Assembly (NCBI GenBank): GCA_937951135.1 | Contig: CALFCI010000117.1 | Location: 1 to 44,635 of the forward strand | Length of the DNA stretch: 44,635 nucleotides | From: an uncultured Aquimarina sp. | Lineage (GTDB): Bacteria > Bacteroidota > Bacteroidia > Flavobacteriales > Flavobacteriaceae | Direction: 5' to 3' | Shown: positions 1-44,635 of the stretch, in pieces | How the letters are laid out: every line of letters starts with the position of its first letter | How positions within the stretch are numbered: position 1 is the first letter of the stretch | Notes under the pieces: generated by a model | The model's database searches: none | Told to the model about the DNA's origin: nothing | The model's input: the letters and a program-made list of their open reading frames with translations, nothing else | Translations under genes and position numbers: made by a program

Positions 1-3000
1 TCGTAGCAGTATCCGTTTGTCCGTTATCCAAATCTGTCATCAAATAAGGAATCGGTGTTGGATTGCCTGTAAAGGCTGGAATCGGATCAAAAGTAACAAT
101 ACCTGTCAGTGGATCATACGTCCAAGTTCCTTCTAAAGGATCCGTAAACGTTAAATCTACAACGCCAGGTGTAGAAGGATCTAAATCGATACTTACATCA
201 CTAAATGTTGGAGTACTACCATCAGATAATTCATCATTACCCAATATCGAAATATCTGTATTAGCACCCGTTATTGTTGGTACTGCATTCGTATCATCAT
301 TCGCTATTGGGGCAACTGCAGTGTATTCTATATTTACGGTAGCAATGTTTGATGTTGCTCCTTCATTATCATCTACTGTATAGGTAATATCTGTTGGATT
401 ACCGGTAAAACCATCTTCTGGATCAAAACTCAATTCACCCGTATTGCTATCATACAACCAAACTCCTTGATTCGGCACGGTAAAACCGATAACATCGCCA
501 TCAACATCTGTAACCACATTCGTTGCGCCTCCTGGGGTCGTTAAATTTACAGTAAGAGCGTCTATAGCGACATCATCTGTATCACCATCTAATAGGTCTA
601 CAGATACTGTTGTCCCCGCAGTATTTCCTAAACTCGATTCATTATCTGCTACGGGAGGTGCATTTGGTGTTATGGTAACACTTGCCGTATCCTCATCATC
701 ATCAGGTTGCCCATCGGTTAAATCATCTGTATTCTCATCGGTATTCGGATCACTATCAGGATCTAACTGATTACTCGCAGTAATCAATGCATTATTCACA
801 TAGGGTCCTGTAGCATTAACGGTTACATCATACGTTAAGGTTAGTGTTGTTCCTTTAGTAATCGACAATCCACTCCATACTATAGATTGATTTCCAGCAT
901 TATATGCACCACCATTCGATAATGTCCCGGGAACTAAAGTATACCCTGCTGGAATGACATCAGACACGCTTACACCATCTGCATCCACATAAGTATTACC
1001 GTTTTGATTCGACACTTCAATTGTAAATTGTACCGTTTCTCCTACTCTGGCACTTGTAGGCAATACCGATTTTGACAATTCTAAATCTGAAACTCCTGCC
1101 ACTTCCAAGATCATACGATCAAAAACACTAGGACATGTTCCATTCGTAACTGTCCATTGAAATTCATAAAAACCAACAGCCAATGCTGTTACTATTGTGT
1201 TTTCATCATTTGGACTTAAGAAATTAGCTGTAGAAGGTCCTGAAACCTGAGACCATGTACCCATTTCTGGAGTTACAGTTGCAACGGCATCAAGTGTGGT
1301 CGTAGCAGTAATGGCTACAATTTGGTCTACTCCCGCATCTGCAGCAGTAGGTTGTTCATTAACCAAAATCTCTACAGTATCCGTTACCGTGCACCCACCA
1401 CTAGTCACAGACCATTCATATACATAAGGAACTACATCTGGTATTAATCCTGTAATGAGCGTATTTGGAAAAGTAGGTGACAAAATCGCAGAAGGATTTG
1501 GTCCTGATACTTGTGACCATGTACCCACACCCTCTGTAATAACATCTGCATCCATGGTTACTTGGTTAGCACAAATTTCTTGATCTGGACCTGCTATTGC
1601 TGCAGAAGGAGAAACATCTGGAAATGTAATTTCCATAACATCAACTTGTGGATCGCAAGCAGACCCGGGACTTAATGGAAAAGGACCTCCATTGGTCACT
1701 GTCCACGTTAATCGGTATGGTGTATTAATATTATCAGGTACATTAGACAAGGTACTCGTTGGTGAATTAGGGCTATCAATTACAATCACTCCACCAGATG
1801 GATCATCGGCAGGTACTGCAAAGGACCAAGTACCAATGCCCACAAAAGGCACTGCTGTAATTGCACTTAATTGTGCATCTAACTGACATGCATTAAGTTG
1901 ATCTAGACCAGCATCAGCAGCACTTGGTGGTTCATAAGCTTCTATTCTAACGACATCTGCTAGCTTAAGACATTCACCTTTGGTATAAGTCCATTCTAAG
2001 ATATACAACCCTGGATTAGGAATATCCATGGTAGTATCAAACTGGGTATCATCTGCAAAAGAAGCTCCATTACCGCCTACAGGATAGACAATAGACCATT
2101 CTCCAGTAACTGCCGGTGATAATGGTATTGCTGATGATGCTATTAATGAAGGATCAGACCCTGCTAATTGTACTTGATTTAATACAGCATCTGCCAAACA
2201 CTTTTGTTGATCTGGTCCCGCAGTTGGATTGGGGGGTTGGCTAATGGTATTAATCATTACCGTAGCTGTTCCTGGATCGCACACCGGAGCAGCGGGGCCA
2301 ATCGTAAACGTTACATCATCAGGCTCATATTGAAACTCATATTCTGTTCCTAGAGTAATCGTTGCATTTGCGGTATTAGCTCCTGTAGTTGTTATGACAG
2401 ACGAAACTCCTGTAGAAGAAAGCTCCGTCCAAGTACCTGTAGAACCTCTAGTTCCTTCCAACAATACACTAGTTGCACCGCACAGTTCTTGATCAGACCC
2501 CGCGTCTGCAGGAGCTGCCACTTCAATTTGTACATCATCAGAACTAGGTGGACATGTCGGACTTCCAATAATAGACCATCGAAACGTATATATTCCTGTA
2601 ACAAGACCTGTTACAGAAGTTCCAGGATTATTTACATTACTAATACTAGGCGTGTTTGGTCCAGAAACTATGGACCATAATCCATCTTCAGTAATCGCAT
2701 CAAAATTATTACCTGCCAAGGTTGCTGTGGTTGTATCACATCGATTTTGATCCGGCCCTGCCGCGGCAACTGTTTGAGGAATTCCTACTGTAATCATTAC
2801 CGTATCTGTAGCTGTACCACAATCACCACCGGTTACTGTCCAATCAAAAGTATACACCCCTGAAAGCGTAAAGGTAATCGTACTTTTAGGATTGGTATCA
2901 TCTGAAAATGTGAAACCTCCTGCACCTGTATTTAATGACCATTGCCCTGTTGCTCCTGAAGGCAATACCTCAGCATCCATTACAAACACAGATTGACATC

Positions 3001-5509
3001 CTGTTATATCTACCCCTGCACTGGTTGTTGCAATAGCATTTGCAATTGTTATTTCTACATCATCAGCAACAGATTGACACCCTGGAGCCGTAACCGTCCA
3101 CGTCATGATATGTGATCCATCGGCACTGAAATTTGCTGTCGTATTACTAAGATCTGCTGTTAAAGGTGTAAACGTAACTGCAGGATCTGATGTTGTCCAT
3201 ACTCCGGTTTCTCCAGGTTGTAAAGCACTCCCTTGTAATACATAACTTGCGGTTCCTGCATCTTCACAATCATCAGGTCCAGCAGTAACATTTTGAGGCC
3301 CTACCGAAGTATCTGTTGTAATACCCACAGTATCAAAACTGGATGAAGGACATACCCCTCCTGCTGCACTAGCACTGATATCTACAGTCCAAGTAAACGT
3401 ATAGAGTTGATTGGTTAATGTCATTCCTGAGACTACTGCATTTGGGTCATTTGCATTCGGTAAAAAAGTAAGACCTGCAGGAACTGATGTCCACAGACCT
3501 TGCTCCCCTGGTAAAGGCGTATTCGCATTTAATTGAACATTAGTATCCGAACATACCGTTTGAGGAGTTGTAGTAATCACTGCTGCACTTAGTGCATTAG
3601 GAGAAACCGTGATCATAATATCTTCTGGAGGAGCTTGACACCCTAATGATGGCCCTCCCGTTACACTATATCGAAATACATAATCCCCTGCTACGGTAAG
3701 ATCTGAAACACCAATAGTCTCACTATAAATATCAGTTATGGTTGCTGTACTAGGACCACTAACCTGTGACCATAGCGAAGATCCCACAAAAATCTCGTTA
3801 CCGTTTAAGGTTGTGCCAGAAGCACCACAATCAAGCACCACATTTGCTCCTAATGATGGAGGTGTTGCAGATCGTGTAATTGTAATGTTAATGGCATCTG
3901 TTGCCTCAGCGCACGCTGTTGATATGGCTCCTTCCTCAGACCTCTTCAATAGTACCGTATATGTACCGTCAGGGAGTTCTGCAAGACTACTCATTCCAAA
4001 ATGTTGAATAAAATCTAATGAAAACACTCCCAATATAAAATTATCACCAAGTCCCTGAAAACCAATTGAATAATCAATTAATGGATAGTTAACTGGATCA
4101 AAAGGACCACTAACAATACTATATTCCGTGGTACTCCCATCCACAATAGCAAGCGGAATCGGAATTGTAGATACGTTACATTCTCCAGTAATATCCATCT
4201 CTGTATTTGCTATGATCGAGGGAGTAGAATTTCCATAACTAACCGTTACTGTTGCATCATTATTACACGCAGCCATTGGTGGTGCTGCTGTACTAGGGTT
4301 TGTAATCGTATACAGAAACGTATATGGAGCATTTCCTGTATCTAAACCTGTAACTAAAGTCGTAGGATTGGTTGGGTCATTGATAACTACATTAGCGTCA
4401 CCACCTGTATAGGTCCACAATACGCTTTCTCCTGCAAATGTAAGTTCATTCGCCACTAGTGTGGTTTGACTTATCGTAGGGTCACAAAAAACAATGTTAC
4501 TATTTCCAGCCGATACTGGCGAAATATCTTGTGTTGCTTCTGGAACATTTATGGTCACAGTATCACTACCTGTTACACAAGGGCCGCTTACCGACCATCG
4601 AAACACATAGGCACCTTCTTCTAATTCGGAAACTGTAGCCGTTTCTCCAGTGCCACCTGGCGGCACTACTAAAGAAGGTGCAGTAGGACCACTCACAAAA
4701 GACCATGTTCCTGATTGACCATTTAAACCACAGCCACCAAAAGTACCTGAAAGATTTGCACTCTGTGTTGCGGTATAACATTGATCTAAATTTTGAGTCG
4801 AACCCGCATCTACACTCTGAACACCTCCATAATTGGTCACATCAATCTCATCAAAAGCCACACAATCTAAATTAGTACCTAAGGCATTTTCATTAATAAT
4901 GGAGTACCGTACCGTTGTCGTTCCACAACCAGTTTCTGGTAACGTTATAGAGGTAATATTTTGATCTGGGAAATTAATAACTACTCCTGCATCATTCCCA
5001 CCCACTGTAGACCATGCTACTGTTTCCCCATGAAGTGGAGCGTTACCAGTTAATAAAATCCCTCCATTGCTTGGACAGGATTGGATATTGCCTCCATTAA
5101 TTACGGGCTCTGTTAATGGTTTAATTTCAACCATTACATCATCCTGATTATCTATACCATCGCCACAACTTCCTATCAGTCTAAATGTATAGATATTTCC
5201 ACCGGTATGACCAGTTATTGTTGTAGTCAACGCATTTGGAGAATCAATAATTACAGAAGGCCCTCCTATTTGAATCCATTGTGAACCTGTATTAGGTGCC
5301 GTTACCGTACCCACTAAGGTTAAAGGTTCTCCATCACAAAGCACTGGAACTCCTGGAGGTGCTACAACAGCACTTGGTGAACAGTTTTGCGCATGCAGTA
5401 TAGGCATTGCTATAAAAAAGAATAGCACAGTTATACACAATCTGTAAGACGGTATACTCTTATTTATAAATAATTTTAATTTTTGATCGGTTAAGTAATT
5501 ATTCTTCAT
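1..5509 (-). CDS. Giant Ig/PKD-like repeat surface protein, C-terminus outside window
   Basis: The minus-strand frame stays open from an ATG at 5509 to the window edge, about 1836 codons, so the C-terminus is missing. Residues 1-40 form a signal peptide with hydrophobic core LCITVLFFIAMPILHA followed by QNC. A long series of Ig/PKD-like units of roughly 90 residues follows. Their recurrent marks are AGPDQ-type starts (at least nine, e.g. AGPDQNRC, AGSDQELC, AGLDQLNAC), a central W-S-x-V-S-G-P, and an ending like YTFxWTVT. Next comes a DUF11-like conserved-repeat domain (DLELSKSVLPTSARVGETV), then two cadherin/VCBS-like units beginning PPVADNESS and APIANDDT, each with an FTGNPT segment. Acidic clusters such as DGQPDDDEDT suggest calcium binding. 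Bacteroidota proteins of this kind are usually type IX cargo with a C-terminal sorting domain, but that end is not visible. It is probably an adhesin or gliding-related surface protein; the ligand is unknown. Confidence 0.88.
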   Translation of the reverse strand, partial: MKNNYLTDQKLKLFINKSIPSYRLCITVLFFFIAMPILHAQNCSPSAVVAPPGVPVLCDGEPLTLVGTVTAPNTGSQWIQIGGPSVIIDSPNALTTTITGHTGGNIYTFRLIGSCGDGIDNQDDVMVEIKPLTEPVINGGNIQSCPSNGGILLTGNAPLHGETVAWSTVGGNDAGVVINFPDQNITSITLPETGCGTTTVRYSIINENALGTNLDCVAFDEIDVTNYGGVQSVDAGSTQNLDQCYTATQSANLSGTFGGCGLNGQSGTWSFVSGPTAPSLVVPPGGTGETATVSELEEGAYVFRWSVSGPCVTGSDTVTINVPEATQDISPVSAGNSNIVFCDPTISQTTLVANELTFAGESVLWTYTGGDANVVINDPTNPTTLVTGLDTGNAPYTFLYTITNPSTAAPPMAACNNDATVTVSYGNSTPSIIANTEMDITGECNVSTIPIPLAIVDGSTTEYSIVSGPFDPVNYPLIDYSIGFQGLGDNFILGVFSLDFIQHFGMSSLAELPDGTYTVLLKRSEEGAISTACAEATDAINITITRSATPPSLGANVVLDCGASGTTLNGNEIFVGSSLWSQVSGPSTATITDIYSETIGVSDLTVAGDYVFRYSVTGGPSLGCQAPPEDIMITVSPNALSAAVITTTPQTVCSDTNVQLNANTPLPGEQGLWTSVPAGLTFLPNANDPNAVVSGMTLTNQLYTFTWTVDISASAAGGVCPSSSFDTVGITTDTSVGPQNVTAGPDDCEDAGTASYVLQGSALQPGETGVWTTSDPAVTFTPLTADLSNTTANFSADGSHIMTWTVTAPGCQSVADDVEITIANAIATTSAGVDITGCQSVFVMDAEVLPSGATGQWSLNTGAGGFTFSDDTNPKSTITFTLSGVYTFDWTVTGGDCGTATDTVMITVGIPQTVAAAGPDQNRCDTTTATLAGNNFDAITEDGLWSIVSGPNTPSISNVNNPGTSVTGLVTGIYTFRWSIIGSPTCPPSSDDVQIEVAAPADAGSDQELCGATSVLLEGTRGSTGTWTELSSTGVSSVITTTGANTANATITLGTEYEFQYEPDDVTFTIGPAAPVCDPGTATVMINTISQPPNPTAGPDQQKCLADAVLNQVQLAGSDPSLIASSAIPLSPAVTGEWSIVYPVGGNGASFADDTQFDTTMDIPNPGLYILEWTYTKGECLKLADVVRIEAYEPPSAADAGLDQLNACQLDAQLSAITAVPFVGIGTWSFAVPADDPSGGVIVIDSPNSPTSTLSNVPDNINTPYRLTWTVTNGGPFPLSPGSACDPQVDVMEITFPDVSPSAAIAGPDQEICANQVTMDADVITEGVGTWSQVSGPNPSAILSPTFPNTLITGLIPDVVPYVYEWSVTSGGCTVTDTVEILVNEQPTAADAGVDQIVAITATTTLDAVATVTPEMGTWSQVSGPSTANFLSPNDENTIVTALAVGFYEFQWTVTNGTCPSVFDRMILEVAGVSDLELSKSVLPTSARVGETVQFTIEVSNQNGNTYVDADGVSVSDVIPAGYTLVPGTLSNGGAYNAGNQSIVWSGLSITKGTTLTLTYDVTVNATGPYVNNALITASNQLDPDSDPNTDENTDDLTDGQPDDDEDTASVTITPNAPPVADNESSLGNTAGTTVSVDLLDGDTDDVAIDALTVNLTTPGGATNVVTDVDGDVIGFTVPNQGVWLYDSNTGELSFDPEDGFTGNPTDITYTVDDNEGATSNIATVNIEYTAVAPIANDDTNAVPTITGANTDISILGNDELSDGSTPTFSDVSIDLDPSTPGVVDLTFTDPLEGTWTYDPLTGIVTFDPIPAFTGNPTPIPYLMTDLDNGQTDTAT

Positions 5510-6017
5510 ATACACAATAGGTTAGTATATTAATTTAGTAGTAGTAGTAGTAAATAAAACTATAGAAAGCACACATCACTATAGAATCCAAACTCTAGAA
5601 AAAACAAGCATTACAGATGAAGTACAAAAAAAAGAGATTAAAGGTTACGCCTACCTCCCATTAATGGTCTTGATCAGTAAATAAGAGATATTTCCACTTC
5701 AAATGTACCTCTTATATTTGAATAAAAATTATGGTTATACCATAAAATAACTACCATGCACACCATACTATCACCTTATGATTTATAGCTAATGCAGACT
5801 CAAAAACCTAAATCAACATATTTTGTGGCAAAGAGAACCCCTTAAATGCGGATAATTGATTGGATCATACCTTTTTGAAACCAAAAAATACCGACTACCG
5901 ATTCGATACTATGCAGAACTTTTAAGCTAAAAAGGCTACTGCTTCTGTTCATATCAAGCCTTATACTATCATTGTTTATTTTATTTTTAAAACTTTCACT
6001 TGATTTTAGTCTTAAAA
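5510..6017. other. Divergent intergenic region between adhesin and anmK
   Basis: About 508 bases lie between two divergent genes and must hold both promoters. Visible features are a GTA trinucleotide run at 5537-5552, just upstream of the adhesin start, and a 7-base inverted repeat TTATGGT/ACCATAA with a 3-base loop at 5729-5745. A TATATTTG -7-like box lies at 5713-5720 on the plus strand, about 300 bases from anmK and without a well-spaced TTG. I see no convincing ORF or RNA gene here. Confidence 0.6.
5537..5552. repeat. GTA trinucleotide microsatellite upstream of adhesin
   Basis: Five tandem GTA/TAG triplets lie about 28-43 bases upstream of the adhesin start codon (TACTACTAC on its coding strand). 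The run sits in the likely leader or promoter of that gene. Changes in copy number could alter spacing, but nothing in the window shows that they do. Confidence 0.8.
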
Positions 6018-7151
6018 ATGATCATCTTTCGGCAACTGATTAACCTAACGATTCTAATTTTGCCTACACTATATCACGTTATTGGACTCATGTCTGGAAC
6101 TTCGCTAGATGGTTTAGATATTGCATATTGTTCTTTTACCTCAACAGCAAAGGGACTCTGGAGTTTTGAAATCATAAAGACACAAAGTATTAACTACACT
6201 AGTGATTTTAAACATCAATTACAACAGACCGTACACCTATCTCCAGTCGAACTATTAAACGTTCACAACACCTATGGAAGTTGGCTTGGAGATCAAGTGC
6301 ACTCCTTTATCAAGACGCATCAACTACAGGTAGATTTTATAGCCAGTCACGGCCACACGGTATTCCATCAACCTGAACAGGGGATCACTTTACAAATAGG
6401 TTCTGGTCAACACCTTGCGAATGTATGTAAGCATAAAGTGATTGCTGATTTTAGAACCAATGATGTTGCGCTTGGCGGACAGGGAGCTCCTTTAGTTCCG
6501 GTGGGAGATCAATTATTATTTAATGATTATGATTTTTGCCTGAATCTTGGAGGGATTAGCAATATCTCTTTTGAACACTCTGGTAAAAGAATAGCCTACG
6601 ATATTTCTCCAGTAAACATGTTACTCAATCAACTTTGTAAAAAAATCAACATTCCGTATGATAAAGGAGGCCAAATTGCCGCCACTGGACAGTTAAACCC
6701 AGAGTTACTCGCAAAATTAAATGCGCTTCCGTATTATCAACTACCCTACCCTAAATCATTGGGTGTAGAATGGTACACCAAAAACGTATTTCCTATTTTG
6801 GATACTATTACCGATACTGTTCCTAACCTTTTACATACTTCAGTACAACATATTGCTACGCAAATCGCTTTACAAATTACCGATGCTATACAAATCACTG
6901 GCAAAAAAAATGCTTCAGTATTGATAACAGGTGGAGGTGCAAAAAACACTTTTTTAATTCAACAACTCCAATCCTTGCTTAGTGAATCAGCCACAGTGAA
7001 TATTCCTAACGAAACGATTATTGATTTTAAAGAGGCACTAATTTTTGCGTTCATGGGTGTGCTTCGAGAGCGTAAAGAGGTAAATTGTTTGCAATCAGTT
7101 ACAGGCGCAAGGCGGAACTCTTCCTCTGGAGTGGTTTTTCATCCGATATAG
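6018..7151 (+). CDS. anmK: Anhydro-N-acetylmuramic acid kinase
   Basis: This kinase phosphorylates and opens 1,6-anhydro-MurNAc to give MurNAc-6-phosphate in cytoplasmic cell-wall recycling. The family signature GLMSGTSLDGLDIAYC lies near the N-terminus. It is followed by SHGHTVFHQP, the DFRTNDVALGGQGAPLVP segment, NLGGISNIS, DISPVNMLLNQ and the C-terminal ITGGGAKN, all hallmarks of the AnmK/sugar-kinase fold. From the ATG at 6018 the product is 377 residues, near family length. The start is uncertain: the frame is open back to a TTG at 6000, while a TTG at 6060 would place the signature about six residues in, where most homologues have it. No clear ribosome binding site separates these options. 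The gene is divergent from the adhesin and followed by a repeat-containing spacer. Confidence 0.93.
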   Translation: MIIFRQLINLTILILPTLYHVIGLMSGTSLDGLDIAYCSFTSTAKGLWSFEIIKTQSINYTSDFKHQLQQTVHLSPVELLNVHNTYGSWLGDQVHSFIKTHQLQVDFIASHGHTVFHQPEQGITLQIGSGQHLANVCKHKVIADFRTNDVALGGQGAPLVPVGDQLLFNDYDFCLNLGGISNISFEHSGKRIAYDISPVNMLLNQLCKKINIPYDKGGQIAATGQLNPELLAKLNALPYYQLPYPKSLGVEWYTKNVFPILDTITDTVPNLLHTSVQHIATQIALQITDAIQITGKKNASVLITGGGAKNTFLIQQLQSLLSESATVNIPNETIIDFKEALIFAFMGVLRERKEVNCLQSVTGARRNSSSGVVFHPI

Positions 7152-7196
7152 ACCGCTTGTTCCAAACAATAATCTTAAAAAATTATATTTCATTGT

Positions 7197-7385
7197 TAAG
7201 TACATGACAAAAAAATCATAATAATTTGATTTACAGCAATATAAATAGAATTTCATGATAAAGAAAATTATTATTTATTTTTTTAGTCCTGGTTCTTGTC
7301 TCATAAAAATTATAAACGATTCTATACTTGAAATAAGTTGTTTAATTACTATTTTTCAGGTTTTTGCTGATTTTTGTCATGTATT
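7197..7385. repeat. MITE-like element with terminal inverted repeats
   Basis: Between anmK and udk lies a ~189-base segment. Its left end (taagtacatgac plus an A run and tca, 7197-7218) is matched in inverse by its right end (tga, T run, gtcatgtattta, 7368-7385). The arms differ by two A residues in the A run and one base in the outer part. The left ~95 bases recur at about 13997-14091. The interior is A/T rich and has no ORF. This structure suits a small non-autonomous mobile element. No target duplication is obvious. Confidence 0.5.
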
Positions 7386-7461
7386 TAGATATAAACGCTA
7401 ACCTTTATTCAAGACATCTAGCTTTCCCTATCTTTACAAACTCAAATAACACCAAATTATA

Positions 7462-8070
7462 ATGCTCATTATAGGAATCGCCGGAGGAACTGCTTGCGGC
7501 AAAACAACAATCATCGCACAGCTAGTTACTGCATTTGCTAACGATGAGATTACTGTGATCTCACAAGACGATTATTACAAAGAAACCAATCACCTGAGTA
7601 CAGAAGAACGAATCGCTATCAATTTTGACCATCCAAGCGCTATCGATTTTGAACTGTTAACACAACATCTTATTAGCCTACAACAAGGCAATACTATCGA
7701 ACGACCTGTATACTCTTTTATCACTCATAATCGCACAACAGAAACAGTAGCTATAAAATCTTCTAGAATTTTAATCATAGAAGGAATCTTACTATTATCA
7801 CAACCACAACTAAGAAATTTAATAGATCTCAAAATTTTTATTGATGTAGATGCTGATGAACGTTTAATTCGAAGATTAAAACGAGATATGAATACCCGAG
7901 GAAGAAGTATGGAGCAAGTATTGGATCAATATCTACAGACCATAAAACCAATGCATGAACGGTATATAGCCCCTACAAAAAAGTTCGCAGACCTCATCAT
8001 TTCTAATCCCGATTCAATTTCTCAAGCGGTAACGATACTTAAAGCATCTATTCAAAAACATTTAGATTAA
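7462..8070 (+). CDS. udk: Uridine kinase
   Basis: The 202-residue product has the nucleoside-kinase P-loop GIAGGTACGKTT at residues 5-16, the QDDYYK segment, NFDHPSAIDFELL, the RPVYSFITHNR substrate loop, IIEGILLL, and the lid RRLKRDMNTRGRS. These match the uridine/cytidine kinase family, which phosphorylates uridine and cytidine with ATP or GTP in pyrimidine salvage. The length is typical. The DivIC-like gene follows after 75 bases on the same strand, and the two may share a transcript. Confidence 0.95.
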   Translation: MLIIGIAGGTACGKTTIIAQLVTAFANDEITVISQDDYYKETNHLSTEERIAINFDHPSAIDFELLTQHLISLQQGNTIERPVYSFITHNRTTETVAIKSSRILIIEGILLLSQPQLRNLIDLKIFIDVDADERLIRRLKRDMNTRGRSMEQVLDQYLQTIKPMHERYIAPTKKFADLIISNPDSISQAVTILKASIQKHLD

Positions 8071-8145
8071 CTTTTGTACATTTATACCGTACTTTTTAGT
8101 ACCCTTTTTGTACTTTATAACACTAGATTTTAATTTACCATACGA

Positions 8146-8490
8146 TTGAAAATAATTGCATTTTTAAAACAACTGAAAAACAATACCCAATGGAGTATGG
8201 TTTTTTCTTTTTTGTTAAATAAATATATTTTAATTCTTATCCTATTTGGATTTTGGATGTTATTTTTTGACACCAATTCATGGTTAGTACATCGAGAACT
8301 TAATGAAGAAATTGATGAACTAAAAAACAATAAGGCGTACTACCAAAAAGAAATTGATATTGATCAAAAGGGAATTCAAAAATTAAAAGACAGTAATGAA
8401 TTAGAGCGTTTTGCTAGAGAAGAATACTTTATGAAAAGAGAAGATGAGGAAATCTATATTATAGAATATACCGACAGTATTTCTAAATAA
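8146..8490 (+). CDS. Septum formation initiator family protein (FtsB/DivIC-like)
   Basis: This 114-residue bitopic protein has a short cytoplasmic N-terminus, one membrane segment at about residues 22-40 (KYILILILFGFWMLFF), then a periplasmic coiled coil (NEEIDELKNNKAYYQKEI). It ends with the family signature LERFAREEYFMKREDEEIYIIEY. FtsB/DivIC proteins act with FtsL and FtsQ/DivIB to activate septal wall synthesis. The start used is the TTG at 8146: the next methionine codon at 8197 would remove the basic cytoplasmic tail that homologues have, and no in-frame ATG lies upstream. It sits between udk and the mutase genes, an order I recall in other flavobacteria. Confidence 0.88.
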   Translation: MKIIAFLKQLKNNTQWSMVFSFLLNKYILILILFGFWMLFFDTNSWLVHRELNEEIDELKNNKAYYQKEIDIDQKGIQKLKDSNELERFAREEYFMKREDEEIYIIEYTDSISK

Positions 8491-8529
8491 ATAACAGTGG
8501 TTGGGTACCCGTAAAAGCCAAAACACAAT

Positions 8530-9915
8530 ATGACAACATCTTTATTTAATGATTTTGATGGAGTGTCTCCAAAACAATGGAAACAGAAAATCCAGTTTGA
8601 ACTCAATGGACAGGAGTATAACGAATCATTACTATATGCTACACTAGAAGGAATTAACATCAAGCCTTTTTATAGCAAAAGCGATATTGACCCTAAGCTT
8701 GACATTCCTTCTCCCGAGGGTTCATGGAAAAACAGTGTGAAAATTATTGCTAATGAAGCGAAAACAGCAAACGCAAAAGCACAAGAAGCAATCCATCAAG
8801 GTGCGGAAAGTATTCATTTTTATATTACAACGACAACGGTAACCCCAAAGGTATTATTACAAGAAATCTCTAAACAAACCCCTATCTATATCAGCACCTC
8901 TTTTTTATCTGCTACCTATATTGAAAGCGTAAGTACTGTGGCTACCCAATTTGGGATACTATGTTATGTATTAACAGATACAATAGAAACATTAGAAAGT
9001 TCTGGTAGTTGGCACACCCATACAAAAGAGGATGCCACACAGCTAGAAGCTATAGCCACAATAACGGGAAACATACAAAGTAACTGTGCCGTAAATATGA
9101 GCACCTATCAAAATGGAGGAGCAACTATGGTGCAACAATTAGCCTACGGATTAGCACATGCCAATGAATACTTAAATTACTTTAATACGAAAAAAAAAAC
9201 ATCGCCTTTCCTCAATACTCCAATGGTTTTCACTGTTGCACTGGGCAGTAATTATTTTTTTGAAATTGCAAAACTTAGAGCATTACGACTATTGTGGCGT
9301 TCATTAAGTGCAGAATACGGAGTTAAAGAAGAGTGCCATATTATCGCGACACCATCCCTTCGAAATAAAACGATATTGGAAGCCAATATGAATATGATTC
9401 GAACCACGACGGAATGCATGAGTGCTATCTTAGGAGGCGCAGATACCATTTGCAATCAACGGTATGACATTTTATTTAATGATGATAATGATTTTGCGTC
9501 CAATAGAGCTTTACATCAATTACTCATCTTAAAACATGAAAGCGATTGTACTATCGCACAGCATCCAACTACAGGAGCTTATTATATTGAAAACATTACA
9601 AAACAGCTTGCAGAAAAAGCACTAGCATTGTTTAAAAATATCGAAAAATCCGGAGGGTTACTCCATCAATTGACCACTGGAACACTCCAGAAAAAAATAA
9701 AAGAAAGTGCCGAAAAAGAACAACAATTATTTAATAATAATACCATAACACTTACAGGCATCGACACCCATAACCTACTGAATAACACCATTCCAAATAT
9801 TAAAAAATCTCCTTTCCCAAAGACTGAAAGAAGACAAACAACCATAAATCCTATACCAATTAGGCGATTAGCAGAACAAATCGAAAGAAAAACCATAGAA
9901 AAGCCTGATATCTAG
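8530..9915 (+). CDS. mutA: Methylmalonyl-CoA mutase, small (beta) subunit
   Basis: The 461-residue product resembles the TIM-barrel half of methylmalonyl-CoA mutase but lacks the cobalamin-binding DGHDRG motif. That is the normal condition for the non-catalytic small subunit of heterodimeric bacterial mutases. Visible landmarks are WKQKIQFELNG near the N-terminus, NGGATMVQQLAYGLAHANEYL, FEIAKLRALRLLW, NMIRTTTECMSAILGGADT and NIEKSGGLLHQL, each with a counterpart in the large subunit encoded at 10763. The heterodimer interconverts methylmalonyl-CoA and succinyl-CoA, linking propionate, odd-chain fatty acids and some amino acids to the TCA cycle. Confidence 0.94.
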   Translation: MTTSLFNDFDGVSPKQWKQKIQFELNGQEYNESLLYATLEGINIKPFYSKSDIDPKLDIPSPEGSWKNSVKIIANEAKTANAKAQEAIHQGAESIHFYITTTTVTPKVLLQEISKQTPIYISTSFLSATYIESVSTVATQFGILCYVLTDTIETLESSGSWHTHTKEDATQLEAIATITGNIQSNCAVNMSTYQNGGATMVQQLAYGLAHANEYLNYFNTKKKTSPFLNTPMVFTVALGSNYFFEIAKLRALRLLWRSLSAEYGVKEECHIIATPSLRNKTILEANMNMIRTTTECMSAILGGADTICNQRYDILFNDDNDFASNRALHQLLILKHESDCTIAQHPTTGAYYIENITKQLAEKALALFKNIEKSGGLLHQLTTGTLQKKIKESAEKEQQLFNNNTITLTGIDTHNLLNNTIPNIKKSPFPKTERRQTTINPIPIRRLAEQIERKTIEKPDI

Positions 9916-9964
9916 ATTTTTTTTAGTAAATTACTGTTATATTTTTTAATTTAAATGTTAATCT

Positions 9965-10594
9965 ATGCCCCTAAAGATTACACACCTACTACTGGTTATA
10001 GTAACCGCATGCTGTAGCATAAGCTATGCACAAACCAACAAGCAATACGATTGTCGTAGTATTGCCTATCAAGAACTTTTAGACACTTCGTTTGCCTCTT
10101 TTGAAAAAGATTTATTCGCACACTATGATTTTGGTGACCCGATTAAATCGTACAAAACGTTTTTAAATGAAGTCTATACTTTATCCTTAAATTTAAGAAA
10201 ACTACCCTCTACAATCTCGATTCAATCTGCTAGAACATTCAAGAAAAATGCCGTAGATAAAAATGCCCTTTGGGTACTTTTAAGCGTTTATGATGACGAT
10301 GTGGCAAACCAAGAAAAAACCAAGCCCTCGAAAGCTATTAAGGATGGTGAAAATGTATTAACGTTTAACTATAGAGGTGGTTTTATTCAATGCCTAAAGA
10401 ATAATAGTAAAAGCCAAGGGTTTAAAGATATTGTTGAAACCTTAGAAGCAGATGGTAATGTAAGCCCATCACTAATTGCACAGCTATTAGCAACGCTTCC
10501 TGCCAATGAATTTGATTCTTATGAAGTTAAAAGTTTTATTGCTTTCGATATTTATTATTCCATTTTATTAATTGTTGAAAAGGCCTTTCCTTAA
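9965..10594 (+). CDS. Secreted protein of unknown function, possibly frameshifted at its end
   Basis: The 209-residue product has a clear signal peptide (KITHLLLVIVTACCSISYAQ, residues 4-23). The rest is a mixed globular sequence with no motif I recognise. It lies between the two mutase subunit genes on the same strand. Just past its stop, another frame reads on for about 33 sense codons (SAIQKNAKVVFRKFNP, then VYYRTQDLYTTLDTIA) to a TAA at 10690-10692. Joining the frames needs one extra A in the run at about 10577-10580 (gttgaaaagg). The true protein may therefore be about 240 residues. The function is unknown, and its position in the locus does not show that it belongs to the mutase. Confidence 0.75.
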   Translation: MPLKITHLLLVIVTACCSISYAQTNKQYDCRSIAYQELLDTSFASFEKDLFAHYDFGDPIKSYKTFLNEVYTLSLNLRKLPSTISIQSARTFKKNAVDKNALWVLLSVYDDDVANQEKTKPSKAIKDGENVLTFNYRGGFIQCLKNNSKSQGFKDIVETLEADGNVSPSLIAQLLATLPANEFDSYEVKSFIAFDIYYSILLIVEKAFP

Positions 10595-10689
10595 GCGCTA
10601 TTCAAAAGAATGCAAAAGTAGTATTCAGAAAATTCAACCCTGTTTATTATCGTACTCAAGACCTGTACACAACATTGGATACTATAGCA

Positions 10690-10705
10690 TAAAAGTGTAC
10701 TTTTA
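10690..10705 (+). terminator. Short hairpin at possible true end of the secreted-protein gene
   Basis: TAAAAGT and ACTTTTA flank a 2-base loop, giving a perfect 7-base stem. Its first three bases are the TAA that would end the shifted reading frame of the upstream gene. It is A/T rich and short, so the terminator role is tentative. Confidence 0.35.
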
Positions 10706-10762
10706 TGCCGAAAATTTCTTGAGTAGTAGTATTCTATCACTTTTTTATCCGTTATTTTAACA

Positions 10763-12853
10763 ATGTCTCGAAAAAAACTACAACATATCACCTTATACTC
10801 AGACGTTAAGCCTACAACAAAACCTTCTATTGATTTAACGATAAAAAAAGCACCGTCAAAACAATTTGAGTTTGCTGCCGGATTTCCACCATACCTTAGA
10901 GGTCCTTATACAACAATGTATACCCAAAAACCATGGACAATTCGACAATATGCGGGATTTTCAACTGCAAAAGAAAGTAATGCCTTCTACCGACGTAATC
11001 TAGCCGCTGGACAAAAAGGATTATCTATTGCCTTTGATTTGGCTACACATCGAGGATATGATAGTGATCATGAGCGTGTTTCTGGGGATGTAGGCATGGC
11101 TGGTGTTGCGATTGACACTGTAGAAGATATGTGTATCCTTTTTGATCAAATCCCTTTAGATCAAATTTCGGTATCCATGACGATGAATGGCGCGGTATTG
11201 CCTATTATGGCTTTTTTCATTGTTGCTGCTCAGCAACAAGGGGTCCCAATAGCACAACTATCGGGCACATTACAAAATGATATCCTTAAAGAATTCATGG
11301 TACGCAATACCTATATTTATCCTCCAGAACCCTCTATGCGAATTACGGGTGATATTATAGCGTACTGTACACAGCATATGCCCAAGTTCAATCCTATTAG
11401 CATTTCTGGTTACCATATACAAGAAGCAGGGGCCACTCCCGAAATGGAGCTAGCCTATACGCTAGCCAATGGATTTGCGTATGTAAAACAAGGAATAGCA
11501 ATGGGACTCTCCATAGATGAATTTGCACCTAGACTTTCTTTTTTTTGGGGAATCGGAATGCAGCACTTTACGGAAATCGCAAAACTACGGGCCGCACGAA
11601 TGCTTTGGGCTAAACTCATCAAACAGTTTGACCCTAAAAACCCAAAGTCTTTACTCTTACGCGCGCACTGTCAAACCAGCGGTTGGAGTTTAACCGCACA
11701 GCAACCGTTTAACAATGTAGCCAGAACCTGTATTGAAGCAGGCGCTGCCATTTTTGGAGGTACACAAAGTTTACACACCAATGCGCTGGATGAAGCCATT
11801 GCATTACCCACCGATTTTTCAGCTAGAATCGCCAGAAATACACAATTATTTTTCCAACAAGAATTAGAGAGTACGCGCACCATTGATCCTTGGGGAGGAA
11901 GTGAATATGTGGAAGCCTTAACCAATGACATTGCAGAGAAAGCCTGGAGCATGATTATGGATATTGAAAAATCCGGCGGAATGATCAAAGCTATTGAAGC
12001 AGGTATTCCTAAAAGAAAAATTGAAGAAGCCGCAACACGAAAACAAGCCAATATTGATAGTGAAAAAGAAATCATTATAGGGATGAATGCATTTACCGCA
12101 ACAGATGAAGAAACCATCCACACCCTTAAAATAGACCATAAAAAAGTAAAACAACAACAAATTGAACGGCTAAACAAAAACAAAGCATCTCGAGACGAAA
12201 AAGCCGTACAAAAAGCATTACATGCGATTACCAAAGCAGCAAAAACAAATCAAAATTTATTAGCATTAAGTATTGAGGCTGCCCAACATCATGCTACTCT
12301 GGGAGAAATCAGTACCGCTTTAGAAAAAGTATACGGCAGATACACCCTAGCCTCTACAGCGGTTAGCGGAATATACAATACGACTATGCAAAATGACCAC
12401 TCTTTTACAAAAGCAAAACAACTAGTGACTCAATTCAGCACTAAAGAAGGCAGAAGACCACGAATTTTAATCGCAAAAATAGGGCAAGATGGTCATGATC
12501 GTGGGGCCAAAGTAATTGCAACAAGCTATGCAGATATCGGTTTTGACGTAGACATTGGACCTTTATTCCAAACTCCAGATGAAACTGCCAAACAAGCGGT
12601 TGAAAACGATGTGCATATTATAGGTATTTCTTCTCTTGCAGGAGGACATAATACCTTAGTACCGGAAGTCATTGCAGCACTAAAAAAACACCAAAGAGCC
12701 GATATCATGGTTGTCATTGGAGGGGTTATTCCTTCAGAAGATTACGAAGACTTATTTAATGCAGGAGCGATCGCTATTTTTGGTCCTGGCACAAAAATTA
12801 GTGCAGCAGCAATTCAGCTACTAGAAATATTAATCGAAACGCGAGCATATTGA
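10763..12853 (+). CDS. mutB: Methylmalonyl-CoA mutase, large (alpha, catalytic) subunit
   Basis: The 696-residue product has the full two-domain structure. The N-terminal substrate barrel carries [93 protein letters not shown] and the [16 protein letters not shown] stretch. The C-terminal cobalamin domain (about residues 560-696) has the base-off B12 motif DGHDRG with KIGQ before it, then SSLAGGH and VVIGGVIP. It forms the catalytic subunit with the product of the gene at 8530. The reaction is the adenosylcobalamin-dependent rearrangement of methylmalonyl-CoA and succinyl-CoA. I saw no cobalamin riboswitch upstream of either gene. Confidence 0.97.
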
Positions 12854-13010
12854 CCCCCCTTTAGAATATCATTTTACGAATAAGTATTAATTAAAAATGG
12901 AAAGCGGCACACCATATCGAACTCCAAATAAGTTCATTCAAAAAAATAAAACATAAAACTATATTTTCAAACTTTATGTCGTACATTTCAAAAATATAAG
13001 TCCTCAACCA

Positions 13011-13892
13011 ATGAATTACAAAGCAAAAATGCTTCGAGATGGAGCCTTAAAAGGAAAAAATATTATTGTTACTGGCGGTGGCAGTGGACTGGGAAAAGCC
13101 ATGACTGAGTATTTTTTAGAACTCGGTGCTCAAGTTGCCATTACCTCTAGAAACCTTGAAAAATTACAAAAAACTGCAGCTACCCTTTCTGAAAAAACGG
13201 GAGGTGTTTGTATTCCTATTCAATGTGATGTAAGGGAATATGAACAAGTAGAAGCCATGAAGGATAAAACACTTAAAGCTTTTGGCACTATTGATGTATT
13301 ATTAAACAATGCAGCAGGAAACTTTATCTCACCAACAGAGCGGCTCTCTGCAAATGCTTTTGATACCATCATAGACATTGTTCTTAAAGGATCCAAAAAC
13401 TGCACACTTGCTATTGGTAAACATTGGATTGACACCAATTATAAAAACACCGTTGTATTAAATATTGTAACCACTTATGCTTGGACAGGATCTGCTTATG
13501 TAGTACCCAGTGCTACAGCAAAAGCAGGAGTACTTGCAATGACGCGATCTTTAGCCGTAGAGTGGGCTAAATACGGAATGCGTTTTAATGCTATTGCTCC
13601 AGGCCCCTTTCCTACAAAAGGCGCATGGGATCGATTGCTACCAGGTGATTTAAAGGAAAAAATTGACCTTAAAAAACAAGTTCCTTTAGAACGTTTTGGA
13701 GAGCACCAAGAATTGGCAAACCTAGCAGCCTACTTAGTTTCTGATTTTTCTTCCTATGTGAATGGTGAAGTAATTACCATAGACGGAGGAGAATGGTTAA
13801 AAGGTGCTGGTCAATTTAATTTACTAGAGCAAATTCCTGAAGCAATGTGGGATCAACTTGAAGCCTTCATTCGAGCAAAAAAAGAGGGCTAA
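13011..13892 (+). CDS. SDR family oxidoreductase, 2,4-dienoyl-CoA reductase type
   Basis: The 293-residue protein is a classical short-chain dehydrogenase with the TGGGSGLG cofactor motif at residues 21-28 and an NNAAG motif. It lacks the usual YxxxK: the segment reads VVPSATAKAGV, and a tyrosine lies earlier in TTYAWTG. This arrangement, together with KYGMRFNAIAPGP, ELANLAAYLVSDFSSYVNG and the final WDQLEAFIRAKK, matches what I recall of the eukaryotic-type 2,4-dienoyl-CoA reductase (DECR) group. DECR enzymes reduce 2,4-dienoyl-CoA with NADPH during breakdown of polyunsaturated fatty acids. The position after the mutase genes suits acyl-CoA metabolism. Substrate specificity within the DECR/enoyl-reductase group is not certain. 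Confidence 0.85.
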   Translation: MNYKAKMLRDGALKGKNIIVTGGGSGLGKAMTEYFLELGAQVAITSRNLEKLQKTAATLSEKTGGVCIPIQCDVREYEQVEAMKDKTLKAFGTIDVLLNNAAGNFISPTERLSANAFDTIIDIVLKGSKNCTLAIGKHWIDTNYKNTVVLNIVTTYAWTGSAYVVPSATAKAGVLAMTRSLAVEWAKYGMRFNAIAPGPFPTKGAWDRLLPGDLKEKIDLKKQVPLERFGEHQELANLAAYLVSDFSSYVNGEVITIDGGEWLKGAGQFNLLEQIPEAMWDQLEAFIRAKKEG

Positions 13893-13996
13893 GACGTAAA
13901 GATTATGCTGCGCTAAGACCACAAGAAATGAAGACTGCAATGTACTGAGATCATTAGAAAAGTAGTGCATGCTAAAACATTGTATCTCTTCAATCT

Positions 13997-14091
13997 AAGC
14001 ACATGACAAAAAATCATAACAATTTAATTTTCAGAAACATAAATAGAGTTTAATAATAAAGAGAATTTTTATTTATTTTTTCAGTCTTGTC
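13997..14091. repeat. Second, truncated copy of the MITE-like repeat
   Basis: From taagcacatgac through the A run, aatcataacaattt, ataaatagagtt, and the T-rich end before agtcttgtc, this segment aligns with 7197-7299 with scattered substitutions. The right-hand terminal inverted repeat of the first copy is absent here; other repeat sequence follows instead. Confidence 0.55.
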
Positions 14092-14139
14092 CCGAATCGG
14101 GGGTTAAAATAGTAACGTGAGTTCGATTCATCCAAAATG

Positions 14140-14251
14140 CGTCAGTTTGAGTGAAATTCTGATAAGAATTTAGTATCGAACCTTTTCCTTCGTCAGAGCC
14201 TGTCTTGAGTTTATCGAAAGGCTCACAACAGGCTGTCAGGCTCAAGATGAC
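14140..14251. repeat. Dispersed intergenic repeat with imperfect hairpins
   Basis: The segment starts cgtcagtttgagtg and ends caggctcaagatgac. Internally agcctgtcttgag is opposed by ctcacaacaggct, forming an imperfect stem. From memory, closely similar cgtcagttcgagtg and gcctgtcttgag sequences recur between genes in many Flavobacteriaceae. No other full copy was noticed in this window. Confidence 0.5.
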
Positions 14252-14459
14252 AACATTTTGGAATCAAAAATCTATCCGTCTATTCATCTTCTTGTCTATT
14301 CATCTACCCATACTATTTTTATAAAAAAAACTACCTTCCAAAAACCATGAATCCACTGATAATCTTTGATATCAACAAAATTTAAGGCAACTGTTAATAC
14401 TTTTCATTTTTATACTGTATAATTAATCGTATTTTTACTTCTTAATCCAAATCTCCTAT

Positions 14460-15224
14460 ATGGGCAAAATTATAGCAATCGCCAATCAAAAAGGTGGAGT
14501 AGGTAAAACTACAACTTCCGTGAATTTAGCGGCTTCCCTTGGTGTTTTAGAAAAAAAGGTGCTCCTTATTGATGCTGACCCTCAGGCTAATGCAACTTCA
14601 GGACTTGGAATAGATGTAGAAAGTGTAGAGAAAGGAACCTACCAGATTCTTGAGCATACAGCAAAAGCAAGTGAAGTCATCATAGGAACCAAAGCCGTAA
14701 ATGTAGATATTATTCCTTCACATATTGACTTGGTCGCTATTGAAATCGAACTTGTAGATAAGGATGAGCGTGAGTATATGCTTAAAAAAATAATTCAGGA
14801 AGTACGATCCAAATATGATTATATATTAATCGACTGTGCTCCTTCTCTTGGGTTACTCACATTAAATGCTCTAACTGCTGCAGATTCTGTGATTATTCCA
14901 ATTCAATGTGAGTACTTTGCATTAGAGGGGTTAGGAAAATTACTCAACACGATTAAAAGTGTTCAAAAAATACATAATAAAAATTTAGATATAGAAGGAT
15001 TGCTACTTACGATGTATGATTCTAGATTACGCTTATCAAATCAAGTCGTAGAAGAAGTACAGAAACATTTTAATGAAATGGTATTCAAGACTATCATTCA
15101 GCGAAATATAAGATTAAGTGAAGCTCCAAGTTATGGAGAAAGCATTATCGATTATGATGCTTCAAGTAAAGGAGCGAACAATTACTTAAGTTTAGCAAAC
15201 GAAGTTATAGTTAAAAATAGTTAA
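14460..15224 (+). CDS. parA: ParA family chromosome-partitioning ATPase
   Basis: The 254-residue product has the deviant Walker A KGGVGKTTTSVNLA at residues 11-24, the DADPQANATSGLG motif A', and LIDCAPSLGLLTLNAL as Walker B. The C-terminal part includes RLSEAPSYGESI. It lacks an N-terminal helix-turn-helix extension, so it is the chromosomal Soj/ParA type. ParA forms an ATP-dependent dimer on DNA and moves ParB-parS complexes. parB follows after 9 bases in an apparent operon. Confidence 0.96.
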   Translation: MGKIIAIANQKGGVGKTTTSVNLAASLGVLEKKVLLIDADPQANATSGLGIDVESVEKGTYQILEHTAKASEVIIGTKAVNVDIIPSHIDLVAIEIELVDKDEREYMLKKIIQEVRSKYDYILIDCAPSLGLLTLNALTAADSVIIPIQCEYFALEGLGKLLNTIKSVQKIHNKNLDIEGLLLTMYDSRLRLSNQVVEEVQKHFNEMVFKTIIQRNIRLSEAPSYGESIIDYDASSKGANNYLSLANEVIVKNS

Positions 15225-15233
15225 AAAGGATTC

Positions 15234-16142
15234 ATGGCGAAGGCAACAAAAAAACAAGCACTAGGACGAGGACTCTCAGCACTACTTAAAGATCCCGAGA
15301 ACGATATCACCTCTGCAAATGATAAAAATGCAGATAAAGTAGTTGGAAATATTATTGAATTGGAATTAGAGAGCATTGAGGTAAATCCATTTCAACCTCG
15401 AACCAGTTTTAATGATGAAACATTACAACAACTGGCAACATCTATTCAACAAATAGGTGTTATTCAACCGATTACCGTTCGGAAATTAGAATTCAACAAA
15501 TATCAACTGGTCAGTGGAGAACGCCGATATAGAGCCTCTAAACTTTCTGGATTAAAAACAATACCTGCATATATTCGTATTGCTAATGATCATGATTCTT
15601 TAACCATGGCATTGGTAGAAAATATCCAACGTCAGGATTTAGACCCTATAGAAATAGCATTATCATACCAGCGACTACTGAATGAAATCGATTTAACTCA
15701 AGTACAATTGAGTGACCGTGTGGGTAAAAAGCGATCTACTATTGCAAACTATTTGCGTTTATTAAAATTAGACCCTATTGTACAAACTGGTATTCGAGAT
15801 GGTTTCATTTCTATGGGACATGGCCGAGCATTAATCAATGTAGAAGATCCTTCATTACAATTAGACCTTTATGAAAAAATAGTTAGTGATGCGCTGTCTG
15901 TTCGTAACACTGAGCAATTAGTCCGGTCTTTACAACAAAATACTGATGCAACACCAGTACTATCGACTCCAGAAAAAGCAACTCCAGAATATGTTACTTC
16001 AGGAGTTCGAGGATTCTCTGAATATTTTGGAGCTAAAATCGATGTTAAAGTATCTGGAAAAGGAAGTGGTAAATTAATCATCCCTTTTGCGTCAGAAGAA
16101 GATTTTAAACGCATAATGAAATTGATCCATCGTGAAGATTAA
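15234..16142 (+). CDS. parB: ParB/Spo0J chromosome-partitioning protein
   Basis: The 302-residue product starts with the ALGRGLSALL segment that typically contacts ParA. The ParB/Srx CTP-binding domain follows, with NPFQPRTSF, SGERRYRASKLSG and ALVENIQRQDLDPIEIALSYQ. A helix-turn-helix region (VQLSDRVGKKRSTIANYLRLLKL) recognises parS, and a C-terminal dimerisation part ends GKGSGKLIIPF. No obvious parS palindrome was found in the window. The last 11 bases overlap the next gene, suggesting coupled translation. Confidence 0.96.
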   Translation: MAKATKKQALGRGLSALLKDPENDITSANDKNADKVVGNIIELELESIEVNPFQPRTSFNDETLQQLATSIQQIGVIQPITVRKLEFNKYQLVSGERRYRASKLSGLKTIPAYIRIANDHDSLTMALVENIQRQDLDPIEIALSYQRLLNEIDLTQVQLSDRVGKKRSTIANYLRLLKLDPIVQTGIRDGFISMGHGRALINVEDPSLQLDLYEKIVSDALSVRNTEQLVRSLQQNTDATPVLSTPEKATPEYVTSGVRGFSEYFGAKIDVKVSGKGSGKLIIPFASEEDFKRIMKLIHRED

Positions 16143-16722
16143 CTCCTGGCATATTGTTATCTGTATTATATTTCTTTTATCCTACAACACGCTTTTAGCA
16201 CAGGATGATGTAAAAATCACTACTGAAGAGGTTGTCATATCAAAGAAAAAAAAGAAGAAAAAAAGAAAAGAGATTACTTACAACCCCCTTGCTCCTGCAC
16301 GAGCTGCTTTTTACTCCGCAGTGCTTCCTGGATTGGGACAAGTATACACCAAAAAATACTGGAAAGTGCCGATTGTATATGCCGCGCTGGGAACTGGAGT
16401 CTATTTTTATATGGATCGAAATAAAGAATACAATAAATTTAGAGACGTCTACAAAAGACGACTTGCTGGATTTACAGATGATGAATTTAGCAATGTAGAC
16501 AACAGTCAGTTAATATCTTTCCAAAAGACATTACGACAAGAACAAGAACTTGCTTTACTTGTTACTATAGGGTTGTACTTAATCAATATTATAGACGCTA
16601 ATGTATCTGCACATTTACAACAGTACAATGTAAACAATAATTTATCGCTACATCCACAACTGTTATATGATGAATTTAAGGCGCAACCCAAGTATGGGGT
16701 ATCGTTACAATACCATTTTTGA
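16132..16722 (+). CDS. DUF5683 domain membrane protein
   Basis: The 196-residue product starts at a GTG at 16132, inside the end of parB. It has a signal peptide (residues 1-23, ending TLLAQ), a very lysine-rich stretch (KKKKKKKRK) near residue 40, then NPLAPARAAFYSAVLPGLGQ, where the small-residue-rich helix resembles DUF5683/TM2-like membrane segments. A second hydrophobic region follows (WKVPIVYAALGTGVYFYM), and a third near LALLVTIGLYLINIIDANV. The function is unknown. Its link to parAB is conserved in flavobacteria as far as I recall. Confidence 0.82.
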   Translation: MKINSWHIVICIIFLLSYNTLLAQDDVKITTEEVVISKKKKKKKRKEITYNPLAPARAAFYSAVLPGLGQVYTKKYWKVPIVYAALGTGVYFYMDRNKEYNKFRDVYKRRLAGFTDDEFSNVDNSQLISFQKTLRQEQELALLVTIGLYLINIIDANVSAHLQQYNVNNNLSLHPQLLYDEFKAQPKYGVSLQYHF

Positions 16723-16790
16723 AATACTCCGATATTATCTATTTAAAATTAATGGATAGCATAAAAATATTACATAATTTTGACGAGAAT

Positions 16791-16798
16791 TACTTTTG
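16791..16798 (+). promoter_or_regulatory. Possible -7 box upstream of dapB
   Basis: TACTTTTG matches the Bacteroidota TAnnTTTG -7 consensus. It lies about 80 bases before the dapB start, in the 157-base gap after the DUF5683 gene. No TTG at the expected ~19-base spacing is present, so this is a weak call. Confidence 0.3.
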
Positions 16799-16879
16799 TC
16801 TATCATAACATTACAAAAGTACACTTAACTAACAATCAATATACCTCAGTATAGAAGAGGCTACAATTTACAGAAGCGT

Positions 16880-17578
16880 ATGAAAATTGCATTATTAGGA
16901 TATGGAAAAATGGGTCAAACCATAGAGAAAATAGCAATAGAAAGGGGACACACTATCGTATTAAAGATCGACAAAGACGATTCTCAATATGATATTTCGG
17001 TAGCCGATGTAGCTATAGATTTCAGTATTCCGGATGCAGCTGTGCACAATATAACAACATGTATTACCGCAGGAGTACCTATCGTTTCTGGAACCACAGG
17101 ATGGCTTGATCATTTTGATACTATGGTAGCCTTGTGTACGAAACATCAAGGTGCGTTTATTTACGCTTCTAATTACAGTCTGGGTGTTAATCTGTTCTTC
17201 GAATTGAATAAAAAATTAGCAAAAATGATGAGTGGTACTGAAGGGTATGACATTACTATGGAAGAAATTCATCATACTCAAAAACTAGACGCTCCTAGTG
17301 GAACTGCAATTACATTGGCTGAAGGTGTCATTGAAAATACGGACAAAACAGCATGGGCGCTTGATACCAAAGACATCAATACTATTCCTATTACAGCAAA
17401 ACGAATTGAAGAGGTACCAGGCACGCATACGGTTACCTACACCTCTGCCGTAGATGATATCGAAATTAAACACACGGCACATAACCGCAGCGGATTTGCA
17501 TTAGGCGCTGTAGTCGCTTCAGAATGGCTGGTGGATAAAGAAGGAGTCTTTACGATGAAAGATGTATTAGGGGTATAA
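16880..17578 (+). CDS. dapB: 4-hydroxy-tetrahydrodipicolinate reductase
   Basis: The 232-residue enzyme reduces 4-hydroxy-tetrahydrodipicolinate with NAD(P)H in the diaminopimelate/lysine pathway. Visible motifs are the N-terminal dinucleotide-binding GYGKMG (residues 7-12), VSGTTGW, the YASNYSLGVNLFFELN segment, the family signature EEIHHTQKLDAPSGTA with its catalytic His-His and Lys, and HTAHNRSGFALGAV. It is somewhat shorter than the ~270-residue enterobacterial form, as usual for Bacteroidota. Confidence 0.96.
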   Translation: MKIALLGYGKMGQTIEKIAIERGHTIVLKIDKDDSQYDISVADVAIDFSIPDAAVHNITTCITAGVPIVSGTTGWLDHFDTMVALCTKHQGAFIYASNYSLGVNLFFELNKKLAKMMSGTEGYDITMEEIHHTQKLDAPSGTAITLAEGVIENTDKTAWALDTKDINTIPITAKRIEEVPGTHTVTYTSAVDDIEIKHTAHNRSGFALGAVVASEWLVDKEGVFTMKDVLGV

Positions 17579-17633
17579 ATTTAAAATGTAACGTTTTGTC
17601 GCTAAACGACACTTATATAAAAACACAAATCGC

Positions 17634-19208
17634 ATGACACTTACAGCATGGTTTATTTTTTTCCTGATTTTACAGGGTATCCATTTTTTAGGCACATGGA
17701 AACTCTATGTTAAAGCCGGAAGACAGGCTTGGGAAGCCATAATACCCGTATATAACGCCATCGTATTACTAAAAATTATCAATCGCCCATGGTGGTGGGT
17801 TTTTCTATTATTTTTACCCGTTATTAATGTGATCATGCTGCCTGTACTATGGGTAGAAACCATCCGTAGTTTTGGAAAAAATACTACCGTAGATACCACA
17901 CTTGTAATTTGTACACTAGGTTTCTATATTTTTTATGTTAATTACGCATTGGATGTATCCTATATTCAAGATCGCAGTCTTAAACCTAAAACTGCCACCG
18001 GAGAGTGGATTAGTTCTATTCTATTTGCAGTGGTTGCAGCTACTATGGTACATACCTATTTTATGCAGCCTTATACGATTCCTACAGGATCATTGGAACG
18101 TACGCTATTAATTGGGGATTTTTTATTTGTTAGTAAATTTCATTATGGTGCGCGAACCCCTACCACAGCAGTATCGTTTCCGATGGTACATGATACCATC
18201 CCTGTACTGAAAACAAAATCATACTTTAGTGCTCCTCAATACCCGCATTTTAGATTCCCTGGATTTCAAAATATCAAGAGGAATGACATTGTCGTATTTA
18301 GTTGGCCAGTAGATACTGTAAACGCATTCCAACAATGGGGTGATGGAAAGTATCACTACAAGCCTATTGATAAAAAATCAAATTATGTAAAACGTTGTGT
18401 AGGCGTTCCTGGAGATTCTCTAGCTGTAATTGATGGTCATGTATACATCAATGGCAAGCAAAGTGAACTCCCAGATCGTGCAAAATTGCAGTTCTCTTAT
18501 CGCATACAAGCCAAAAAAGGATTTAATCCTACAAACTTATATGAACGCTATAAATTAATATTTAATAAAAACTTTGGACCTACGAATCAGGACGGAGGCT
18601 ATATGGCCTATGAGCTCTCCAAGGAAAATGCAGAGAAACTGAGAAACAATCCTTATATCAGTTCAGTAACTCGTATTATCGAACCCAAAGGAAATAAAAG
18701 TAAAAGCATTTTTCCTAACACTGGAAAAGTAGACTGGAATAGAGATAACTTTGGGCCTATTTACTTGCCTAAAGCTGGAAAAACTATTCCTATGAATTTA
18801 AAAAACTATGCACTATACCGCAGAGTGATTGAAGTATATGAAGGCTCTGAAATGGGAATTAAAAATACACTTACTGTTAACGGGACACAGATCGCATTAA
18901 ACGGTACTACTATAGCCAACTACACATTTAAACAAGATTACTATTGGATGATGGGAGACAACCGTCATAATAGTGAAGATAGCCGTGCATGGGGGTATGT
19001 ACCCGCCAATCATGTGGTTGGTAAACCTGTATTCATTTGGATGAGTTGGGATAGTAATATAAAAGGGCTATTTAATAAAATTAGATGGGAACGTTTATTT
19101 ACTACAGTTGGTGGTGGTGGCGAACCTCGATCCTATCTTGTTTATTTCCTAATTGCAGTGGCTGGGTGGTCTATTTTCAATAAAATCAGAAAGCGAAAAC
19201 AACAGTAG
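17634..19208 (+). CDS. lepB: Signal peptidase I
   Basis: The 524-residue product has several hydrophobic segments in its first ~115 residues (a DUF5684-like membrane region), then the anchor helix WISSILFAVVAATMVHTYF. The S26 peptidase domain follows: serine motif IPTGSLERTL with Ser153, and general-base Lys253 in NYVKRCVGVPGDS. A long insertion comes next, then the conserved GDNRHNSEDSRAWGYVP box and a C-terminal membrane helix. It cleaves signal peptides from exported proteins. The large size with an insertion between Lys and the GDN box is usual in Bacteroidota. Confidence 0.94.
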   Translation: MTLTAWFIFFLILQGIHFLGTWKLYVKAGRQAWEAIIPVYNAIVLLKIINRPWWWVFLLFLPVINVIMLPVLWVETIRSFGKNTTVDTTLVICTLGFYIFYVNYALDVSYIQDRSLKPKTATGEWISSILFAVVAATMVHTYFMQPYTIPTGSLERTLLIGDFLFVSKFHYGARTPTTAVSFPMVHDTIPVLKTKSYFSAPQYPHFRFPGFQNIKRNDIVVFSWPVDTVNAFQQWGDGKYHYKPIDKKSNYVKRCVGVPGDSLAVIDGHVYINGKQSELPDRAKLQFSYRIQAKKGFNPTNLYERYKLIFNKNFGPTNQDGGYMAYELSKENAEKLRNNPYISSVTRIIEPKGNKSKSIFPNTGKVDWNRDNFGPIYLPKAGKTIPMNLKNYALYRRVIEVYEGSEMGIKNTLTVNGTQIALNGTTIANYTFKQDYYWMMGDNRHNSEDSRAWGYVPANHVVGKPVFIWMSWDSNIKGLFNKIRWERLFTTVGGGGEPRSYLVYFLIAVAGWSIFNKIRKRKQQ

Positions 19209-19262
19209 AGACGCAAGATTTTGCGTACACAATAAAAAAAGACGCAAGGTATTACGTCTCAA
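19205..19262. repeat. Degenerate palindromic gagacgcaa repeat between lepB and WbqC gene
   Basis: The spacer holds gagacgcaagattttgcgta and then gacgcaaggtattacgtctc. The outer arms gagacgcaa and ttacgtctc are inverted with one mismatch, and an inner cgcaag/ttgcg pair forms a second stem. The layout resembles the gagacgcaa...ttgcgtctc palindromes that recur between flavobacterial genes (from memory). It fills nearly the whole gap and could act as a processing or termination signal. Confidence 0.5.
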
Positions 19263-19267
19263 CACTT

Positions 19268-19885
19268 ATGAAATCCGTATTATTACACCCTATGTATTTT
19301 GGTTCCATAGCACAATATGCTGCTATTGCACAATCCGAACAGCTAAGCTTTGAAAACGAAGATAATTATCAGAAACAAACCTATAGAAACCGCACCTATA
19401 TTTATGGTGCTAATGGAAAATTATTACTTACGGTCCCTGTAAAGGACAATACAAAAAATGGTAAAAATCGGTATACTGATATCAAAATCGAAAATGAATT
19501 TCAATGGCAAAAATTACATTGGAAATCTTTAGAATCTGCGTATCGTACCTCTCCATATTTTGAATATTATGAAGATGACTTTGCTCCTTTATTTGAAAAA
19601 AAGAAAACCTTTCTATTAGACTTTAATTATGAGTGCATGCAAGTAGTACTAGAGTCCCTTCAATTGGACAGTGTATATACTAAAACCAGTACCTATCAGA
19701 AAATAACTAATGATCATACCGACCTACGTTCGCTAGTAAATGTAAAAACAACAACAGCAGAGCCTTCACCTTACATTCAAGTATTTTCAGAGAAATATGG
19801 ATTTATCCCCAACCTTTCTATTTTAGACTTACTCTTTAATGAAGGCACTAATGCATTGACATATTTAGAGCAACAGTCTTTATAG
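19268..19885 (+). CDS. WbqC family protein
   Basis: The 205-residue product begins VLLHPMYFGSIAQYAAIAQS and has QKQTYRNRTYIYGANG, LTVPVK, and WHTHWKSLESAY-like and PYFEYYEDDFAPLF segments (here LHWKSLESAYRTSPYFEYY). These are the recurrent blocks of the WbqC/YP_ family, often encoded near polysaccharide or core gene clusters. No catalytic function is established that I can state with confidence. The start ATG at 19268 follows the palindromic repeat directly. Confidence 0.85.
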   Translation: MKSVLLHPMYFGSIAQYAAIAQSEQLSFENEDNYQKQTYRNRTYIYGANGKLLLTVPVKDNTKNGKNRYTDIKIENEFQWQKLHWKSLESAYRTSPYFEYYEDDFAPLFEKKKTFLLDFNYECMQVVLESLQLDSVYTKTSTYQKITNDHTDLRSLVNVKTTTAEPSPYIQVFSEKYGFIPNLSILDLLFNEGTNALTYLEQQSL

Positions 19886-19973
19886 ATAATCTATTGTGTA
19901 TTGAAGCTCTTTAATCCAATTTTTCTTCTTTTTACTTTAAAAAATTTAAGTATTTTTAACTCAAACATATTTC

Positions 19974-20207
19974 ATGGATATAAAATTATGGCTCAAAGAG
20001 CGTATTGCTGAAGAAACTGATATTGCGATAAGCCAAATATCAGGTGACCAAGAATTTAGTGAATTTAATATGGATTCTTTATCGACACTGACTTTAGCTT
20101 TTGATCTAGAAGCACTTCTAGGTATAGAGGAACTAGACCCTACCGTTTTTTCGGAATATAACACTATTAACAAACTAGCTGCATGGATAGAACAGCGTCA
20201 AAAATAA
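19974..20207 (+). CDS. Acyl carrier protein of an accessory P450/MBOAT cassette
   Basis: The 77-residue acidic helical protein has the phosphopantetheine site NMDSL with Ser35. The surrounding helices (WLKERIAEETDI, LAFDLEALLGIEEL and the closing INKLAAWIE) fit the carrier-protein fold. It is not likely to be the fatty-acid-synthesis AcpP: its sequence departs from the AcpP pattern around the serine (DSLSTLTLAF rather than DSLDTVELVM), and it stands directly before a P450. Its end overlaps the P450 gene by 25 bases in another frame, so the two are probably translationally coupled. The role inferred is to carry the acyl or aminoacyl substrate for the P450 and membrane acyltransferase encoded next. 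Confidence 0.88.
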   Translation: MDIKLWLKERIAEETDIAISQISGDQEFSEFNMDSLSTLTLAFDLEALLGIEELDPTVFSEYNTINKLAAWIEQRQK

Positions 20208-21385
20208 TTTGGAGTCCTTATACCAAAGGATACTTTAACAACCCGTATATACATCTTAAAGAATGTCGAGAACAAAACCCTATTCACAAAGGGATTCATA
20301 AATCATGGATGTTTTTCACCTATAGTGATGTGAACTCAATCATACGATCTAATGAATTTGAAGCATCAGAACTAAGTAAATATTTAGTTGAAAAAGAACC
20401 ATATATCTTTAAAAACACAGATATATGTCCTTATCTATCTAAAGGGACTCAACAATGGCCAATGTACCTCAATGGAAATCCTCACAAAAATTCCAGAGCA
20501 ATCATGGGAAAGTCACTTCATACTGCGGATTTAACTACTATTATAACAGATGCAGTTCATCATACTAATCATAAATACCAAGATAGTACCGCCTTTGATT
20601 TGGTGAATTATTGTGGTTATTTTATTTTTTTAGTCACACAAAAATTATTTGGTTTTAAAGACTCTGAGTCTTATGAGGATATAAAAAAGTATTCTAATAT
20701 GTTGGCTCGAAGTCAAGACCTATTTATACCAAAGCAAGTATATACTGAAATTAATTCTTGGTTTTTATGGGGGAAAGATATTTTTCCTGAATCTATATAC
20801 AAAGAAAATATCACCAAATTAAGTGAAGATTTGGGGTTAAATTATACCGATGATGATATCTATTCGATATTATCAATTTCAACAATGGCTGCTTTTGAAA
20901 CGTCTAAAGACAACCTTACAATTGCTTTATATGAGATCCTAAAAGACCCTAAATTAATTCCTTCTATAGTAGATAGCAATACAAAAGGACTACACCTATT
21001 GATTGAAGAGTTATTTCGATATTCGTCTCCATTACAATACACCGTTAGAGTAAATAAAAAGGAATTCGCCCATAATGAGATTACTATTCCTGCAAACTCA
21101 AAATTATACTTATGCCTAGCTAGTGCCAATCGAGACCCTGAAAAATTTGAAAACCCAGATAGTATCATTCCAGATAGACAACACAATGAACACCTAGCTT
21201 TCGGTGGAGGAAATCATTTTTGTTTGGGAGCTCAAATTGCTCGACAGGAAATGAGACTATGTTTACAACCCATGGTTCAATTTTTAAAAAACTATACTAT
21301 CGATGAATCTGAAAACATAAAATGGGGAAAACAAATTTTTATGCGAACTGTAGAAGCATTACCATTAATTAAAAAACCGGTATAA
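20183..21385 (+). CDS. Cytochrome P450
   Basis: The 400-residue soluble bacterial-type P450 has all main signatures. The I-helix oxygen-activation motif is AAFETS at 236-241, the K-helix ExxR is E276 to R279, and the heme loop is FGGGNHFCLG at 340-349 with proximal Cys347. The start at 20183 lies within the ACP gene and gives the usual short lead-in before YFNNPYIHLKECREQNP. No ferredoxin or ferredoxin-reductase gene is in the window, so electrons must come from elsewhere. Its overlap with the ACP gene suggests, by analogy with BioI and amino-acid hydroxylases of peptide assembly lines, that the substrate is bound to the carrier. Reaction and substrate are unknown. Confidence 0.93.
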   Translation: MDRTASKIIWSPYTKGYFNNPYIHLKECREQNPIHKGIHKSWMFFTYSDVNSIIRSNEFEASELSKYLVEKEPYIFKNTDICPYLSKGTQQWPMYLNGNPHKNSRAIMGKSLHTADLTTIITDAVHHTNHKYQDSTAFDLVNYCGYFIFLVTQKLFGFKDSESYEDIKKYSNMLARSQDLFIPKQVYTEINSWFLWGKDIFPESIYKENITKLSEDLGLNYTDDDIYSILSISTMAAFETSKDNLTIALYEILKDPKLIPSIVDSNTKGLHLLIEELFRYSSPLQYTVRVNKKEFAHNEITIPANSKLYLCLASANRDPEKFENPDSIIPDRQHNEHLAFGGGNHFCLGAQIARQEMRLCLQPMVQFLKNYTIDESENIKWGKQIFMRTVEALPLIKKPV

Positions 21386-22771
21386 ATGATTAGTCTTAAT
21401 TTAGTCCTAATCATCTTATATATATTTTCTTCTGGCATACTGCTTTTCTTATTTACAGAGAAAAACCGTTGGAAAGCATTGCTAATTACCAGTCTATTGT
21501 TTTACTACCTACTGGTGGGGTATACCGTTATTTTATTAATAGGATTAGCCTATCTGATATATCGATTTAGCTTTAAAATAGAAAAAAAGCCTAATCTTAT
21601 TAGACTAGTAACTATAATCTTATTACTTCCTTTACTACTATCAAAAATCACAAATACAGATACTCATTTTGAAAACTACAACGCTAGAAACATATCCATT
21701 ACGGAATGGTTAAATTGGATTACTATATTTCAAGTCATTGGTTTATCTTATTTTACGTTTAATGGAATTAGTTATTTAGTTGATATCAAACGAAAATATA
21801 TTCAACCGGAAAAGAATTTTTTTTTCGTTTTATTATACCTTATCTATTTTCCAGCCATCTTTTCTGGGCCTCTCCATCGAGCAAAATATCTATTTTCTCA
21901 ATTTAAAACCATTCAAGTCTCTAATACCTCTATTTCCTGCGGAATGCGATTAATCTTATGGGGGTTATTTAAAAATATAGTACTTGCTCAAAGGATTTTC
22001 AACCTAATGACTTTTTTATTGGAATCAGATATCACTGGTTTCTATTACCTTATAACAGGTTTACTTTTTTTCCTATACTTATATTGTAACTTTAGTGCTT
22101 TCATTGATTTCTTTCAAGGAGTTTCCTTACTTTTTGGTATTCAGTTAAAAAACAATTTCAAAAACAGAGTGTATTTATCGGCATCTAGACAAGAATTTTG
22201 GAAAGGCTGGCATATTACACTTAATGAATGGTTTAGAGATTATTTTTTCTTTAGTATAGCTAAGCATGACAAAAAAAGAAGATATACAGACCTACTATTA
22301 CTCATCACATTTTTACTAATCGCGTTATGGCATGAGTTGTCAACTACATTAGTATTATGGGGTACGTTAAATGGGTTATGGATCATTTTTGAAAAAAAAA
22401 TAAATTTCAAAAAGTTTCCATTTCCAAAACTCCGAAAAGTCGTAGGCGTAGTATACCATCTTTTATTTTCATGTATACTCGCCCTGATTTTTATTTCTCC
22501 AGATGTCATTACTTTATTTGAAACAGTATTCATGTCTCCTTCCTTTTTTCCATTAGCAATACTAGAAAAACAAATTACTGCTATAATTATTATACTTTTA
22601 TGCTTTATCATAATGGACTATCATTATGATAAAGCTAAAGATTTAAGATTTGATAAATATATTGGTCATAAACCGCTTTGGATAAGATGGTTTATCTATA
22701 TAAAAATAGTAGTACTCATACTGCTGTTTGGATTAAGTGGAGGAATCGATAATTATTATATTCAATTCTAG
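21386..22771 (+). CDS. MBOAT family membrane O-acyltransferase
   Basis: The 461-residue protein begins on the base after the P450 stop. Many hydrophobic segments are visible. The MBOAT signature is FWKGWHITLNEWFRDYFFF (His276), and the likely catalytic histidine is His316 in ALWHELSTTLVLWGTLNG. The second conserved histidine that many AlgI-type proteins have in WGxxHG is Asn here. SYFTFNGISYLVDIKRK and FPAIFSGPLHRA match the DltB/AlgI blocks. DltB and AlgI move acyl groups across the membrane for O-acylation of teichoic acid or alginate. With a carrier protein and an SGNH partner next door, a similar role on a cell-surface acceptor is inferred. Confidence 0.92.
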   Translation: MISLNLVLIILYIFSSGILLFLFTEKNRWKALLITSLLFYYLLVGYTVILLIGLAYLIYRFSFKIEKKPNLIRLVTIILLLPLLLSKITNTDTHFENYNARNISITEWLNWITIFQVIGLSYFTFNGISYLVDIKRKYIQPEKNFFFVLLYLIYFPAIFSGPLHRAKYLFSQFKTIQVSNTSISCGMRLILWGLFKNIVLAQRIFNLMTFLLESDITGFYYLITGLLFFLYLYCNFSAFIDFFQGVSLLFGIQLKNNFKNRVYLSASRQEFWKGWHITLNEWFRDYFFFSIAKHDKKRRYTDLLLLITFLLIALWHELSTTLVLWGTLNGLWIIFEKKINFKKFPFPKLRKVVGVVYHLLFSCILALIFISPDVITLFETVFMSPSFFPLAILEKQITAIIIILLCFIIMDYHYDKAKDLRFDKYIGHKPLWIRWFIYIKIVVLILLFGLSGGIDNYYIQF

Positions 22772-22778
22772 AAATGGT

Positions 22779-23717
22779 ATGCAAATAAAACAGTCTTTAC
22801 TAAAATGTGGTGGTTTTCTTATCATTATTTCTAGTCTTATATTTATAACTAAGAAAAATAATCCCACCTCAGACAATCTTGATATTCTCAATGCCATACA
22901 AACGATAAAAAGCACAAATACGCCTTCATTCTATTTTATAGGTTCTAGTAGAGTGCAAAGAAGTATTAACCCTCAAATCATAACAACACATTTTAAGAAC
23001 ACATCTGTTCAAAACCTAGGCATTAGTGGTGCTACTTTTCTTTGTAATGCAATCATAGCAGATTACATTATAAGAAATCAAAGTCCAAAAGTAGTATTTA
23101 TTGAATTATCACCTATATTATCATCGTTTCCAAAACCTTTTATCGAGTTTATTGATGCTGTAAATATTGATATTTCCTCAGTGATAAGTACATTCCCAAA
23201 AAAAGAAAGTTTTCGAAAACAAGTTGAATTCAGAATGGAGCTACTCAATCAATATCTATTCAATACTATTTTAGTAAAAGAAGATATTAAAAAAATAATA
23301 GCTTATGATTCTCTAAGAAAAAATAATGCAACAACGATAGGGTTTACCACATCAAAAGAAAATAAATTTCACAATACCTCCTCATTTATCACTTTTAGTG
23401 AAATCATAACACCTCTAGATAAAAAACTAAATGATTACCAGAATTATATTAATCATTTAGTTACATTAGGAGCAAAAAAAAGAACCAAAGTTATATTTTT
23501 TTTACCGGTCACTTATAGAAAAGAAAAAGAGAAAGAAACAGTTATTTCTATGTATCAAAAGCTACCTGATAGCCTTAAAATCATGTATTCTAAAGAGTTC
23601 ATAAATGATATAACTAATGCCAAGTACCTATTAGACAAAAACCACTTTAACACAAAAGGTGCAACTGCCTATACCAATCTGCTCTGCCCTATTATTGAAC
23701 AATATCTACTACCATAA
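22779..23717 (+). CDS. SGNH-fold membrane-anchored protein, DltD/AlgJ-like partner
   Basis: From the ATG at 22779 the product is 312 residues, starting 8 bases after the MBOAT stop. An earlier GTG at 22737 is in frame but would overlap the MBOAT gene. An N-terminal hydrophobic anchor (residues 11-24) is followed by IGSSRVQRSINP with candidate nucleophile Ser56, NLGISGATFLCN (block II Gly/Asn region), VIFFLPVTYR, and the C-terminal DKNHFNTKG with Asp286 and His289 as the DxxH pair. This arrangement is typical of SGNH esterases and acyltransferases such as DltD and AlgJ/AlgX that act outside the membrane with an MBOAT protein. I did not recognise a narrower family. Confidence 0.82.
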   Translation: MQIKQSLLKCGGFLIIISSLIFITKKNNPTSDNLDILNAIQTIKSTNTPSFYFIGSSRVQRSINPQIITTHFKNTSVQNLGISGATFLCNAIIADYIIRNQSPKVVFIELSPILSSFPKPFIEFIDAVNIDISSVISTFPKKESFRKQVEFRMELLNQYLFNTILVKEDIKKIIAYDSLRKNNATTIGFTTSKENKFHNTSSFITFSEIITPLDKKLNDYQNYINHLVTLGAKKRTKVIFFLPVTYRKEKEKETVISMYQKLPDSLKIMYSKEFINDITNAKYLLDKNHFNTKGATAYTNLLCPIIEQYLLP

Positions 23718-23719
23718 CA

Positions 23720-24028
23720 ATGATTCAAACGCTCTTACACTACGGCTGTCATTTTATCATCCCCTTAGGCATTGCGTTATGGATATACCCTAAACGCTGG
23801 AAGTACGTATACCTTGTTTTTATAGGTAGTATGGCAATCGATTTAGATCATTTGTGGGCTACTCCTATTTTTGACTCCAGTCGATGTAGTGTGGGATTTC
23901 ATGCATTGCATAGCTACACTGCAATTGTAGTATACGGTATCTTACTTATCCCTAAACACACACGAATCATAGGAATCGCGTTACTGTGGCATATCATTAC
24001 AGACCAAATGGATTGCTGGATGATGTGA
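23720..24028 (+). CDS. DUF6122 family small membrane protein
   Basis: The 102-residue hydrophobic protein has about three membrane segments, the motif GSMAIDLDHLWATPIFD, and a histidine-rich continuation (GFHALHSY, LWHIITDQMDC). The Asp/His pattern resembles membrane metal-dependent hydrolases of the YdjM/LexA-binding type, but no activity is proven. It starts 2 bases after the SGNH gene stop, so it can be translated as part of that operon. I recall homologues lying next to WbqC and lepB in relatives that lack the cassette, so it may be the old neighbour of WbqC. It converges on the EEP gene at 24050. Confidence 0.8.
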   Translation: MIQTLLHYGCHFIIPLGIALWIYPKRWKYVYLVFIGSMAIDLDHLWATPIFDSSRCSVGFHALHSYTAIVVYGILLIPKHTRIIGIALLWHIITDQMDCWMM

Positions 24029-24049
24029 TACTCCTTATAAATTCCAATA

Positions 24050-25078
24050 TTATAATGTAATCTTGGTATAATTAGGATAATGATCCGAGAGGTCTAGAGT
24101 GAAGTTTTTAAAAGACAAAACCGTAGCAGACTCTGGAACTAAAATAAAATCAATTCGTGCAGGAAACCATTCAAAATTAAAGGTCTTCCCAAAACCTTTT
24201 CCCGCCTCTTTAAAACTGTCTTTTAATCCTTCTGAAATAAATGTATTGTATACATAAGAATATGCAGTATTATTAAAATCCCCCATCACCACTGTAGGAT
24301 ATGGAGATGTTTTCATGTGGGCAAGTACTTGCTCTGTTTGGGCTTGTTGCTTCTTAAAGGATCCCTGAATACTCTTTAACATCCGTTCGGAATCATCCTC
24401 ATCAAACGTTTCCATGTCCGAAATTTTTGAATTCAGTTTATGAGATTGCAAATGTACATTGTATATCCGGATTGTATCCGTTGGCGTTGCTATATCTGCA
24501 AAAATAGTATTATTTGCTGTGCTCTTAAAATTAAGTGTTCCTGAATTAATTATGGGAAACTTTGAAAAAACAACTAAAGCTATCTCCCCATTATCATTGT
24601 TATAATCATGGTATTCGTATGGATATTGTGTGAAATCAATATCTGGATTATCATAATACTCTTGCATACAAAAAACGGTAGGATCCTGTGTTTTTACAAA
24701 AGCAGAAATATCTTCAGGAATGGTATTCGACTCAATCCAATCAAACCGATTAAAACTATGTACGTTATAACTCATAAAAGACAAGCTATCTTCTTCGGTA
24801 TCTTCTATAGTAGTAGCATTCAACTTATATAATGAAAATACATGCGATATTCCTAATACTAGTACAATGAGCGACAACAACATCCGTTTGCTTAATAATA
24901 CTCCCCAATACAAAAAGAACAACATATTAATCACAATAAGCACCGGTACTGCTAAACTCAATACCGATAGTAAAGGAAATGCTTTGGGAGATACGTACGG
25001 CAGTAAATAGGATAACAACAATGCTAATGCTACCACCGAATTACAAATGAATATTAATTTATTCCATAATTTCCTCAT
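24050..25078 (-). CDS. Endonuclease/exonuclease/phosphatase (EEP) family membrane protein
   Basis: The 342-residue product has about three N-terminal membrane helices (residues 8-85), then an EEP catalytic domain. Motifs are MSYNVHSFNRFDW, FCMQEYYDNPD with the metal-binding Glu, VMGDFNN with the Asp/Asn pair, and the final DLSDHYP with the catalytic Asp-His. EEP proteins hydrolyse phosphodiesters or phosphomonoesters in DNA, RNA or lipids; this topology would place the domain on one membrane face. The substrate is unknown. It is last in the operon read from 28901. Confidence 0.88.
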   Translation of the reverse strand: MRKLWNKLIFICNSVVALALLLSYLLPYVSPKAFPLLSVLSLAVPVLIVINMLFFLYWGVLLSKRMLLSLIVLVLGISHVFSLYKLNATTIEDTEEDSLSFMSYNVHSFNRFDWIESNTIPEDISAFVKTQDPTVFCMQEYYDNPDIDFTQYPYEYHDYNNDNGEIALVVFSKFPIINSGTLNFKSTANNTIFADIATPTDTIRIYNVHLQSHKLNSKISDMETFDEDDSERMLKSIQGSFKKQQAQTEQVLAHMKTSPYPTVVMGDFNNTAYSYVYNTFISEGLKDSFKEAGKGFGKTFNFEWFPARIDFILVPESATVLSFKNFTLDLSDHYPNYTKITL

Positions 25079-25080
25079 GA

Positions 25081-25980
25081 CTATTCTTTACCCGCTTGAA
25101 ATAAAAATTCTTTTTCCTTCTTTGTCAAACTCTCATAACCGCTCTGACCAATCTTATCTAATATGCTATCAATCTCTGCCTGATTGCTTTTTCTTGAAGT
25201 CGAGCTCACACTCTTTTTTTTGGATGTTGATTTCGTTTTATCCTTTTTATAAACGGTACGTAATGGGCTTTTCGATTTAGGCTGAAACCATGATTCGATA
25301 GTGTTCAAAAAACGTTCAAAACCGGCACCAATATCTTTTCCCTTTCGAAATTGACTGGCATAGACATATCCAAACAATGCCCCTCCCAAATGTGCTAAAT
25401 GCCCTCCAGAATTCGTGCCTAAAGGAATTTGAACAATATCTAAAAGGATGAAAAAGCAAGCGATCCACCAAAATTTAATACTTCCCAAAAATAGCATCCG
25501 TATGGCTAGATTGGGTACATAGGTTGCAACTGCAACCAGAATTGCCATTACAGATGCCGAAGCCCCCACCAAATACCCTTGATCAACACTCGTAAAAGCT
25601 GGAAACAAATTATAGGCTCCCATAAACACTAATGCTCCCGAAATAGCGCCTAAGAGATATACCGTAAGGGTACGTTTTGCAGTAAAATACGTGATAAAAT
25701 AATGACCAGAAAAATACAATACAATCATATTTGACAGCAAATGCCATAGTCCTCCATGTAAAAAAGCATAGGTAATGATCGTCCAAGGTTTATACACATA
25801 CGCTCCTATTGATTTTGAAAAAAACAACCAACTTTCAATACTTGATTCTGAATATGAAAATAAAAAAGCTACCAACCGTACACCATACAGTAGGACAAAA
25901 GCCAAAACGTTAATTGCTATTAATCGCTCAATATTAGAGGCCGTTTTATATTTAATCTTAAGATCATTTATAGATATCAT
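25081..25980 (-). CDS. Rhomboid family intramembrane serine protease (second copy)
   Basis: The ATG at 25980 overlaps the stop of the upstream rhomboid as ATGA, so it is preferred over a TTG at 25989. The product is 299 residues with six predicted membrane segments. Rhomboid marks are FLHGGLWHLLSNM, the serine box LVGASASVMAI and the histidine in HLAHLGGALFGY. The Gly usual after the catalytic Ser is Ala here (GASA), which may alter activity. A ~90-residue basic tail follows (KSTSKKKSVSSTSRKS), ending in an LTKKEKEFL-type helix also seen in other flavobacterial rhomboids. Substrates are unknown. Confidence 0.9.
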   Translation of the reverse strand: MISINDLKIKYKTASNIERLIAINVLAFVLLYGVRLVAFLFSYSESSIESWLFFSKSIGAYVYKPWTIITYAFLHGGLWHLLSNMIVLYFSGHYFITYFTAKRTLTVYLLGAISGALVFMGAYNLFPAFTSVDQGYLVGASASVMAILVAVATYVPNLAIRMLFLGSIKFWWIACFFILLDIVQIPLGTNSGGHLAHLGGALFGYVYASQFRKGKDIGAGFERFLNTIESWFQPKSKSPLRTVYKKDKTKSTSKKKSVSSTSRKSNQAEIDSILDKIGQSGYESLTKKEKEFLFQAGKE

Positions 25981-26732
25981 CGATCCCAACGGTTTTTATT
26001 AAAAGAATTCTTTTTCCAATACCACATGGTTAAAAAGCCAATTACGGCACCACCAATATGCGCCCAATGCGCTACATTGGATGGCCCTAAAAGAGCTTGT
26101 CCCGTAATCCCACTATACAAATCTAAAAGAAAATAACCTCCAATAAGATATTTTGCTTTAATTGGAACTGGAATAAACATCAAATATAGGGGCAAATTAG
26201 GATACACTACCGCAAAAGCAGCAAGTACTCCAAAGATGGCTCCAGAAGCGCCAACCATAGGTGTTCTGTACGAATCAATCATATTTACTGTAGCTTCTTG
26301 ACTAATCCCTTCTTGTATTTGATATTGCCCATTCGCCAATGTATCTTGGATAAAGACTATGATTTCTTCTGGCGTATAGCCAATTGATATATACGCTTGA
26401 AAACCTGGATTAAACTGAAGGTAAGTAAACAACAACTGAAAGATAACAGCGCCTATACCCGCAGAAAAATAGATGAAGAGAAATTTCTTCTGCCCAATTG
26501 AGTTTTCCATGTGAGAACCAAACATATACAACGCAAACATATTAAAAAAGATATGTCCAGCATCGCCATGCATAAACATGTGCGTAATGACTTGCCAAAC
26601 CTGAAAATTCTCATTTTTAGGATACCATAATGCAAACAAATCTATTGCCGTATCTCCTAAACTAAGCGCTCCTACAAAAAAAATAACATTAATAATTAAT
26701 AGTGTTTTTACCGTATCTGTAATTCTTCCCAT
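25977..26732 (-). CDS. Rhomboid family intramembrane serine protease (first copy)
   Basis: The 251-residue membrane protein carries FMHGDAGHIFFNMFALYMFG, the canonical serine box VGASGAIFGVLAAF, and the catalytic histidine in HWAHIGGAVIGF. These support an active rhomboid protease that cuts membrane proteins within the bilayer. It starts 3 bases after the mutL stop and overlaps the second rhomboid by 4 bases, so translation is probably coupled. An insertion of about 50 residues (QAYISIGYTPEEIIVF and following) lies in the middle, as usual in this group. Confidence 0.93.
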   Translation of the reverse strand: MGRITDTVKTLLIINVIFFVGALSLGDTAIDLFALWYPKNENFQVWQVITHMFMHGDAGHIFFNMFALYMFGSHMENSIGQKKFLFIYFSAGIGAVIFQLLFTYLQFNPGFQAYISIGYTPEEIIVFIQDTLANGQYQIQEGISQEATVNMIDSYRTPMVGASGAIFGVLAAFAVVYPNLPLYLMFIPVPIKAKYLIGGYFLLDLYSGITGQALLGPSNVAHWAHIGGAVIGFLTMWYWKKNSFNKNRWDR

Positions 26733-26735
26733 GGC

Positions 26736-28607
26736 TTAAAATTTCTTATCAATTTCATCTATTGCTAACGTAACAAAAGTAGATTTATGATCTGGTGTTA
26801 CATTTGGCTCTGTACAAGCAAATAATCGATGTACCATATCTTGTTGTTCTTCTGGCCCTAATATCACTCCTGTTTTTACAGCAATACTTTTTGCCATCGA
26901 CTGTATTAGTATATCGGTTTGAGAAAACCCGCTATTTGGGATATCACGTTCTAAATCATAAATCACTTGTTCCAACAGCACTTGTACTTCACTCTCTGTA
27001 GCTGTAGTTGGGATTCCAGAAATAGATACCTGTTCTTCTGTAATGGAATCAAAAATAAAACCTGAATGTTCTAATTGCTCTTGTACCGTAATCAGTAATG
27101 CTACATCTTGCGCAGAAAAAGAAAGTTGTAATGGAAATAGTAATTGTTGGCTTATTCCTGTTGCCAGAGTAATATTTTGCAATAACTCTTCATAAACAAT
27201 ACGCTGGTGTGCTCGATTTTGATGCACAATAAGCATCCCACTTTTAATCGTACTTACAATATATTTTCTACGCAATTGATAGGTAGTATTGGCATCAAAT
27301 ACTTTTTGGGTTTCATTTTCAAATAAGGAACTTGTAATTTCTGTTTTTTCAAAAATGACCGAAGAAAAATCATTGGTAGTCTCTTCTTTATTTGCAGACA
27401 ATCCTGTATATAAGCTTTCCCACTGCTTTGGCTTTTCTTTTTGAAATGAAGTTCGAGGCATCCCCGAATTTGATCCTGAAGCTGTTTGCTTCGCTTCATC
27501 AGCAAAAGGATTAAAATTACGATCTACGGTAATCTTAGGAGGTACTGCTTCTTTGTTTTTATAGTCGTATGGAGTATCCATAGACGCATCTTTATTAAAA
27601 TCTAATACAGGAGCTACGCTAAACTGACCTAAACTATGTTTAATCGTAGAGCGCAACATCGCATAAATCGAATGTTCATCATCAAACTTAATTTCTGTTT
27701 TTGTGGGATGAATATTAATATCTATTGATTTAGGATCTACCTGTAAATAAATAAAATAACTAGGATATGCTTTATCCTTTAGTAAACCCTCAAATGCTGC
27801 CGTTACTGCATGATTAAGATATGGACTTTTAATAAAACGATCATTCACAAAGAAAAACTGTTCTCCTCGCGTACGTTTAGCAAACTCAGGCTTTCCTATA
27901 AACCCCTCAATACTCACCACATCCGTTTTTTCTTGTATAGGCACTAGTTTCTCATTCGTTTTTCCACCAAAAATAGTTACAATACGCTTTCTTAAATTCG
28001 TATCCAATAACTGAAACACCTCACTATCATTATGATGCATGCTAAATTTTATAGCGGGATGCACCATAGCGACACGATGAAACTCATCGATGATATGTCG
28101 TAATTCTACCGTATTTGATTTCAAGAAATTTCTACGGGCAGGAATGTTATAAAAAAGATTTTTAACGCTAATAGAAGTTCCTGTAGCAGTGACACAAACC
28201 TCTTGAGAGACTAGTGTACTTCCTTCTATTTTGATCTCTGTACCTACTTCGTCAGCATCCTGTCTTGTTTTTAATACTACATGTGCAATGGCTGCAATAG
28301 AAGCTAGAGCTTCTCCTCGAAACCCCTTAGTTTCTAACTGAAAAAGGTCATCTGCAGTTCGTATTTTGGAAGTCGCATGCCGTTCAAAACTTAACCGAGC
28401 ATCAGTTACGCTCATCCCAGCGCCATTATCAATAACTTGAATTAGTGTTTTTCCTGCTTCTTTAACAATAAGCTTAATACTCGTTGCTTTTGCATCAATA
28501 GCATTTTCGAGCAGCTCTTTTACTACAGAAGCTGGCCGTTGCACCACTTCTCCAGCAGCAATTTGATTGGCTACATGATCCGGTAATAATTGAATGATAT
28601 CAGACAT
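26736..28607 (-). CDS. mutL: DNA mismatch repair protein MutL
   Basis: The 623-residue product has the GHKL ATPase motifs ELLENAIDAKAT, VIDNGAGM, TKGFRGEALASI and NIPARRNFLKS in the N-terminal half, then the transducer domain with FVNDRFIKSP and DINIHPTKTEI. The linker (about 345-430) is poorly conserved. The C-terminal domain does not keep the endonuclease metal motifs: the DQHAxxERxxYE box reads HQNRAHQRIVYE, and the ACKxAxR- and CPHGRP-like sites are also altered. It should act in mismatch repair as a clamp-responsive matchmaker without its own nicking site. The ATG follows directly on the TAA of the small gene upstream. Confidence 0.96.
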   Translation of the reverse strand: MSDIIQLLPDHVANQIAAGEVVQRPASVVKELLENAIDAKATSIKLIVKEAGKTLIQVIDNGAGMSVTDARLSFERHATSKIRTADDLFQLETKGFRGEALASIAAIAHVVLKTRQDADEVGTEIKIEGSTLVSQEVCVTATGTSISVKNLFYNIPARRNFLKSNTVELRHIIDEFHRVAMVHPAIKFSMHHNDSEVFQLLDTNLRKRIVTIFGGKTNEKLVPIQEKTDVVSIEGFIGKPEFAKRTRGEQFFFVNDRFIKSPYLNHAVTAAFEGLLKDKAYPSYFIYLQVDPKSIDINIHPTKTEIKFDDEHSIYAMLRSTIKHSLGQFSVAPVLDFNKDASMDTPYDYKNKEAVPPKITVDRNFNPFADEAKQTASGSNSGMPRTSFQKEKPKQWESLYTGLSANKEETTNDFSSVIFEKTEITSSLFENETQKVFDANTTYQLRRKYIVSTIKSGMLIVHQNRAHQRIVYEELLQNITLATGISQQLLFPLQLSFSAQDVALLITVQEQLEHSGFIFDSITEEQVSISGIPTTATESEVQVLLEQVIYDLERDIPNSGFSQTDILIQSMAKSIAVKTGVILGPEEQQDMVHRLFACTEPNVTPDHKSTFVTLAIDEIDKKF

Positions 28608-28901
28608 TTAACGCCTTGTAGTAAATATGGATAAGTCAAAATCTATGAAATATAAAAAGATGAAAATCAATAGTAATGCGATATATATAACACGCTTATT
28701 GATTTCTCGATTTCCTCGATTGCGACTTTCTTTACGAGCTTCAGACCAATGCGAACCAAAATCATTAGCATTCGTTGTCTCTCTATACTTTGTTATTCTA
28801 TTCTCAAAATCGTAAATATTACCCGCACTTTTACCTTCGTAATATCTTGGCGTATAATTATAACGTCGATTACTTTTCTTCTTTAGAATATTTACTTTCA
28901 A
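28608..28901 (-). CDS. Small conserved membrane protein upstream of mutL
   Basis: The 97-residue protein has a basic, tyrosine-rich N-terminus (SNRRYNYTPRYY), a polar middle and one C-terminal membrane segment (RVIYIALLLIFIFLYFIDFDL). It starts at a TTG at 28901 that has a near-perfect Shine-Dalgarno GAGGAGG about 5 bases upstream, which decides the start despite the rare codon. I recall homologues at the same place in flavobacteria, sometimes labelled 'riboflavin synthase subunit beta', apparently because ribH lies nearby; nothing in the sequence supports that name. The function is unknown. It leads the mutL-rhomboid operon. Confidence 0.82.
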   Translation of the reverse strand: MKVNILKKKSNRRYNYTPRYYEGKSAGNIYDFENRITKYRETTNANDFGSHWSEARKESRNRGNREINKRVIYIALLLIFIFLYFIDFDLSIFTTRR

Positions 28902-28929
28902 AATCGCCTCCTCTCTTTAATATGTTATT

Positions 28930-28937
28930 CAAATATA
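28930..28937 (-). promoter_or_regulatory. Likely -7 box for the mutL operon
   Basis: On the minus strand TATATTTG matches TAnnTTTG and lies about 29 bases before the TTG start and its Shine-Dalgarno. A second match, TATCTTTG, lies farther out at 29007-29014. Neither has a well-spaced TTG upstream. Confidence 0.4.
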
Positions 28938-29031
28938 CTTAAAATACAACATATTTTAAAGATTTTACACTTTCAATACATGTATTATTCTACAGGTATT
29001 GTACAACAAAGATAATGCCGCTTATTGAGTT

Positions 29032-29120
29032 ACGATTGACGATTGACGATTGACGATTGACGATTGACGATTGACGATTGACGATTGACGATTGACGATT
29101 GACGATTGACGATTGACGAT
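29032..29120. repeat. Heptamer tandem array, unit ACGATTG
   Basis: Twelve perfect copies of ACGATTG and a partial copy (ACGAT) run without interruption for 89 bases. It has no spacers, so it is not a CRISPR. It lies between the mutL operon promoter region and the end of ribH. Confidence 0.97.
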
Positions 29121-29144
29121 TTTTTGACCTTCGGTCAAAAAATC
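29118..29144. repeat. Perfect 12-base inverted repeat joining two heptamer arrays
   Basis: GATTTTTTGACC and GGTCAAAAAATC flank a 3-base TTC loop. The outer bases of each arm belong to the adjoining arrays. A hairpin with A/T-rich lower stem and GACC/GGTC top could serve as a bidirectional terminator for ribH, or could stem from the way the arrays arose. Confidence 0.85.
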
Positions 29145-29224
29145 TAAAATCTAAAATCTAAAATCTAAAATCTAAAATCTAAAATCTAAAATCTAAAATC
29201 TAAAATCTAAAATCTAAAATCTAA
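29139..29224. repeat. Heptamer tandem array, unit AAAATCT
   Basis: Twelve perfect copies of AAAATCT and two extra bases run for 86 bases on the other side of the hairpin from the ACGATTG array. The copy number equals that of the first array, although the unit differs. Confidence 0.97.
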
Positions 29225-29231
29225 CTCCTTA

Positions 29232-29251
29232 ACTTCTGACTTCTGACTTCT
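29232..29251. repeat. Short heptamer array, unit ACTTCTG, overlapping ribH stop
   Basis: Two full copies and one partial copy of ACTTCTG end inside the ribH stop codon (CTA at 29250-29252 on the plus strand). It is a third, different 7-base unit within 220 bases. Confidence 0.85.
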
Positions 29252-29744
29252 AAACAGCTTGTTTTCGTAGTTGCGCCATTTTGATTGCTGCAATCGCAGC
29301 TTCTGTTCCTTTATTACCATGCTTTCCTCCAGATCGATCTCTAGACTGCGCTATGGTATTATCAGTAAGTACGCAAAAAATTACAGGAATATCATTTTGA
29401 ACGTTTAAGTCTTTAATCCCCTGAGTTACGCCTTCACAGACAAAGTCAAAATGCTTAGTTTCTCCCTGTATTACTGAGCCTATTGCAATAACCGCATCTA
29501 GTTCATGCATAGCTTCTTGCATTTTTTTACATCCATAGATCAATTCGAAACTGCCTGGAACATCCCAACGTATGATTGCATTTTCATCAACTCCCGAGGC
29601 CACAAAAGTTTGATATGCACCTTGAAACAATCCTTCAGTAATTTCTGTATTCCACTCCGAAACTACAATACCGAATTTAAAATCTTTAGCATCAGGTATC
29701 GTCGATGCATCATATACTGATAAATTTTTATGTATCGTAGCCAT
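29250..29744 (-). CDS. ribH: 6,7-dimethyl-8-ribityllumazine synthase
   Basis: The 164-residue enzyme condenses 5-amino-6-ribitylamino-uracil with 3,4-dihydroxybutanone phosphate in riboflavin synthesis. Visible sites are VVSEWNTEITEGL, the WDVPGSFELIYGCKKM substrate loop, AIGSVIQGETKHFDFVCEG with the catalytic-region His, and VIFCVLTDNTIAQSRDRSGG. The length suits the icosahedral or pentameric family. It lies 52 bases after the TPR gene on the same strand. Its final codons run into the ACTTCTG repeat. Confidence 0.96.
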   Translation of the reverse strand: MATIHKNLSVYDASTIPDAKDFKFGIVVSEWNTEITEGLFQGAYQTFVASGVDENAIIRWDVPGSFELIYGCKKMQEAMHELDAVIAIGSVIQGETKHFDFVCEGVTQGIKDLNVQNDIPVIFCVLTDNTIAQSRDRSGGKHGNKGTEAAIAAIKMAQLRKQAV

Positions 29745-29796
29745 AAATTTAGATGTAATTTAAAATGGTATATCTAAAAACGATAAGCATCGTTAC

Positions 29797-30579
29797 TTAT
29801 TGAACCATTGCTTTAGCTTTCCCTAAATGTACTTCAACTTGATTTGCTTCTGTACTTTTCGGAAATTCATTTTTAATTCGTTCTAACGCTTTGATCGCAA
29901 TATCCGTTTTCTTTAATTCTAATGCTGTGATTGCTGTTTTTAACAAAAATCGTGGCGTTGTAAAATCATTGACCTGTAATGCCGCTGCTTCTTTATAATA
30001 TTTCAAAGCATCTTCTAACTGATTTAGTTGAGAAAACGCATCTCCAATACCACCTTTAGCCAAAGGAGCTAACATTTCATCATCACTATCAAAATCTTGT
30101 AAAAAACGAATTGTTTTTTTATACTCTCCGAGGTTTAAATATGAAAATCCTGCATAATAATGAGATAAGTTTCCTGCTGCTGTACTTCCGTAATTCTCGA
30201 TAAGTTGTAAGAAACCATACTTCCCTTCTGTACCATTCAATGCTAGTGTATATAACGAATCCCGAGTAGCAGCGTTACCATTCAAAGCATCGTTAAAATA
30301 TTGCTGTGCAGTAAATATTTCGTTAGAAGCCTCTTCTTCATTAGGTTCTTGTATAAAATTCTGATATCCCCAAAATGCTAAAGTTACTAATACAACAGCA
30401 CCAACTATCATTAAAATATAATTTTGATTTGCTGCAACCCATTCTTCGGTTTTGGAAGCTCCTTCATCCAAAGAATTAAACACCTCTGCCGTAGTCGATT
30501 GCTCTTCTATATTTCCTTCTACTGCTTCTACCGCTTCTTTAGTTTTAGGCTTGTATCCTCTTTTCTTATATGTGGCCAT
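29797..30579 (-). CDS. Membrane-anchored TPR protein
   Basis: The 260-residue protein has a charged cytoplasmic N-terminus (about 50 residues), one membrane helix ([19 protein letters not shown]), then TPR-like helices including [43 protein letters not shown] and [19 protein letters not shown]. The layout resembles the YfgM/TPR_21 ancillary proteins of the Sec translocon, but identity with that family is inferred. It is upstream of ribH in a likely operon and divergent from recF. Confidence 0.85.
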
Positions 30580-30714
30580 AATTATTTTTTAATGAACCGC
30601 AAAAATAAAATTTTATTCATAATTAAAAGTGAAAATATTTGTTATTTTTCAATAATTTGCATTTTTAAATATAATGAAGCATTATTTTCATTATATATTA
30701 AAAATCAACACCTT

Positions 30715-31794
30715 ATGATTTTAAAATCCCTCTCTTTAGTTAATTACAAAAACTTTGATGCCATTAACTTCGAATTTAATGACACTATCAATTGTCTTGT
30801 AGGTCATAATGGGGTAGGTAAAACAAATGTATTGGATGCCATATACCACCTTTCGTTTGGCAAAAGTTACTTCAATCCGATCACTAGTCAAAATATAAGG
30901 CATACTACCGATTTTTTTGTTATTGATGGGCAATATGAAAAAAATGATCGTGAAGAAAAAGTAATGATTAGTGCTAAAAAAGGACAAAAAAAAATTATAA
31001 AGCGTAACGGAAAAGCATATCCTAAAATTAGTGATCATATTGGTTTTTTACCGTTAGTAATTATTTCACCAGCAGATAGAGATCTTATTATAGAAGGAAG
31101 CGATATACGTCGTAAATTTATTGATGGTGTTATAGCCCAAAGTGATTCAGCATACCTCGCTACCCTACTCAACTATAACAAAATAGTAGCTCAACGCAAT
31201 GCATTACTCAAATATTTTGCTGCAAACAGTACTTTTGACCCCACTACGCTAGAGGTTTACAATCAACAAATGAATGATTATGGGACGATCATTTTTGAAA
31301 CCAGGCGTGCATTCTTAGCTGCTTTCATTCCAATTTTTATCGCTCGATATGCAGCCATTAGCTCTGGAAATGAAACCGTAGGCATTCAATATCAAAGTCA
31401 AGTATTCGATGCTGACATCCCTACATTACTAGCGCAGCAGCTCTCTAAAGACAGAATGCTTCAATACACTAGTGTAGGTGTACATAAAGATGATCTCTCC
31501 TTAGAGATCGACGGATTTCCTGTCAAAAAATTTGGAAGCCAAGGCCAACAAAAATCATTTTTGATTGCCCTAAAACTAGCACAATTTGATTTTCTTAAAA
31601 AGAAGAGTCAAGTAAACCCTTTACTCTTATTAGATGATGTATTTGATAAGCTAGATGAAAAACGTGTAGAGCATATTATTAAGCTGGTCGAAAATCAAAA
31701 CTTCGGACAATTATTTATTACCGATACCCATTCTGATCGTACTGAAAAAGTGGTGCAAAAGATTTCAAAATCCTATCAAATGATACAACTATAG
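30715..31794 (+). CDS. recF: DNA replication and repair protein RecF
   Basis: From the ATG at 30715 the product is 359 residues; the same frame is open farther upstream, but that extension has no RecF character and overlaps the divergent gene. Features are [17 protein letters not shown], the Walker [22 protein letters not shown], the [11 protein letters not shown] segment, [19 protein letters not shown] as the ABC signature region, and Walker [15 protein letters not shown]. RecF works with RecO and RecR to load RecA at gaps. The neighbouring lipoprotein and DciA-like genes follow on the same strand. Confidence 0.95.
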
Positions 31795-31857
31795 GAATTT
31801 AAAAGTTAAAAACACTGCTTTATTTATAAACCATTTTTTCAATAATTCAATAGCCCA

Positions 31858-32301
31858 ATGTCAATATTAAAGTTATTATCTCAAATCATAAAACCGATTA
31901 TAATTGTAGCACTATTGGTTTCTTTATGTAATTGTTCGGCTCCCAATCCTGAGGAATCCCTTCAGCATATAACCGGGTATTGGGAAATTGAAAAGGTAAT
32001 CTTACAAGATGGTTCAGAAAAACAATACAACTACAATCAATCTATTGATTTTTTTGAATTGAAAGATACAACAGGTACCCGCAGAAAAATGCAACCCAAA
32101 CTTGATGGGCACTTCACAACCTCTAAAGACCAGATCAGATTTTCATATAAGATCGAGAATAATAGCCTCAGACTTTATTTTAAAAGTGCCATTGATACCT
32201 GGAAAGAAACGGTAGTGTTAGCAAAAGAAAATCAAATGATTATCAAAAATGAAGCTGGAAATCTATACTTTTACAAACGGTATCAAAAGTTAGATTTATA
32301 A
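31858..32301 (+). CDS. Small lipoprotein, lipocalin-like
   Basis: The 147-residue product has a lipoprotein signal ending LCNC with the lipidated Cys at residue 26. The mature part begins with GYWEIEKVILQDGSEKQYN and continues as alternating strands, a pattern of small lipocalin-like lipoproteins in Bacteroidota. No catalytic motif is visible. Its stop overlaps the next start (TAATG), so the two are translationally coupled. Confidence 0.8.
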   Translation: MSILKLLSQIIKPIIIVALLVSLCNCSAPNPEESLQHITGYWEIEKVILQDGSEKQYNYNQSIDFFELKDTTGTRRKMQPKLDGHFTTSKDQIRFSYKIENNSLRLYFKSAIDTWKETVVLAKENQMIIKNEAGNLYFYKRYQKLDL

Positions 32302-32597
32302 TGGCAAAACGTCAAAACGACAATCAACATTTAAGCGATGTACTCAAAGATTTTGTATCTAAAAATAATCTTCAAAAAGGATTAGACAAAGTATCGGTAC
32401 AGGATGTCTGGGCTCAAGTAATGGGCCCTGCTATTACGGGATATACCAATAGTATCAAATTAGAGCGAAATACACTATATATAGGACTCAACTCTGCTGT
32501 ACTTCGACAAGAACTGAGCTATGGCACTGAAAAAATTATCAAAAACCTAAACGAAGCTTTGGGAAAAGAGCTAATTTCAAAATTAGTACTTCGATAA
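32301..32597 (+). CDS. DUF721/DciA-like protein
   Basis: The 98-residue product has the DUF721 layout: LSDVLKDFVSKNNLQKGLD, the WAQVMGPAITGYTNSIKLERNTL block and a C-terminal ending SAVLRQELSYGTEKIIKNLNEAL. In many bacteria this family includes DciA, which helps load replicative helicase. Its location after recF agrees with a DNA metabolism role. The short form without an extra domain is usual in Bacteroidota. Confidence 0.88.
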   Translation: MAKRQNDNQHLSDVLKDFVSKNNLQKGLDKVSVQDVWAQVMGPAITGYTNSIKLERNTLYIGLNSAVLRQELSYGTEKIIKNLNEALGKELISKLVLR

Positions 32598-32663
32598 AAC
32601 AACACTTATTAAGAATACTAGTCGCACTTTGGGTATAGGAAACCTAAACTTATCGATTATTTT

Positions 32664-34835
32664 TTACTTGACTCCAATAAATTCTACTTCAAAAATAAGA
32701 TCAGAATTTGGAGGAATAGGTCCAACCCCACGTTCTCCATAGCCTAGTTTAGCAGGAATAAACAATGTCGCTTTATCTCCCACTTTCATTTGTAAAATCC
32801 CTTCCTTAAAACCTGGTATCATGGCAGCAGCTTTAGAGTACAACATTTCTAATAGCGCATATCCACCAGGACTAGCTGCACGCTGCGGATTATATACATC
32901 AAACTCTTTTGCTTTTTCGACACTATTAGTATCAAATAATTTTCCATTAGATAAAAATCCAGCATACTTTATTAATGCTGTATCCTCAGGTTTAGGCTGC
33001 ACTCCTGTACCAGTATCCGTTAGCGTTATACCTAATCCACTATTTAATATCTGAGCACTCTTTTTTTGTTCGCCATGTTTATCAAGCATTGCTTGGCTTC
33101 GTTCTCTTTCTTCTTTTTCTTCCTTAGATTTTTTTTCTGCAAGTGCTTTTAAACTTTTCTTAAATACCTTTTTAGCGTTAAACCCTTTTGCTTTTTTTCC
33201 TTTACGAATGATGTTTACCGCTTTTATTTTTACTGCTTTTTTAGGCTTCGTATTATTTACCGCAATCAAACCAATGGTATCAACAACCTCTTGTCCAAAT
33301 ACAATTTCACCAAAGACAGTATGCTTATTATTGAGCCAAGGTGTCTGTCCTAAAGTAATAAAAAATTGACTTCCGTTAGTATTTGGACCACTATTAGCCA
33401 TGGAGAGTATTCCTTTTGATTTATGTGTTAATGAGTCAACAATTTCATCTGGAAAAAAATACCCAGGACCTCCAGATCCATTTCCTTTGGGATCTCCAGC
33501 TTGAATCATGAAATCTTTAATGACACGATGAAAAACAATACCTTCATAGAATTTCTTACCTTTATATTTTGAATTCACTTCTGTATTGGTACCTTCAGCA
33601 AGTGAAATAAAATTAGCCACGGTCATAGGTGTCGCTTCGTAATACAACTTCGCTACAGCAGTTCCCATAGTCGTTACAATTTCAGCATAGATTCCATCTG
33701 TTAATGCTGGATCATTTTTCACCGCATTAGGATCTACTAATTCGATTTCAAAAATTAGGGGAGTATTTGCAGGAATAGCTTGTGTCCCTTTCTCTCCATA
33801 CCCTAAATAACTAGGTACAAATAATACGGCATGATCTCCATACTTCATTTGTTGAATCCCCTCTACTAGTCCTGGAATCAACTTAGCTTCTTGGGAGTAG
33901 GTAACAGCTAATGAGACATACCCTGAATTTTTAGCTCTTTTCTCATTATAGATCCCCATTTCAATAGCCACACTTTCAATATTTGTGTCTATAATTGTTC
34001 CATCTTCTCGATATAATGAATAATTGATGTTTACCGTAGAACTCAATACTGGTTTTTTTCCACCACCACGTTTTGTAAACCCTATTTGAAGCCCACTTTC
34101 TAAAGCTTCATTTTTTACTTTTAAATCACTAAACCGAGCTAACATAGCTGCCTTACGCTCAAATTCAAGACGTTCCTTATTAGCTTTCGTTTCTGCTAAT
34201 ATTTGCAACTTTTCTTCAAATGTAGCGACTGCATCAAATTCATTAGCATCCTTACCTCTGCGAATAATATTTACTTCTTGAATTTTTATATCTTCAATAG
34301 GGCGAGTACCTTTTAATTCGACACTACCAATATCTTCTATGACTTGAATACCATTAATAACTTTACCAAAAATTGTATTTTTCCCATCATATACAGGGTT
34401 CTCCTTTAATGTAATCATAAATTGACTACCATTGGTATCAGGTTTAGCGATAGCCATGGTTAACAATCCTTTAGTATTGTGTTTTAGAGTGTCCACAATT
34501 TCATTAGGAAATTTATATCCCGGATTACCTGTACCATTAGCCAAAGGGTCTCCTGTTTGTAAAATAGAATTCTGGATTACTCTATAAAAAGAAAGGTCAT
34601 TAAAAAACTTTTTTCCTTTATACTTTTTATTAACCATGGTATTGGTTCCTTCTGCAAGAGAAATGAAATTGGCCACTGTAATAGGAGTAGCTTCATGGTA
34701 TAACTCGGCTATAACTGTTCCTTTATTTGTAATAATTTCCGCATAAATGCCATTAGATAAATCAGGATAAGTAGTATCACAACTGCTATGCAACACCGCG
34801 GTAACTGCTAAAAATAGAATATTTAGTATTTTCAT
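32664..34835 (-). CDS. Tandem-duplicated cyclophilin-FKBP peptidyl-prolyl isomerase lipoprotein
   Basis: The 723-residue protein has a lipoprotein signal (HSSC, Cys19), then cyclophilin 1 (about 29-195), FKBP 1 (about 245-372), cyclophilin 2 (about 380-555) and FKBP 2 (about 600-723). Each pair is joined by a charged helical linker. Cyclophilin 2 is canonical, with FHRVIKDFMIQAGDP, NTNGSQFFITL and the Trp in TPWLNNKHTVFG. Cyclophilin 1 is diverged: FYRVIQNSILQTGDP, and VYDGKNTIFG where the Trp should be. Both FKBP units keep the GxxGxxGIPPN-like LGYGERGVGPIPPNS or LGYGEKGTQAIPANT loop. It should fold exported or outer-membrane proteins in the periplasm, and follows gldI. Confidence 0.93.
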   Translation of the reverse strand: MKILNILFLAVTAVLHSSCDTTYPDLSNGIYAEIITNKGTVIAELYHEATPITVANFISLAEGTNTMVNKKYKGKKFFNDLSFYRVIQNSILQTGDPLANGTGNPGYKFPNEIVDTLKHNTKGLLTMAIAKPDTNGSQFMITLKENPVYDGKNTIFGKVINGIQVIEDIGSVELKGTRPIEDIKIQEVNIIRRGKDANEFDAVATFEEKLQILAETKANKERLEFERKAAMLARFSDLKVKNEALESGLQIGFTKRGGGKKPVLSSTVNINYSLYREDGTIIDTNIESVAIEMGIYNEKRAKNSGYVSLAVTYSQEAKLIPGLVEGIQQMKYGDHAVLFVPSYLGYGEKGTQAIPANTPLIFEIELVDPNAVKNDPALTDGIYAEIVTTMGTAVAKLYYEATPMTVANFISLAEGTNTEVNSKYKGKKFYEGIVFHRVIKDFMIQAGDPKGNGSGGPGYFFPDEIVDSLTHKSKGILSMANSGPNTNGSQFFITLGQTPWLNNKHTVFGEIVFGQEVVDTIGLIAVNNTKPKKAVKIKAVNIIRKGKKAKGFNAKKVFKKSLKALAEKKSKEEKEERERSQAMLDKHGEQKKSAQILNSGLGITLTDTGTGVQPKPEDTALIKYAGFLSNGKLFDTNSVEKAKEFDVYNPQRAASPGGYALLEMLYSKAAAMIPGFKEGILQMKVGDKATLFIPAKLGYGERGVGPIPPNSDLIFEVEFIGVK

Positions 34836-34910
34836 TAGTGAAATGAGCTATTGGTAAAATGAATACGACTAAGTTCTATAAAAATATATATTTTCTTCAG
34901 AGCTTAACCA

Positions 34911-35447
34911 TTAATTCTTAATAATTTTATGAAGTTTAACATGCGCAATCAAAGGGATATTAGTTCCTATTCTATTATCATCACCATAGTATCCATAGGC
35001 TTGGTATGAAGGAAACAAAAAGGTAACATTCTCTTCCGCTTTCATTAATTTTAAACCTTCTCTAAGACCCAAAAATAATTCTTCTTTATCAATAGTATAG
35101 GTCACCGTATCTAACTCTTTTTCTGAATAAATTTGCACCCCATTAAAATCGGTAAGTTCATAATTAAATTGAACAATATCGCCGTAAGTTGGCTTCACTA
35201 AAGATACTGTATCTTTTTTAGTATACCTGTACCAAAACCCCCCTTCAGAAACGATATAGTCTTGTATCGTGTCTTTAGTAATAATATCTTGAATTAATTG
35301 TTCTTCTTTTTCACTTAATGCTTTATTACGATTAATAGATTCATTAATGAAAGAACCCGAAGCTACGCTCACAGGTTTTCTAGCTTCAGAAGGCTTACAA
35401 GAAGATACAACTAAGAGTAGGACTAAAATGCCAAAAATCGATCTCAT
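34911..35447 (-). CDS. gldI: Gliding-motility FKBP-type peptidyl-prolyl isomerase lipoprotein GldI
   Basis: The 178-residue product has a lipoprotein signal peptide with VVSSC (Cys17), a helical segment, and an FKBP domain with GDIVQFNYELTDFNGVQIYSEKE, LREGLKLMKAEENVTFLFP, YGYYGDD and NIPLIAHVKLHKI. This pattern, the size, and the position between a DHH phosphoesterase and another isomerase match GldI, a folding helper needed for gliding and T9SS function in Flavobacterium. The name rests on recognition and synteny. Confidence 0.85.
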   Translation of the reverse strand: MRSIFGILVLLLVVSSCKPSEARKPVSVASGSFINESINRNKALSEKEEQLIQDIITKDTIQDYIVSEGGFWYRYTKKDTVSLVKPTYGDIVQFNYELTDFNGVQIYSEKELDTVTYTIDKEELFLGLREGLKLMKAEENVTFLFPSYQAYGYYGDDNRIGTNIPLIAHVKLHKIIKN

Positions 35448-35498
35448 CTTTTATTTTTTATGTGATTCTCAAGTGCGATTGAATATTTTCAAATCATT

Positions 35499-36515
35499 TT
35501 AAGAATTTAATACTTCTTTATATTGGGTTAAGATACTAATAAAATTATCAACAGTATCAGATAAGGAGTCATTACTTTTTCCTCCAGCAGCGTTGTGATG
35601 CCCTCCTCCTTCAAAGTGATTTCTAGAGAATTCATTGACAGAAAATGCCCCTTTAGATCGAAATGATATTTTGATAATACCTTCGTTTTTATTTTCAATA
35701 AAAATGACTGCAAAAGTAATCCCTTGTATTGACAACCCCAAATTCACAAACCCTTCAGTATCTCCTTTTTTATATCGATTGGAGTCCAATTCTTGTTGTG
35801 ACAGTGTAATGTACGCCGTATTATATTCTGACAACACCCTTAGATTCTGCAATGCAACCCCTTGAAGCTGTAATCTAGACATGGTATTACTATCGTATAT
35901 TTTTTCATGTATTGCCGTATTATCTGCTCCTTTATCTATAAGATCTGCGATAACGCTATGGGTTGTACTTGTAGTAGATCTAAATCGAAATGACCCTGTA
36001 TCTGTCATAATACCTAAGTAAATACAAGTAGCTATCTCTGGTGAAATAAGCGCTAAATCATCACACATGTCAATAAAATGATATACCATTTGACAGGTAG
36101 AACTCATTTGTGTATCGCTGTAGGTGTACTTGGCATAAGTATCTGGTTGTTGATGATGGTCTATCATCACAAAAATAGCATTCACTTTTTTAAGTAAAGA
36201 CTCCATAGTACCCGTTCTAGAAAAATGATTAAAATCTAATGTGAAGATAAGATCTGCTTCTTGAATTTTTGTCGTGGCATTTTTAGATTGAGAATCATAC
36301 TTTACAATAGTCTCTTCTCCTGGAACCCATTTTAAAAAATCAGGATACTCATTGGGTGATATAACGGTAACCAAATGTCCTTTTTGTTTATAATAATGAT
36401 ATAATGCTAAAGTTGACCCTATCGCATCACCATCTGGATTTTTATGTGGTATGATAATAATTTTTTTGGGAGTATGAAGTAACTCCTTAATTTCTTTAAT
36501 GTCTTTTGCTGTCAT
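35499..36515 (-). CDS. DHH-family phosphoesterase, NrnA-like
   Basis: The 338-residue product has the DHH/DHHA1 motifs in order: IIPHKNPDGDAIGSTLALYHY, the LDFNHFSRTG segment, MIDHHQQPD (DHH), GIMTDTGSFRF, and a C-terminal DHHA1 domain with FEGGGHHNAAGGK. These are typical of NrnA, which degrades nano-RNAs and pAp using Mn2+. The gene order with gldI and the isomerase on one strand, and divergent ndk, is shared by other flavobacteria as far as I recall. Confidence 0.92.
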   Translation of the reverse strand: MTAKDIKEIKELLHTPKKIIIIPHKNPDGDAIGSTLALYHYYKQKGHLVTVISPNEYPDFLKWVPGEETIVKYDSQSKNATTKIQEADLIFTLDFNHFSRTGTMESLLKKVNAIFVMIDHHQQPDTYAKYTYSDTQMSSTCQMVYHFIDMCDDLALISPEIATCIYLGIMTDTGSFRFRSTTSTTHSVIADLIDKGADNTAIHEKIYDSNTMSRLQLQGVALQNLRVLSEYNTAYITLSQQELDSNRYKKGDTEGFVNLGLSIQGITFAVIFIENKNEGIIKISFRSKGAFSVNEFSRNHFEGGGHHNAAGGKSNDSLSDTVDNFISILTQYKEVLNS

Positions 36516-36711
36516 AAGTTAGCGAATATACAAATAAAATCTGGTGTCAAATTGTATTGATACAGAAGAAAAACTACCAATCACAAGGAGATGACTCATC
36601 TGTTATTGCACTTATAATAACATGAGTGATTGCTAATTAACACCTGCCAAGATTTTAAAAAAATACGACAAACATCTTTATACCACAGCAAATACTTTCT
36701 TAAAAATATGC

Positions 36712-36741
36712 TTGATTTTGTATTCATATTCTATATTTTTG
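36712..36741 (+). promoter_or_regulatory. Promoter of ndk, TTG-N19-TATTTTTG
   Basis: TTG at 36712-36714 and TATTTTTG at 36734-36741 are separated by 19 bases, a textbook match to the Bacteroidota -33/-7 pattern. The box ends 31 bases before the ndk ATG. This is the best promoter match in the window. Confidence 0.6.
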
Positions 36742-36772
36742 TTGTTTATAAATTGTTTATCAATAAAACATT

Positions 36773-37192
36773 ATGGCTAGCAATAGAACTTTTACAATGA
36801 TTAAACCAGATGCTGTACGAAACGGGCATATCGGAGCAATATTAGAGCAAATAACCGTATCTGGGTTTAAAATTGTCGCATTAAAAATGACACAACTGAC
36901 GATTAAAGATGCTGAATCATTTTATGCCATACATAAAGAACGTCCTTTTTATGGTGAATTAGTAGCATATATGACCAGTGGAGCAATCGTAGCTGCAATT
37001 CTAGAAAAAGAAAATGCGGTAGAAGATTTCAGAACCTTGGTAGGTGCCACAAATCCTGAAGATGCTGCCGAAGGAACCATTAGAAAAAAGTATGCAACTT
37101 CATTAACAGAAAATGCTATACATGGTAGTGATAGTGATGATAATGCTGCTATTGAAAGTGCTTTTCATTTTTCATTTAGAGAACAGTTTTAA
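36773..37192 (+). CDS. ndk: Nucleoside-diphosphate kinase
   Basis: The 139-residue enzyme moves the gamma phosphate from one nucleoside triphosphate to another diphosphate. It has [17 protein letters not shown] near the N-terminus, [21 protein letters not shown], the [17 protein letters not shown] region, and the active-site histidine in [15 protein letters not shown]. The length is standard. It is monocistronic, with its own promoter and a terminator. Confidence 0.97.
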
Positions 37193-37212
37193 AGAATCAC
37201 AAACGACAATAT

Positions 37213-37250
37213 AAAAAAGAGCAGATATATAACTATTTGCTCTTTTTTTT
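37213..37250 (+). terminator. Rho-independent-type terminator after ndk
   Basis: AAAAAAGAGCA (37213-37223) is matched by TGCTCTTTTTT (37238-37248), with a 14-base A/T-rich loop and further Ts. It lies about 20 bases after the ndk stop. Because the flanks are A and T runs it may also act for convergent pepD. Confidence 0.75.
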
Positions 37251-37305
37251 GGTTTCCCAAAAGACTCTTACTTAGTATACAGACATAGATCATTTTTATA
37301 AGCTC

Positions 37306-38769
37306 TTAAGCCTTTAAAGGAATCTGCGTTAAGATTTTCAATACAAAATTCCAATATTTCTGGACAGATGAAATGCTTACACGTTCGTCTGGAGAATGTG
37401 CACCTCGAATCGTAGGTCCAAAAGAAATCATATCCATATCAGGATAATGCTGTCCCAAAATTCCACATTCTAAACCTGCATGACAAGCTGCTACTCGTGC
37501 TTTCTCACCATTTATAGTGAAGTATACCTTTTCTAACACTTCTAAAATTGGAGAATTTATATCTGGAGTCCAACCTGGATATTCTCCATCAGCAGTAACT
37601 GTAAATCCTGACAATCTTAAAACAGCGCTCAATGTAGCTTCCATATCTATCCTAGAAGAACATACGCTGCTTCGAGTAAGACAGTCAATACGAACCGTGC
37701 CCATTCCAATAGTCACTTTGGCTACATTATTAGACGTCATTACAAGATCTGGAATATCAGGACTCATACGATATACTCCATCATGCAAAGCATATACCGC
37801 ATGGAGTACGTTTTGCTGTATTTCAATTGGCAATACACAGTCAATCATAGTTGTAATTTCTAGTATGACTTGTAAATCCGGTTCAAGACTTCCAAATTCT
37901 TTTTGAATTGTAGTCTTCAATTTTTTTATATCCCTTTCGAAAATTATTTCCTGACCTTTATCAATAACCACAGTGGCAAAACTTTCTCTAGGAATAGCAT
38001 TTCGAAGACTCCCTCCTACTATTTTCCCTATTTGCAACCCATATTTTTCATACCCCTCATACAACAATCGATTCATAATTTTATTAGCATTCCCTAATCC
38101 TTTATGAATCTCAACTCCAGAATGTCCTCCACAAAGCCCTGTAACCGAAATAGTGTACGCTACCTTATCTTTAGTAATTACTTCCTCTTCATACCTTAAT
38201 TCTGCCGTAAGATCAATACCGCCTGCACATCCAATACCGATTTCATCATCTTCTTCTGTATCTAAATTCAATAAAATTTCACCAGTTAACCAATTAGGAG
38301 ATAACTCCATTGCTCCAGTCATTCCCGTTTCTTCATCAATTGTAAATAGTGCTTCTAATGCTGGATGCTCAATACTATCAGAAGCTAAAATTGCCATAAT
38401 GGTAGCAACCCCAATTCCATTATCAGCCCCTAACGTAGTTCCTTTTGCCTTTACCCAATCTCCATCTGTATACATTTCAATACCCTGTGTATCAAAATCA
38501 AAAACAGTATCCTCATTCTTTTGGTGCACCATATCTAAATGAGATTGTAAGACTACAGTTTTACAACCTTCTAATCCCTTAGTTGCAGGTTTCTTAATCA
38601 ATACATTACCGACCTTATCTATTAAAGTTTCTAATCCCAGCTGAGTTCCAAAATTTTTAACGAAACCAATTACCCGCTCTTCTTTTTTAGAAGGCCTCGG
38701 TACCGCATTAAGATCTGTAAATGCATTCCATAATACCTTCGGCTCTAATATTCTAATTTCTGAATTCAT
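37306..38769 (-). CDS. pepD: Aminoacyl-histidine dipeptidase (M20 family)
   Basis: The 487-residue enzyme shows the M20C metal-binding order: LQSHLDMVHQKN, GADNGIGVATIMAIL (Asp ligand), the general-base TIDEETGMTGAMELS, LLNLDTEEDDEIGIGCAGG, LCGGHSGVEIHKG, and a C-terminal CHAGLECGILG and GPTIRGAHSPDERV. These match the Xaa-His dipeptidase PepD, which cleaves carnosine-like and other dipeptides with zinc. The size is typical. It converges with ndk. Confidence 0.95.
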   Translation of the reverse strand: MNSEIRILEPKVLWNAFTDLNAVPRPSKKEERVIGFVKNFGTQLGLETLIDKVGNVLIKKPATKGLEGCKTVVLQSHLDMVHQKNEDTVFDFDTQGIEMYTDGDWVKAKGTTLGADNGIGVATIMAILASDSIEHPALEALFTIDEETGMTGAMELSPNWLTGEILLNLDTEEDDEIGIGCAGGIDLTAELRYEEEVITKDKVAYTISVTGLCGGHSGVEIHKGLGNANKIMNRLLYEGYEKYGLQIGKIVGGSLRNAIPRESFATVVIDKGQEIIFERDIKKLKTTIQKEFGSLEPDLQVILEITTMIDCVLPIEIQQNVLHAVYALHDGVYRMSPDIPDLVMTSNNVAKVTIGMGTVRIDCLTRSSVCSSRIDMEATLSAVLRLSGFTVTADGEYPGWTPDINSPILEVLEKVYFTINGEKARVAACHAGLECGILGQHYPDMDMISFGPTIRGAHSPDERVSISSVQKYWNFVLKILTQIPLKA

Positions 38770-38855
38770 ATTGATATCCTATATTTGGATTGCTAAAGTA
38801 TCGATTTTGTATAGGCTTCCAAACTTTATAAACCCCAAAATAGTATATTTACAAC

Positions 38856-39932
38856 ATGCAATCCAGAACTAAGCTTATTCTTACCCTACTACTACCCGTT
38901 CAAATTATTGGTATCAAAATAATTTCATTTTTCCCAGCGTTTGTAGAACGCTATTACAGCACTAGTATCTATATTTATATTGCTAAAGGGTTACGTTATA
39001 TCTTTGGATGGTTACCCTTTTCTTTTGGAGACCTTGGGTATGTTGTTCTAATTGTATTGGCTATTCGTTTTCTATATACAAAAGTATTCCGAAAACATAT
39101 CCATTGGAAAAATTTAGGATTAGACATTGGTTCTACATTATCAATTGTATATGCTATGTTTCATCTGCTATGGGGGATTAATTATTACCGACTTCCATTA
39201 CATGAAATATTAAATATCAATGATGAATATACAGAAGCTGAACTGATACTTGTTTCTGAAAAATTAATTCTTGCAGCAAACACCATACATCAACAACTTG
39301 AACCTGTAGATTCCTTAGCGATACAAACTCCTTATGACAAACAAGAAATTTTTAATAAAACAATAGTTGCCTATCAACAAGTACAAACAGTAATGCCTTC
39401 ATTATCCTATACTCCAAAGAGTATAAAAATATCACTACTTAGTATTCCACTAACGTATATGGGATTTAGCGGTTATTTAAACCCGATTACTAATGAAGCC
39501 CAAGTCAATGGTCTTATTCTTAATTCCAAAATGCCAACCACAAGTTGCCATGAAGAAGCCCATCAATTAGGATTTGCTAAAGAAAATGAAGCCAATTTTA
39601 TTGCAGCATTAACCACCATAAATTGTGATGACCCCTATTTTAAATATAGTGGTGTCACTTTTGCTTTAAAATTCTGTCTCAATAATCTATATCAACATAA
39701 TGATCAAAAAGCATTATGCTTGATCGAAGAAAAAATGCGGCCTGGCATTTTAAAAAACTATAAAGAAGTTCATGAATTTTGGGAACACTATGAAAATCCA
39801 TTAGAACCGATTTTCAAAAGCACTTACGACACCTACTTAAAAGCAAACGATCAACCAGAAGGTATGGATACGTATAGCTATGTTACTGCATTATTAGTGA
39901 ATTACTATAAGACACAATCTATTCCCTTATAA
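38856..39932 (+). CDS. DUF3810 membrane protein with HExxH motif
   Basis: The 358-residue product has about three N-terminal membrane segments (residues 9-105) and a soluble domain. A gluzincin-like CHEEAHQLGFAKENEANFIA stretch holds HEEAH at residues 232-236 and a downstream Glu that could complete a zinc site. The sequence matches the Bacteroidota family DUF3810, proposed as a membrane zinc peptidase; activity and substrate are unknown. It precedes the gene-poor region before the cyanate locus. Confidence 0.86.
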   Translation: MQSRTKLILTLLLPVQIIGIKIISFFPAFVERYYSTSIYIYIAKGLRYIFGWLPFSFGDLGYVVLIVLAIRFLYTKVFRKHIHWKNLGLDIGSTLSIVYAMFHLLWGINYYRLPLHEILNINDEYTEAELILVSEKLILAANTIHQQLEPVDSLAIQTPYDKQEIFNKTIVAYQQVQTVMPSLSYTPKSIKISLLSIPLTYMGFSGYLNPITNEAQVNGLILNSKMPTTSCHEEAHQLGFAKENEANFIAALTTINCDDPYFKYSGVTFALKFCLNNLYQHNDQKALCLIEEKMRPGILKNYKEVHEFWEHYENPLEPIFKSTYDTYLKANDQPEGMDTYSYVTALLVNYYKTQSIPL

Positions 39933-40365
39933 ACTGATATATTTCTTATAAATCACATTGCACTCAACGCTTTACAATTGCAACACAAGACTATAAAGAA
40001 GCTCTTCACAACACCTTAATACTATAGTATATCATAATTTAATCTGCCATATTTGGTCTTTATATAACTAAGAATAAACACAGTGTTCTCAATACTAAAA
40101 TCTAGTATCTAAATACTAATAGTATAACGTTAACATGTCGATCAAATAGCATCGCTGCGGTTAACTTTAGAACCATCGTGAAACGGTATATTTTGAAATA
40201 GTTTCAAATCGTAATACCTACCCATCCGTCAGGCGAGCATTTTTAAATCCATAATTTAGATTTAACCTAAGATCACTAGTGTCCACTTAAAAGAATATAG
40301 ATCGCTTCGCTACAAGAATCAAGAGCCAAGACTTTTGCTTAAAAATCTGATTATCAAATTATTAA

Positions 40366-40630
40366 AAAACATCAACTACAGACAAATGTACTTTACTCCT
40401 AAATGGAGTACAACTTTCTAATGAAATCAATTTAGAAGATAAAGACTGTTACGCTTTTAAAAGCAAGGGAGGGATGTGAGAGTGTTTTCTTTTTTTTAGT
40501 AGACACTAATGACCTAAGCTATAATAATAGACTCATAAAAACGAATATCCTACCGTCAGAGGTTGAAAAATTACGATAAAGCATAGATAGTGTAATGGAT
40601 ACCTTTCAAGCTTCAAATTCGAACATCTGA
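40366..40630 (+). pseudogene. Possible decayed coding fragments
   Basis: Two frames read as protein-like sequence but lack starts and carry stops. One runs 40366-40479 (CTLLLNGVQLSNEINLEDKD then CYAFKSKGGM). Another runs 40472-40630 (VFFFLVDTNDLSYNNRLIKT, NILPSEVEKLR, a stop at 40577-40579, then SIDSVMDTFQASNSNI). They adjoin with a frame change in a purine-rich stretch. I cannot name the parent family, and chance cannot be excluded. Confidence 0.25.
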
Positions 40631-40814
40631 CCTTAAACACCCACTCTTTCTCCATTGAACTATTTTCATTGATTTTGCCGTTTTGATAAATAAAAAAATG
40701 ATTTTATTGTTTTTTTATGATTATAAAATGTTAAAAAAGCAAAAACACTGAAAAAAGTAAAATTTGTACCTAAAAAGGGTTTTATTGTCCTATACCTAAA
40801 TGATATTCAGTTAT

Positions 40815-40822
40815 TATTTTTG
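40815..40822 (+). promoter_or_regulatory. Possible -7 box for the cyanate locus
   Basis: TATTTTTG matches TAnnTTTG and ends 27 bases before the permease ATG. The nearest upstream TTG (40785-40787) is 27 bases away, longer than the usual ~19, so the match is partial. An activator may help, but no operator was recognised. Confidence 0.4.
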
Positions 40823-40849
40823 TTATCAGTTAAAAACAACAATTTCACT

Positions 40850-41677
40850 ATGACTGAAAACAAGAAAGCCATTTTACTTTCCATAACATTATTCGTTGCT
40901 TTTTTTATCGTCGGAGAACTTATTACAAGTACTGGAGAAAGGGATAAAAAAAACATGACAGAATACGAAAAACTAATGGGTATGGGAGAAACTCAAGCCC
41001 ACGTTCCGGGTCCCATAGAAGTATTTAAACACGCTATAAGTGAACTACGCAATCCTTTTTATAATAATGGCCCAAATGACAAAGGTATTGGCATCCAATT
41101 ACTTTACTCTATTGCCAGAGTAATGGCTGGATATCTATTATCCGTCGTTATCGCCATACCAATAGGTTTTCTAATAGGAATGTCTCCTGTCTTCTATAAA
41201 GCCTTGCAACCTTACATACAAATACTAAAACCTATATCCCCTTTAGCTTGGATGCCTTTAGCCTTGTTTGTAATAAAAGACTCTATACTATCTTCTGTAT
41301 TTGTAATATTTATTTGTTCTATATGGCCCATACTTATTAATACTGCATTTGGAGTAATTTCTGTTAAAAAGGATTTTCTAAATGTGGGCAAAACACTAGA
41401 AATGAGCTCTCTTAAAACTGCTTTTAAAATCATATTACCTGCTGCATTGCCTACCATTTTCACTGGACTCAGAATAGCAATGGGTATTTCATGGCTGGTT
41501 ATTGTGGCTGCAGAAATGCTTGTAGGAGGAACAGGTATAGGATATTATGTATGGAATGAATGGAATAATTTGGATTTAGCAAGTGTTGTTTTCTCTATAC
41601 TAATGATTGGTCTTATAGGAATGTTTCTAGACTCATTAATAGCTAGATGTTCTAAATATTTTAACTATCAAGAATAA
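40850..41677 (+). CDS. ABC transporter permease, nitrate/cyanate/taurine type
   Basis: The 275-residue inner-membrane permease starts at the ATG at 40850; the open frame extends to a TTG at 40820 that overlaps the -7 box and is not preferred. It has about six membrane segments, the N-terminal VPGPIEVFKHAISELRNPF block of the family, SIARVMAGYLLSVVIAIPIG, and an EAA-like loop LPAALPTIFTGLRIAMGISW, which contacts the ATPase. It belongs to the NrtB/SsuC group. With the cyanase two genes downstream, cyanate is the likely substrate, though nitrate or bicarbonate cannot be excluded. Confidence 0.92.
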   Translation: MTENKKAILLSITLFVAFFIVGELITSTGERDKKNMTEYEKLMGMGETQAHVPGPIEVFKHAISELRNPFYNNGPNDKGIGIQLLYSIARVMAGYLLSVVIAIPIGFLIGMSPVFYKALQPYIQILKPISPLAWMPLALFVIKDSILSSVFVIFICSIWPILINTAFGVISVKKDFLNVGKTLEMSSLKTAFKIILPAALPTIFTGLRIAMGISWLVIVAAEMLVGGTGIGYYVWNEWNNLDLASVVFSILMIGLIGMFLDSLIARCSKYFNYQE

Positions 41678-41688
41678 AACTAATAAAC

Positions 41689-42567
41689 ATGGAAGAATTT
41701 TTAAAAGTTGAAAACATATCAAAATCATATCCTATTGCAGGTAAAAAAAGTTCAGTGACCATTTATGAAAATATTAATTTCATAATGAACAAAGGTGAAT
41801 CCATGTGTATTATTGGACATTCTGGATGTGGAAAGTCTACTATTCTAAATAATCTTGCTGGTTTAGATATTCCTTCTAGTGGTTCCATTAAAATGTTAGG
41901 AAAAGAAGTTCATTCTCCCAGTTTAGAGCGTGGTGTCATTTTTCAGAACCATAGTATCCTTCCATGGCTTACCGTATTTAAAAATGTAACCATGGCTATC
42001 AAATGCAAATTTAAAAGCATGAATGCCGATGATATCTCCAATAGAGCTACTCATTTTTTAAAGATGGTCGGTTTACAAGATGCTATGTACAAAAAACCTT
42101 CTGAACTTTCTGGAGGTATGAAACAACGCGTTGGTATTGCCAGAGCCTTTGCTATAGAACCCACTTTACTTTTAATGGATGAGCCATTCGGTGCACTGGA
42201 TGCATTAACACGAGGAAAACTACAAGACAAACTTGTTGAAATATGTGATAAAACAAAGCAAACAACCTTTATGATTACGCATGATATTGATGAAGCAATA
42301 TTGCTTTCCGATAGAATCCTTCTTATGTCGGATGGACCAGAAGCCAGAATAGCAGAAATAGTAACTGTAAATATTCCGAAACCAAGAAATAGAGCTACTA
42401 TTATTAACCACCCTGCCTATTATGACATTAGAAATTATTTGGTTGATTTTCTTGTGAATCATTCCGGAACAATTAATGAAAACCTAAAAAATGGGACTTT
42501 AAAAGAAAAAGAATTACCTATTGATGTGGATCCACATCAATTGAAATTGCAATTAGAAAATAATTAA
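41689..42567 (+). CDS. ABC transporter ATP-binding protein, nitrate/cyanate type
   Basis: The 292-residue ATPase has Walker A GHSGCGKST, the Q-loop FQNHSILPWLTV, signature LSGGMKQR, Walker B LLLMDEPFGALDA and the H-loop MITHDIDEA. The spacing and the LPWLTV segment fit the NrtD/CynD/SsuB group. A C-terminal extension (about residues 250-292) includes YYDIRNYLVDFLVNH. It follows the permease by 11 bases and should pair with it and the binding protein at 43063. Confidence 0.93.
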   Translation: MEEFLKVENISKSYPIAGKKSSVTIYENINFIMNKGESMCIIGHSGCGKSTILNNLAGLDIPSSGSIKMLGKEVHSPSLERGVIFQNHSILPWLTVFKNVTMAIKCKFKSMNADDISNRATHFLKMVGLQDAMYKKPSELSGGMKQRVGIARAFAIEPTLLLMDEPFGALDALTRGKLQDKLVEICDKTKQTTFMITHDIDEAILLSDRILLMSDGPEARIAEIVTVNIPKPRNRATIINHPAYYDIRNYLVDFLVNHSGTINENLKNGTLKEKELPIDVDPHQLKLQLENN

Positions 42568-42591
42568 AAACACCTTTAAAACAGAACGAAT

Positions 42592-43032
42592 ATGGACAAA
42601 AAACAAATGACAGAAATCATTTTAGATACTAAAATGAAAAAGGAAGTTTCGTGGAGTGATCTAGCAACTGCAACAGGATTAAATCCAGTATGTGTAGCAG
42701 CCGCATGTTTGGGAAGTGCTTCATTAAATGATACCGAAGCTGCTGCAGTAGTTAATGTACTAGCACTGGGAATCGATGTTGAAAAAATGTTAAAAGTATT
42801 TCCTTTAAAAGGAGAAGGTCAAGTGGTCCCAAGTGATCCACTTATTTATAGACTCTTTGAAATTGCGTATGTCTATGGACCAAGTATTAAGGAAATTACT
42901 CACGAAAAATTTGGAGATGGAATTATGAGTGCAATCGATTTCACTCTAGATGTAGATAAAATTGAAGACCCTAAGGGCGATCGAGTTCAAATTACAATGA
43001 CAGGTAAATTTCTTCCGTATAAGAAATGGTAA
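42592..43032 (+). CDS. cynS: Cyanase (cyanate hydratase)
   Basis: The 146-residue enzyme converts cyanate and bicarbonate to carbamate, which decomposes to ammonia and CO2. The catalytic residues known from the E. coli enzyme (Arg96, Glu99, Ser122) align here as Arg87, Glu90 and Ser113 in YRLFEIAYVYG and FGDGIMSAIDF. The N-terminal half is the helix-turn-helix-like dimerisation domain (VSWSDLATATGL), and the C-terminus ends GKFLPYKKW as in the family. It is placed inside the transporter locus, so import and breakdown are probably expressed together. Confidence 0.97.
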   Translation: MDKKQMTEIILDTKMKKEVSWSDLATATGLNPVCVAAACLGSASLNDTEAAAVVNVLALGIDVEKMLKVFPLKGEGQVVPSDPLIYRLFEIAYVYGPSIKEITHEKFGDGIMSAIDFTLDVDKIEDPKGDRVQITMTGKFLPYKKW

Positions 43033-43062
43033 AATTAATACTAACAACTAAAAAATGAAATT

Positions 43063-44481
43063 ATGCCAGTAAATAGCTTAGATGATCCATTTAGTGAAAA
43101 ATCCGACTTGTCTCACGGTGCAGGTTGCAGTTGTAAATCTTGTCATTCGGCCGATGTGGAAATGGTTCAAAATCTTCCACATTCAGAGGAAGAAATGGTG
43201 AATAGATTTGTTGAAACTTCCGTTATAAAATCAATATTTGGAGGTAACGATGTACAACGAAGACAATTTATTAAAACCGTTGGAGCCGGTGTTTTTCGAG
43301 CAGCGCTCTTATCCGTTATCCCTCTTGGGGCATTACAATCCTGTATTAACGATACTAAGAAGAAAGTTGAATCCGGAGGTGCTACAAAATTAGGTGCTTC
43401 CAAATTAGAAAAAACTAAATTGAATATTGGATTTGTTCCTATTACATGCGCAACCCCAATTATCATGTCAAAGCCAATGGGCTTTTATGAAAAATATGGT
43501 TTAGATGTAGATGTTATCAAAACAGCTGGTTGGGCAGTAGCAAGAGATAAAAGTTTAAACAAAGAATATGATGCTTCGCACATGCTGACTCCAATGCCAT
43601 TAGCAATGACTATGGGTGCCGGTTCCAGTTCTGTTCCTTATGTAATGCCAGCTGTAGAAAACATAAACGGACAAGCGATTTGTTTACATAACAAACATAA
43701 AAACAAACGAGACCCTAAAATGTGGAAAGGTTTTAAGTTTGGAGTTCCTTTTGAATATTCCATGCATAACTTTTTATTACGGTATTACGTTGCAGAGCAT
43801 GGGCTAGATCCAGACAAAGATATTCAGATTCGCGTTGTACCACCACCAGAAATGGTAGCCAACTTAAGAGCGGGAAATTTAGATGGATACTTATCTCCTG
43901 ACCCCTTTAACCAAAGAGCTGTTTATGAAAATGTAGGGTTCCTCCATTTATTAACTAAAGATATTTGGGAAGGACATCCATGTTGTGCATTTGCCTGCAG
44001 TCAAGAGTTTGTTACGAATAACCCTAACACGTATGCAGCTCTATTTAGTGCTATAATCGATGCTACTCACTATTCTTCTAAACAAGAAAATAGAGCAGGA
44101 ATAGCCGAAGCAATAGCACCTAAAAACTATTTAAATCAACCTGCTTCAGTAATTGCCCAGGTTCTTACTGGAAAATATGCAGATGGTTTAGGGAATGTAT
44201 TAAATGAACCAGATCGCATAGGCTTTGATCCCTTCCCTTGGCATTCTATGGGAGTTTGGATACTAACCCAAATGAAACGCTGGGGATATGTAAAAGAAGA
44301 CATTGACTATAAAAAAATCGCTGAGCAAGTGTATTTAGCTGCAGAATGCGGAGCTAAAATGAAAGAAATGGGTTATGAAGCTCCATCAACTACGTATAAA
44401 AAGCATATCATTATGGGTAAAGAATTTGATCCCAATTTTCCAGAAGAATATGTAAACAGCTTCGATATTCGTGTGAAATAA
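43063..44481 (+). CDS. Tat-exported lipoprotein substrate-binding protein, CmpA/NrtA family, with N-terminal CxCxxCH
   Basis: The 472-residue protein has an unusual 60-residue N-region containing GCSCKSCHS (Cys22, Cys24, Cys27, His28). A twin-arginine signal QRRQFIK (Arg66-Arg67), a hydrophobic core and a lipobox LQSC (Cys94) follow. The mature part begins KLNIGFVPITCATPIIMSKP and contains GFYEKYGLDVDVIKTAGW, AGNLDGYLSPDPFNQRAV and WEGHPCCAFACSQEFV, matching nitrate/bicarbonate/cyanate-binding proteins of the CmpA/NrtA group. It probably delivers cyanate to the permease. The CxCxxCH stretch lies before the signal and would remain on the cytoplasmic side and be removed by lipoprotein processing, so its role is unclear. 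Confidence 0.92.
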   Translation: MPVNSLDDPFSEKSDLSHGAGCSCKSCHSADVEMVQNLPHSEEEMVNRFVETSVIKSIFGGNDVQRRQFIKTVGAGVFRAALLSVIPLGALQSCINDTKKKVESGGATKLGASKLEKTKLNIGFVPITCATPIIMSKPMGFYEKYGLDVDVIKTAGWAVARDKSLNKEYDASHMLTPMPLAMTMGAGSSSVPYVMPAVENINGQAICLHNKHKNKRDPKMWKGFKFGVPFEYSMHNFLLRYYVAEHGLDPDKDIQIRVVPPPEMVANLRAGNLDGYLSPDPFNQRAVYENVGFLHLLTKDIWEGHPCCAFACSQEFVTNNPNTYAALFSAIIDATHYSSKQENRAGIAEAIAPKNYLNQPASVIAQVLTGKYADGLGNVLNEPDRIGFDPFPWHSMGVWILTQMKRWGYVKEDIDYKKIAEQVYLAAECGAKMKEMGYEAPSTTYKKHIIMGKEFDPNFPEEYVNSFDIRVK

Positions 44482-44522
44482 AAAGTAATCATTTACTTTA
44501 CTTAATTTATACATTGAATTCA

Positions 44523-44567
44523 CTGGAAAATAAAATTGAATATTCAAATTTCAATTTTATTTTTCAG
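44523..44567 (+). terminator. Strong hairpin after the cyanate locus
   Basis: CTG-g-AAAATAAAATTGAA (44523-44540) and TTCAATTTTATTTT-t-CAG (44550-44567) form an 18-base stem with one mismatch and a 9-base loop. It starts 42 bases after the binding-protein stop and has a T run in the right arm. It likely ends the transporter-cyanase transcript; the stem itself is very A/T rich. Confidence 0.65.
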
Positions 44568-44635
44568 GAAATTCAAGTTATACATATCATTAACACTTAT
44601 TTTACACTACAACTATTAACATCCAAAAGCACATA

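Follow-up and report, generated by a model that had tools for sequence, protein, structure and literature searches.

A cassette of carrier protein, cytochrome P450, MBOAT and SGNH genes in Bacteroidota: a candidate Dlt-like route for envelope acylation

Known acylation systems and the layout of the cassette

The closest described counterpart of the cassette considered here is the Dlt system (DltA, DltB, DltC, DltD, and DltX), which is responsible for the D-alanylation of teichoic acids. Both have a carrier with a phosphopantetheine serine, a DltB-like membrane O-acyltransferase (MBOAT), a DltD-like SGNH protein and the logic of an acyl-tyrosine shuttle. Unlike Dlt, the cassette has no adjoining DltA or DltX, contains a cytochrome P450 and occurs in Bacteroidota, and the ligase that can be found linked to it in some loci is of the fatty acyl-AMP type. 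Moreover, its shuttle tail forms part of the MBOAT, whereas DltB relies on DltX for this function; in the DNA analyzed here, the intergenic gaps leave no room for a separate DltX microprotein, and it is the MBOAT that carries the motif, at its C-terminal end. PatAB and other MBOAT-SGNH O-acetyltransferases also combine a shuttle hexapeptide at the C-terminus of the MBOAT with a separate SGNH protein, but such pairs have no carrier protein and use acyl-CoA (PMC12148441), whereas an acyl carrier protein (ACP) and a P450 are linked to the cassette pair in all 17 loci described below.

Two further systems resemble the first half of the cassette. P450BioI, which oxidizes acyl-ACP for biotin, is the solved P450 closest to that of the cassette by structure and the second closest by sequence profile. 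P450BioI works with the housekeeping ACP, whereas the cassette has an ACP gene of its own, which overlaps that of the P450, and no biotin gene is named nearby. The fatty acyl-AMP ligase-ACP starter modules known from lipopeptide and polyketide biosynthesis have the same type of ACP, and the likeness extends to a ligase upstream of the ACP in two cassette loci (L109 and L166) and to a related P450 from Nostoc that follows a ligase-ACP fusion. However, the cassette P450 is followed by an MBOAT and an SGNH protein instead of a polyketide or peptide synthetase. A literature search found no description of such a cassette.

The cassette is found on the forward strand of an Aquimarina-type chromosome, at positions 19974-23717 of the window, i.e., the whole stretch of 44,635 nucleotides that was analyzed. 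It is composed as follows:

19974..20207, + strand: ACP, 77 aa (Pfam PP-binding, 1.9e-11)
20183..21385, + strand: cytochrome P450, 400 aa (Pfam p450, 2.1e-19)
21386..22771, + strand: MBOAT membrane O-acyltransferase with a DltB-like core, 461 aa (Pfam MBOAT, 1.6e-14; NCBIfam DltB, 8.2e-30)
22751..22768, + strand: putative C-terminal acyl-shuttle hexapeptide NYYIQF, MBOAT residues 456-461 (invariance of Tyr458 and Phe461)
22779..23717, + strand: SGNH acyltransferase, membrane-anchored and DltD-like, 312 aa from ATG (motifs and AlphaFold model)

The initial annotation had described four tightly packed open reading frames at this place, and their packing on the forward strand is confirmed: in the window the ACP and P450 genes overlap by 25 bases, the P450 and MBOAT genes abut, and 7 bases separate the MBOAT gene from the SGNH gene.

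Linkage and distribution of the four genes

When ranked by P450 score, the top 17 loci (231-720 bits) all harbor the four genes in the same order but in differing contexts, and the taxa concerned are scattered Bacteroidota, with L108 belonging to the cultured freshwater bacterium Aquirufa nivalisilvae. The ACP and P450 frames overlap by 22-28 bases in 15 of these loci, and no fifth gene common to all 17 was found. In the 34 lower-scoring P450 loci examined, no match to the ACP or the MBOAT could be detected in the surrounding stretch. The association is more than chance, given that none of the best 17 P450 loci lacks any of the other three genes or departs from their order. With these loci all complete and no ACP or MBOAT match detected in the 34 lower-scoring ones, the cassette looks, at the sequence level, like one unit. 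Rare co-occurrence of the four families, which had been put forward as an argument against the grouping, is not what is seen within this P450 group. Nor, in the 17 best-scoring loci, are the MBOAT and SGNH genes left to act alone with the ACP and P450 genes in a larger cluster elsewhere, although two P450 relatives from Nostoc do sit in synthetase clusters.

The latter two, carried by plasmids, are the next P450s in the ranking (216-223 bits) and are encoded directly after a fatty acyl-AMP ligase-ACP fusion. A divide between P450s at 200 profile bits was dropped in view of these scores, and the gap is not a clear one (231 bits for L166 vs. 223 and 216 bits for the Nostoc P450s). The P450 tree does not demonstrate a single clade of L109 and L166 with the other 15, and its branches to L166, L109, and L031 are long. 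Identity of the plasmid P450s with the window P450 is at most 27% among the 20 matches listed, and up to 38.5% with the L109 P450 among the 8 matches listed. No ACP or MBOAT was found in two Streptomyces neighborhoods, either in the annotation (for one) or in a map at E 1e-3 (for the other, which is unannotated), and no match to either was found near the 24% P450 of genome G797 (L092).

The loci were found through their P450, and P450-free copies were covered by the searches with the MBOAT in the family and with the ACP in the phylum only. Among the matches listed for 397 family genomes, no other MBOAT exceeded 36% identity and no cassette-type MBOAT without a P450 was seen. The ACP-profile search of 228 phylum genomes at 1e-9 retrieved two genomes, namely the cassette's own (at two places) and one with a match inside a 1914-aa frame. 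An ACP-MBOAT-SGNH set lacking the P450 was not seen in these searches. No relatives were found on viral contigs, and the PADLOC defense library gave no match.

The four proteins, their load and their neighbors

The phosphopantetheine serine of the ACP, assigned from the outset to Ser35 of a DSL motif (codon 20076-20078), is invariant in 15/15 alignment rows. By profile, the best PDB relatives of this ACP are 4hkg, 2n98, 2afd, and the Pks13 ACP, and judging from its sequence it is closest to the ACPs of lipopeptide and mycolate pathways. The P450 is complete, as had been noted, with a Pfam match and with the heme ligand Cys347 (codon 21221-21223, + strand), the I-helix pair Glu239-Thr240 and the ExxR residues Glu276-Arg279 all invariant in 15 rows. 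The best 12 PDB chains (three entries) matched by its predicted structure are all P450BioI-acyl-ACP complexes, and P450BioI is also the second-nearest solved P450 by sequence profile, at about 22% identity. The substrate that this likeness suggests is a guess from a fold common to all P450s. None of the four cassette genes encodes a redox partner.

The MBOAT scores 104 bits with the NCBIfam DltB model, short of its cut-off of 375, and up to E = 1 its profile retrieves only two sequences from the PDB, both DltB (1.7e-31 and 1.9e-31), the solved DltB being aligned over positions 14-355 of 461. His276 and His316, both pointed out earlier, are invariant in the 15-row alignment, as are Tyr458 and Phe461 of the NYYIQF tail. 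The shuttle motif FXYXXF of PatA and DltX occupies the same place (PMC12148441), and by analogy Tyr458 is likely the acyl-accepting residue of the tail. The tyrosine and the last phenylalanine can be found in 17/17 loci, while the first phenylalanine is present only in L109 and L166 and is an asparagine in the other 15.

With Pfam, the SGNH open reading frame gave no match above a cut-off, and the protein is labeled as such because of its motifs and its predicted structure with DltD matches. The eight PDB matches obtained by Foldseek at E < 0.001 with the AlphaFold model (pLDDT 82) all come from DltD; their TM-scores are modest (0.35-0.43) and the rmsd is high. The N-terminal helix covers residues 2-25. 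Ser56 had been proposed as the nucleophile, but Ser57 (codon 22947-22949) is the more likely candidate because position 56 is a threonine in L105 while position 57 is a serine in 15/15 rows. His289 is invariant in 15 rows, whereas Asp286, put forward together with it, is replaced by an asparagine in two of the 17 loci, L108 and L165. Taken as a trio, the carrier, MBOAT and SGNH proteins had been read as following a Dlt-like logic, and the DltB match, the DltD-like fold and the shuttle tail support this.

Capsule or sugar genes adjoin the cassette in 6/17 loci, i.e., a Wzi-like gene in L106, L107, L108, and L165, a glycosyltransferase gene in L109 and a mannose-1-phosphate guanylyltransferase gene in L166. 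No such directly adjoining gene was identified in the 11 others, including the window, many neighbors being mapped only as open reading frames, and no polyketide or peptide synthetase is present among the Pfam-named neighbors of the 17 loci. It could be argued that the product of the cassette is a small acylated compound for export, such as a lipid or an acyl sugar, the acceptor of the SGNH protein being soluble or a lipid rather than an envelope polymer. The related P450s and ACPs do come from lipopeptide and polyketide pathways and the cassette has no polymer gene as a constant neighbor, but this seems unlikely given that the 17 loci have no further gene in common, that MBOAT-SGNH pairs are known to acylate polymers (PMC12148441), and that capsule or sugar genes flank six of the loci.

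Regarding the loading of the carrier, an adenylating enzyme had been reported as missing. This gap is filled in part: in L109 and L166 a fatty acyl-AMP ligase, which falls short of the curated NCBIfam cut-offs, is encoded directly upstream of the ACP, whereas 15/17 loci have no such ligase linked. These two ligases suggest a fatty acid as the load. As a fixed partner of the cassette, the ligase was rejected, its domain PF23024 being found in 3/15 cassette-bearing genomes vs. 6/12 searched genomes devoid of the cassette (five of these six above the family cut-off); in the remaining 12/15 cassette-bearing genomes, the search for PF23024 gave no match. Copies of this domain can be found in a polyketide cluster in G000 and in a peptide-synthetase cluster in G778, both clusters also encoding an ACP-like protein and an acyl-CoA dehydrogenase. 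In a motif scan of the window and of 17 other records from cassette-bearing genomes, no AMP-binding enzyme was detected except a 315-aa open reading frame at L107. The three small cassette-bearing genomes G840-G842 have four AMP-binding enzymes each (E up to 1e-20), and one of each kind, taken from G841 or G842, was assigned by model: an acetate-CoA ligase, two FadD-like proteins and one protein similar to acyl-CoA or malonyl-CoA synthetases, with no clear loader among them. In L104, an AMP-binding enzyme encoded 96 bases downstream of the SGNH gene belongs to the medium/long-chain acyl-CoA ligases and may be there by chance.

A load nearer to that of Dlt, i.e., an amino or hydroxy acid of which the P450 would oxidize the small group, would agree with DltB and DltD being the nearest solved structures for the MBOAT and SGNH proteins and with the two stand-alone DltA-like ligases encoded elsewhere in G807. 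The probability of such a load is nevertheless low, as L109 and L166 have a fatty acyl-AMP ligase beside the cassette, DltA is absent from the best 25 families for the four model-named AMP-binding proteins of two small cassette-bearing genomes, and the solved structures of P450BioI, which is closest in fold, contain a fatty acyl-ACP.

In a tree including 15 cassette MBOATs (L165 and L166 being left out), 14 form a clade of their own with a support of 100/100 and have the private tail NYYxxF in common, while ordinary MBOATs end in F[IL]YFQF in 28/29 cases, the remaining one being cut by masked letters. That the MBOAT and SGNH proteins would act like PatAB, using acetyl-CoA to O-acetylate a polymer, with the ACP and P450 making something else, is scarcely probable, for although ACP-free MBOAT-SGNH pairs are common in the family (an ACP match in 0/29 MBOAT loci, an SGNH-profile neighbor in 19/29), both halves are kept, in unchanged order, across the differing contexts of all 17 cassettes, the separate clade and private tail set these MBOATs apart, and the matches listed for the 397 family genomes include no P450-free MBOAT of the cassette type.

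Proposed route and its significance

The balance of the evidence leans modestly toward a self-contained, Dlt-like system of envelope acylation, in which a fatty acyl group bound to the ACP would be oxidized and then exported, perhaps onto a polysaccharide. We infer the substrate, product and acceptor of the cassette, as well as acyl oxidation and export to the surface, along the following lines. The holo-ACP would take up a fatty acyl chain, supplied by the adjoining fatty acyl-AMP ligase where the cassette has five genes and by a host enzyme where, as in the window, it has four. The P450 would then dock on the acyl-ACP in the manner of P450BioI and oxidize the chain, hydroxylation being the simplest possibility. 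As in Dlt, the ACP would hand the oxidized acyl group over to the MBOAT at its cytoplasmic face, and the MBOAT would pass it on to Tyr458 of its own C-terminal tail by a chemistry such as that of PatA and DltX. Finally, the DltD-like SGNH protein would receive the acyl group on Ser57 and transfer it as an ester to an extracytoplasmic polymer, for which a capsule or an exopolysaccharide appears most likely considering the genomic context.

It is also conceivable, though somewhat short of probable, that the cassette represents a third way of acylating the envelope, namely a non-Dlt, carrier-dependent MBOAT-SGNH route in which a dedicated P450 oxidizes the fatty acyl group while it is bound to the carrier. 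Such a route could have arisen from a lipopeptide-type ligase-ACP-P450 starter module joined to an MBOAT-SGNH exporter, with subsequent loss of the ligase in most cassette-bearing genomes and a change of the tail from FxYxxF to NYYxxF. If this is true, Dlt-like transmembrane transfer from a carrier protein would not be confined to D-alanine, and a P450 would be able to tailor a carrier-bound acyl group destined for the cell surface. The cassette would also add a testable case to the acyl-tyrosine shuttle model, with NYYxxF as a natural variant of the motif, and would link the starter modules of natural-product pathways with the modification of the cell envelope.

Conservation and distribution of the four-gene cassette

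The source genome of the window is that of a Flavobacteriaceae (3.11 Mb, 78% complete), one of the 66 genomes searched in the genus. It carries a real, conserved cassette of four genes:

19974-20207, + strand, carrier protein (ACP)
20183-21385, + strand, P450
21386-22771, + strand, MBOAT (DltB-like)
22779-23717, + strand, SGNH protein (DltD-like)

The ACP and P450 genes overlap by 25 bases, the P450 and MBOAT genes abut, and 7 bases lie between the MBOAT and SGNH genes. The order at this site is parA, parB, DUF5683, dapB, lepB, WbqC, the cassette, DUF6122 and an endonuclease/exonuclease/phosphatase gene (Pfam). The GC content of the cassette is about 0.30 and that of its flanks about 0.35-0.38, a value of about 0.31 also being found at 39-42 kb of the window. 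The DUF6122 gene (23720-24028) starts 2 bases past the SGNH gene. It is placed outside the cassette because it is kept at the site, directly after WbqC, in 11 of 13 cassette-free lepB loci, a non-random selection of 12 from non-carriers and one from the carrier G824; no DUF6122 was found adjacent in the other two.

Within the genus, the P450 is found at 61-100% identity in seven of the 66 genomes, all with the four genes. The cassette lies between WbqC and DUF6122 in six of them, two of which have an extra gene between WbqC and the ACP, and the seventh (G824) harbors the same four genes at a different site with different neighbours. In two Aquimarina genomes, WbqC and the cassette are separated by a divergent gene of about 305 amino acids (L079 12350-13267; L080 11211-12125); a Pfam search with the L079 copy gave no match.

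A pattern scan of 84,980 species genomes, which undercounts distant members, returned 50 stretches with the pattern and a relative at 13 loci, namely 5 in Aquimarina and 8 in others (Chryseosolibacter, Mucilaginibacter, Microscilla, a Saprospiraceae MAG, a Cytophagaceae MAG, two Aquirufa and a Cytophagales MAG), with the four genes in order in all eight. Searching 24 genomes around the Cytophagales MAG added two cassettes, L165 and L166, as well as three P450s that match more weakly. The co-occurrence of the four families in other genomes, which the initial annotation had proposed as a check, is thus borne out by 17 distinct loci with the genes in order (the window, L077-L082, L102-L109, L165 and L166). 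The four genes appear to be one unit rather than chance neighbours, their presence and linkage being directly observed. The P450 cassette group is rare: a close copy was found in the own genome only among 397 family genomes, and this genome alone passed 1e-40 among 395 of the phylum. A Phage Gp49-like (DUF891) ORF upstream of the Chryseosolibacter cassette (L102 7444-7878) hints at mobile DNA nearby.

The P450 and its relatives

In a 15-row alignment, Cys347, Glu239-Thr240, Glu276 and Arg279 of the P450 are invariant, and we take the acid-alcohol pair Glu239-Thr240 to be consistent with an oxygen-activating monooxygenase. Among 1642 structure matches to the AlphaFold model (pLDDT 88.6), the 12 top rows, 12 chains from three entries, are P450BioI with acyl-ACP (E 4.4e-23 to 3.4e-22), followed by CalO2 (8.9e-21); the sequence profile ranks PksS first and BioI second. 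As the fold is common to all P450s, the P450BioI match ranks candidates and is no proof of substrate. A stronger hint of an acyl-ACP substrate comes from the gene layout, with a dedicated ACP gene that overlaps the P450 gene in 15 of 17 loci.

With a profile built from 14 of the 17 cassette P450s, plus L109, the 17 score 231-720 bits, followed by two Nostoc plasmid copies (216 and 223), one in G797 (176) and Streptomyces (159-173). Score alone does not split cassette from other P450s, and L166 is counted as cassette by its neighbour genes. The Nostoc P450s, on two plasmids, immediately follow a ligase-ACP fusion and precede polyketide or peptide synthetases, with no MBOAT among the annotated genes of these stretches. 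No ACP or MBOAT match was found at 34 lower-scoring P450 loci (L092, L162-L164, L003-L032) within the stretch examined, roughly 1-1.5 kb beside the gene except at L092. In the tree, cassette, Nostoc and Streptomyces rows and the long-branched ordinary row L031 are split from 29 ordinary Bacteroidota P450s (support 100/100). The 15 loci of four-gene form make one clade (100/100). L109 and L166 fall outside it, their branches being long or weakly placed, and L166 lies closer to the rows from Nostoc and Streptomyces (88/86).

The carrier protein and its possible loading

Ser35 of the ACP is invariant in the 15 rows. The best PDB relatives of its profile are 4hkg, which we take to be of the Acinetobacter A1S_0114 family, 2n98, presumably LipD of friulimicin, 2afd and the Pks13 ACP. 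According to passages of two papers, a lipopeptide-like compound that bears a hydroxylated C15 acyl group depends on A1S_0114 (PMC5376624), and in pathways of the daptomycin and friulimicin type the first components are a fatty acyl-AMP ligase and an ACP that is free-standing (PMC9113097). Such a ligase is found directly upstream of the cassette ACP in two loci, here called the five-gene form:

L109 3468-5237, fatty acyl-AMP ligase, Pfam AMP-binding and PF23024
L166 10465-12222, fatty acyl-AMP ligase, Pfam AMP-binding and PF23024

They match the NCBIfam fatty-acid-AMP ligase model at 1.7e-137 and 3.1e-136, respectively, both below the model cut-off. The ACP-P450 pair probably derives from fatty acyl-AMP ligase-ACP starter modules, perhaps more than once, and the Nostoc ligase-ACP-P450 arrangement fits this origin. 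A PF23024 match is absent in 12 of the 15 carrier genomes searched, which counts against a general ligase partner.

Other adenylating enzymes can be found in carriers. In the own genome (contig C160, L156 1763-12347), a fatty acyl-AMP ligase, an ACP, an acyl-CoA dehydrogenase and a polyketide synthase are consecutive, and this ACP ranks second among the matches to the cassette ACP profile across 228 genomes. In G778 (contig C57, L158 3930-12093), a fatty acyl-AMP ligase, an acyl-CoA dehydrogenase, an ACP-like gene and a peptide synthetase with a thioesterase likely form a lipopeptide cluster. In Microscilla, an acyl-CoA ligase (L104 13603-15228), on the same strand and 96 bases past the SGNH gene, is possibly a loader or a chance neighbour. 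G807 encodes two DltA-like adenylating enzymes, both stand-alone and separated by about 22 kb (contig C4, L150 and L151).

MBOAT, SGNH protein and proposed envelope acylation

His276 and His316 of the MBOAT are invariant in the 15 rows. Solved DltB covers positions 14-355 of the 461 of its profile, and the C-terminal part is left over; likewise, a C-terminal part beyond the core is described for PatA. In passages of PMC12148441, which deals with DltX together with MBOAT and SGNH proteins, the acyl-accepting Tyr of PatA lies within a C-terminal FXYXXF motif, the motif is located on DltX in Dlt, and MBOAT-SGNH routes other than Dlt are without a carrier protein. The cassette MBOAT ends in NYYxxF in 14 of the 15 aligned rows (FFYYQF in L109), in NYYLAF in L165 and in FYYFQF in L166, so that both five-gene loci keep the canonical FxYxxF tail. 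Ordinary Flavobacteriaceae MBOATs end in F[IL]YFQF in 28 of 29 cases, the remaining one being interrupted by masked letters, and no ACP match lies beside any of the 29 within the stretch examined. These rows and the 15 cassette rows separate in the tree (100/97), where 14 cassette rows form one clade (100/100) and L109 is intermediate.

Regarding the SGNH protein, for which Ser56, Asp286 and His289 had been singled out from the window, His289 holds as invariant in the 15 rows, Ser56 gives way to the invariant Ser57, position 56 being Thr in L105, and Asp286 is replaced by Asn in L108 and L165. All matches of its model (pLDDT 82) with E <0.001 are DltD chains, with modest TM-scores.

Wzi-like capsule genes adjoin the cassette in L106, L107, L108 and L165; L107 and L165 also have a glycosyltransferase nearby, and L107 an epimerase. 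The cassette adjoins a glycosyltransferase in L109 and a mannose-1-phosphate guanylyltransferase in L166, and in L102 an epimerase-fold gene is two ORFs away. Named neighbours of other kinds include WbqC and DUF6122 (window), an MFS transporter, a CBM9 protein and a helicase-like protein (L082), DUF5071 (L103), the acyl-CoA ligase of L104, and the following gene:

L105 13835-15466, Saprospiraceae MAG, opposite strand, about 340 bases past the SGNH gene, apolipoprotein N-acyltransferase

Among open-access papers, most subscription papers and preprints lying outside this scope, none was found on DltB and DltD together with P450 and ACP, or on ACP, MBOAT and SGNH together. Judged by title, there was none on P450, ACP and MBOAT in bacterial envelopes, none on such a cassette among work on P450 in Aquimarina, and none relevant among the matches listed for hydroxy fatty acid, MBOAT, exopolysaccharide and ACP. 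The papers listed for ligase, P450 and ACP mostly concern natural products, genomes and tuberculosis. MBOAT and P450 are absent as terms from the main text of a fatty acyl-AMP ligase review (PMC11837247), and P450 is unmentioned in passages of work on DltB-DltC (PMC11035591) and on how ligases choose their ACP (PMC8460268).

By analogy with Dlt and PatAB, from which we infer every transfer, the ACP would be loaded and its acyl group oxidised while still bound; the ACP would then hand the group to the MBOAT, where it would move onto Tyr458, the likely acceptor in the NYYIQF tail of the window, before transfer to Ser57 of the SGNH protein and esterification of a surface polymer. This working would be Dlt-like but, since the cassette is without the linked DltA and DltX that a Dlt system has, not that of a Dlt system. 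The best reading of the cassette is an MBOAT-SGNH system for envelope acylation that depends on a carrier protein and is equipped with a P450.
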